This document shows positions 1 through 42,247 of a stretch of 42,247 nucleotides of DNA, in pieces; position 1 is the stretch's first letter, and the number at the start of each line of letters is the position of its first letter. Made by a program: the position numbers and the translations under genes. The stretch spans positions 1 through 42,247 of the forward strand of contig JAFUAA010000056.1 of the NCBI GenBank assembly GCA_017460915.1. Direction: 5' to 3'. Origin of the DNA: Bacteroidales bacterium. GTDB taxonomy: Bacteria; Bacteroidota; Bacteroidia; Bacteroidales; F082. The notes below the pieces were generated by a model that was not told the DNA's origin, searched no databases, and saw only the letters and a list, made by a program, of their open reading frames with translations.

Positions 1-219
1 CCGACCATCGCCGACCCGATTCAGGGTGGCGGCTTGTTCCAGCGCGGTGCCGTCAGCGATGAAGCGTACCACGGCAATCGCGATGGCAACACGCCCATGC
101 TGCCCAACCACGGCTCAATCACGAACGAAGACGCCTCAGGGCCTCTCGGCAGCGGCATCGCCGTGCTGCTGGGCCTCGGCGCGGCCTACCTGGTGGGCAA
201 GAAGCGCAACGAGAACTAA
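1..219 (+). CDS. C-terminal part of a secreted protein with a short C-terminal membrane anchor
   Basis: The reading frame is open from the first base of the window, so only the last 72 residues are seen and the true start lies upstream. The body is Gly/Asn/Asp-rich and low in hydrophobic residues. It ends in a compact anchor: a Gly-Ser-Gly turn (GPLGSGIAVL), about 17 hydrophobic small residues, then a basic tail (GKKRNEN). This layout (turn, membrane helix, positive cluster) resembles the tripartite C-terminal sorting signals of surface proteins. The same anchor, almost letter for letter, ends the 82-residue protein at 19520-19768. The function of the protein is unknown. An intrinsic terminator follows at once, so this is the last gene of its transcript. 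Confidence 0.75.
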   Translation, partial: PTIADPIQGGGLFQRGAVSDEAYHGNRDGNTPMLPNHGSITNEDASGPLGSGIAVLLGLGAAYLVGKKRNEN

Positions 220-255
220 GGCTTTTGAGCCTACTGAACTACAATTCATGAAGAA

Positions 256-283
256 GTGCTGTCGGAAGACGGCACTTTTTTTT
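256..283 (+). terminator. Intrinsic terminator
   Basis: An 8-bp stem (256-263 with 268-275, one G-U pair) and a GGAA tetraloop are followed by eight T residues. It ends the transcript of the partial gene at 1-219. Its T-tract overlaps the -33 region of the marR promoter. Confidence 0.88.
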
Positions 284-312
284 GTTCCATTCAAAAATTA
301 TTCGTATTATTG
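282..312 (+). promoter_or_regulatory. Bacteroidota-type promoter of the MarR gene
   Basis: A -33 TTG lies at 282-284 and a -7 TATTATTG at 305-312, 20 bp apart, which fits the spacing of the Bacteroidota housekeeping sigma factor. The start codon is 40 bp downstream of the -7 element. Confidence 0.55.
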
Positions 313-351
313 CACTTTCAAAAAACGCGATAATCACAAAAATAGGATAAT

Positions 352-810
352 ATGATACTCGTGAAACAAGTCGGTGTCTACGTCAACATCCTGAATTGCA
401 GGCTCAAAAAGTATTTAGCCGAGGTCTTCAAGAAGAACCACGTCAACCTGACGGGCGAACAATACCTCGTCATGGACACGCTGTGGAACGAAGGCACTTT
501 GACCCAGCAGGCCATTGCCTTCATCATCCAGAAGGACAAGAACTCGGTGACGCAGTTCATCGACAACCTGGAAAAGAAAGGCCTCGTCACGCGCTCGGTG
601 GCCAAGGAAGACCGTCGCGTCAACAACATCGTCGTCACAGCCGAAGGCATGGCCCTCAAAGACTCCACCAAGCAGTTGGCCATCGAGACGATGAACAAGG
701 CTCTTGAAGGCATCGCCGAGGCTGATTTGCAGACTTTCGTGGCTGTGCTGAAGAAGGTTTGCGCCAACATCAGCGACTTCGGCAAGAATGCCGAAGAACT
801 GGAGCTTTGA
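352..810 (+). CDS. MarR family winged-helix transcriptional regulator
   Basis: A 152-residue protein of standard MarR length. Terminal helices (about 1-30 and 115-150) would form the dimer interface. A winged helix-turn-helix spans about residues 35-110. The family signature is seen in the recognition helix (KDKNSVTQFIDNLEKKGLV) and in the wing, EDRRVNNIVVTAEG, which matches the conserved D-R-R...T..G of MarR proteins. MarR proteins bind palindromic operators as dimers and release them on binding small phenolic ligands or on oxidation. It is a single gene with its own promoter, followed by a separate operon. Its ligand and targets cannot be read from sequence; the operon starting at 912 is the nearest candidate target. 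Confidence 0.9.
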   Translation: MILVKQVGVYVNILNCRLKKYLAEVFKKNHVNLTGEQYLVMDTLWNEGTLTQQAIAFIIQKDKNSVTQFIDNLEKKGLVTRSVAKEDRRVNNIVVTAEGMALKDSTKQLAIETMNKALEGIAEADLQTFVAVLKKVCANISDFGKNAEELEL

Positions 811-882
811 GGCGTTTTAGTGATTTTTCGCCAATTGGCATAATAATTGAAGCAAAATTTCCGTATGGAAATATGTATTTTT

Positions 883-890
883 TATTTTTG
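883..890 (+). promoter_or_regulatory. -7 promoter element of the five-gene operon
   Basis: TATTTTTG followed by C is a perfect match to the Bacteroidota -7 consensus TAnnTTTG. It lies 21 bp before the ATG at 912. The -33 element is not clear. Confidence 0.6.
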
Positions 891-911
891 CACCCTTAAA
901 ATTTCAATGAA

Positions 912-1622
912 ATGAACAAGATAACAAAGTTTTTCCTGGCCGTTTTGGTGTTTTCGTTGCTCGCTTCGTGCAACAAAAACGAGGGTAAGGGCGGCACGGG
1001 CACCCTTCAAGGCTTCGTGAAACTCGTGCATCATCCCGACGACGACTATACCCTGACGCCCGACACGATGGTCGCGGCCAAGACGGATGTTTTCATCATC
1101 TATGGCGACGACCCTTATTTTGGCGACGACGTGGAGACGGGCCCCGATGGCATGTATCAGTTTGAGTACCTGAATCCTGGCGACTATACGGTGTATGCCT
1201 ATTCCACTTTGCCTTCGGGCGAGAGAGTGGCCGAAAGCAAGACGATCGCCCTCACCCGTGGTGCGGTGGCCCAGGTGCCAACGATCTACATCCACGACGG
1301 CAAGGCCTACGGCACCTCCATCGTGAAAGGGCGCGTGTGGGCTTCTTATTATCATAATGGCAGCTGGCGCGGCGAAGGCTGGGCCTACGAACATCGCGTC
1401 TACATCCGCAAGGTGGGCGAGGAGTTGCCTTTCGACAACACCCGCGTGGGTCCCGATGGGTATTTTGGCTTCCAAAAGCTGCAACCAGGAGAATATGAGG
1501 TTTATACCGTCACCGAAAGCACCAACGAAGTCCCCGACTTCCTTTTCCAAACCATCAAGGTGGGCGAGCCGGGACAGATTTACGAGTTGGAGGAAAGGTT
1601 TGAAGTGATAATCAATGTTTAA
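912..1622 (+). CDS. Lipoprotein with two CnaB/SdrD-like beta-sandwich repeats
   Basis: A 236-residue predicted lipoprotein. The N-terminus is a signal peptide with a lipobox ending in LLASC (Cys20). Two copies of a carboxypeptidase-regulatory/SdrD_B-like fold follow. Their hallmark segments are GPDGMYQFEYLNPGDYTVY (about residues 77-95) and GPDGYFGFQKLQPGEYEVY (about 180-198). Such domains are structural stalks or binding modules on the cell surface. It opens an operon with a secreted repeat protein, a VTC-domain protein, DUF4956 and DUF2490. The stop overlaps the next gene's region, and the downstream ATG is only 11 bp away. A structural or anchoring role at the outer membrane is inferred; nothing shows enzymatic activity. 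Confidence 0.75.
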   Translation: MNKITKFFLAVLVFSLLASCNKNEGKGGTGTLQGFVKLVHHPDDDYTLTPDTMVAAKTDVFIIYGDDPYFGDDVETGPDGMYQFEYLNPGDYTVYAYSTLPSGERVAESKTIALTRGAVAQVPTIYIHDGKAYGTSIVKGRVWASYYHNGSWRGEGWAYEHRVYIRKVGEELPFDNTRVGPDGYFGFQKLQPGEYEVYTVTESTNEVPDFLFQTIKVGEPGQIYELEERFEVIINV

Positions 1623-1632
1623 ATCAGAGAAT

Positions 1633-2061
1633 ATGAAACGATTAGTGTTAGTATTGGCATTCTTCGCCATCAGCTTTGGAACGTTTGCCCAGTCCGTTTC
1701 GGAAAGCACCATCACCAAGCGCGAGAACCGTAAAGGCATGGTGCTGAAGGAGTGGAACACGGCGGCGGGCGACAAACGCGCTTTCCTCGACCGTGTGACG
1801 ACTTACGACCAGTTTGGCCGCAAGGTGGAGGAAATCGAATACGCGAGCTACGGCCAGAAATGGCGCATTGTGAGCGAGTATCCCGAAAACAGCGACATCA
1901 CCGCCAAGGTGGTGCGCGAAATCGAGTACAACGACCGCGACAAGGTGGTGCGCATCCGCAAGTTCGAGTATGACGAGGAAGGCGCCAAGGTGAAGCAACT
2001 CAACTATTACCCGAACGGCAAGCTGGAGTCGGTGAAGACCTACGAATACGTCCCAAAATAA
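1633..2061 (+). CDS. Small secreted protein with YwqK/MORN-like repeats
   Basis: The start is placed at ATG 1633 because it begins a clean signal peptide (MKRLVLVLAFFAISFGTFA, cleaved before QSV). An upstream ATG at 1615 would overlap the previous gene and put charged residues before the signal. The mature part, about 120 residues, is built of short repeats of the type DQFGRKVEEIEY, NDRDKVVRIRKFEYDEEG and YPNGKLESVKTYEY. These resemble the beta-hairpin repeats of YwqK-type and RHS/YD-type proteins. The role is unknown. It is likely a periplasmic or surface partner of the other operon products. The next gene starts 6 bp after the stop. Confidence 0.75.
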   Translation: MKRLVLVLAFFAISFGTFAQSVSESTITKRENRKGMVLKEWNTAAGDKRAFLDRVTTYDQFGRKVEEIEYASYGQKWRIVSEYPENSDITAKVVREIEYNDRDKVVRIRKFEYDEEGAKVKQLNYYPNGKLESVKTYEYVPK

Positions 2062-2067
2062 GCTGTT

Positions 2068-2868
2068 GTGGAAGAAATCCTCAACATAGTGCAGGGCATG
2101 AAGTCCATCACGTTGGACGAAATGAGCGGCGTGAAACTGATGAACCGCATCGATACGAAATATCTGGTGACGGAACAACAGTTGCGCGACATCCTGCTCG
2201 GCATTTGCGATGCCTATTACGCCCAAGAGGTGGAAGGAAATCGGCTGTCGCCCTACAGCACGGTGTATTACGACACGCCCGACCTGACAATGTTCCGCAT
2301 CCACCACGACCGCCATTTGGTGCGCGACAAGGTGCGTGTGCGGACCTACGTCGATTCCGACCTGACCTTCTGCGAGGTGAAGCACAAGAACAACAAAGGC
2401 CGCACCAAGAAGAAACGCATCGAGGTGAGGCCCATCCCCAACATCATCGACAACCCCGTGGCGGCGGCATTCCTGACGGAGAAACAGCCTTATCCCGTCA
2501 ACTCGCTGAGTCCGCATTTGGTTACCATCTTTGACCGTTTCACCTTGGTGAACTACGACAAGACCGAGCGCCTCACCATCGACTGCAACCTGCATTTCGA
2601 GAACCTGCGCAACGGCAACACCGCCTCGATGGCGCCGCTCGCCGTGATGGAACTCAAGCAAGACGGTCGCGCCACATCGCGCTTGAAGGATGTGCTTTTC
2701 GATTTGAGAATCAGGCCGTTCAAGGTGAGCAAATACTGCATCGGCACGTGCATGACCAGTCCCGACCTGAGGCAGAACCGGTTCAAGAAAAAATTGAGAA
2801 GAATAGAGAAATTGAAATCTGTAGAGACACAAAATTTTGCGTCTCTACCAAACGACAAATCAAAATAA
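2068..2868 (+). CDS. VTC-domain protein, probable polyphosphate polymerase family
   Basis: A 266-residue cytosolic protein with a GTG start, chosen because it lies 6 bp after the previous stop and directly begins the conserved region. The sequence follows the VTC (triphosphate-tunnel) fold: MNRIDTKYLV near the N-terminus, YSTVYYDTPDLTMF, KVRVRTYVDSDLTFCEVKHK with a basic run KGRTKKKRIEV, and a late acidic-basic strand AVMELKQDG. The tunnel is lined by alternating Arg/Lys and Glu. In yeast Vtc4 this domain makes polyphosphate from ATP. Bacterial copies usually sit beside DUF4956, as here, but their product is mostly untested. The last 16 codons run through a palindromic repeat (2821-2848), so the extreme C-terminus is probably not native to the family. 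Confidence 0.82.
   Translation: MEEILNIVQGMKSITLDEMSGVKLMNRIDTKYLVTEQQLRDILLGICDAYYAQEVEGNRLSPYSTVYYDTPDLTMFRIHHDRHLVRDKVRVRTYVDSDLTFCEVKHKNNKGRTKKKRIEVRPIPNIIDNPVAAAFLTEKQPYPVNSLSPHLVTIFDRFTLVNYDKTERLTIDCNLHFENLRNGNTASMAPLAVMELKQDGRATSRLKDVLFDLRIRPFKVSKYCIGTCMTSPDLRQNRFKKKLRRIEKLKSVETQNFASLPNDKSK
2821..2848. repeat. 28-bp near-perfect palindrome of the Bacteroidota intergenic repeat type
   Basis: The arms are GTAGAGAC and GTCTCTAC around an A/T core. The whole is identical to its own reverse complement except for one mismatched pair. From memory, very similar palindromes recur between genes in many Bacteroidota genomes. Here it lies inside the 3' end of the VTC gene and is translated as part of its C-terminal tail. 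Confidence 0.75.
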
Positions 2869-2874
2869 CACAAT

Positions 2875-3603
2875 ATGTTACCCTTACAAATCAACATGCA
2901 GGACTTCGATCCTGACATTGCGCGCGAATTTGGAGGTGGTGCCTCGGGCATGGATTTCCTCGGCGTGCCGCTCTTCGACATGCAAAGCCTTTGGACGACC
3001 TTGATCCGGTTTGTCTTCAACTGCATCGTCTGTTGGGTCATCATCCATTTCTTCTACTACAAGAAGGCCAACCGCAAGGACTATTACTTCACCTTCATCA
3101 TGTTTGCCGTGGTCATCTTCCTCATCATCTCGCTGATGGAGAACATGAAGATGAACATCGCCTACGCCCTTGGCCTGTTTGCCATCTTCGGCATGATACG
3201 CTACCGAACGGAGACCATCAAAATCCGCGAAATGACCTATCTCTTCGTGGTGATGGGCTTGAGCATCGTCAACGGCATGGCACTCTCGACGAGTTATTCG
3301 GAGCTTATCTTGGTCAACCTGCTGATTGTGCTCATCATTTGGGTCCTTGACGGCACCAAGTTGCTGAAGCATACGGCCACGAAGGTCATCCTTTACGACC
3401 GCATCGAGAACACCAAGTACGGCAAGGAAGACGACCTGAAAGCCGACCTGATGGAACGCACGGGCCTCGACATCTCGAAGGTGGAGGTGGGGCATATCGA
3501 CTACCTGCGCGACGTGGCTTTCGTCAAGGTGTATTACACTCCCATCAACGATGAGGTGAATACGATTGACTCGATTACGAAACTGAAGAACTTTGAAGAA
3601 TAG
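2875..3603 (+). CDS. DUF4956 multi-spanning membrane protein
   Basis: A 242-residue protein with about four membrane segments in the middle: around residues 38-58, 68-90, 94-112 and 125-155. The segment LFAIFGMIRYRTETIKIREMTYLFVVMGLSIVNGMA is typical of DUF4956; its best short marker is the FGMIRYRTETIKIRE stretch. A soluble domain of about 80 residues follows and may sense or bind a ligand. DUF4956 genes are regularly paired with VTC-domain genes in bacteria, as here (6 bp apart), which suggests that a membrane complex moves or controls the polymer made by the VTC enzyme. That link is inferred from context. Confidence 0.82.
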   Translation: MLPLQINMQDFDPDIAREFGGGASGMDFLGVPLFDMQSLWTTLIRFVFNCIVCWVIIHFFYYKKANRKDYYFTFIMFAVVIFLIISLMENMKMNIAYALGLFAIFGMIRYRTETIKIREMTYLFVVMGLSIVNGMALSTSYSELILVNLLIVLIIWVLDGTKLLKHTATKVILYDRIENTKYGKEDDLKADLMERTGLDISKVEVGHIDYLRDVAFVKVYYTPINDEVNTIDSITKLKNFEE

Positions 3604-4280
3604 TGAGAAAACGATTGCTCATAGGGTCTCTTGCCCTTTCGATGGCTGCCTTCGCGCAAAGCGAGCGGACGACCGACTTCGGCGGTATCGCCTCGGCCGA
3701 GCTTGAGGTGGGCTTGCCTGCCCAATTCGGCCTGTCGGTGGAGGAGGAGTTGCGTTTTGACCACAACTGCGTCCAATTCGACCGCTGGCTCAACTCCGTT
3801 GGAGTGGACTACACCTGCTGGCACAACCGCATGAACATCGGCCTCACCGCCGACTACATCCGTCGGCACAACGACCGTGGCTATTATGAGAACCGTGGCC
3901 GTTTGGGTCTTCAGGTGACCTACACGGAAGAATATCGCCGCTTCAGGTTCCAGGTGCGGAGCAAGGCCGTCGGCACCTTCTTCGACGAGCGCACGGGCGA
4001 GCACCGCGTCAATCCGCGATTGTATTGGCGCAACCGCCTGAAGGTGACCTATCAGCCAATGAACAGCCGCTTCAAGTATGCCCTCTCGACCGAGTTGTTT
4101 TGGCTCACCAACGACCCCAAGGGCAGCTATGTCGACAACTTGCGCACGGTGGCTTCGGTGGAATATCGCCTTTCGCGCCGGCATTACCTGACCGCTTTCG
4201 CCCGTATGGACAACGACTTGCAGGTGAAAGAACCCGTCGACCGATTCTATTTTGGCCTGACGTTCAAGGCAAAATACTGA
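3603..4280 (+). CDS. DUF2490 family outer-membrane-type protein
   Basis: A 225-residue protein. The GTG start overlaps the last base of the previous stop codon (TAGTG), a sign of translational coupling. A signal peptide (MRKRLLIGSLALSMAAFAQ) is followed by amphipathic beta strands with many aromatic ends and a final FGLTFKAKY. A terminal aromatic residue is usual in outer-membrane barrels. DUF2490 proteins are predicted barrels of unknown function. It closes the operon, and an intrinsic terminator follows at 4314-4350. A role as the outer-membrane part of the VTC/DUF4956 system is possible but not shown. Confidence 0.78.
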   Translation: MRKRLLIGSLALSMAAFAQSERTTDFGGIASAELEVGLPAQFGLSVEEELRFDHNCVQFDRWLNSVGVDYTCWHNRMNIGLTADYIRRHNDRGYYENRGRLGLQVTYTEEYRRFRFQVRSKAVGTFFDERTGEHRVNPRLYWRNRLKVTYQPMNSRFKYALSTELFWLTNDPKGSYVDNLRTVASVEYRLSRRHYLTAFARMDNDLQVKEPVDRFYFGLTFKAKY

Positions 4281-4313
4281 GAAGGACGTAAGTGGATTTA
4301 CTTATTTTTCTCT

Positions 4314-4350
4314 AAAACGTCGTTTTTCGAAAAGAAAAACGACGTTTTTT
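4314..4350 (+). terminator. Strong intrinsic terminator
   Basis: A perfect 14-bp stem (4314-4327 with 4335-4348) with a 7-base loop and a T-rich 3' arm. It ends the five-gene operon just before the next promoter. Confidence 0.9.
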
Positions 4351-4363
4351 CAAAGTTGTTTCC

Positions 4364-4371
4364 TATTTTTG
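4364..4371 (+). promoter_or_regulatory. -7 promoter element of the macroglobulin gene
   Basis: TATTTTTG matches the TAnnTTTG consensus and lies 30 bp before the ATG at 4402. Confidence 0.6.
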
Positions 4372-4401
4372 TAGTCTCGAAACCATCAAATTCTACTCCA
4401 T

Positions 4402-7400
4402 ATGACTACAAAACAAAAAATGAAAAGAATCAGCGGCATCAGTCTGTTTTTAGCAGCGATGCTGCTGGGCCTTCTGCCTTCGTGCGGCAAGAAAGGAGCC
4501 TCCACAAACTCCTCGAAGGTCTACGTGGAACGTATCCAGCCTGTCAACGAGACTTTGCTGCCATTGCTGGACAGCTACACTTCGGGCGTCATTGCCGCTG
4601 GCGAGCCCATCGTGGTGAGTTTCAAGAACCCCGCCGACCTGAAGGTGAAATATGGCGAGACGATCCCTTCCAATGCCTTCAACTTCACGCCTGCGCTGAA
4701 GGGTAAGGCCGTCTGGATTGACGAAAACACCGTCGGCTTCCAGTACGACAACATCGACAAGGACCAGAACTACGTTTGCAAGTTCAAGATGTCGGACTTT
4801 ATCGATGTCAGAGGCGACTCGAACCTTGAGTTTGGATTTGGCGTGCGCCGGCAGAACCTCAGCCTCGTTTCGGCCCTGCCGATTTGCAGCAGCAATGACG
4901 AAATGAGTTACTTGTTGCGCGTGGCCTTTGCTACTCCCGTCGACCAAGACGATGTGGCCCAATTGGTTGAAGGTAATAACAATGTGAAAGTGACCACAGC
5001 CGGTAACAACGTCTACGATATTGAATTGCCAGGCCTGAAGCGCAAAAATACCGACTACACCTTCCACTTGACCTTGAACGGCAAAGCCGTCGATGCGAAG
5101 ACCAAGATCGAGCGCGACTTGACCGTTTACGCCAAGGATATGTTCGCCCCCGTGATGTTCGACGTCGACAAGTCGGGCAGCAAGGGTACATTGTTTTTCT
5201 CGCAGCCGCTGAAGACCAACCAAAATCTTGACGGTTACGTGAAATTTAACGTGAATAAACTTGGATACAAGGCTGACATCAAAGGCAACCAGATTGATTT
5301 TTATTTCGATAAGTCGAATCTCTATAACTACCAGATGGAGGAGTTGACGATGACCGTGGAAAGCGGATTGCGTTCGGCCGACAATGCTGTGTCGCAAACG
5401 AGTTACGAATTCCCGTTCGACCTGAATGATGTGGTGCCCAAGGTGCGCTGGACCGACGACGGCGTCATCATTCCCGATGTGGACGAAACCACAGTCTATT
5501 TCGATGCCATTTGCCTTAACTCGGTGACGCTGAGGATCGTCCGCATCTTCGACGATAACATTCTTTCGTTCCTGCAAGACAACGATTTGGCTGAGACCTA
5601 CGGCGTGCGTAAGGCGGGCCGCTTGGAAAAGAAAGTCCGTTTGGCCATCGACAATCCTTACGCCACGCAGTGGAAGACTTTCCCCATCGTGCTTTCCGAT
5701 TATATAAAGGTGGAGCCTGGCGCGATGTATCTGTTGAGCCTTGATTTCGGTCCTGCCGACTACACTTTCGCCTCCGACGAGATGAAGAATGCCGTGAAAG
5801 ACAACGCCTCGCTTGAGGCCGATTATTGGGACGGCAACGCTTATGATTACAAGGAATATAGCTACGACGGCGAGTGGGGCGACCCCAACGGACTCTATTT
5901 CTATAACTATGTGGAAGAAAAGAAGAATATTGTCGTCAGCGACCTCGCTGTGACGGCCAAGATGGGCCGCAAGGATGTGGTGGATGTCTACGTCTACCGG
6001 ATTTCAAATGCCCAACCAGCCTCGGGAGCAGAGGTGACGGCCTACAACTTCCAAAGGCAAGAGTTGGCCAAAGGCAAGGTGGATGCGATGGGGCACGTGC
6101 AACTGCAATGTGAGAATCGTCCCGCTTTCGTGGTGGCTGCCGACAAGAAAGGCAGCAAGTCGGTCATCAAGTTGAACGATGGCAACGCACTGTCGTATAG
6201 CCGTTTCAATGTGGCAGGTGAGCCTGTCGAGAAGGGCGTTGCGGCTTTTGCTTACAGCAACCGTGGCGTGTGGCGTCCGGGCGACGAGCTGCAACTCAAC
6301 CTGATGCTCAATGATTTCGGGTCGGCGGTGCCGGATGACTATCCCGTCGTTCTCGAAGTGGTTGATGCCACTGGTCGTCTCTATGCCAAGCAAGTGAATA
6401 CCAAACCCGTGAACGACATCTACTGTTTCACCGTGCCGACCAACGAGGCCGACGAAACTGGCCTTTGGACAGCGCGTTTCAAGGTGGGCACGAGCACCAT
6501 CACGAAAAACCTGCGCGTGGAGACAGTGAAACCCAACCGCTTGGAAATCAACTTCAGTTTGCCGGAAGTCGTCAGCTTGTCGAAGAATGAGCGTTTGACT
6601 CTGACTTCGAAATGGCTCAACGGCATGAAAGCCAATAACCTGAATACCGAGGTTGACGTGAAGTTGCGCGGCGGCGAGACCACGTTCATGGACTTCGCCA
6701 ATTATAGTTTTGTCAACGAAACGCAAAGCTTTGAGCCGCAAGAAATCTCAATCTTTAGTGGACAACTGAACGCCGAGGGCGTGGCCAGTGTTGGTTTTGG
6801 CCCGTTGAAAGATGTCTATGCTTCCCGGATGATGAACGGCACCTTCACGGTGAAGGTCTTCGAGCAAGGTGGCGATTTCAGTATTGCTTCGTTCACTTCG
6901 AAGCTCTCGCCTTACGAGCGTTATGTGGGTGTCGACCTGCCTGAAAGCACTGCAAAATATGGCAGTTATTACGACACCAACAAGGACTGGAAGTTTAAAA
7001 TTGCCATGGTCAATGAGGATGGGACAGCCTGCAAGTCGTCGGTGGCGTTGAATTACGCGCTCTACAAGTTGGATTCCTATTGGTGGTGGTCGAGCGAGGA
7101 CTATTATTCCTTGCAGCGTTACGCTTCGGGTACCTATAAGTCCCCCGCCCAAAACGGCACTTTGACCTGCAACGGTACGACTTCTGTCACCTTCAACATC
7201 CCGAACGACAAATGGGGCAGCTATCTCTTCGTCGTCAGCGACAAGCAGGGCGGTCACCAATTCGCCAAGGTCATCAGCTTCGACTGGGGCTATGGCCACT
7301 CGTCGTCGGCATCGGGCGCTCCGGCCCAACTGTCGATGAAGACCTCGGCAGAGAGTTATCAGGTGGGCGATAAGATGGTGGTCACGTTCCCAGCCAACAG

Positions 7401-9903
7401 CCAAGCCAAGGCCCTCGTGACGGTGGAAGCCAACGACCGCGTGCTGCAATCCATGTTGGTGGAAAACCTCGGTGAGGAAGGTAAGGTGGAAATCACGGCC
7501 ACGGAAGAGATGATCCCGAATGTGTATGTCTACGTGGCGCTGATTCAGCCGCATGACGCCGCCAACGACCTGCCCATCCGCCTCTATGGCGTGGCACCGG
7601 TGAAGGTGGAGAACAAGAAACTGCAACTGCAGCCCAACATCAACGTGCCTGAGACGGCCAACACGAAGAAGAAAATCGACGTGAAGGTGACGGAGGCCAG
7701 CAAGCAAGCCATGACCTACACCTTGGCCGTGGTCGATGAAGGCATCCTTGGCCTGACCAACTTCAAGACCCCGAATCCTTACGGCTACTTCAACAGCAAA
7801 CAAGCCTTGAGCGTGCGCACGTGGGACAACTACGCCTCGGTGGTGGATGCGTTCACTGGCGAGCTGGGTTCGGTTTATGCCATCGGTGGTGACGGCATGC
7901 TCAATCAAGACATTACTTTGGACAAACGCTTCAAGGCATTCGCCGTCACTCTTGGACCTTTCGAACTGAAGGCAGGCGAGACCAACACCCATAGCTTCGA
8001 AGTGCCGCAATGTTCGGGCGCTTTGCGCTTTATGGTGGTGGCCAAAGGCAATGGCAAGGCTTTCGGCTCGGCCGAAAAGCGCATGACCGTGGTCGATCCG
8101 ATCAATCTTTTCGCCTCGGCACCTCGTGTGGTGGCACCTGGCGATGAACTGAACCTGAAGGTGCAAGTGCAAGCCCCAACGATGAAGAACAAGACCCTTG
8201 AGGTGAAGTTCAACAACAAGAACCTCGAACCCGTCGGCGCGCTGCCCACTTTGGTGAAGATTGACGGCAACGGTGAAGGTATTGTTGCTGTCAGAACCAG
8301 TATTCCTAAGGTTTTGGGCAATGCCGTGCTCGATGTTTCGGTGACGGGCGAAGGCTACACCGCCCAATCGTCGACGGAGATGCCGATCCGTATGCCTTAC
8401 GCCGAACGTCGCAACACCATCACCAAGGAAATCGAGGCTGGACAGACGCTGAGCATCCCGTTCGATCTGGCTGGTATGGACGGTACGCAGCAAGGCAATA
8501 TCACCGTGTCGTCGTTGCTGCCCGTCGACCTCTTCGGTCGCATCGATTACCTGATGGATTATCCTCACGGCTGCCTCGAACAGCTGACTTCCAAGGCCTT
8601 CCCGCAGCTTTATCTCAATTATTTCGTCCAACTCGACGACAAGGAGAACACGAGGAACAACATCGAGTCGGCCATCACCAAACTGAAGTCGTACCAGAAG
8701 TCCGACAACTCGATGACCAACTGGGTCGGTGGCCGATATGTCGACCCATGGACTGAAATCTACGCCTTGCATTTCTTGGTCGAGGCCAATAAGCAAGGCT
8801 ACAACGTGCCGCAATACTTCCTCGATGCACTGTTGAGCTATCAGGCCAACCGCGCCAAAGAGTGGAGAAACAACCCCGACTACAAGCAAGGCGAGACCAT
8901 CCAAGCCTATCGTCTCTTCGTGTTGGCTCTGGCTGGCAAGGCTGAGATGGGCGCGATGAACCGCTTCAAGGAAATCGAGATGAACTACGACCTGACCAAG
9001 GCTTTGGCTGCCGCCGCCTTCGCCCAGACGGGTAAGACGAGCATTGCCCAGGGCCTGTTGCCCAACGTCGAGGAAGGTCAGCCCATGTCCGACTACTACA
9101 CCTCGTTTGGCTCGCGCACCCGCGACCTCGCCATGCTGACCTACACGCAGATGCTGTGTGATGTGGACCAGCAAACGGTGCAGAACAACATCAACTCGGT
9201 GTGCCGCATGCTGAGCAGCAACCGTTGGATGGATACGCAGACCACCGCATTCTCGCTCTTCGTCTTAGGCAAGTACGCCGAGAAGATGGACGTTGGCAAG
9301 GCCAACCTGTCGGCCACCGTCAAGGTGAACGGCGAGGAGCGCACTTTGAACACCAACATGGCTTCGGTGGGCTTTGGCTTTGCGCCGCAACTGGGCAGCA
9401 ATACGGTTGAAATCAAGAACAACACCGAACAGAAGATGGTGGCTAACCTCTTCACCAAGACCTCGGTGGCCGAATACGACATGAACGAAAGCGGCAACCT
9501 GATCTCGATGACGGTGAACTATTTCGACAAGAATGGTAGCCCCGTGAACCTGTCGGCCTTGAATGCAGGCACCGACTTGCATGTGCAGGTGACGGTCAGC
9601 AACCCGAGTGAGTGGCAGGTCACGGAACTGGCGCTGTCATACTACCTGCCTTCGGGTTGGGAGCTGGTCAACGACCGCCTCAGCGGCGACATGACCGGTA
9701 ACGAAGACGCCAAGCACATCGACCTGCGCGACGACCGCGCCTATTTCTATTTCGACCTCATGCCGCGTTCGAAGAAGACCTTCACCTTGAAGGCCAACGC
9801 CACCTACGAAGGCAACTACATGATTCCCGCCGTGCGTTGCGAGGACATGTACAACGCCGAGATTTATTATCAGATTCCTACACGGGGCTGTGTGGTTAAG
9901 TAA
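4402..9903 (+). CDS. Alpha-2-macroglobulin family lipoprotein (YfhM/ECAM type)
   Basis: An 1833-residue secreted lipoprotein. The N-terminus has a signal peptide and lipobox (LLPSC, Cys28; an ATG at 4420 is an alternative start). A chain of macroglobulin (MG) beta domains follows. The bait-region/MG10-like part contains VDEGILGLTNFKTPNP. The thioester domain has PHGCLEQLTSKAF with Cys1391 and Gln1394, the CLEQ thioester of bacterial macroglobulins, followed by an alpha-alpha toroid (about 1400-1650) and a receptor-binding-like domain at the end. Such proteins trap attacking proteases by covalent capture and are thought to protect the periplasm. In E. coli and many other bacteria the gene is paired with pbpC. 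Here pbpC follows after an inserted nuclease gene. Its own terminator sits at 9931-9971. Confidence 0.93.
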   Translation: MTTKQKMKRISGISLFLAAMLLGLLPSCGKKGASTNSSKVYVERIQPVNETLLPLLDSYTSGVIAAGEPIVVSFKNPADLKVKYGETIPSNAFNFTPALKGKAVWIDENTVGFQYDNIDKDQNYVCKFKMSDFIDVRGDSNLEFGFGVRRQNLSLVSALPICSSNDEMSYLLRVAFATPVDQDDVAQLVEGNNNVKVTTAGNNVYDIELPGLKRKNTDYTFHLTLNGKAVDAKTKIERDLTVYAKDMFAPVMFDVDKSGSKGTLFFSQPLKTNQNLDGYVKFNVNKLGYKADIKGNQIDFYFDKSNLYNYQMEELTMTVESGLRSADNAVSQTSYEFPFDLNDVVPKVRWTDDGVIIPDVDETTVYFDAICLNSVTLRIVRIFDDNILSFLQDNDLAETYGVRKAGRLEKKVRLAIDNPYATQWKTFPIVLSDYIKVEPGAMYLLSLDFGPADYTFASDEMKNAVKDNASLEADYWDGNAYDYKEYSYDGEWGDPNGLYFYNYVEEKKNIVVSDLAVTAKMGRKDVVDVYVYRISNAQPASGAEVTAYNFQRQELAKGKVDAMGHVQLQCENRPAFVVAADKKGSKSVIKLNDGNALSYSRFNVAGEPVEKGVAAFAYSNRGVWRPGDELQLNLMLNDFGSAVPDDYPVVLEVVDATGRLYAKQVNTKPVNDIYCFTVPTNEADETGLWTARFKVGTSTITKNLRVETVKPNRLEINFSLPEVVSLSKNERLTLTSKWLNGMKANNLNTEVDVKLRGGETTFMDFANYSFVNETQSFEPQEISIFSGQLNAEGVASVGFGPLKDVYASRMMNGTFTVKVFEQGGDFSIASFTSKLSPYERYVGVDLPESTAKYGSYYDTNKDWKFKIAMVNEDGTACKSSVALNYALYKLDSYWWWSSEDYYSLQRYASGTYKSPAQNGTLTCNGTTSVTFNIPNDKWGSYLFVVSDKQGGHQFAKVISFDWGYGHSSSASGAPAQLSMKTSAESYQVGDKMVVTFPANSQAKALVTVEANDRVLQSMLVENLGEEGKVEITATEEMIPNVYVYVALIQPHDAANDLPIRLYGVAPVKVENKKLQLQPNINVPETANTKKKIDVKVTEASKQAMTYTLAVVDEGILGLTNFKTPNPYGYFNSKQALSVRTWDNYASVVDAFTGELGSVYAIGGDGMLNQDITLDKRFKAFAVTLGPFELKAGETNTHSFEVPQCSGALRFMVVAKGNGKAFGSAEKRMTVVDPINLFASAPRVVAPGDELNLKVQVQAPTMKNKTLEVKFNNKNLEPVGALPTLVKIDGNGEGIVAVRTSIPKVLGNAVLDVSVTGEGYTAQSSTEMPIRMPYAERRNTITKEIEAGQTLSIPFDLAGMDGTQQGNITVSSLLPVDLFGRIDYLMDYPHGCLEQLTSKAFPQLYLNYFVQLDDKENTRNNIESAITKLKSYQKSDNSMTNWVGGRYVDPWTEIYALHFLVEANKQGYNVPQYFLDALLSYQANRAKEWRNNPDYKQGETIQAYRLFVLALAGKAEMGAMNRFKEIEMNYDLTKALAAAAFAQTGKTSIAQGLLPNVEEGQPMSDYYTSFGSRTRDLAMLTYTQMLCDVDQQTVQNNINSVCRMLSSNRWMDTQTTAFSLFVLGKYAEKMDVGKANLSATVKVNGEERTLNTNMASVGFGFAPQLGSNTVEIKNNTEQKMVANLFTKTSVAEYDMNESGNLISMTVNYFDKNGSPVNLSALNAGTDLHVQVTVSNPSEWQVTELALSYYLPSGWELVNDRLSGDMTGNEDAKHIDLRDDRAYFYFDLMPRSKKTFTLKANATYEGNYMIPAVRCEDMYNAEIYYQIPTRGCVVK

Positions 9904-9930
9904 ACAATTTGTGATTTACAAATGGCAATC

Positions 9931-9971
9931 AATTCCGCAGCTTTCCGTTTTGGGAGGCTGCGGAATTTTTT
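9931..9971 (+). terminator. Intrinsic terminator after the macroglobulin gene
   Basis: An 11-bp perfect stem (9931-9941 with 9957-9967) with a 15-base loop, followed by a short T run. It separates the macroglobulin transcript from the nuclease and pbpC. Confidence 0.85.
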
Positions 9972-9996
9972 CGGGCCATAATAGAGGAAAAATGCT

Positions 9997-10004
9997 TAAT
10001 ATTG
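9997..10004 (+). promoter_or_regulatory. Possible -7 element for the YhcG-pbpC transcript
   Basis: TAATATTG is one base off the TAnnTTTG consensus and lies 21 bp before the ATG at 10026. No clear -33 element is seen. Confidence 0.4.
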
Positions 10005-10025
10005 CAGGGTGAAAAAGGTATTGTT

Positions 10026-11189
10026 ATGAGCAAGTCAATAAACATTTTGGACAAGGACTATGTTCAGTGGATTAAGGAATTGAGCAGCCGTTACCGCAGA
10101 AGCCAGATCAAGGCGGCGGTGAAGGTGAACGAGGAGATGCTTCGGTTCTATTGGGAATTGGGGCGGGATATTGTGGAGCGCGATGCGGAGAACAAGTATG
10201 GCAAAAGGTTCTATGCCACGTTGAGCAAAGATTTGGAAAACGAACTCGGCGCAAGTGGATTCTCGGTGACGAATCTGAAGTATTCGAAGTACTTTTTTTG
10301 CCTTTATAACGAAGTCCTTCAATCTTATTTGAATGATACGGGGAATCGTCCACAACTTGCGGACGGTTTGTCCAATGAAATTCGTCCACAACTTGTGGAC
10401 AAATCTAAAGGAGAGTCTTCGCTTCAAGTTGGGGCAACATTCATAGAGCTAGTAATGCATGATATGTTTTCCATACCTTGGGGGCATCATCGCTTCATCA
10501 TTGACAAGTGCAAAGGTGATTCGCAAAAAGCGCTTTTCTATGTTCGTCAGACCGTCGAAAACGGGTGGAGCCGTTCCATGTTGCTCAACTTCCTCGACAC
10601 CGATCTCTATGAGCGGCAAGGCAAGGCACTGACCAATTTCAACAGGACACTGCCTGAAGAAACGAGCGACTTGGCACAAGAACTCACAAAAGACCCATAC
10701 GACTTTGCCTTCACGGGAATAACGGGACGCTACAACGAGCGTTTGTTGAAAGATGCCTTGTTGAACAACATAACACGGTTTTTGGTTGAGCTTGGGACTG
10801 GATTTGCATACGTGGGCAAAGAATATCGTTTGCAAGTGGGCGAGCGGGAGCAATTCATAGATTTGCTGTTCTATAACCTGAATCTCTCTTGCTATGTGGT
10901 CGTTGAGGTGAAAATCGGGAAGTTCGAGTTCGCCGATGTGGGGCAATTAGGTGGCTATGTCGTTTCGTGCAATCACATCCTGAGAAAAGAAGGTCGCGAT
11001 AATCCCACCATTGGCTTGCTCATCTGCAAAGAGAAAGACCGTATCCAAGCGCAATATGCTTTGGAATCGAGCAGCCAGCCCCTTGGTATTTCAGAATACG
11101 AGTTGGAAAAATTCTATCCCGAGAAGTTGGAAGGCACAATTCCTACCATCAAGGAGATTGAAGAGAAGCTGAAAGATTTTCCAGAGTGA
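10026..11189 (+). CDS. YhcG/DUF1016 family PD-(D/E)XK nuclease
   Basis: A 387-residue protein. ATG 10026 is preferred to a TTG at 10002 because the latter lies in the probable -7 element. The N-terminal DUF1016 helical domain (about 10-90) has VNEEMLRFYWELGRDIV. A variable linker contains two copies of RPQL(A/V)D. The middle continues with IPWGHHRFIIDKCK, typical of the family. The C-terminal nuclease domain has the D...E-x-K core: REQFIDLLFYN, then VVVEVKIGKFEFADVGQLGGYV. YhcG proteins are widespread, often mobile, and predicted to cut DNA in defence or toxin contexts; their substrate is mostly unknown. The gene is wedged between the macroglobulin gene and pbpC, ending 7 bp before pbpC. Confidence 0.9.
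   Translation: MSKSINILDKDYVQWIKELSSRYRRSQIKAAVKVNEEMLRFYWELGRDIVERDAENKYGKRFYATLSKDLENELGASGFSVTNLKYSKYFFCLYNEVLQSYLNDTGNRPQLADGLSNEIRPQLVDKSKGESSLQVGATFIELVMHDMFSIPWGHHRFIIDKCKGDSQKALFYVRQTVENGWSRSMLLNFLDTDLYERQGKALTNFNRTLPEETSDLAQELTKDPYDFAFTGITGRYNERLLKDALLNNITRFLVELGTGFAYVGKEYRLQVGEREQFIDLLFYNLNLSCYVVVEVKIGKFEFADVGQLGGYVVSCNHILRKEGRDNPTIGLLICKEKDRIQAQYALESSSQPLGISEYELEKFYPEKLEGTIPTIKEIEEKLKDFPE
10348..10400 (+). repeat. Two palindromic repeats 36 bp apart inside the YhcG gene
   Basis: The 17-bp unit GTCCACAACTTGTGGAC is a perfect odd palindrome at 10384-10400. It occurs with one change at 10348-10364. The period is 36 bp, exactly 12 codons, and encodes RPQLAD and RPQLVD in the linker between the two domains. 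Confidence 0.8.
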
Positions 11190-11196
11190 TGGGGCG

Positions 11197-13512
11197 ATGA
11201 AATGGCTCGCAAGACATAAGAAAACGAAAACCGTGATTTTGGCTCTTGCGGGCCTTTTCATCGCCTTTCTCTGCATCCCCGTCCCGAAGTTCGACGAGCC
11301 GTATTCCACCGTTCTGACCGCCAAAGACGGCGAACTGCTCGGCGCGAAGATTGCCGATGATGGGCAGTGGCGTTTTCCCGCCACCAACGGCTATTCCCCG
11401 AAGTACATCGCCTGCTTGCTGGAGTACGAAGACCGCTGGTTTTTCCTGCATCCGGGCTTCAATCCCGTTTCCTTCGTCAAGTCGTTCATCGACAATGTGA
11501 AAGCAGGCGAGGTGGTGCGTGGCGGCAGCACCATCTCGATGCAGGTGGTCAGGATGTCGCGCGACAACCCGCCGCGTACCTATGCCGAGAAGCTATGGGA
11601 AGTCATCCTCGCCATGCGTCTCGAACTGCATTATTCCAAATGCTCCATCCTCGACCTTTATGCCGCCAATGCGCCTTTCGGCGGCAATGTGGTGGGCATC
11701 GATGCGGCGGCGTGGCGTTATTTCCACACCACGCCCGACGAGCTGAGCTGGGGCGAGGCGGCCACCCTCGCGGTGCTGCCCAATGCGCCCGCTTTGATTC
11801 ATCCTGGCCGCTCCCGCGACCGATTGGAGCAGAAACGCAATGACTTGCTTCAGCGTTTGCCCCATTCCGAAACTTTCATCCCCAAACGCTTTGCTATCCC
11901 CAAACTTGCTGAAGAAGATGCCGAATTGGCCATGATGGAGTCCATTCCCGACAAGCCTTTCGACATGCCGGTGCTGGCCTATCATTACTTGAGCCAGGAG
12001 GACAAAACCGCCCATGGAACGCAAATCTCTTCCACCCTTGACTATCATCTGCAACATGCCATTTTGGAGCTCATGGATCGTCACCACGAGACGAACCTGA
12101 TGAACAACATCGACAATGCGGCGGTTTATGTGGTGGATTATCTGAAAGATGAAATCGTTGCCTATGTGGGCAACAACGCTGATGCCGAAGACGCCCGAAT
12201 GGTCGACATGGTGCGGGCGCGACGCTCCACGGGCAGCATCCTCAAGCCTTTCCTCTTCGCGGCCATGCTTGACGAGGGCACTTTGCTTCCTCAGATGGTC
12301 TTACCTGACATACCGATGAGCCTCTCTGGCTTCACACCGAAGAACTACAGCGGTGAGTACTGGGGCGCGGTGCCTGCCGACAAAGCCCTGCAAAACTCGC
12401 TCAACGCGCCTTTTGTCCATTTGTTGCGTGAATATGGTCAACAGCGTTTTCATGCTTTGTTGAAGCAGCTGCCCCTGAAGGGCCTCGTCTTCGATGCCGA
12501 TCATTACGGCTTGTCGCTCATCGTGGGAGGGGCAGAGGCTTCGCTTTTCGACATCACCAACGCCTATGCCAAGATGGGGCGCAAGTTGTCGGTGCACGTC
12601 AACGAGCAGTTCAACGAGAAGGTCGACGATAGGATTTCGCCGTTTTCGGCGGAGGCCATTGCCGAGACTTTCCATGTGATGAAAGGCTTGACGCGCCCGA
12701 CGAGCCAGATAGGGTGGGGGGGCTTCTCGTCTTCGGCGCAGGTGGCGTGGAAAACGGGCACCAGCTTCGGCTTCAAGGACGCTTGGGCAGTGGGCCTCAC
12801 CGACCGTTATGTGGTGGGCGTCTGGGTGGGCAACTCCGACGGCGAAGGCCGCCCTGGCTTGACCGGCGCGGGCGTGGCGGCACCAATTCTTTTTGATGTG
12901 GTCGGCAAACTCAATGACAGTTACCGCTATCCTGCCAACACTTCGGAAAGTGTGGAGATTGAGGTCTGTGCCGAGTCAGGCTATCCCAAGTCGGAGTGTT
13001 GCCCGAGTACCAAGAAAATCCGCGTCTGCAATTTGGAGAACCAAACGGGCGTGTGCCCTTATCATAAAAAGGTGTTCCTCGATGCCTCGCGCCAGTATCA
13101 GGTGCGCCCCGACTGCTATCCCGTCGACCAGAAATGCTACGAGGTGTATTATGTTCTGCCGCCCGTGATGGAGTGGTTCTACAAGAAGCATTCGCCGCTG
13201 TTCCGACCACTGCCGGCCTTTTATCCTGGCTGTGGCACGGCGCATCCCGACGAGGTGATGGCCTTCGTCTATCCCAAGAGCGATGCTAAGGTGAGCATCC
13301 CTATCGGCATCCGTGGCGACCGCCAGCAGGTGATTTTCGAAATCGCGCACCGCAACCCGCAGAAAACGATTTTTTGGACCTTGAACGAGCATTTTTTGGG
13401 CCAAACCCGCCTCAACCACCAGATGCCCATCGACGTGGAGAAAGGCACCTACACGCTCCGTTGCGTCGATGAGGACGGCGTGGAGCTGTTGAGGAAGGTT
13501 GTGGTGCAATGA
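11197..13512 (+). CDS. pbpC: Penicillin-binding protein 1C
   Basis: A 771-residue bifunctional peptidoglycan synthase. One membrane anchor (about 12-30) is followed by the GT51 glycosyltransferase domain, with EDRWF holding catalytic Glu78 and RGGSTISMQVVRM. The transpeptidase domain has SxxK (Ser347, Lys350, in TGSILKPF), SLN, and KTGTS from Lys519. The last 200 residues form the PBP1C-specific C-terminal module, Cys-rich here (SGYPKSECCPSTKKIRVC). The protein polymerises and crosslinks murein in the periplasm. Together with the alpha-2-macroglobulin upstream it forms the known yfhM-pbpC pair, in which wall repair and protease trapping are thought to cooperate when the envelope is breached. 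The order nuclease then pbpC, with a 7-bp gap, implies that pbpC is now co-transcribed with the nuclease. Confidence 0.95.
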   Translation: MKWLARHKKTKTVILALAGLFIAFLCIPVPKFDEPYSTVLTAKDGELLGAKIADDGQWRFPATNGYSPKYIACLLEYEDRWFFLHPGFNPVSFVKSFIDNVKAGEVVRGGSTISMQVVRMSRDNPPRTYAEKLWEVILAMRLELHYSKCSILDLYAANAPFGGNVVGIDAAAWRYFHTTPDELSWGEAATLAVLPNAPALIHPGRSRDRLEQKRNDLLQRLPHSETFIPKRFAIPKLAEEDAELAMMESIPDKPFDMPVLAYHYLSQEDKTAHGTQISSTLDYHLQHAILELMDRHHETNLMNNIDNAAVYVVDYLKDEIVAYVGNNADAEDARMVDMVRARRSTGSILKPFLFAAMLDEGTLLPQMVLPDIPMSLSGFTPKNYSGEYWGAVPADKALQNSLNAPFVHLLREYGQQRFHALLKQLPLKGLVFDADHYGLSLIVGGAEASLFDITNAYAKMGRKLSVHVNEQFNEKVDDRISPFSAEAIAETFHVMKGLTRPTSQIGWGGFSSSAQVAWKTGTSFGFKDAWAVGLTDRYVVGVWVGNSDGEGRPGLTGAGVAAPILFDVVGKLNDSYRYPANTSESVEIEVCAESGYPKSECCPSTKKIRVCNLENQTGVCPYHKKVFLDASRQYQVRPDCYPVDQKCYEVYYVLPPVMEWFYKKHSPLFRPLPAFYPGCGTAHPDEVMAFVYPKSDAKVSIPIGIRGDRQQVIFEIAHRNPQKTIFWTLNEHFLGQTRLNHQMPIDVEKGTYTLRCVDEDGVELLRKVVVQ

Positions 13513-13552
13513 AAATCCGCTTAAAAGAATAATAGCATGGCGTTTTTCATGG

Positions 13553-13597
13553 AACTTTGACCAAAACTCCAAAAAAATCGGAGTTTTGGTCAAGGTT
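13553..13597 (+). terminator. Long hairpin, probable terminator of pbpC
   Basis: A perfect 14-bp stem (13557-13570 with 13580-13593) with a 9-base A-rich loop, extendable to about 18 bp with one G-U pair. It lies 40 bp after the pbpC stop. A GGTTTTC stretch follows rather than a pure T-tract. Confidence 0.7.
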
Positions 13598-13622
13598 TTC
13601 AAAAACAAATCACTTTGTTCGT

Positions 13623-13657
13623 AACGCAACCGTGGTTACCGTAACCGCGGTTGCGTT
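13623..13657. repeat. 35-bp near-perfect palindrome
   Basis: The arms AACGCAACCG and CGGTTGCGTT enclose GGTTA...TAACC. The whole equals its reverse complement except for one mismatched pair and the central base. There is no T-tract on either side. It lies between the pbpC hairpin and the promoter at 13731, so a large operator or a REP-type element are both possible. Confidence 0.8.
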
Positions 13658-13730
13658 AATTGGTTAGTCGATGGCCGACATGTAACGCCATATATGGTGC
13701 ATTAACTCTAATTATTTCATTATATTTGCA

Positions 13731-13738
13731 ACCTAAAA
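13731..13738 (+). promoter_or_regulatory. -7 promoter element upstream of the structured leader
   Basis: TATATTTG followed by C fits TAnnTTTG. A transcript starting about 7 bases later would have a leader of roughly 225 nt before the start codon at 13972. Confidence 0.55.
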
Positions 13739-13814
13739 ACATTCTTATCGAAGGAAAATAGGATAATATATAATTTGTAACATATTGATATTAAAGCGTT
13801 TAGCTTTCTTTTGT

Positions 13815-13972
13815 AACTTGGAAAATCCGGAAAATCGACTGAGTGCAACGGAAAAAGGGCAAGACGCTCGCGATTCTGTCGTGAGTCTTGTTATCGTTGT
13901 ACTGGGCAATTCCGGAGCCTTCCAAGTTCGTAGCGGGCTCACGACTTTTATGTAGAACACACGGAATCGCGA
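13815..13972 (+). promoter_or_regulatory. Structured 5' leader with two competing folds (candidate RNA switch)
   Basis: Fold one is a nested rod. P1 is 13815-13823 with 13920-13928 (9 bp), continued by 13826-13832 with 13910-13916 (7 bp). P2 is 13842-13850 with 13895-13903 (9 bp, one G-U). P3 is 13860-13864 with 13886-13890 plus 13867-13873 with 13879-13885. Fold two uses the P3 bases again: 13868-13879 pairs with 13961-13972 (12 bp, one wobble), and 13880-13888 pairs with 13935-13943, giving one long helix with a 17-nt bulge. Fold two covers the bases just before and including the A of the start codon at 13972, and it crosses P1. The two folds are therefore mutually exclusive. I do not recognise a known riboswitch class. 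A free small RNA is an alternative reading of the rod. Confidence 0.6.
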
Positions 13973-14196
13973 TGGAACATCTTCACTTCGGGCATATGAT
14001 ACAAGCCGAAATCAAGCGGCAGGGGCGCACCGTTACCTGGTTTGCCCATGCCATCCATTGCGACCGCACCAATGCCTATAAGATCTTCGCTAACAGTCAC
14101 ATCGACACCGAACTCCTTCTGCGCATCTCGCGGGTGCTGGGCCACAACTTCTTCCAGGATGCCGCCAACCACCTCAGGACTCAAGACAACATCTGA
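13972..14196 (+). CDS. Small HTH-like (XRE-type) regulator of Bacteroidales
   Basis: A 74-residue protein. ATG 13972 is chosen because homology-like sequence begins directly there. A TTG-initiated extension from 13888 would place the structured leader inside the coding region. The pattern HFGHMIQAEIKRQGRTVTWFA...RTNAYKIF...IDTELLLRISRVLGHNFF is a compact helix-turn-helix of the lambda-repressor type seen in many small Bacteroidales proteins. The expected role is DNA binding as a dimer. It is followed by a diverged copy of itself at 14334-14606 and then by a large surface protein. The start codon can be buried in an alternative RNA helix formed by its own leader. Confidence 0.75.
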   Translation: MEHLHFGHMIQAEIKRQGRTVTWFAHAIHCDRTNAYKIFANSHIDTELLLRISRVLGHNFFQDAANHLRTQDNI

Positions 14197-14272
14197 TTTC
14201 CCGTCCTCCCATGCCAAAAAACACCGTAGCGAATTTATCCACACTATTGTAGCGTATTGCGAAACATTGACG

Positions 14273-14335
14273 CTCGGCTGATTAAGGAGAATATGCCGAC
14301 CTTTGTCGCCGAAATCTAAACAGCCGAGGGCATAT
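14273..14335 (+). promoter_or_regulatory. Inverted repeats and a possible 8-codon leader peptide before the second regulator
   Basis: Two complementary pairs interlock: 14273-14280 with 14321-14328 (CTCGGCTG type, 8 bp) and 14291-14297 with 14329-14335 (7 bp). The second pair covers the start codon at 14334. A tiny frame, 14293-14319 (MPTFVAEI), is preceded by AAGGAG at 14284-14289, an unusual Shine-Dalgarno for this phylum. Whether either is functional is not known. Confidence 0.35.
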
Positions 14336-14606
14336 GATGTCCCAAGGCAAAACAAGTGAACGACAAAGCATGCAAAATCCTGTGGATATGCACGTTGGCC
14401 ACTATCTGAGCCTTGAGCTTGAGGCGCATGGACATGACGTCCGTTGGCTGGCCGAACGCACGGGCATGGAGACCGAACAGCTACGCCTTTTGTTGGCCAG
14501 CGCCAACATGGAGGCAGCGCTCTTCGTGAGGCTGGGCGAAACGATTGACCCACACTTCCTCCAAGGCCTCGAGCAACGAATGTTGGCAGGGCATGCGAAC
14601 GGGTAA
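14334..14606 (+). CDS. Second small HTH-like regulator, diverged paralogue
   Basis: A 90-residue protein; ATG at 14370 is an alternative start. Residues about 20-85 align with the preceding protein at spaced positions: H-GH, E, G, V-W-A, then a leucine-rich stretch and FLQ near the end. This points to tandem duplication. The turn region (ERTGMETEQLRLLLAS) has lost the Arg/Asn/Lys residues of the first copy, so DNA contact may have changed, and a heterodimer or anti-repressor role is conceivable. It ends 44 bp before the large von Willebrand A protein, suggesting co-transcription. Function is inferred only from similarity to its neighbour. Confidence 0.65.
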   Translation: MMSQGKTSERQSMQNPVDMHVGHYLSLELEAHGHDVRWLAERTGMETEQLRLLLASANMEAALFVRLGETIDPHFLQGLEQRMLAGHANG

Positions 14607-14650
14607 CGAATAAGAAGACAATAAATAATAGTAACAACAAACACAGTAAA

Positions 14651-17600
14651 ATGCAAATGAACCACAACGACAACACAACGAAACGTCTGGCCGCCCTCGG
14701 CCACGGCAAATGGAAACGCGCCCTCAGGCACACCTTTATTATTATAGGGATGCTGACGCTGGGCGCTGGCAGCATGAGTGCTTGGGCACAGGAACCGACC
14801 CCGCCGCCCGATGGCTTGCACATGAGCAAGGAGTGGTATCCCACCAATGAAGACGGCACAGAAGGCTACTTACTATTGCAAACTTTTGTGACCGGCGAAT
14901 CCATGACGCTGACACAGGAAATCTCCGTACCCACGGATATTGCCATCGTAGTGGACCAATCAAACTCAATGACGGCGCCATTTGGCTCTACCACGAGACT
15001 TGCCGCCTTGAAGACGGCTGTCAGCAACTTCCTGACGCAGATTTACCAAGACGATGTCGACAAGCACGTGGCCGAAACCTACGGCACCGGCCATAGGGTG
15101 GCCATCATTGGCTTTGGTGGCAGGGAACCGTCTTACACCGGGACGGAATTGCTGACACCTTCAGCCGTCAACTATAGTCAACTTACGAATAACACCCAAA
15201 CCGCCAAAGACCGTTACAAAGCCGCACTGCTGAAGGTCAACAACAGGACCGGAGAGGAGAATCAGTATAACCAGACCTTGACCACGGCGGCAAACAGCAT
15301 TGCGGCCAAAGGCGCCACCTATATGAAATTTGGCCTCGAGATGGCCAAGGGTGTCATGGACAATAGGGACGGTGCCACCTATATGGACAAAGGCGTGGCA
15401 ATGACACGACCTTTTGTGGTGGTGTTCTTTACGGACGGAAGCCCAGGTGGCACAGACAAGGACAATTATTTTACGCAGACTACGGCTGCTTCTGATGTTG
15501 GGAATAATCAGACGGAAGCCGATGCCGCTGTTGCGGAGGCAAAAAAGCTAAAGCAAGCCAATGCCACCATATTCACCGTTGGCGTATTTGCCAATGCCGA
15601 TGCCTCACATCCATATAGGACCAAGGATCCAGGCAGTAGTTATCCCAAAAATTGGCACGCTTACTCGGGACCTGCTTATCCTTGTGCCCATAACGGCCTC
15701 ATGCATTACATATCCAGCAACTATACCGCAGATGAAGCCAGTACTTGGTCGGGTCTGACCACACAGGCGAACATGGGAAACGCCGATTACATCAATGCCC
15801 ACAACAAAGGCTATTACCTCCCCGCCAGTGATGCAGAGGGCTTGTCGCAAGTGTTCACCACCATTGCCAGTAGCATCTCGCAAGAGTCGGTCTCGGTGGA
15901 CTTGGGCAAGGAAACCATCGTGCAGGATGTCATTTCCACAAGCTTCACCCTGCCCGAGGGCGCTGGCTCCAACATCACGGCCTATGCCCCTAGATATATA
16001 GGCAACGGCACCTTTGAGGAAAGCGATTTCGAAGCCATCAACGACGATGGTGTGCTCTCCTTGAATGATGACGGCGTAGTGGTGAACGGTGGCGAAAACA
16101 AGCTGCCCAGCAACGTCATCAGCTTGAGCCCCGATGGAAAGACCGTACAGTTCGCCAACTTCAACTTCAAGACCATGTGGTGTGGTTTGGAGGATGACAG
16201 CCCTCACGGACGCCGGCTGGTGCTCAAGATACCGTTGGTCGTGGAGGGCGGCGTTTGGGGCGACGAAATCGCCACCAATGGCCCCATGTCGGTCATTTTC
16301 CCCAACGGCGAGACCGCAACACCGATAGGTCCGTTCAACACGCCTACGGCCAATGTCATGGGCGCGGTGTGGACGGAAATCGTCACCGCTAAGCCCGACT
16401 CCTTCAACGAAAACCAAGATCCCATTGAGATTGGGACTCCCGAAGACTTGGCTTGGTTCATCAGCTACGTGAACGGCCGTAAAGGCTATGCCAATGAAGA
16501 CGAAAACAACCGCACCCCGCATCCCGGTGCCAACGCCATCCTGATGGCCGACATCGACATGAGCGCCCACAACTGGGTGGCCATCGGTGCGGGAACCACA
16601 GGATATGCAGGCACTTTTGACGGCAATGGCCATGTCATCACGGGCCTGAAGAACAATGCCTCAAAACACTGCAAGATGAACAACACCGTAGTGGTCTATC
16701 CAGGCATGTTCTCCAATGTGAAGGGAACGGTGAAAAACGTCTTCGTCTTGGACAGCGACTTCCGTGCCCGCAACCATGCCGACGAGAACAACCATTTCAT
16801 CCACTTCGGCATCATCGCCGACACCTTGTCGACGGACGGCCAAATCTTCAACTGCGAGGCAGCGGGCAGGCTTAGCGTCAACAACGACAAGAAGACCGAA
16901 GGACAACTTGAAAGAGACCAGCAGATTATCCTTGGCGGTTTGGTGGGCTACAACAATGGCGGCATCATCCACTCCGCGATGGCGATGGCCTCACTTACGG
17001 GCTACACCATGGGCGGCATGATTGGCCAAAACGAAGGAAGCTTTGCCAATGGTTTCACCAATGGTGTGTACAACTACCTTTACAACAACTGCACGAAACC
17101 GGTTGGCGGCATCGCGGGCAGCAATCCCACAGGCAGCATTGCGAACTGCTATGTGCGTTTCTCACGTCCCAGCATCGGCCTTGAACATGCCAGCTTCGGC
17201 CAGGTGGTGGGGCAGGGCAGCTTCACGGCGGAAAGTTGCTACACCCCGCAAAGCGCCAGCCAAGGCGAAGTGACCACCACAAACACCGCCTGGAATGCGA
17301 CGGTTCCCGTTCAGGGCGCGTCAGCCAACACTTACTCCAACACCCGCAATCCCTCCTTGATTCGTGAGGCACGAAGCAACGACAACATGGTGGGCGGCGA
17401 GTGGGGCACTGCGGCTGACTATAGTGTGATTATAGGCGGCACTCCGCTATTCAAGAAGCTGAACGAAGGCGTGTCGGATGGGCAAGCCACATGGAAACGC
17501 ACCACGGCAGGCAACTACAACGAGGCTTCCCATTCAGGCAACATCAATGGCGACTATCCCGTGCTGGCCATTGGCGACTTCAAATGCTTGGCCTCCTCCG

Positions 17601-19399
17601 ATGGCGTCGGCATCGACTATGCCAAATCGCTTGACCAAATGCTCGTGCGTCACAATACTGGTAGCGTGAACGGGCAAACCACGTTGGACGACCGCTACAA
17701 GAAAACACAGCATGCGGCCATCTATGGCGGTGCCATCTATCTTTACCAAAACGATGATGCTGTCACCGAGAGCACTGCCTCGGCAAGCAAGGATGGCGTT
17801 GGCACTGTGGTCTATATCGACGAAAACGTCAGCCTCTTGCAGGATGCAGGTTCTGTTATTGAAGCCTACACCGGACAAACCATGCTCAGCTACAGCGCTC
17901 CTTGCTCTCAGGATCCCGAAACAGGCATGTGGGACGAAACGAACCTTTATACGCCGGAACGTCAACGTTGGCACTTCGTCAGTTCCTCGCTGGCGGACAG
18001 TCGATTCGGTTGGTCATACGGTGTGGAGAGTGAAGTCGGCTTTAGTTGGGATAGCAATCCCTGCGAAATCGGTTTGGAACTCTTTGACGACGAACATGCC
18101 ATTTTCCCCACCGATACGCGTGCTCACAATCCGATTGACTTCTATTGTTTCTTCGAGCCCGAATACCATTGGATCAACTTCAAGCGCAACAGCCTCAGCC
18201 ACTGGCACATGAACAGCCCAGAGGAGAAGATTCACTATTACCATGAGTTGAATGGTGTACGCGATGGCAACGAAACCCAGTTCATTCCCGCCAAGGGTTA
18301 TTTGCTGGCCATCTATCCTCAATATTTTGATGATGTGCACAAGGCGGCCGATCCAGTGAATGAGCAATTCCTCCAGAACCGTGGCACGCTGAACAACGGC
18401 GACATCACTATCCCCGTCACCTACACTACTAAGAACGAATGGAGCGGCCTCACGGGCTACAACCTTCTGGGCAACCCCTACCAGAGCTACCTCGATTTCA
18501 CCGCTTTTGCATCGGCTAACAGCGGCTTGTGGAACACTAGAAGCGAGATGACCTATGCCATTTACGATCCCGGGTCGGGAGACTACTATGTGCAAGGCAC
18601 GGCTGGCGAGCAACCTTCTGAAGGTGCCTTGGCTGCCACTGGCGACATCAGCATGCACCAAGGCTTCATGGTTCGCGTGAGCAATCCCGGCACAGCCACC
18701 TTCACCAATGACATGCGTAGGAACACACCTGCTACGGGAACGCACTTCCGTGGCGAGAAAGCCAACTACCCGCTGGTCAACCTTATCCTTACCGATGGCG
18801 ACGGCAAACGCGACATCGCCGTCCTTGAGGTAGGCCGTCCCGAATACGGCGGCGGACAGAAGTTGCGCACCAGTTCCGCAAAGGGCCGCATCTCGCTGCG
18901 TCACGACAACAAGGACTACGGCATCCTCTTCAGCGAGATGACCGAAGGCAGCCAACCGCTCTACTTCAGAGCTGAGGAGAACGGCACCTTCACCCTCAGC
19001 TGGAACACCGCCAACGCCAACTTCACGAGCCTCACGCTCATCGACAACATCACGGGCGTGAAGTACGACATGCTCGCCCACGACCACTACGAGTTCCAGG
19101 GCCTCACCACCGACTACAAGTCGCGCTTCAAGGTGGTCGTCGGTCACTTCACAGGCATCGAAGAGGAGGACAGCCTTTCAGCGGGCTCAGGAGCTTTCGC
19201 TTTCTTTGACGGCTCGCAGTGGGTCATCAATGGCCAAGGCCAACTTGAGGTGGTCGATGTGATGGGCCGCACGCTTGTCAGCCAACGCCTCACCAACGAC
19301 CAAAACCGTGTCAGCCTCAACGGCATCGCCAACGGCGTCTACCTGATGCGCGTGGCCAACGGCAACGGCGTGAAGGTTCAAAAAGTCGTGGTGAAGTAG
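14651..19399 (+). CDS. Large von Willebrand A surface protein with T9SS sorting domain
   Basis: A 1582-residue secreted protein; ATG 14657 is an equally good start. A long signal peptide ends at SAWAQ. The vWA domain (about 90-420) has the complete metal site: VVDQSNSM (DxSxS), the Thr in GATYMKFGLEMAKG, and FFTDGSPGGTD. A middle part (about 590-900) carries Gly-rich GLUG-like repeats such as GGLVGYNNGGIIHSAMA and GGMIGQNEGS, likely a beta-helix. The last 70 residues form a type A T9SS sorting domain (QLEVVDVMGRTLVSQRL, IANGVYLMRVANG, final KVQKVVVK). The product should cross the outer membrane by T9SS and be displayed on the surface, possibly as an adhesin binding host or matrix ligands through the vWA metal site. 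The ligand is unknown. Confidence 0.9.
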   Translation: MQMNHNDNTTKRLAALGHGKWKRALRHTFIIIGMLTLGAGSMSAWAQEPTPPPDGLHMSKEWYPTNEDGTEGYLLLQTFVTGESMTLTQEISVPTDIAIVVDQSNSMTAPFGSTTRLAALKTAVSNFLTQIYQDDVDKHVAETYGTGHRVAIIGFGGREPSYTGTELLTPSAVNYSQLTNNTQTAKDRYKAALLKVNNRTGEENQYNQTLTTAANSIAAKGATYMKFGLEMAKGVMDNRDGATYMDKGVAMTRPFVVVFFTDGSPGGTDKDNYFTQTTAASDVGNNQTEADAAVAEAKKLKQANATIFTVGVFANADASHPYRTKDPGSSYPKNWHAYSGPAYPCAHNGLMHYISSNYTADEASTWSGLTTQANMGNADYINAHNKGYYLPASDAEGLSQVFTTIASSISQESVSVDLGKETIVQDVISTSFTLPEGAGSNITAYAPRYIGNGTFEESDFEAINDDGVLSLNDDGVVVNGGENKLPSNVISLSPDGKTVQFANFNFKTMWCGLEDDSPHGRRLVLKIPLVVEGGVWGDEIATNGPMSVIFPNGETATPIGPFNTPTANVMGAVWTEIVTAKPDSFNENQDPIEIGTPEDLAWFISYVNGRKGYANEDENNRTPHPGANAILMADIDMSAHNWVAIGAGTTGYAGTFDGNGHVITGLKNNASKHCKMNNTVVVYPGMFSNVKGTVKNVFVLDSDFRARNHADENNHFIHFGIIADTLSTDGQIFNCEAAGRLSVNNDKKTEGQLERDQQIILGGLVGYNNGGIIHSAMAMASLTGYTMGGMIGQNEGSFANGFTNGVYNYLYNNCTKPVGGIAGSNPTGSIANCYVRFSRPSIGLEHASFGQVVGQGSFTAESCYTPQSASQGEVTTTNTAWNATVPVQGASANTYSNTRNPSLIREARSNDNMVGGEWGTAADYSVIIGGTPLFKKLNEGVSDGQATWKRTTAGNYNEASHSGNINGDYPVLAIGDFKCLASSDGVGIDYAKSLDQMLVRHNTGSVNGQTTLDDRYKKTQHAAIYGGAIYLYQNDDAVTESTASASKDGVGTVVYIDENVSLLQDAGSVIEAYTGQTMLSYSAPCSQDPETGMWDETNLYTPERQRWHFVSSSLADSRFGWSYGVESEVGFSWDSNPCEIGLELFDDEHAIFPTDTRAHNPIDFYCFFEPEYHWINFKRNSLSHWHMNSPEEKIHYYHELNGVRDGNETQFIPAKGYLLAIYPQYFDDVHKAADPVNEQFLQNRGTLNNGDITIPVTYTTKNEWSGLTGYNLLGNPYQSYLDFTAFASANSGLWNTRSEMTYAIYDPGSGDYYVQGTAGEQPSEGALAATGDISMHQGFMVRVSNPGTATFTNDMRRNTPATGTHFRGEKANYPLVNLILTDGDGKRDIAVLEVGRPEYGGGQKLRTSSAKGRISLRHDNKDYGILFSEMTEGSQPLYFRAEENGTFTLSWNTANANFTSLTLIDNITGVKYDMLAHDHYEFQGLTTDYKSRFKVVVGHFTGIEEEDSLSAGSGAFAFFDGSQWVINGQGQLEVVDVMGRTLVSQRLTNDQNRVSLNGIANGVYLMRVANGNGVKVQKVVVK

Positions 19400-19411
19400 C
19401 GATGGCCAATA

Positions 19412-19449
19412 GCCTATGGCCCACGTCAGCTGATGGCGCTACCATAGGC
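19412..19449 (+). other. Hairpin after the surface protein gene
   Basis: GCCTATGG at 19412-19419 pairs perfectly with 19442-19449 around a 22-base loop that holds its own CAGCTG palindrome. There is no T-tract, so it may be a processing or stability element between the two genes rather than a terminator. Confidence 0.5.
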
Positions 19450-19519
19450 CATAAGCCAGAGTGACAACAGGCTAAATACGAAAACAAGAGTTATAAATAT
19501 CAAATAAATTGAACATACG

Positions 19520-19768
19520 ATGAAGAAGTTAATAGCAATCGCAGCCGCACTGATGATAGTCACCGCTTCGGCCACGGCCCAGGTGTTCATCAACGACGAT
19601 GAGTTCAACAACCAACGTGAGGAAATCAGCCCCATGGACCTGGACGTGGACCTTCCCGGATGGTACAACTCGGGTAACGACTGGTACGCGCCCGTCGGTA
19701 GTGGCATCGCAGTGCTCGCAGGCTTGGCTGGCGCCTACCTGATCGGCAAACGCAGGAAGGAGGAATAA
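19520..19768 (+). CDS. Small secreted protein with GSGIAVL-type C-terminal anchor
   Basis: An 82-residue protein. A signal peptide (MKKLIAIAAALMIVTASATAQ) is followed by an acidic stretch of about 35 residues (INDDEFNNQREEISPMDLDV) and an anchor: APVGSGIAVLAGLAGAYLIG, then KRRKEE. The anchor matches that of the gene at 1-219 position by position. The mature acidic region is too short for an enzyme and could be a surface peptide, a linker or a partner of the vWA protein upstream. It is the last gene before a terminator. I do not know a named family. Confidence 0.75.
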   Translation: MKKLIAIAAALMIVTASATAQVFINDDEFNNQREEISPMDLDVDLPGWYNSGNDWYAPVGSGIAVLAGLAGAYLIGKRRKEE

Positions 19769-19785
19769 TCCATATGGACAAAAAA

Positions 19786-19805
19786 CGTGTCCCGCATGGG
19801 ACACG
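19786..19805 (+). other. Perfect 8-bp hairpin downstream of the small anchored protein
   Basis: CGTGTCCC and GGGACACG flank the tetraloop GCAT. It has no T-tract and lies 25 bp before the real terminator, so it may stabilise the 3' end of the transcript. Confidence 0.55.
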
Positions 19806-19829
19806 ACATTTGATTCATTTGTATTCTTA

Positions 19830-19870
19830 GGGATAGCCCTGTCGGGAGACACGGCTATCCCGCTTTTTTT
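19830..19870 (+). terminator. Intrinsic terminator of the surface-protein locus
   Basis: The stem GGGATAGCC (19830-19838) pairs with 19853-19861, followed by GC and seven T residues. The same hairpin would also be the original downstream end of kdsC on the other strand. Confidence 0.88.
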
Positions 19871-19874
19871 GCCC

Positions 19875-19907
19875 TCACCAGGCATACGCCTCCGCCGTCA
19901 TCCATTT
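19875..19907 (-). repeat. Distal copy of the kdsC 3' end (direct repeat)
   Basis: It is identical to 21451-21483 at 32 of 33 bases. Read on the minus strand it encodes KWMTAEAYAW and a TGA stop. The single change is synonymous (Ala GCG to GCC). Homology stops abruptly at both ends. It is followed by the terminator that probably once served kdsC. Confidence 0.9.
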
Positions 19908-19946
19908 TATTATGTTATCAATACATTATGTTGTAGTTCCATAATA

Positions 19947-21329
19947 TTAACTTGCCGTGAAGTCATCGATAACGTCCTGGGGCAAAAACACGTGCTCGGT
20001 AATGCCATCCGTGGCTAACCGCTTCAAGAACAGCGCATAAACAATTTCCCTGTCTTTTGCGAAGGGTAGGGATTGCGCTTTGGTTTCAAGTTCGTGGAAA
20101 AGCTTTCCAGCTTGTTCGCCCTCGGTCCATTTGCATTCGCCGATGAGGATTTTCTTTTTGTCTAACGACTCGGCAACGATGTCGAGTTCGATACTTACCC
20201 GTTCTTTGTTTATGACGACGGTTCCCCACCATCGCGAAGCAACGCCCCATGTTGCGTCGAGGAGTTGGTTGCCACTGACGGCGCTGCGGCAAAGACGCTC
20301 CCAATGGGCGGCCACAAAATCGGAGAAGGTGTCGCTGATGATTTGCAAAACCGCATCTTTCCTTCGCAGGTTGATGAGCGATCGGTTGGGTACCACATAT
20401 CGGTAGTAGGTGCGCATAAACGGGTCGCAAAGCTGATAGTAACTGCGTTTGCTGTTTCGCGGGCTTTCGCCGAAAGGCGTTTCGCGTTCAATATAGCCGA
20501 GATTGACGAGCTTGGCAAGAGGGCCGCTGAGGTCGGTCGCGTTCTTTTGCATTCTTCCTGCTATCTCTGAGAGCCGATTGACGCCATTGCCTATGATGGA
20601 TAGTAGTGTTGAGGATTGGGCGCTGTGTTGGAAATCGTCAAGAAACAGCTTTGATGGTTCGTCATATAAGGTGCCGTTGGGGTCGATGATGTTGTAGGCA
20701 ACGGCTTCCATCAGCGAAGGCTCGTTCTCACGTATTTCCCAATAACGCGGCACGCCACCCCAAACCGCCGATTCCTCGATGGTCTGGACTGCGTTGGTGT
20801 GGAGAATCCATTGCAAATACCTGATAGGAATAGGCTCAAGCTTCATAATGACATTGCCCCGCCCATAAAGGGGTGAGGTGGCATCGAGCACTAAACCTTG
20901 CATCATCTGTTGCGACGAGCCGCAGATGATGAGGTCAAAAGGCAATTGCTTGCTGTCGATATGTCGTTGCAGAATGGAGGGCAGACTCGGACATGATTTC
21001 ACTAAATAAGGGAACTCGTCCAGGCAGAGCGTGAAACGCTTGGCAGTGCGATGCGACAAGGAGATGATAAGGGTTTCCCAATCGGGATAGGCGACTTTGT
21101 CGAAATCGGGAATCTTCGCACTGATGGTTCTCGCCAACAAAGCGAGTTGCTGGCTTTGCTCGGCTTGATCAGCCATGAAATAGAGGTCGTCTTCAGTCAA
21201 CACATGTCGGATGAGGGTGGACTTCCCCAAACGTCGTCGCCCGTATAGAATGATGAATTGTGGTTGCTTTTTGGCGCTTAATACACGTTGTAGCCTCTTG
21301 ATTTCGTTTTCTCTATCAACAAATTCCAT
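19947..21329 (-). CDS. AAA/STAND-like ATPase with C-terminal PD-(D/E)XK nuclease domain (archaeal-type ATPase)
   Basis: A 460-residue protein. Walker A is GRRRLGKST at residues 30-38, Walker B is LCLDEFPYL with Asp104-Glu105, and a sensor-like IICGSSQQMM follows. A winged-helix region (about 230-310) contains SEIAGRMQKNATDLSGPLAKLVNLG. The C-terminal DUF234-like domain has the nuclease core ELD (Asp383) and GECKW (Glu398, Lys400). This family (ATPase_2 plus DUF234) is greatly expanded in archaea and Bacteroidota, and has been suspected of being selfish or mobile; its biochemical role is unknown. The gene lies alone between two copies of the kdsC 3' end and carries its own -7 promoter element at 21352-21359. 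An intact nuclease core and ATPase argue that it is active. Confidence 0.88.
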   Translation of the reverse strand: MEFVDRENEIKRLQRVLSAKKQPQFIILYGRRRLGKSTLIRHVLTEDDLYFMADQAEQSQQLALLARTISAKIPDFDKVAYPDWETLIISLSHRTAKRFTLCLDEFPYLVKSCPSLPSILQRHIDSKQLPFDLIICGSSQQMMQGLVLDATSPLYGRGNVIMKLEPIPIRYLQWILHTNAVQTIEESAVWGGVPRYWEIRENEPSLMEAVAYNIIDPNGTLYDEPSKLFLDDFQHSAQSSTLLSIIGNGVNRLSEIAGRMQKNATDLSGPLAKLVNLGYIERETPFGESPRNSKRSYYQLCDPFMRTYYRYVVPNRSLINLRRKDAVLQIISDTFSDFVAAHWERLCRSAVSGNQLLDATWGVASRWWGTVVINKERVSIELDIVAESLDKKKILIGECKWTEGEQAGKLFHELETKAQSLPFAKDREIVYALFLKRLATDGITEHVFLPQDVIDDFTAS

Positions 21330-21351
21330 CTTTTGTGATTATTATGTGGCG

Positions 21352-21359
21352 CAAAAATA
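21352..21359 (-). promoter_or_regulatory. -7 promoter element of the ATPase gene
   Basis: On the minus strand this reads TATTTTTG followed by C, a perfect Bacteroidota -7 element 22 bp before the ATG at 21329. It lies inside the inserted segment, so the element brings its own promoter. Confidence 0.6.
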
Positions 21360-21450
21360 ATGTTTTTATTCCATAATATGTATTTTTGCTTGAAAAAAAC
21401 GCAAAAAAGCCATTTTCTTGAGCGCTTTTCTTCGTGTTTGGAGGCCGCCG

Positions 21451-21483
21451 TCACCACGCATACGCCTCCGCCGTCATCCATTT
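21451..21483 (-). repeat. Proximal copy of the direct repeat (3' end of kdsC)
   Basis: These are the last ten codons and stop of kdsC. They are repeated 1576 bp away at 19875-19907 with one synonymous change. Confidence 0.9.
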
Positions 21484-21972
21484 GCCTTGTACCTTCAAGA
21501 CGCGCTCGATGACCTCGCGCACGGCGCCCTTGCCGCCGTTTTTGCTGCTGACGAAGTTGCTGATGGCCAATACCTCAGGTACGGCATCGGCAGGGCAGGC
21601 GGGCAACCCCACGCACTGCATCACGCGCAAGTCGGGGATGTCGTCGCCCATGAAAATGATCTCCTCGGGCTTCAAGCCTTTGGCTTCCATATACTCATTG
21701 AGTTTCAACACTTTGTCGGGGATGCCCGTGAATACGTCGGTCACGCCCAGACTGTTCATCCTGACGATGGTAGAGGGGCATACCGCGCCCGAAATCACCG
21801 CCACATTGTAGCCTAATTTCGAGGCCAGCTGCAAGGCATAGCCGTCTTTCACGTTGGTGGCGCGCAGAGGATGGCCGTCGTAATCGCAAAAGACCGTGCC
21901 GTCGGTCATGACGCCGTCAAAGTCGAAGATAAAAGTCGTGATAGGGGTGAAAATATTGTCGTTTTCGCTCAT
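21451..21972 (-). CDS. kdsC: KdsC-type HAD phosphatase (3-deoxy-manno-octulosonate 8-phosphate phosphatase)
   Basis: A 173-residue protein from ATG 21972. An upstream start at 22017 would run through the -7 promoter element and is rejected. HAD motif I is IFDFDGVMTDG (Asp17, Asp19), motif II is VISG, and motif III/IV has a conserved Lys region and MGDDIPDLRVMQ. It is a capless, tetrameric C0-type HAD phosphatase that removes phosphate from KDO-8-phosphate in the lipopolysaccharide pathway. Some homologues act on N-acylneuraminate-9-phosphate instead. Its last ten codons are repeated behind the ATPase gene downstream. Divergent from rsfS. Confidence 0.88.
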   Translation of the reverse strand: MSENDNIFTPITTFIFDFDGVMTDGTVFCDYDGHPLRATNVKDGYALQLASKLGYNVAVISGAVCPSTIVRMNSLGVTDVFTGIPDKVLKLNEYMEAKGLKPEEIIFMGDDIPDLRVMQCVGLPACPADAVPEVLAISNFVSSKNGGKGAVREVIERVLKVQGKWMTAEAYAW

Positions 21973-21994
21973 GGTAAGGTCGTTTTTCGTGCCC

Positions 21995-22002
21995 CAAAAG
22001 TA
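21995..22002 (-). promoter_or_regulatory. -7 promoter element of kdsC
   Basis: The minus strand reads TACTTTTG, a match to TAnnTTTG, 23 bp before the ATG at 21972. Confidence 0.55.
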
Positions 22003-22024
22003 CGTATTTTTTGCCAAATGCCGC

Positions 22025-22051
22025 TTGATAACACAAAAATGCTTAAATTTG
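22025..22051 (+). promoter_or_regulatory. Promoter of rsfS-ftsH
   Basis: TTG at 22025-22027 and TAAATTTG at 22044-22051 resemble the -33 and -7 elements, 16 bp apart. The ATG is 20 bp downstream. Confidence 0.5.
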
Positions 22052-22070
22052 CGCCCTATTTTATGCCATT

Positions 22071-22448
22071 ATGAGAATCAGACATCAAAACGATAACGTT
22101 GAAGAGATTGTGGCCGCCACCATCGAGGCCATGGAAGCCGTGAAAGGCAAGGACATCGTCACCCTCGACCTGAGGGAAATCACCACCGCCGTGACGGACT
22201 ATTTCGTCATCTGCCACGCGCCATCGAAGACGCAGGTGGATGCCATCGCCGACAAGGTGGAGGAACTGGTTTTTGAAAAAACACGCAACAAACCCTACCA
22301 TGTGGAAGGGCGCGACAATACGGAATGGATTTTGATAGACTTCGTGGATGTCGTCGTTCACGTCTTCCTCGAGTCGGCTCGTGGCTATTACAAATTGGAA
22401 GAGCTTTGGGCCGATGCCGAAAGGATTGTGAAAGAGACGGAAGATTAA
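22071..22448 (+). CDS. rsfS: Ribosome silencing factor RsfS (Iojap family)
   Basis: A 125-residue protein of standard family length. The core includes KGKDIVTLDLREITTAVTDYFVICHA, then the family-typical PYHVEGRDNTEWILIDFVDVVVHVF and YYKLEELW. RsfS binds ribosomal protein L14 on the large subunit and blocks joining of the small subunit in poor nutrient conditions. It sits 25 bp before ftsH, the usual order in Bacteroidales, so the two are likely co-transcribed. Confidence 0.95.
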   Translation: MRIRHQNDNVEEIVAATIEAMEAVKGKDIVTLDLREITTAVTDYFVICHAPSKTQVDAIADKVEELVFEKTRNKPYHVEGRDNTEWILIDFVDVVVHVFLESARGYYKLEELWADAERIVKETED

Positions 22449-22473
22449 ATATTTCAAAATCAGTAAATTATTT

Positions 22474-24510
22474 ATGAATAATCAAGAGACTAACGGGGCT
22501 GGAAAGCAACCTAACCAGCCAGTTGATCCCAACCAACCCAATCAGCCGAACCCGAACCAGAAGGGCAAGAGACGCTTCAATTTCCTGTGGGTGTATGCCA
22601 TTTTGGCAATCGTCCTTATCGCGGTCAATTTCTTTGGCCGTGATTCCGTGTCTCCTCGGGAGGAAATTACGCAAGGTAAGTTGAAGGAGTTGCTGAAAAG
22701 CCAGGAAGTGGAGAAAATCGAGCTCGTCAACCATGAGGATGCCGAGATTTACCTCAATTCCAAGGGATTACACCACTATTTTCCCGAGGTGCAAACTGTT
22801 GGAGGTTCCACTTCCACACCCAATTACACCTATAAGATAGGCTCGTTGGATCGTTTCGAGGAGATGGTGGAGGATGCGCAGCAGGATGTATCCCAACCCG
22901 TGTACATCACCAACGTGAGACGCAACAATTGGGTTTCCGACATTTTGGCTTGGATTGTTCCTTTCGCCCTGCTCATCGTGTTCTACATCATCCTGATGCG
23001 CAGCATGGGACGTAGCATGGGCGGTGGTGCAGGTTCGATTTTCAACATTGGGAAGTCGCGGGCGCAGCTTTACGACAAGAACAATGGCACGGTCAACGTC
23101 ACCTTCAAGGACGTGGCCGGCTTGGAAGAAGCCAAGGTCGAGATTATGGAGGTCGTCGATTTCCTGAAGAATCCGGAAAAATACACCAAACTGGGCGGCA
23201 AGATTCCGAAGGGCGTGCTGCTGGTGGGCCCTCCCGGAACGGGTAAGACCTTGCTGGCCAAATCGGTGGCTGGTGAGGCCAATGTACCGTTTTTCAGCCT
23301 CTCGGGTTCCGACTTCGTGGAGATGTTCGTCGGTGTGGGCGCTTCGCGCGTCCGCGACCTGTTCAACAATGCCAAGTCGAAGGCACCGTGCATCATTTTC
23401 ATTGACGAAATCGATGCCATCGGTCGTGCCCGTGGCAAGAGCGCCATCACGGGAGGCAACGACGAGCGCGAAAGCACGCTGAACCAACTGCTCACCGAGA
23501 TGGACGGCTTCGGCACCAACTCGGGTGTTATCGTGTTGGCTGCCACCAACCGCGCCGACATTTTGGACAAGGCCCTGCTGCGTGCGGGTCGTTTCGACCG
23601 TCAGATTTACGTCGAGTTGCCCGACATCGTGGGTCGCAAGGAAATCTTCGAGGTGCACATGCGCAACCTGAAGCTCGATGCCGATGTCGACAAGGAGTTT
23701 TTGGCCAAGCAGACGCCAGGTTTCTCAGGTGCCGACATTGCCAACGTGTGTAACGAAGCCGCGCTGATGGCCGCACGCAAAGGCAAGGAAGTCATCAGCA
23801 AGCAGGACTTCCTCGATGCCGTCGACCGCATCATCGGTGGTCTGGAGAAGAAGAACAAGATCATCACCGCTGAGGAGAAGAAGGTCATCGCCTTCCACGA
23901 GGCGGGGCATGCCACCACGAGTTGGCTGCTGCAATATGCCCATCCTCTGGTCAAGGTGACCATCGTGCCGCGCGGCAAGTCGTTAGGCGCGGCATGGTAT
24001 CTGCCCGAGGAGCGTCAGATTACGACCAAGGAACAGATGTACCACGAAATGATTGCCACCTTGGGCGGTCGTGCTGCCGAGCAGGTGGTTTTCGGTCAAA
24101 TCTCAACGGGAGCCCTCTCCGACCTCGAAAAGGTGACCAAGCAGGCCTATGCCATGGTGACCTATTACGGCTTGGACGACGAAATCGGCAATTTGAGTTA
24201 TTATGACTCGACTGGGCAGCAGGACTATAGCTTCACTAAGCCTTACAGTGAAAAGACCGCCGAAACCATCGACCGCGAAGTCAGCAAGATGGTGGAACAG
24301 GCCTATCAGGAAGCCGTCAAGATCCTCACAGAGCATCGTGACGGCTTGACCCAATTGGCCAACAAGTTGATAGAAGAAGAGGTCATCTTTGGCGAGGATT
24401 TGGAAGTCATCTTCGGCAAACGTCCGTGGAGTAGCAAGGAAGAACTGCCCAAGGCGGAACCCGTCGCGCAAGTGGCTGAAGCGGAACAGGAAACGGAAAC
24501 TAATGCATAA
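22474..24510 (+). CDS. ftsH: ATP-dependent zinc metalloprotease FtsH
   Basis: A 678-residue membrane AAA protease. A Pro/Asn/Gln-rich cytosolic N-terminus (about 1-30) is followed by one membrane helix (about 34-52), a periplasmic domain, a second helix (about 150-172), and the AAA domain with Walker A GPPGTGKT at 252-259, Walker [12 protein letters not shown] and the second region of homology. The peptidase domain has the zinc site HEAGH (His475, Glu476, His479). FtsH forms hexamers in the inner membrane and degrades misfolded membrane proteins and short-lived regulators. The neighbours rsfS and the LUD protein match the order known in Bacteroidales. Confidence 0.97.
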
Positions 24511-24515
24511 AAGCC

Positions 24516-25190
24516 ATGGCTTGGGACAACAGAGGAGAAAACAAGGATGCCACTTTCAAGGAGCAGATGCTCGCCAAGGTGCGCAATGCCCTCATCGAGC
24601 GGCAGGAGGCTTTGTTTAAGGACATCGACCAGCGCACCGAGACTTGGGTGCCCATCAAAGAGGAGGACGGCACAGCCATCACCTTCGTGCAGAACTTCAA
24701 GGAGCATGGCGGCATCTTCGTTTATTTGGAGAGCGAGGCCGAGTTTGCCGAATGCATCAGGCAACTGGCGCCCGAGAACGGTTGGGAACCTTTGTGGTGC
24801 ACCAGCCCTGAAATGCAAACTTTACTGAACAAATACGGCATTCCGTATACCGAAAGCAAGGAACGCGAGCCCAAGCAAAAACTCGTCAGCCTGACTGGTT
24901 GCGAGTGCTTGGTGGCGCAAACAGGCAGCATTGTCCTTTCCGATGCCATGACGCGCACCCGCGAAGCCTATGCCTTGCCCGACATCCTCTTGGTGTTTGC
25001 CACCACGGAGCAAATCGTCCCAGGGATGCGCACGGCTTTCCAGACCGTCAAGCGGAAATATGCCAAGGACCGACCCTCGCAAATGACCATCATCACGGGG
25101 CCAAGCCGCACTACCGACATTGAGCAAGCCTTGGTCATCGGAGCCAGTGGCCTACGCCAGGTGGCGGTGTTTCTCGTGGATGAGGAATGA
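24516..25190 (+). CDS. LUD domain protein (LutC/YkgG-like)
   Basis: A 224-residue cytosolic protein starting 5 bp after ftsH. The LUD fold is shown by SLTGCECLVAQTGSIVLSD in the middle and the C-terminal MTIITGPSRTTDIEQALVIG, which matches the GPSxTaDIE motif of the family. LutC is part of the lactate oxidation complex LutABC, but no lutA or lutB is present here. This ftsH-linked single-copy form is common in Bacteroidales and its role is not established. Confidence 0.85.
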   Translation: MAWDNRGENKDATFKEQMLAKVRNALIERQEALFKDIDQRTETWVPIKEEDGTAITFVQNFKEHGGIFVYLESEAEFAECIRQLAPENGWEPLWCTSPEMQTLLNKYGIPYTESKEREPKQKLVSLTGCECLVAQTGSIVLSDAMTRTREAYALPDILLVFATTEQIVPGMRTAFQTVKRKYAKDRPSQMTIITGPSRTTDIEQALVIGASGLRQVAVFLVDEE

Positions 25191-25238
25191 TGGCCAATTT
25201 GTCCGAAACGAAAAAAATGCGGTTTAGATAATGTTTTC

Positions 25239-25268
25239 TTGTTCGAAATATTTTCTTCTGTATTTTTG
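25239..25268 (+). promoter_or_regulatory. Promoter of the decayed lipoprotein gene
   Basis: TTG at 25239-25241 and TATTTTTG at 25261-25268, 19 bp apart, are a textbook Bacteroidota pair. The first ATG is at 25281. The promoter looks intact although the gene is not. Confidence 0.65.
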
Positions 25269-25280
25269 CGGCATATAAAT

Positions 25281-25982
25281 ATGTCTGCCATGAAAAGAAT
25301 ATCCGTCTTGCATTGCATTTGCTTGTCGTTTTTGTTCCACGCTTGCTCCACTGATGTCGACCTTTACGCCGATTACAAAGAGGTTCCCGTTATCTACTGA
25401 GTGCTTGATGCGTGGGCCGACTCTAATTTTATCAAGATTACCCGCGCTTTTTATGTGGAGGGCGACCCATATGAATCGGCCCTTAATCTTGATTCGAGCA
25501 ACTATTCCGGTAAACACGATGCTCGGCTCATCGAATACTGCAACGGCGATTTCGTCCGCGAGATTGTCCTTGACACCCTCACTATCCATGACAAGATTGA
25601 CGGGATTTTTTATGCGCCTTCGCAGAAGGTGTATTATACGACTGAAAGACTGCCGCTTAACGATAAGAACACGAAATACATCTATGATTTGAAGGTGGAT
25701 TTCCCCAATCAAACCATAAATACGCATGCGGACCTTGTTGGCGACGCAGGCTTTGAAGTGCAGAGTTTGGGCTTGAACTTCTCGAAGCAGTATATTGGCG
25801 CTGTTTCGAGGCGTTTTTTGTTCCATCCGGCCATCAATGCGGCTTCATCCGATGTCAGTTTGGCCTTCACCTATAAGGAATTGCGCACTCCCGACGGCAA
25901 TACGGTGCCTCGCAGAATGGAGTGGAAGGAGGGCACGTTTCAGATGATGAATTGGTTGCCTATTATTTCAATGTATCGATAA
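25281..25982 (+). pseudogene. Broken lipoprotein gene with in-frame TGA, frameshift and lost 3' end
   Basis: From ATG 25290 (or 25281 in frame) a lipoprotein signal is read, ending at HACS, then DVDLYADYKEVPVIY, a TGA at 25398-25400, and without change of frame VLDAWADSNFIKITRAFYVEGD. The frame then continues to 25982. The stop falls where small residues such as Gly are expected in VIYGLLD-like sequences; one base change (GGA to TGA) would explain it. Near 25940 the better protein sequence moves to another frame (DDELVAYYFNVSI), suggesting a 1-base deletion. That frame then runs into the 3' end of moxR, so the C-terminus is missing. TGA is a normal stop elsewhere in the window, so recoding is unlikely. 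I recognise a Bacteroidales surface lipoprotein but not a named family. Confidence 0.75.
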
Positions 25983-26928
25983 TCTGTTCAATGCTGACGC
26001 CCTCCGCTTCAGCCGTGTAGTTCCTGATGATGCGGTGGCGCAAAATCGGGATGGCGACGCGTTGCACGTCCTCGATGTCGGGCGAGTACTTGCCCGTCAG
26101 CAGGGCGTTGGCTTTGGCTCCAATGATGAGGTATTGCGAGGCACGCGGACCTGCTCCCCAGCTGAGGTAACGGTTGGCCCACTCGTGGGCTTTCGCGGTG
26201 TGCGGCCGGGTCTTGGCCACCAAGTTCACTGCATATTCGTAGACGTTGTCGGGCACAGGCACGCGGCACACCAGCTGTTGGAAATAAAGGATTTCGTCGG
26301 GCGAAAGCACGGCGTTGACCTCGGTCACCTTTCCTGCGGTGGTGTTCTTCACGATGTCGATTTCCTCGTCATAGGAAGGGTAGTCGAGCATGAGGTTGAA
26401 CATGAAACGGTCCAACTGGGCCTCGGGCAGGGGATAGGTGCCTTCCTGCTCGATGGGGTTTTGCGTGGCCAGCACGAAAAACGGCTCTTGCAGCTTGTAG
26501 GTCTTGCCCGAAACGGTGATGCTCTTTTCCTGCATGGCTTCGAGCAGGGCGGCCTGCGTCTTGGGCGGCGTGCGGTTGATTTCGTCGGCCAAGACGATGT
26601 TGGCGAAAACGGGGCCCTTGATGAACTTGAACTGCCGCGACTCATCCAGAATCTCCGTGCCCACGATGTCGGAAGGCATCAGGTCGGGGGTGAACTGGAT
26701 GCGGCTGAAGCTCAACCCCAAAGCCTTTCCTATGGTGTTGACCAACAAGGTTTTGGCCAATCCAGGTACGCCTACGAGTAGCACATGGCCTTGACAGAAA
26801 ATGGACAATAGGGTGTCGTGGATGATGTCGTGTTGTCCGACAATCACTTTCCCGATTTCCTTGCGGAGACTTTCATATTTCTCGACCAATGCCTTGGCAC
26901 CGTCGACATCTGATGCATAGTTTGTCAT
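25963..26928 (-). CDS. MoxR family AAA ATPase
   Basis: A 321-residue protein starting at ATG 26928, which overlaps the stop of the upstream surA gene (ATGA). Walker A is GVPGLAKT, followed by the MoxR-typical LSFSRIQFTPDLMPSDI, Walker B VLADEINRTPPKTQAAL, and sensor ATQNPIEQEGTYPLPEAQ. MoxR ATPases act as chaperones that assemble or activate protein complexes, usually with a DUF58 protein and vWA (Bat) proteins encoded next to them. None of these follows here; the next gene is on the other strand. It is the last gene of the guaB operon. Its 3' end overlaps the broken lipoprotein gene by 20 bp in convergent orientation. Confidence 0.93.
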   Translation of the reverse strand: MTNYASDVDGAKALVEKYESLRKEIGKVIVGQHDIIHDTLLSIFCQGHVLLVGVPGLAKTLLVNTIGKALGLSFSRIQFTPDLMPSDIVGTEILDESRQFKFIKGPVFANIVLADEINRTPPKTQAALLEAMQEKSITVSGKTYKLQEPFFVLATQNPIEQEGTYPLPEAQLDRFMFNLMLDYPSYDEEIDIVKNTTAGKVTEVNAVLSPDEILYFQQLVCRVPVPDNVYEYAVNLVAKTRPHTAKAHEWANRYLSWGAGPRASQYLIIGAKANALLTGKYSPDIEDVQRVAIPILRHRIIRNYTAEAEGVSIEQIIDTLK

Positions 26929-28304
26929 TGAATGTTCCAATCGTAATAAAAGTTGCTGTTCTTGTAAGCGTCGTCAAGGTGGATATAGGCTTTGGCAGCC
27001 TTGCTGCTCACCCATTTGCCGATGGCTTCTTGGCGTTTTTGGCCCAAGGCCCAGTTTTGAATGAGGTTGTAGTCGTCCTTCAGGTTGGCTTGATGGGCCT
27101 CCGTCTTGCGTTTGACCATGATGAGGCGGAAGGCATCGGTGTTGTCGTTGGTGGTCATCGGGAGCGGGTCGCTCAGTTCGTCCACTTCGAGGCGGCTGAT
27201 GACGAATGCCAGGTTCTTGTATTCGGGATAGCTCTGTTCAAATTCCTGCATATCCCTGAGGCTCATCCAGTTGCCACCCGTTGCGGCATTGGTGAGGTAG
27301 CCGCCGTTGCTCTTCGAGTCGTCGTCGCTGTATTTCTTGCAAGCCTCTTCGAAGGTCATGTCGCCGTTGCGGATGAGCTGGGCCACCGAGTCGAGTTGGT
27401 TTTGTGCTTTCTCCAAGGCTTCAACGGGCACCTTGGCTGTGAGCAGGATGTGGCGGCAGTTGACAGTCTCGTCTTTTCGTTCAATGAGTTGGATGATGTG
27501 GAAACCGAACTGGGTTTCCACCACGTCGGAGATTTCGCCATCGCGGAGGTTGAAGGCCACGTTTTCGAATTCGGTGGCCCATACGCCTCTTCCGGTCAGT
27601 CCGAGTTCACCACCTTGACGGGCTGAGCCTGGGTCTTCGGAGTAGAGGATGGCCATGGTGGCAAAGCTGCTTTCGCCTTCGAGGATGCGCTTACGCATTT
27701 GGTAGAGGCGCTCTTTCACCTGCAACTTCTCGTCGAGGCTGACGGGCGGGCGCTTCACGATTTGCACGATCTCGAACTCGGGGTCGATGGTCGGGAGGCT
27801 GTCTTTCGGGATGTCGCGGAAGAAGTTCTTCACTTCGTTAGGCGTCACTACCACGTTCTTCATGATTTTGGCTTGCACTTGTTCTTGCAGCATCTGGTCT
27901 TTCGCGGCTTGGCGCACCTCGTCCTTGATTTCCGCCATGGTCTTCCCGAACAATGACTCAAGTTTTTCTTGCGACCCGTAACGGCTCACAATCATTTGGA
28001 TCTTGCGGTTCAGTTCGGCCTCCACTTGCTCGTCGGTGACGGTGATGCTGTCCATCTCTGCTTGGTTGAGCATGAGTTTTTGGAGCAACAGCTCTTCAAG
28101 GATGTGGGCACGCATTTCTTGCCCTGTGCCTTCGGTCAAGCCTTGCAGCCTGTATTGGATGTATTGGTTTTCGATGTCCGATTGCAGGACGATGTTCTTT
28201 CCGACCACGGCCACCACCTTGTCAACCACCTGAGGCTGACTGTTTTGGGCCATCATCGGCAGAACCAAAAGCAGTAGTGCTATGACAATCCAGTTTCTTT
28301 TCAT
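26925..28304 (-). CDS. surA: SurA-like periplasmic peptidyl-prolyl isomerase/chaperone
   Basis: A 459-residue secreted protein. A signal peptide (MKRNWIVIALLLLVLPMMAQ) is followed by a SurA N-terminal helical domain starting VVDKVVAVVGKNIVLQSDIE, then two parvulin-like domains: about 175-275 (FEIVQIVKRPP ... GELGLTGRG ... TQFGFHIIQLIERK) and about 280-385 (CRHILLTAKVP ... SDDDSKSNGG). SurA escorts outer-membrane proteins through the periplasm. It is the last of three related genes in this operon and is translationally coupled to moxR by an ATGA overlap. Confidence 0.92.
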   Translation of the reverse strand: MKRNWIVIALLLLVLPMMAQNSQPQVVDKVVAVVGKNIVLQSDIENQYIQYRLQGLTEGTGQEMRAHILEELLLQKLMLNQAEMDSITVTDEQVEAELNRKIQMIVSRYGSQEKLESLFGKTMAEIKDEVRQAAKDQMLQEQVQAKIMKNVVVTPNEVKNFFRDIPKDSLPTIDPEFEIVQIVKRPPVSLDEKLQVKERLYQMRKRILEGESSFATMAILYSEDPGSARQGGELGLTGRGVWATEFENVAFNLRDGEISDVVETQFGFHIIQLIERKDETVNCRHILLTAKVPVEALEKAQNQLDSVAQLIRNGDMTFEEACKKYSDDDSKSNGGYLTNAATGGNWMSLRDMQEFEQSYPEYKNLAFVISRLEVDELSDPLPMTTNDNTDAFRLIMVKRKTEAHQANLKDDYNLIQNWALGQKRQEAIGKWVSSKAAKAYIHLDDAYKNSNFYYDWNIQ

Positions 28305-28330
28305 ATCTAAAATTCAAAATTCTCAATTCT

Positions 28331-29209
28331 TCATTCCGCATTCAAAGAAGGTGCTCCCACATACACTTCAAAAGCCCGTTCCTTCTTCGCCTTCTCGTAG
28401 ACCGAGTTCCGCATCTTTTCGATGAGCGCTTGTTTCCGTTGCGCCAAAATGATGCTTTTGATGTTGTCGCGTTCCATCTCCAGCGGCGAGATGCTTTCCT
28501 CCAAGAGGTAATCCACGAAGCGCACCATGTAGGTGTAGTCGTTCATGTCGAAGCGAACGAACTTGTTCTTCTTCAGGAAACTCTCCGCATTGAAGATTTC
28601 GATGGGCACGATGTTGGTCAGTTCGTCCAAGCGCATCCAATGATCCACGTCCAAATAGCTTTTTACGGCGTAGTAAGTCGCTTGAACATCGATGTTTTGC
28701 AAGATGAGCGTGTCGCGGTCGCTCATCAGCTTCCAGAAAAGATCTTTTTGCTCGCAGTCCTCGTTGAGGATAACGTAAGCCACCCTCACCATCGTATTGC
28801 GCAGTTGGAAATTCTCTTTGTTTTGTTCGTAAAAGACCTCGATTTCGTCCTCGCTGACGATAGTGTCCAGCTTCTGGTTGATGAGTTGGCTCTCGTAAGC
28901 ATAGATGACCAGCGAGTTGCGGTATTCCTCCATCTGTTTCTTGAGGTCGAGGTCCTCTTTGTTGAGGTTGTTTTCGGCTTGGTGGATGAGCACCTGCCGC
29001 TTGACCCACGAGTCGATGAAGTTGCTGACGAGTTGGATGCTGTCCATGATGGTGGCGTTCTCGGGCACAATCCCTTTGAGGTCCGACTCATAGAGATATT
29101 TGCCGTAGCATTCCGCCAGCACGACTTCCTTTGAGCTTTTCTCAAAGTAATCGCAGCCTGTCAGCAACAACAGGAAATAGGCACCGATGACGAGGCTCAA
29201 TCGCTTCAT
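28331..29209 (-). CDS. SurA-like lipoprotein lacking a parvulin domain
   Basis: A 292-residue lipoprotein with lipobox LLLTGC (Cys19). The sequence is a helical chaperone core like the N-terminal part of SurA/PpiD: FIDSWVKRQVLIHQAENNLNKEDLDLKKQMEEYRNSL, of which the key part is WVKRQVLIHQAE. A short linker region follows where the isomerase domain should lie (DEIEVFYEQNKENFQL, then YVILNEDC), without recognisable parvulin catalytic residues, and then a C-terminal helix. The start overlaps the stop of the preceding isomerase gene (ATGA), so the two are made together. A holdase role at the membrane is inferred. Confidence 0.8.
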   Translation of the reverse strand: MKRLSLVIGAYFLLLLTGCDYFEKSSKEVVLAECYGKYLYESDLKGIVPENATIMDSIQLVSNFIDSWVKRQVLIHQAENNLNKEDLDLKKQMEEYRNSLVIYAYESQLINQKLDTIVSEDEIEVFYEQNKENFQLRNTMVRVAYVILNEDCEQKDLFWKLMSDRDTLILQNIDVQATYYAVKSYLDVDHWMRLDELTNIVPIEIFNAESFLKKNKFVRFDMNDYTYMVRFVDYLLEESISPLEMERDNIKSIILAQRKQALIEKMRNSVYEKAKKERAFEVYVGAPSLNAE

Positions 29210-31221
29210 TTATACATCTTTCTGACCTTGTCGAGCACTTTCTCGTTGATGACGACGGGATACTTGTCCTTCAAGGCCTTCACCCATTTTTGCTCCAGCT
29301 CCACTTGGTAGTCGGAGGTGACGAGGCCGCGAGCTTCCTTGAGTGTCTTGGGTTCGGGCTTGCGCAGTTCGCGGATGCAAACGATGACCGTGCTTTGGTC
29401 GACTGACGAAGGAATCTCGTTCCTCTCGCCGACTTTCCATTCGGTTTGGTCGACATATTGGTTATCGCCTTTTTGGTAATAGCCCTTGCGCACGAAAGCA
29501 TAGCCGATGGAGTCGCGCTGGATGGCACTCCGAAGGCTGTCGAGCTCAATGCCGCTGTCGAGCAGGGCCTTCACCTTGGGCAGCGATTCGGTGCGCGTCA
29601 CGGTAATGATGGAGGCATAAACGCGGTCGCTCCACATGTATCTGGAGGCGTTGCGTTCGTGGAACTCTTGCAGGCCGAGGGTGTCTTTCACGGCCTTGTC
29701 CCACACTTCGCGGTCCATCAGGTCGAAGAGCATGATGCCTTCCTTGTATTCTTGCACCAACGACTTGAACTCGGGGTATTTGTCCTCCAAATGTGCGTCG
29801 GCGTAATTCATCGCGGTTTCGTTGGAGAAGGCTTCATAGAGTTGGTAGGCGTAAGTGCCTGGCGTGACGTATTTTTGCTGCGTCATGTTGTCAGTGATAT
29901 ATTGCACGAAGTCGCTCACCTTGGTGGGTTTGCCTTCCAGAGTGAACAGCACGGCGTTCATGTCGGCCTCGGGCGAAGGCTGGTAGGCTTTGCGCAGGAT
30001 GGTGCTGTCGACGGTGGCGATGAAGGTTTCCACGTTCTTGTCGTTTTGCTTGAACTTGTATTCCTTTTTCACCTGTTTGAGCACGATTTCCTCCGACTTC
30101 TTCGAGCGCATGTCTTTCTCTATGCGTTCGGCCAAGCCTTTGGATTCTTTCTCGAAGCTCCCGACACCCGACTTGTTCAACATCTTGATGATGTGGTAGC
30201 CGTACATGGTGCGGACGGGCTTTGCGATTTCGTTGATTTCCAATGATTTGCAAACCTCAATGAATTCAGGGACGATGCGGCTCACCGTGAAGGTGCTCAA
30301 AGTGCCGTTGCTCGACACCGTACCTCTGTCATCCGAGTATTGTTTGACCATTTCGTTCCAGTTCTTGCCGTTTTGGGCCATCAGTTCGTTGTAGATGTTG
30401 TCGGCCTTCAGTTTCGTTTCTGTTTCGTCCTCTTCAGGAGCGTCGTAGGGCAGCTGTAGGAAGATGTGGGCGGCTTGGATGCTGCCCATGGCATCGGTCA
30501 CGCTTTGCACCTTAATAATGTGGTAGCCGAAATCGCTGCGCACGGGCATCGAGATTTCGTCAGGCTTGGTGTTGTAGGCGCCAGTTTCGAAAGGGTAGAC
30601 CATGTCGAAAACGGTGAAATAGCCGAGGTCGCCATGGTTGCCTGGACGGGCTGGGGCCTGCTCGGTGGCTTTCGTGTCCTTGGCCGACGGGTCTTCCGAG
30701 TACTTGACGGCCAGTTCACCGAAATCTTCACCCTTGAGGGCTTTCTTGCGGATGTCCATGGCCTTGTTGTAAGCCTTCAACGTATCCGACGGCACGGCGT
30801 TCTTGTCGCAGCGGATGAGGATGTGCGAGGCGCGGATGTCCTTGAGTTTGCGTTGATAAGCTTCTTGCAACAACTCGTCGGTGATGTCGTCGCTGCTGAG
30901 GAAAGGCTTGGCCAGTTGTTTGCGATAGCCAGCCAGCTCTTTTTGGAACTTGGCACTGGTGTCGAGTTTGAGGCTCTCGGCTTCCATCACTTTCATGCGG
31001 AAGGTGGTGAAAAGGTCGAGGTATTCGTCAACCGACTTCTTTTCTATGACGTCGCTCTTCAGGTTGTTTTTGTAGTAGACATCGGTAAATTCCTTCACCG
31101 TGACCGCATGGTCGCCGATGGTCATCAACACTTCCTTGTCGAGTTTTGATTGGGCGTTGGCGAAAGCTGTTGGCAGTATCAAGGTGGCCAACACAAATGT
31201 TTTCAATAAGTTAATCTTCAT
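29206..31221 (-). CDS. Two-domain parvulin peptidyl-prolyl isomerase (PpiC/PpiD-like)
   Basis: A 671-residue secreted protein. The signal peptide ends at FANAQ. A helical N-terminal domain is followed by two parvulin domains: about 130-240 (IRASHILIRCDK, HGDLGYFTVFDMVYPFE, SDFGYHIIKVQ) and about 245-350 (IQAAHIFLQLP, TVSSNGTLSTFTVSRIVPEF, TMYGYHIIKML). A long C-terminal helical half resembles PpiD-type chaperones. It acts on proteins crossing the periplasm. In Bacteroidales this gene is a regular neighbour of surA. Gap to the upstream unknown gene is 22 bp. Confidence 0.9.
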   Translation of the reverse strand: MKINLLKTFVLATLILPTAFANAQSKLDKEVLMTIGDHAVTVKEFTDVYYKNNLKSDVIEKKSVDEYLDLFTTFRMKVMEAESLKLDTSAKFQKELAGYRKQLAKPFLSSDDITDELLQEAYQRKLKDIRASHILIRCDKNAVPSDTLKAYNKAMDIRKKALKGEDFGELAVKYSEDPSAKDTKATEQAPARPGNHGDLGYFTVFDMVYPFETGAYNTKPDEISMPVRSDFGYHIIKVQSVTDAMGSIQAAHIFLQLPYDAPEEDETETKLKADNIYNELMAQNGKNWNEMVKQYSDDRGTVSSNGTLSTFTVSRIVPEFIEVCKSLEINEIAKPVRTMYGYHIIKMLNKSGVGSFEKESKGLAERIEKDMRSKKSEEIVLKQVKKEYKFKQNDKNVETFIATVDSTILRKAYQPSPEADMNAVLFTLEGKPTKVSDFVQYITDNMTQQKYVTPGTYAYQLYEAFSNETAMNYADAHLEDKYPEFKSLVQEYKEGIMLFDLMDREVWDKAVKDTLGLQEFHERNASRYMWSDRVYASIITVTRTESLPKVKALLDSGIELDSLRSAIQRDSIGYAFVRKGYYQKGDNQYVDQTEWKVGERNEIPSSVDQSTVIVCIRELRKPEPKTLKEARGLVTSDYQVELEQKWVKALKDKYPVVINEKVLDKVRKMYK

Positions 31222-31243
31222 GTTCTGGTATTTTTATTTGTTT

Positions 31244-31657
31244 TTATATTTGTCTTAAAGCGCCTTCCACTTCGAGGCCTTCATCGGTGACGTGCAGGTC
31301 GCGGATGTCAATCTTCTCAAAGACCGTCTTCACCTGCTCGATTTCGCCGAGATGGAGCAACAGGAGGCTGTCGGGGCGTTTTTCGATGAGTCCTTCCGGA
31401 ATCTTGTTTTTCAATAGGTTGAGTACGGTCGTAAGCATCGTGTCGGTACCCATGCCAGCGACAAGTTGCACAAGCAAGTCGCTGCCAGTCAATTCCTTGA
31501 TAATCAAGTTGGCCGAGATGTCTTTTTTGATGAAACCCAAGTTGAGCGGATAGGTCACTTTCACCGTTTTGGAGTCAACAAAAGCGAACGATAAGGCTTG
31601 GTTGGCCTTTTCGGCAACGATGTTTTGCAGCTCGGGGAACGAAATGGAGGCTTTCAT
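31244..31657 (-). CDS. Conserved hypothetical protein between guaB and the isomerases
   Basis: A 137-residue protein, no signal peptide or membrane segment, starting 1 bp after the guaB stop. The sequence alternates strands and helices (SISFPELQNIVAEKANQALSF; TDTMLTTVLNLLKNKIPEGL; DIRDLHVTDEGLEVEG). The last part, with FEKIDIRDLHVTDEGLEVE, resembles a lipid- or ligand-binding beta layer, but I do not recognise a family. The tight spacing on both sides shows that it belongs to the operon. Cytoplasmic location is likely. Confidence 0.7.
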   Translation of the reverse strand: MKASISFPELQNIVAEKANQALSFAFVDSKTVKVTYPLNLGFIKKDISANLIIKELTGSDLLVQLVAGMGTDTMLTTVLNLLKNKIPEGLIEKRPDSLLLLHLGEIEQVKTVFEKIDIRDLHVTDEGLEVEGALRQI

Positions 31658-31658
31658 G

Positions 31659-33143
<1,485 letters not shown>

Positions 33144-33154
33144 TTATTAATCGG

Positions 33155-33162
33155 CAAAAATA
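33155..33162 (-). promoter_or_regulatory. -7 promoter element of the guaB operon
   Basis: On the minus strand the sequence reads TATTTTTG followed by CC, a perfect -7 match 24 bp before the guaB ATG. Confidence 0.6.
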
Positions 33163-33208
33163 CGGAAAAAATTGATTGGTTCGACGACTGGGGCAAAAAA
33201 CTTCCTTG

Positions 33209-36200
33209 TCAGCCGTTCTCTATCTTGACAAGGCTCCGTCCGTTGCCATGCTTCTCAACCTTGATTTTCACGAGGATACGCTCTTCAAGTTCCTCACGAT
33301 GCGAAATGATGCCAATGCGGCGGTTGCCCTGCCCGGGAATGTCTTGCAGCTTTTCGAGGGTCGACATCACGGAGTCGAGGCTCTTCTCGTCGAGTGTGCC
33401 AAAGCCCTCGTCGATGAAGAGAATGTTGGTGTTCAGGTCGGGATGGTTGAGTGACGAGAGGGCAAGCGACAGCGCGAGCGAAATCATGAACCTCTCACCG
33501 CCCGAGAGGACGGTCGCGCTGCGCACTTGGTCTTTGTTTTCCTTGTCCAAGACTAGGATTGAGAGTTGTTCGTTGTCCTCGCTGCATGTCAGTTTGTAAC
33601 GCTCGGTGATTTGGCTCAGATAGATGTTGGCATTGTTGAGCAACGGCCGCAGGATATAGGTCTGCACGAGGGTACGGAAGCGCGAACCTCCAAAAGTCTT
33701 GTTGAGTCGTTCCCACTTGTTGAATTTGCCCGTAGCGACATCGAAAGCAGCCTTCGATTTTTGCAGCTTGTCCAAATTCGTGTCGTTGGCCTCAAGCAGG
33801 GTGTTGACTCCTCCCATTTGCTCGGCCTGAGCCTGAAGGGTCGCTGACCAGGTCTTTCTCCGCTCTTCGAGTGCGGCTTTTTCGGGCAAGTCGGCCTCGG
33901 TAGTGGCACCAAGCTCTTGCAGCATTTGGGCAATGGCTTGGTCGGCTCGAAGGATGGCGTCGGCTTGCGACTTCAGCTGGGTCTCAACGCTATCGGCAAA
34001 ACGTCGGGCTTCATCCAATTCGTCTTGTCTCGATTCAATTCCCTCCAGGGTTTCTGCCGTCATGTCGGAATTCTGGTAAAAAGCCTCCAAAACTGGTGCG
34101 ATTTCGCTGATTTGCCGTTCGGCGCTGTCGTGTTTTTCCTTGTTGGTCAGGCAATGGCCATAAAGTCGGGTCCATTCAGCATGGATGTCGGCACAAAGGA
34201 AAGGTTTCGCTGCAAACGTTTCGTCTTTCCATTCGGAGAAGTTCTTCAGTATGTCCTCTCTCATATCGTTCAGTTGCTTGATTTCCAACTTTTTTTCGGC
34301 TTGCAACTGGCTGGCGTTGTCAAAGGCTTTCTTCTTGTCCTTATAGGTTTGTGCATCCTGCCTCAACGAATCGCGTGTTTGGGCGATGTGGTTTGTCCAG
34401 TCGACATAAATCGAGTCAAGCAAGGGCTTTAGTTCCTCTTGCAGCTGACGGATTCCGGACGTTTCCTCTTTCGCCTTCTGCACTTGCCGATCCATTTCCT
34501 TCGCGTTGTCGGCAATGGCCGTTTGTGCTTCCTGTGTGGCTCGGTCGGCTTGTGTCAATGCTTCGTCGAGAGGTTTCTTTTCCTTGCCCAGCACTTCGAT
34601 TTGTGTTTGCAAGGTTTCGGCTTGCTGTTGACGATGCTTCAATTCTTCGATGCGCTTGCTGGCTTTCTCTGCTTCGGTGGTCACTTGAGGCAACAGCGGC
34701 AGTTCCTTATCCAAGCCTAAGGCCTCAGCGTCGCCTTGCAACTTTTTCAGTTTGTCTTGATGGGCCGCCAAGGTTTTGGCAAGGTGTTCCTTCTTGCTGT
34801 CGAGTGTTCCCTTGGCGGTGTCGAATTTGCGTTTTGCCTCGTCCTTGGCTTGCTCCGTTTCCCGAAGCGTTTGTGCCGTTTTTTGCTGAGCTTCCTGCAA
34901 TGGTGTCAGTTGGGCTTGGAACTCCTCGTCGACGTGCATCTCGTGTATGTGCTGACCGCATAAGGGGCAAGTTTCGGTGTGCTCTTCATGCAGCTTCTTC
35001 CTTAGGTTGACAAGCACCTCTTCCAGGCTCATCTGCATGGTGCTCAGCAGCTTTTGTGCCGCGTCGTCGTCGGCTTTTGCTTTGTCATAGGCGTTTTCGG
35101 CCGTTTCTCTTGCTTTGTCCAGTTCCTGGATTTCCAGCTCTTTGGTCTCAATTTCGTGCTTGAGATTCTCGGTTTCCTTGGCTGCTTCTTCATGGCTGCC
35201 GAGGTCGTTCTCCATGAGTTGGAGTTTGCCCTTGCGGCTGTTGGCTTCCGTGAGGTCGTCGTTGACTTGGGTCGGGTTCAACAACCGGCGCTCTTCAATC
35301 AGCTTGTCGATTTCGTCTTGCTTGTCTTTGGCTTTTTTTCGGGCTTCATCGGCGGTTTGCGATTTTTGCTCGGCATCGGACTTCAAACTTGGCACAAGGG
35401 CCTGCAAGCGTTTGGTTTCCGTTTCGGCCTTGACCTTTTCGGCTTGGGAATCGTGGAGGTTTTTCAATTGTTGGTCGACTTTCCCTGCGACATCGAAAAG
35501 CGTGGCTCGGTCCTGACGTTGGTCGAGCCATTCCTTCTGCAACTTCACCGAATCAGACAAGGTTCGGTAAGCGTCGCACTTGGCTTTAAGGTCGGCCGAC
35601 AGGCTGACGAATGCCGTTTTCAACGCGATTCGGTCGGCTTCGGCAGTCTGTTTGGTTTGGCGTGCCGTGTTGAGCGCGGTCAGCTGCTTTCGCTGGTCGA
35701 CGGTGGCATCCCATTGGGCCACCAAGCTTTTTTTCGATCCGAATTCCTCACCTTCTTTGATGGCTTGCAACCTGTTTGTCTCTTTTTCCGCCTCGGTCTT
35801 GACATGGCGATTGCTTTCGATGGTTTCCACCGATTTCAGTTGTTTATCGACCTCGGCGAGTTGTTTCTTCGATTCTGTTTTGGCGGTCTTGAGGTCGTCG
35901 AGTTGCTTGCGGAGCTTGTCGAGGGTTTCGGAGTCGATAATATGTTGTTTGTCGGTTTGGTAGGCTATTTCTGCCTCGTCCTTCGCCTTTTCTGCCTTGT
36001 CTCGGAGGCTCTTTATGGCCTCGCCATATTTCGAGAAGTGCTGGGTGTTGGTCAAGCGCTCGAGGATGATTTCGCGCACGGTCTTGTCGCCCGTCAGGAA
36101 CTCGGCGAACTGGCCTTGGGCGAGCATGGCCATGCGCTCAAATTGCTCAAAAGTGAGGCCAATGGCATTGAGGACGACTTGCGATTGCTCCGACTTCACG

Positions 36201-36670
36201 GCTACCCAATCGGCAGTGTCCACCTTTACGGTCCATTTCGGGTCGCGGTACTTCAGCGGTCGTTTCCCGGTGGTTTTGTCGGTGTTGCCGTAGTAGATGC
36301 CGAGTTCCAGTTTGGCGCGGTAGGTCAGTCCGTCGTTGCCCTCAAACACGACTTCGCTATAGCACTCGTCGTTGGCCGAAATCCCGATTCGGGTGTATTG
36401 CTCGATGCTGTTGATGCTGATGCTCTCGCCGTTGACGTTGGTGAACTTGTTGTTGACTTTTCGCGCAACGTCGGCAATGCGTGGCGTCTTTTTGTAAAGC
36501 GCCAAGGCGATGCCATCCAGCAGGGCCGACTTGCCCGACCCCGTCACGCCCGTGATGAGGAAAACGGGGGCGGGTTGGCCTGTGTACAATTCGTTCAGAC
36601 CATGCTCAAAATCGATGTCGGCCTTTTCGATGGAAGCGATGTTCCTGATGTGCAATTCCTTGATTTTCAT
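33209..36670 (-). CDS. sbcC: Nuclease SbcCD subunit C (Rad50-like)
   Basis: A 1153-residue SMC-like ATPase. The N-terminal Walker A is GVTGSGKSALLDGIALALY. Two long coiled coils flank the zinc hook CPLCGQH (Cys568, Cys571) in the middle. The C-terminal half has signature VLSGGERFMISLALSLALS and Walker B ILFIDEGFGTLDEKSLD. With SbcD it forms a nuclease that trims hairpins and blocked double-strand ends. Its ATG overlaps the sbcD stop (ATGA). Heptad-rich Gln/Lys/Glu sequence fills residues about 200-560 and 580-900. Confidence 0.96.
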   Translation of the reverse strand: MKIKELHIRNIASIEKADIDFEHGLNELYTGQPAPVFLITGVTGSGKSALLDGIALALYKKTPRIADVARKVNNKFTNVNGESISINSIEQYTRIGISANDECYSEVVFEGNDGLTYRAKLELGIYYGNTDKTTGKRPLKYRDPKWTVKVDTADWVAVKSEQSQVVLNAIGLTFEQFERMAMLAQGQFAEFLTGDKTVREIILERLTNTQHFSKYGEAIKSLRDKAEKAKDEAEIAYQTDKQHIIDSETLDKLRKQLDDLKTAKTESKKQLAEVDKQLKSVETIESNRHVKTEAEKETNRLQAIKEGEEFGSKKSLVAQWDATVDQRKQLTALNTARQTKQTAEADRIALKTAFVSLSADLKAKCDAYRTLSDSVKLQKEWLDQRQDRATLFDVAGKVDQQLKNLHDSQAEKVKAETETKRLQALVPSLKSDAEQKSQTADEARKKAKDKQDEIDKLIEERRLLNPTQVNDDLTEANSRKGKLQLMENDLGSHEEAAKETENLKHEIETKELEIQELDKARETAENAYDKAKADDDAAQKLLSTMQMSLEEVLVNLRKKLHEEHTETCPLCGQHIHEMHVDEEFQAQLTPLQEAQQKTAQTLRETEQAKDEAKRKFDTAKGTLDSKKEHLAKTLAAHQDKLKKLQGDAEALGLDKELPLLPQVTTEAEKASKRIEELKHRQQQAETLQTQIEVLGKEKKPLDEALTQADRATQEAQTAIADNAKEMDRQVQKAKEETSGIRQLQEELKPLLDSIYVDWTNHIAQTRDSLRQDAQTYKDKKKAFDNASQLQAEKKLEIKQLNDMREDILKNFSEWKDETFAAKPFLCADIHAEWTRLYGHCLTNKEKHDSAERQISEIAPVLEAFYQNSDMTAETLEGIESRQDELDEARRFADSVETQLKSQADAILRADQAIAQMLQELGATTEADLPEKAALEERRKTWSATLQAQAEQMGGVNTLLEANDTNLDKLQKSKAAFDVATGKFNKWERLNKTFGGSRFRTLVQTYILRPLLNNANIYLSQITERYKLTCSEDNEQLSILVLDKENKDQVRSATVLSGGERFMISLALSLALSSLNHPDLNTNILFIDEGFGTLDEKSLDSVMSTLEKLQDIPGQGNRRIGIISHREELEERILVKIKVEKHGNGRSLVKIENG

Positions 36671-37992
36671 ACTGCTTCTCCTTCCTCATCGGTTTCTTCA
36701 TTAGCTTTCTTCTTCCTGCCTTTTGCCTTTTTGGCTGCCCCGGCTTCGCTTAAGCGTTGCACTTCTTCTTCCACCTCGCGGAAAGCCTCGCGCAACTCGT
36801 CCAAATCGAGGTTGGGGTATTGGTTGATGGTCTTTTCGATGAATGCCATGGGGTCGGTCATCTGTTGCAACTCGGCCACCTCGAAGACCGGCTTCTCTGT
36901 GGCCTCGAGCCTATCGTTTTGTCCCTCCCAGATGATGCTGGGATTGTAGCGTACCTCATCGGCGGAGGTGGCAAGTGTGTCGTAGACTTCTTGGATGAAG
37001 TTGGCTGGCAAGACAGCCTTGTTGTCAACATGGAGCCTGATGTAGCCCGAACCGTATTCTGCGACGAACTTCTTGATGCCGTTCAAGGCATCCTCACGTG
37101 AAAGGAAGGCCGAGCCTTCCATCGGCAACTCGTAGAAATGGCGCAGCTCGTCAATCGTCAGCTGGCGGATCCGTACCGTCCCGCCATGGCGGTCAATGTC
37201 GACGAGGCTCACCGAATGGGGATATTTCTCGTCGCAACTGACATGGAGCGCGCTTCCCGAATAACGGATGACAGGAGCGGGATATTCAACCTCTTGCTTC
37301 AATGCATCTTCTTGGTGACCAATGGTTTGTGGCTTATGGATATGGCCTAAGGCCAGATAGTCGAAGCCTTGGCCGAACGATGCCACCTCCTGCGTCTTCA
37401 GTTTCCCAATGTATGCAGTGCCGTCAAGATTCTCGTTCTTTGTGTCGAAGCGATGTCCCGTAGCATCCAGGCCTGCCACAGCGGAGTGACCCATCATCAC
37501 CACGGGTTTCCCCTCGATGTTTTCGGCCGCGACCTTGTCCAAAATGTTTTGCAGCTGCGCTTTGCGCTCGCCCAGCATATAAGGCATGGCAATAATGTAG
37601 CCTGGCTTGAGGCGGACGATATAGTGCTCTTGCCAGCCTTCGGGCGCTTCCATCGCTGGCGACACGCCGACGAGTGTCGTGTTGGCAAATTGCCACAGCA
37701 CGCTGTCGGCTTGCAGACGCGAAGCCGAGTCGTGGTTGCCGGCCGTGATGACGATGTGCATCTCAGGGCAATCCTTGTGCAAGTCGGCGAAATAGTCATT
37801 GAATGCCTTCTTCGTGGCCGCGGAAGGCTGCTGGATGTCGAAGACGTCACCGCTCAACAGAAGGGCGTCGGGTTGTTCGTCGTTGCACCACTGTTTCAGT
37901 TGCTTGAAGAAATGGCGATGCTCGTCGCCACGGTCGTAGTTGTCGTAAAGAACTTGCCCAAAGTGCAAATCGGCAGTATGGATTATTTTCAT
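36667..37992 (-). CDS. sbcD: Nuclease SbcCD subunit D (Mre11-like)
   Basis: A 441-residue metallophosphoesterase from ATG 37992; the TTG one codon earlier is not needed. Motifs: HTADLHFGQ (I), LLSGDVFD (II), TAGNHDSA (III), MMGHSAV and LALGHIHKPQ (V), together the dinuclear metal site. The C-terminal tail has an unusual Lys-rich stretch (AKKAKGRKKKANEE) ending in acidic residues, which could be a DNA- or partner-contacting tail. It is co-transcribed with sbcC by a 4-bp overlap and follows the esterase gene by 27 bp. Confidence 0.95.
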   Translation of the reverse strand: MKIIHTADLHFGQVLYDNYDRGDEHRHFFKQLKQWCNDEQPDALLLSGDVFDIQQPSAATKKAFNDYFADLHKDCPEMHIVITAGNHDSASRLQADSVLWQFANTTLVGVSPAMEAPEGWQEHYIVRLKPGYIIAMPYMLGERKAQLQNILDKVAAENIEGKPVVMMGHSAVAGLDATGHRFDTKNENLDGTAYIGKLKTQEVASFGQGFDYLALGHIHKPQTIGHQEDALKQEVEYPAPVIRYSGSALHVSCDEKYPHSVSLVDIDRHGGTVRIRQLTIDELRHFYELPMEGSAFLSREDALNGIKKFVAEYGSGYIRLHVDNKAVLPANFIQEVYDTLATSADEVRYNPSIIWEGQNDRLEATEKPVFEVAELQQMTDPMAFIEKTINQYPNLDLDELREAFREVEEEVQRLSEAGAAKKAKGRKKKANEETDEEGEAV

Positions 37993-38019
37993 CAAGATAA
38001 GTTTTTGTCATTCCATATG

Positions 38020-38652
38020 TCACATCCCCATCGTTTTTTCCATCGCCCGCTCGATTCTTGGCAGGATGGGGGAGAAGTGGGTGCCTTCGACCAGCTCGAA
38101 GGCGACGTTTCCGCTGCATTGTGCGGCCAGGATGTCGGTGGAGGCGCGGGTCTTTTCTTCCACGGTGGCCATACGTTTCTCCTTTGAGTTTTTCTCACGG
38201 TCGCCGAGCAAGAGGCAAACGCTACTGATGTTTTCCGAAAGTTTTTGGTCGGCCATCCATTCGGTGAAGCCGTCGTACCACAACGAGCCGGAAATAATAA
38301 TAAGGTGGGCGAAAGCATCCGTCTGGTAGCCCGCCCATACGGTGAACAATCCTGATAACGAAACGCCGAGTAGGATCCGTTCGGGATTTGTTATGCCAAG
38401 TTTTCTTTCCGTTTCGGGAAGGACTTGGGTGGTCAGTTTTTCGAGGAAACGCTGGGCTTGTCCGCCAAAGGGTTTGGCTTTCTTGAACACGCCTGCGGCG
38501 GGCCAGGGCGTGAGGTCGTCGTTCCAGTCGACGTTTTCTACTACAACGATTGAAATGCCGTATTGTTCAGACAGCCTTGTCAACCCATCCGGCAACTCCT
38601 TTTTGATTCCTTCGGGCAGAATCATGTAGCAAATCCTATTCGTGTCTTGCAT
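38020..38652 (-). CDS. Alpha/beta hydrolase, esterase D/enterochelin-esterase-like
   Basis: A 210-residue cytosolic protein. ATG 38652 is chosen over a GTG at 38676 because the latter lies inside the terminator hairpin of the tmRNA gene. The nucleophile elbow is GVSLSG, a late histidine occurs in EGTHFSPIL, and an acid residue in LLGDREKN fits the third catalytic position. The architecture matches the PF00756 esterase group, but the usual N-terminal lid is short. Substrate unknown. It heads the sbcD-sbcC operon, an unusual partner that gives no clear hint of function. Confidence 0.78.
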   Translation of the reverse strand: MQDTNRICYMILPEGIKKELPDGLTRLSEQYGISIVVVENVDWNDDLTPWPAAGVFKKAKPFGGQAQRFLEKLTTQVLPETERKLGITNPERILLGVSLSGLFTVWAGYQTDAFAHLIIISGSLWYDGFTEWMADQKLSENISSVCLLLGDREKNSKEKRMATVEEKTRASTDILAAQCSGNVAFELVEGTHFSPILPRIERAMEKTMGM

Positions 38653-38661
38653 GATGTAACA

Positions 38662-38695
38662 ATTAAAATAAGCCACTGAAAATCAATGGCTTATT
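38662..38695 (-). terminator. Intrinsic terminator of the tmRNA gene
   Basis: A perfect 9-bp stem (38687-38695 with 38667-38675), an 11-base loop, then TT and an A/T-rich run on the minus strand. It lies 10 bp after the tmRNA 3' end. Confidence 0.75.
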
Positions 38696-38704
38696 TTCTT
38701 TTCG

Positions 38705-39102
38705 TGGAGATGGAGGGAGTCGAACCCTCGTCCAAACAAGGAACCCTCAGGCTTTCTACATGCTTATTCCGCTGTTGGTTTTCGTGCCGTGCAAGGGAGC
38801 GAACGCCCTCAACGCGACCTTATCTCCTGAGTTTCGCCCTGCCGTCGGAGCACCGACAGGACTATCCCGAAATTGCTTAGCACCTCGTTCTCAGGCCGGA
38901 ATCAGGAATCTCCACCTGCGAGATGTTTCGTCCACCCACCTTGTGAGCGGATTAAGCTAGTGACTTACTGTACTTCGGTCAGGCAGCGAAAGCGTAGTTA
39001 TTCTCGCCAATTATTCTTTTGCAGTCAAGATTTACGAGCGTCACTGCGAGGCTCGGCATGCTTACATGACAATTCGTCTTGCTGTCAAAACCATACATCC
39101 CC
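38705..39102 (-). ncRNA. ssrA: tmRNA
   Basis: Transfer-messenger RNA, 398 nt. The 5' end GGGGAUGUAUGGUUUUGACA and the 3' end GGUUCGACUCCCUCCAUCUCCA form the tRNA-like acceptor and T arm (GGGGAU pairs with AUCUCC). The discriminator is A at 38705; CCA is not encoded. The tag frame at 39008-38979 (minus strand) reads GENNYAFAA and stop. It rescues ribosomes stalled on broken messages and marks their products for proteases such as ClpXP or FtsH. Confidence 0.97.
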
Positions 39103-39148
39103 AAAACAATTGTTCAGTTGACAGTTTTGTCAACCTCAAAAGCGGCTG

Positions 39149-39156
39149 CAAAATTA
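39149..39156 (-). promoter_or_regulatory. Probable -7 promoter element of ssrA
   Basis: On the minus strand TAATTTTG followed by C fits the consensus. The mature 5' end is 47 bp downstream, so the precursor would have a leader of about 40 nt removed by RNase P. Confidence 0.5.
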
Positions 39157-39210
39157 CAGCTATTTTCCTTTCTCCGCAAGGGGGAATCGCATTTTTTTTT
39201 GTCAAAACGA

Positions 39211-39247
39211 CAGCTAACTGTCAACTGCTAACTGCCAACTGCTAACT
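39211..39247 (+). repeat. Short tandem repeat of AACTGCTAACTGCC type
   Basis: Variants of the unit (A)ACTG(C/T)(T/C)A follow each other nearly three times between the tmRNA promoter and the end of the response regulator gene. Such CTAACTGCCAACTG runs are frequent in Bacteroidota intergenic DNA, as far as I recall. The rest of 39157-39245 holds nothing I can name. Confidence 0.6.
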
Positions 39248-40406
39248 AATTCAATGGATTGCCGAATCGCACCACGTCGTCTTTCGTGATGCAGTTGCCG
39301 CAAAGGATGACCAAGCGTTCCACGATGTTGTGCAACTCGCGGATGTTACCCGTCCACTGGTAGTTTTGCAACGCCTTGATGGCCTCTGGCTCAAACGTCG
39401 GGGCTGGCTTGCCCATGTCTTGGGCCAACGATGTGACAAAACTATCCACCAGCAGTGGGATGTCGTCCTTGCGCTCGCGCAAAGGCGGCACTTGGATGAC
39501 GATGACGCTCAAGCGATGGTACAAGTCCTCACGGAAATTGCCTTTCTCGATCTCGGATTTGAGGTTCTTGTTGGTGGCGGCCAAAATCCTGACGTTGACG
39601 GGGATTTCCTTCTCGCCGCCCACGCGCACGATTTTGTTCTCCTGCAAAGCCCTCAACACCTTGGCTTGGGCCGAAAGGCTCATGTCGCCGATTTCATCCA
39701 GGAAGAGTGTGCCGCCGTCGGCCAACTCGAAGTCGCCCTTGCGCTGCTTGATGGCGGATGTGAAGGCACCTTTTTCGTGGCCAAACAACTGGCTTTCAAT
39801 TAGTTCCGAAGGAATGGCAGCACAGTTTACTTCGATGAAGGGATTGCGGCTTCGTGGACTGAGTTCGTGCAGCTGTCGCGCCACGAGTTCCTTGCCCGTG
39901 CCGTTCTCGCCCGTGATGAGCACGCGGGCGTTGGTGGGAGCCACCTTTTCGATCATGTCCTTCACTTCCAGCATGGGCGCCGATTCGCCAATCATCTGGT
40001 TTTGGATCTTGACGGCTTTTTTCAGCACTTTGTTCTCTGTGGCCAAGTTCTTCTTGTCCAATGCGTTGCGCAAGGTGATGAGCATGCGGTTGAGGTCGGG
40101 CGGCTTGGGGATGAAGTCGAAGGCGCCTTTCTTGATGGCTTCCACGGCGGTCTCGATGGTGCCGTGGCCCGAGAGCATGATGACGGGCACGTCCGACTCT
40201 TTTCGGATGGCTTCGAGCACCTCAATGCCGTCCATCTCGGGCATTTTGATGTCGCAGAAAACGGCGTCAAAGTCGTGTTCCTTAATGAGTTGCAGGGCCT
40301 CCATGCCGTTGCTGGCATCGTCCACTTGGTAGCTTTCGTTTTCGAGGATGTCGCGCAGCACGCGGCGGATGGGTGCCTCGTCGTCAATGATGAGTATCTT
40401 GGTCAT
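39246..40406 (-). CDS. Sigma-54-type response regulator (NtrC family) without DNA-binding domain
   Basis: A 386-residue protein. The receiver domain (1-120) has the acidic pair IIDDE, phospho-acceptor Asp52 in FCDIKMPEMDG, and the Ser/Lys switch residues (LSGHGT, FIPKP). The AAA domain (about 140-375) has Walker A GENGTGKE, a GAFTSA loop in place of GAFTGA, Walker B GGTLFLDEIGDM, and RVLRAL, FREDLYHRLSV, PPLRERKDD. The protein stops at VRFGNPLN, where related regulators continue with a Fis-type helix-turn-helix. It would still bind sigma-54 and act from solution, or on other partners. No histidine kinase lies beside it. Confidence 0.92.
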   Translation of the reverse strand: MTKILIIDDEAPIRRVLRDILENESYQVDDASNGMEALQLIKEHDFDAVFCDIKMPEMDGIEVLEAIRKESDVPVIMLSGHGTIETAVEAIKKGAFDFIPKPPDLNRMLITLRNALDKKNLATENKVLKKAVKIQNQMIGESAPMLEVKDMIEKVAPTNARVLITGENGTGKELVARQLHELSPRSRNPFIEVNCAAIPSELIESQLFGHEKGAFTSAIKQRKGDFELADGGTLFLDEIGDMSLSAQAKVLRALQENKIVRVGGEKEIPVNVRILAATNKNLKSEIEKGNFREDLYHRLSVIVIQVPPLRERKDDIPLLVDSFVTSLAQDMGKPAPTFEPEAIKALQNYQWTGNIRELHNIVERLVILCGNCITKDDVVRFGNPLN

Positions 40407-40410
40407 CTAT

Positions 40411-40647
40411 TCATAATTTTGCGCAAAGATAGCGTTTTTTCCCAAATGTTATGCAGAATAAGTTTTCCATCACCGTGTCACGCTCCCTGCGCTTGTCGGC
40501 CAGCCCCTCGCTGCCGACAATACCAATGTCGGCCAAGCCGCCGTTGCCGATGGCAGAGGCAAGACGCTCCGTGCCGGCAAAATAGTGCTTGGTGTAGCCA
40601 GTGGCTTTTTTATCATTTTCCATCCTCATTCCATATTCGTCGTATTG
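40411..40647 (-). pseudogene. Orphan RHS/YD-repeat fragment
   Basis: Read on the minus strand from 40647 the frame gives QYDEYGMRMENDKKATGYTK, then HYFAGTERLASAIGNGGLAD. This is the segment that precedes the core in Bacteroidota RHS proteins (tyrosine-rich YD repeat, KHY..AGTER.ASKIG). An in-frame stop lies just before it at 40648-40650, and homology fades after DTVMENLFCI near the promoter of the next gene. It has no start signal of its own. It lies right behind the toxin and lipoprotein genes, as displaced RHS tips usually do. Confidence 0.7.
40424..40431 (-). promoter_or_regulatory. -7 promoter element of the response regulator gene
   Basis: The minus strand reads TATCTTTG followed by C, a full match to TAnnTTTG, 18 bp before the ATG at 40406. 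It lies within the tail of the orphan RHS fragment. Confidence 0.6.
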
Positions 40648-40666
40648 CTATATCTAAAACCAAGAA

Positions 40667-41401
40667 TCATTTCACTCTCCGTAAATACAAATAGTTTGCC
40701 GTATCACCATCTTTTACATCATATGGGATGTAATAAAGAGAATCTGGATTTTTTAACCAGTAACTCGATTTCGAATAGTTCGGAATCAAATAGAAATTAA
40801 CGTTCACAAAACTATCGTTGTAATTACAACCGCCAATAGAACCTCCTATGCCTTCTCCTGCAATCACGATTCTCTTTGTCGCCTTTGGTATTTGATTATT
40901 AAAAACACTACTATGATTAGAATACCGAGAATAATAATAAAGCAATTCGTTATCCTTTCCATAAAAACAAAGATAAAAGATCTCCAATTCATGTTCGTCT
41001 CTATCGTATAGTTTAACTATTGGTTTTTCATCATCATGACTTATTGGCAAATATTTGTATGATAGACAATACATATTATCCTCATCCAGTAAATCTAATG
41101 AGTCTATATAATTGGACTGGCAAAGGATAAATAATCCTCCTTCACTATTTGCATATTTTTTTGGATTCCCTAAGGAGTCCTGACACAAAAACTTTCCTTG
41201 AAAACGCCCAACACAGTTTGTCTCTTCAAACGTGGAATCAGTCCTGAATGTTATCGAAAGCACTTTTCCTGAGGGAAGTATAGTGCAATATGAACGCTGT
41301 TTTATCGGTTCCTTATTAACATTCAATGAGATACACGAAACCATGAATAGCAAGACTGGCAATAGCAGACTTGCAATGTTCTTCAATACATGTTTTTCCA
41401 T
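40667..41401 (-). CDS. Lipoprotein, candidate immunity protein of the RHS toxin
   Basis: A 244-residue protein with a lipoprotein signal (Cys23 in LLFMVSC). The mature part is Tyr- and Asn-rich with many predicted beta strands and has no family I know. Its ATG lies 19 bp inside the end of the RHS gene on the same strand, so the two are translationally coupled, the usual arrangement of toxin and immunity genes. The GC content is clearly lower than in the rest of the window, like the toxin end itself. A periplasmic location would protect against a toxin that acts in the periplasm. Immunity function is inferred from position only. Confidence 0.6.
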   Translation of the reverse strand: MEKHVLKNIASLLLPVLLFMVSCISLNVNKEPIKQRSYCTILPSGKVLSITFRTDSTFEETNCVGRFQGKFLCQDSLGNPKKYANSEGGLFILCQSNYIDSLDLLDEDNMYCLSYKYLPISHDDEKPIVKLYDRDEHELEIFYLCFYGKDNELLYYYSRYSNHSSVFNNQIPKATKRIVIAGEGIGGSIGGCNYNDSFVNVNFYLIPNYSKSSYWLKNPDSLYYIPYDVKDGDTANYLYLRRVK

Positions 41402-42247
41402 TCAATATCCTTTCCATTATTATTACTAAAGGGAACCATTTTGTTTTTTGGGTTTCGGGGATATGCGATGCGCAATGGCATATTTAGTTCTTTCCTATAG
41501 TTGTTAACACGTGTAACAGCTTCTCCAAGTTCTGCATCTGGTTTTGGCACCCATCCAAAATCGCCCATCTTTACATATGATGCTTCCGTGGTTTTATTCT
41601 TGGGGTCTTCATCTCCAAATGCAGCGTGTCCAAGTTCATGCATAAAGACCATCCCTAAGCCATTGGTGGAATTGTCTTCATTCTCATCCAAAGAATTAGA
41701 CAACCTTATTAATCTCTCCCCCGTTTCTAGTTGCTTACCCCCACTCTTAGAATAATTCATGACGATAATATTATCAGGATTCCCCTCTTCATCTTTCAGG
41801 TTGATAGCAAAAATCAAATCCGCTCTCGCAGATGCAGAGCCTTTTTCATCACCAGTAGGTTCCGCATAACGCAAAAAACCATTAGCATCAACGGAAAGTG
41901 TCAATCCCGTTATGAAAGACAAAGAACTAACCAATCTATTTTGTTGTTTCTCTTTTAGCCTTGACAAGTCTATTTCTTCACCCTTTGGATCCACCAACCT
42001 CATCGGATTATCCGCGCAATAAACATACGGGCTTAGGCTCGGATACTTGTCACTCATCGGGTCCACACTCAGCCATATACCCAATGAAGAGGAATAGTAG
42101 CGCGCGCCGAAGTAGTCAAAACCCGTCTCTGCATCGCGTTCCTTGCCCGTGAAGCGGAATCGCTCGGAGTATTCCGTGTTCGGGTCTTGCTGGTCGATGT
42201 AGTCGCCACCGAAGGGCTTGTACTGCAGGTGCTGCACAGGCTGCCCG
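41383..42247 (-). CDS. C-terminal part of an RHS-family polymorphic toxin with zincin-like tip
   Basis: The 5' end lies beyond the window; the frame is open to its last bases. About 75 residues of RHS core are seen: RFRFTGKERDAETGFDYFGARYY, in short RFTGKERDAETGFDYFGARY, then SVDPMSDKYPSLSPYVYCAD and NPMRLVDPKGE. After DPKG, the usual junction, an unrelated tip of about 200 residues begins. It contains MVFMHELGHAAFGDED (41626-41640 for HELGH), the zinc-protease motif with the catalytic Glu, and a downstream acidic ELGEAV that could supply the third zinc ligand. The tip is AT-rich. RHS shells carry toxin tips that are exchanged between strains; the protease target is unknown. Confidence 0.85.
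   Translation of the reverse strand, partial: GQPVQHLQYKPFGGDYIDQQDPNTEYSERFRFTGKERDAETGFDYFGARYYSSSLGIWLSVDPMSDKYPSLSPYVYCADNPMRLVDPKGEEIDLSRLKEKQQNRLVSSLSFITGLTLSVDANGFLRYAEPTGDEKGSASARADLIFAINLKDEEGNPDNIIVMNYSKSGGKQLETGERLIRLSNSLDENEDNSTNGLGMVFMHELGHAAFGDEDPKNKTTEASYVKMGDFGWVPKPDAELGEAVTRVNNYRKELNMPLRIAYPRNPKNKMVPFSNNNGKDIEWKNMY

Follow-up and report, generated by a model that had tools for sequence, protein, structure and literature searches.

A gene for an ATPase with a predicted nuclease-like C-terminal domain stands between two near-identical copies of the end of kdsC in the window, the 42,247-nucleotide stretch of Bacteroidales DNA that we analysed, and very probably came to lie there by an insertion that restored the gene end. 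Taken as a whole, the structure can be read as an integrase-less single-gene cassette with a defence candidate, which restores the kdsC end, carries its cargo as a passenger and is moved by recombination between gene tails; we give this composite reading an even chance of being right. The evidence comes from the window itself, from filled and empty sites at a second gene, PCMT, and from duplicated ends of further genes around members of the same ATPase family and around other cargos.

The duplicated end of kdsC

The two direct repeats are identical at 32 of 33 bases, and both encode, on the minus strand, KWMTAEAYAW followed by a stop, which are the last ten codons and stop of kdsC; the sole mismatch, GCG against GCC, is synonymous for Ala. 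The first-pass annotation had described the repeats in these terms, and repeat search and translation bear it out. Its further statement that similarity ends abruptly outside the 33 bp was slightly too strong, because an extended pair of 37 bp (19871–19907/21447–21483) retains 95% identity, with three of the four flanking bases also matching. The proximal copy forms the in-frame 3′ end of kdsC, and the gene matches the NCBIfam KdsC subfamily model TIGR01670 over its cut-off (E 2.6e-39). Behind the distal copy, where the annotation had placed a terminator, we found an inverted repeat with arms at 19830–19843 and 19848–19861. A single intact gene lies between the copies; inspection of the open reading frames of at least 80 aa in this interval gave no recombinase-like protein, in line with the absence of an integrase or transposase noted earlier, and the window's contig holds no match to PF00589. 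The best direct repeat across the ATPase gene scores 31, against a maximum of 20 in a null of 300 tries in which upstream and downstream flanks from different relatives' loci were cross-paired.

Table 1. Features of the kdsC-associated element (positions in the window; a dot marks a feature without strand)
Feature	Position	Strand	Basis
kdsC, target gene with intact proximal 3′ end	21451..22017	-	ORF list; NCBIfam KdsC over cut-off
Proximal repeat copy, last ten codons and stop of kdsC	21451..21483	-	Repeat search
Distal copy of the kdsC tail, 32/33 identical; putative former resident end, by analogy with PCMT	19875..19907	-	Repeat search and PCMT empty-site analogy
Cargo gene, ATPase_2 and DUF234, 460 aa, PADLOC PDC-S27 (E 9.7e-38)	19947..21329	-	ORF, Pfam, alignment, PADLOC, model and fold match
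Upstream ATTATG/CATAAT half-site array beside the start codon, kept in the family, weak hairpin	21330..21385	-	Repeat search, relatives
Downstream array with the same ATTATG/CATAAT half-sites, directly adjoining the distal kdsC tail, weak hairpin	19905..19947	-	Repeat search, relatives
Inverted repeat resembling a terminator, beyond the distal kdsC tail	19830..19861	.	Inverted-repeat search

The DNA downstream of kdsC was read in 64 other genomes of the genus, three of them with less than 1.1 kb. A second kdsC tail is present in two, bracketing a YhcG/DUF1016 nuclease gene in G061 and a gene for a 275-aa protein in G057. Genes also stand behind kdsC with no tail copy seen: an AAA_14-DUF4143 gene in G075, two ORFs in G088, and a gene for 270–275 aa in G091 and G086. 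At none of the loci read is kdsC followed by the downstream neighbour seen in the window, a gene for 82 aa, and the empty kdsC site proper was accordingly not found in these 64 genomes; the comparison with empty sites that the first-pass annotation had proposed thus gave clean examples at PCMT and none with this neighbour at kdsC.

Filled and empty sites at other genes

Thirty PCMT loci were fetched, of which one was too short and 29 were examined. Fourteen are empty: PCMT is followed by a short terminator and, no more than 50 bp downstream of the gene, by a HerA_C gene (Pfam) in convergent orientation; two (G014 and G074) carry an ATPase, two (G054 and G066) a Fic gene and a 47–48-bp tail copy, and in the remaining 11 the neighbours are different ones or lie further off. 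The ATPase of G074 and G014, 48–49% identical, abuts the 3′ end of PCMT, and a second copy of the last ~30–44 bp lies beyond it; in G080 the same ATPase is found at PCMT with a shorter and degraded tail remnant. Longer loci for the two ATPase-filled genomes (L087 and L085) have, in both cases, the PCMT tail copy, the terminator and the HerA_C gene on the far side. Read from these sequences, the insertion fell inside the last ~30–44 bp of PCMT, the end of which was restored. The occurrence of both empty and filled PCMT sites is what identifies the distal PCMT copy as the former resident end and the insertion as one that restored the gene; together with the structure at kdsC, it supports the earlier claim that the insertion struck the 3′ end of a gene and restored it.

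The signature recurs elsewhere, as the first-pass annotation had suggested should be checked. In relatives within the genus, ATPases of the family have on both sides the duplicated 3′ end of radA, PCMT, lpxH, a histidine kinase or an A2M-like gene; the names A2M-like, histidine kinase, glycosyltransferase, response regulator, ALDH, pbpC, ruvC and maf are those that we take to fit the sequences. The histidine-kinase end is repeated in three genomes and the lpxH end in G020 (lpxH by NCBIfam, below the curated cut-off). In G007, an ATPase that lacks a match to DUF234 lies in the opposite orientation between the A2M-like gene end and its 50-bp copy, and in G088 a 63-bp copy of the A2M-like end follows ~0.7 kb without a clear gene. 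Outside the genus, duplicated 5′ ends bracket ATPases as well: a glycosyltransferase start of 102 bp (L110, copies at −293 upstream and +27 downstream) and a response-regulator start of 70 bp (L098, −185 and +69). Gene-end repeats range in length from ~23 to 102 bp. The sequence right behind the stop of the A2M-like gene (L228–L250) differs between most genomes read, which marks a hot spot of insertion or rearrangement, and G007 carries more than one copy of this gene on one contig.

To quantify the association, the last 60 bp of each neighbour whose 3′ end faces a tested gene were sought on the far side of that gene. At a score of at least 15, this facing-gene-end test is positive in 9 of 64 ATPase tests vs 1 of 392 tests of other genes; the nine positives are eight ATPases at four target genes, with the window and PCMT outside that set. 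Among the other genes, the one positive is the Abi_2 gene that follows valS and has a 57-bp tail copy. Over all loci, 13 of 153 ATPase tests are positive vs 2 of 905 with permuted tails. Among the 13, at least two (L255 and own_L003) do not represent clean gene ends, one (L156) lies 23 bases away from the stop, and L268 is counted twice. The same test on 5′ ends gives 7/117 vs 2/695, and apart from L098 and L141 most of the seven belong to arrays or dispersed repeats. Both 3′-end counts include insertions that are related to one another. As ordinary genes served as controls, the enrichment for ATPases may partly reflect their accessory status. The valS gene of G020 (L299:12620-15673) itself has a match to DUF559 (endonuclease-like) at residues 232–338, inside the synthetase (E 6e-18, below the curated cut-off).

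Behind radA, identified by NCBIfam RadA, the insertions stack. The ancestral-looking neighbour is presumably ruvC; many genomes carry other genes there, and at least one radA tail copy was found in 10 of the 24 loci read further, one of which has only 232 bp downstream. In G065 (L267), radA is followed by an ATPase_2 gene, a tail, a solo palindromic array, a tail, an AAA_14-DUF4143 ATPase, a tail, an array and a further tail, and the locus continues with a gene for 321 aa accompanied by another tail and array; in G089 (L314), an intact array-ATPase-array unit occupies the place where others have a solo array. Further tail-bounded cargos at radA include TonB_C and Imm11 proteins. Solo palindromic arrays of the type that flanks intact ATPase units occur at L267:10120-12150, L268, L266 and L359, as if recombination between arrays had removed the gene, like a solo LTR.

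Cargos without an ATPase are thus also tail-bounded: the YhcG nuclease at kdsC, Fic at PCMT, Abi_2 at valS, and Imm11 and TonB_C at radA. In PADLOC, ATPase_2-DUF234 corresponds to PDC-S27, AAA_14-DUF4143 to PDC-S01, YhcG to PDC-S02, Fic to PDC-S04/SoFic, and the Abi_2 protein behind valS to PD-T4-5/AbiD. Five of eight cargo types therefore match PADLOC defence families, a raw count that leaves the 275-aa protein of G057 aside; the four radA tail-side proteins (TonB_C, two Imm11 and the 321-aa protein) gave no PADLOC match.

The cargo ATPase and its flanking arrays

The window protein matches Pfam ATPase_2 with 57.6 bits (cut-off 33.2) and DUF234 with 59.4 bits (cut-off 22.5). Two PADLOC models of PDC-S27 match it nearly full-length, the second with E 2.7e-27, and the PDC-S27 alignment spans residues 2–442 of 460 and model positions 3–453 of 474; NCBIfam yielded no match to the protein. 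Across 11 aligned relatives, the GRRRLGKST, LDEFPY-like and ExD...ExK residues are largely invariant, the last in all 11. The best of five AlphaFold models has a mean pLDDT of 83, the other four lying at 64–68, and its best fold match is SSO1545 (2fna; E 4.4e-11, TM 0.42 by query), followed by Orc1/Cdc6 proteins; SSO1545 is also the best sequence match of the ATPase family profile (E 3.6e-6). This likeness in fold supports a DNA-binding AAA+ protein, in which the fold matches suggest that a winged-helix part is probably present. The window protein differs from SSO1545 and Orc1/Cdc6 by the addition of the C-terminal DUF234 domain, predicted to be PD-(D/E)XK nuclease-like. According to the accessible part of PMC5760070, the mycobacterial regulator IniR, the AAA+ part of which is 15% identical to SSO1545, binds a promoter.

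We regard the window protein as a candidate single-gene anti-phage defence protein, with a presumed defence function. In the accessible parts of two descriptions (PMC12988326, PMC13356809), PDCs are mostly unvalidated single-gene candidates, many of them outside known defence islands, and PDC-S27 and PDC-S01 occur often in genomes of archaea and of the rumen; neither of these parts mentions insertion at the 3′ ends of genes or tail duplication, both seen here for a PDC-S27 match. ATPase relatives occur on plasmids (73 records, including haloarchaea and Bacteroides), in four phage records and on one viral contig, so vehicles exist. On the Bacteroides uniformis plasmid NZ_CP072237.1 (L370), a relative lies directly before a recombinase family gene; the plasmid also has a conjugative-transfer protein and is typed as non-mobilizable.

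Repeats of several kinds surround the family, and many of its genes have repeats peculiar to their subfamily on either flank. Among 20 ATPases tested in the window's genome, which has 24 ATPase_2 matches, six (L002, L005, L006, L007, L013 and L015) are flanked by direct repeats scoring at least 18; five of these have locus-specific intergenic repeats near start and stop codons, and only L006, the window locus, has a gene-end repeat. A wider set comprised 60 regions from 11 genus genomes and 11 further loci, chosen for a DUF234 match, in which direct repeats scoring at least 22 bracket 44 of 73 ATPase genes vs 11 of 485 other genes; here one ATPase is counted twice (L249 and L313), and L290/L291/L293 and L256/L257 are probably orthologous insertions and hence not independent. 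About five of the 44 bracketed ATPases have gene tails (L249/L313, L256, L267 and L268), and the rest have arrays; the 11 other genes include several with dispersed repeats, one in the radA tail array and one Abi_2 case. Palindromes are common in the flanks: stems of at least 12 on both sides were found for 19/69 ATPases vs 4/529 other genes. Dispersed intergenic repeats around L104 and L115 were not counted as gene-end duplications. When ATPase pairs of at least 95% amino acid identity and with long enough flanks were compared (74 pairs), 21 have 600 bp or more in common on each side and thus the same context, and 17 have less than 300 bp in common on each side (medians: 106 bp upstream, 79 bp downstream). 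Near-identical copies in different places have little in common outside the gene and its repeats. For the L303 copy, which carries an ALDH tail, transposition was set aside, as this may be a deletion or rearrangement.

The subfamily of the window has ATTATG/CATAAT half-sites in place of strong hairpins. At least two half-sites lie upstream in 12/13 genus loci and 71/80 wider loci, and downstream in 7/13 and 7/80, respectively. Since the downstream array is mostly missing outside the genus, an operator fits better than a pair of element ends, and the arrays are most likely the protein's own operator or binding sites, primarily an operator. Hairpin ends were rejected for the window element, the arrays of which fold no better than shuffled sequences (z −0.87 and −0.55); corresponding values are −8.5 and −9.9 for L314 and −6.4 and −2.0 for L299.

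Possible routes of insertion and relation to known elements

For the window element, the following route is proposed. Entry would have taken place within the final ~33 bp of kdsC, the cassette bringing its own version of these bases and thereby restoring the gene, and the former kdsC end with its terminator would now stand behind the cassette. Homologous recombination on the short gene tail would be the most likely route: the two flanking tails could loop out a circle of cargo and one tail, and this circle could re-enter at the same gene end, in the same or another cell. The first event may have been homology-assisted illegitimate recombination of incoming DNA. Genes without an ATPase share the tail duplication, which indicates that it belongs to how the cassette enters and not to the ATPase protein alone; the cargo is rather likely a passenger and not the engine. 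Whether homology, as opposed to an unseen recombinase acting in trans, drives the movement appears to us evenly balanced.

Three comparisons bear on the joining event: i) no PF00589 gene stands at the tail-bounded loci of 15 genomes, each with one to eight PF00589 matches, Xer-like ones presumably included; ii) the tails of kdsC, radA, PCMT, lpxH, valS and the A2M-like gene have no common core by eye; and iii) 7 of 11 tail copies are nearer to another genome's gene end, two are nearer to their own (G057 and L326) and two tie (the window, 1 vs 1, and L334), a comparison biased towards the other genomes, as the best of 30–69 others is set against one own value, and from which radA L321 was left out. 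The PF00589 search, confined to that family, covered the window's genome, G007, G020, G055, G058, G059, G060, G061, G065, G074 and G089 among its 15, and left out G014, G054, G057, G063, G066, G018 and G093, where tail copies or filled sites occur. These sequence comparisons mildly favour the view that incoming or circular DNA recombined with the locus and so joined two gene-end alleles, rather than that a single enzyme duplicated its target site. As a simple account, fresh duplication of a target by an enzyme was set aside, because the outer limits of the repeats mostly fall at gene ends. Several findings run counter to the composite reading. Among them, ATPases show tail duplication far more often than the comparison set does, a set of all genes and not of accessory genes, and insertions behind kdsC without a tail copy exist (G075, G088, G091 and G086); the missing kdsC empty site with the window's downstream neighbour and the four radA tail-side proteins that match nothing in PADLOC also count against it.

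The excess of bracketing repeats at ATPase genes is also what a one-gene transposon would leave, if the ATPase bound its own arrays through the winged helix and its PD-(D/E)XK domain cut gene ends so that long repeats resulted. The near-identical pairs that share little flanking sequence on both sides, the solo arrays and array-ATPase-array units among the radA tails, the fold closest to SSO1545 and Orc1/Cdc6, and the invariant ExD...ExK residues agree with such an element, but the same tail signature on cargos without any ATPase makes the ATPase an improbable engine. Moreover, the downstream array is absent from most of the 80 wider loci, and the gene-end repeats vary in length. We consider the transposon unlikely. 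In many genus copies arrays do stand at both ends, and the one protein encoded, ATPase/nuclease-like and without an NCBIfam match, might serve as a transposase or recombinase. The first-pass annotation's phrase, a one-gene mobile element targeting gene ends, stands as far as recurrent insertion with restoration of the gene end is concerned, and is weakened where it makes the ATPase the mover.

The anatomy of integration at gene 3′ ends and the tandem arrays at radA would also suit a relic resembling a CIME, left by a recombinase of the tyrosine or serine type that belonged to an ICE, a phage or an Xer system, used gene 3′ ends as att sites and is now absent or acts in trans; the tails would then be attL and attR, and the arrays products of accretion, which, like CIMEs, is described for ICEs in the accessible part of PMC5704250. 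The recombinase family gene beside an ATPase relative on the Bacteroides plasmid is in keeping with this origin. Against it stand the absence of PF00589 genes from the tail-bounded loci of the 15 genomes, the lack of a core shared by the tails, as judged by eye, which would call for several recombinases, and the content of most cassettes seen, one or two genes, and we hold such a relic to be doubtful. A chance or local duplication of the kdsC end would accord with the rarity of the second kdsC tail (2/64 other genus genomes) and is nonetheless hardly credible: the repeat score far exceeds the null, tail copies recur at other genes and bracket a single gene in G061 and G057 too, and the PCMT empty and filled sites refute this account in practice. 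The two counter-findings named by the first-pass annotation, paired kdsC tails without a gene and ATPase relatives never flanked by duplications, were not encountered in the loci read.

Recombination between gene tails, the reading that we prefer, places the structure close in kind to two known classes. Minimal mobile elements of Neisseria are alternative single genes between conserved genes, with no mobility gene; the likeness lies in these two properties, and gene-end duplication, which to our knowledge is not part of their picture, is a feature of the cassettes described here. CIMEs lack integrase and transfer genes, are flanked by copies of the target gene end and may form tandem arrays, according to the accessible part of PMC5704250. 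The window element is likewise flanked by two target-gene-end copies without an integrase gene inside; the cassettes differ from CIMEs in their many unrelated targets, their single-gene cargos and the absence of a parent element or integrase at the loci searched. What sets the cassettes apart from both classes is that these loci have no integrase, that the target genes are varied, that the cargos are single genes and that insertions stack behind radA. No description of gene-tail cassettes was found in the literature searched on DUF234, DUF4143 and archaeal ATPases.

As a speculative wider picture, conserved housekeeping genes of these Bacteroidales may be docking sites for immunity genes that come singly and can replace one another, in which cassettes bearing the last 25–70 bp of a gene would insert harmlessly, stack as behind radA and pass between species; they would resemble integrons without an integrase, with the gene tail as attachment site and the AAA+/PD-(D/E)XK protein perhaps helping to cut. 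The gene-tail signature marks insertions precisely and can be searched for in any genome, where it may find single-gene immunity candidates without knowledge of their sequence, and it suggests a recombinase-free route between the ends of housekeeping genes. Tail-bounded insertion is also one way to explain the strong multiplication of archaeal-type ATPases. As a separate observation, two ATPase genes in the window's genome (L008 and L009; G000:C33:24052-24672 and G000:C47:19341-19961) have identical flanks on two contigs, either by recent segmental duplication or as an assembly effect.
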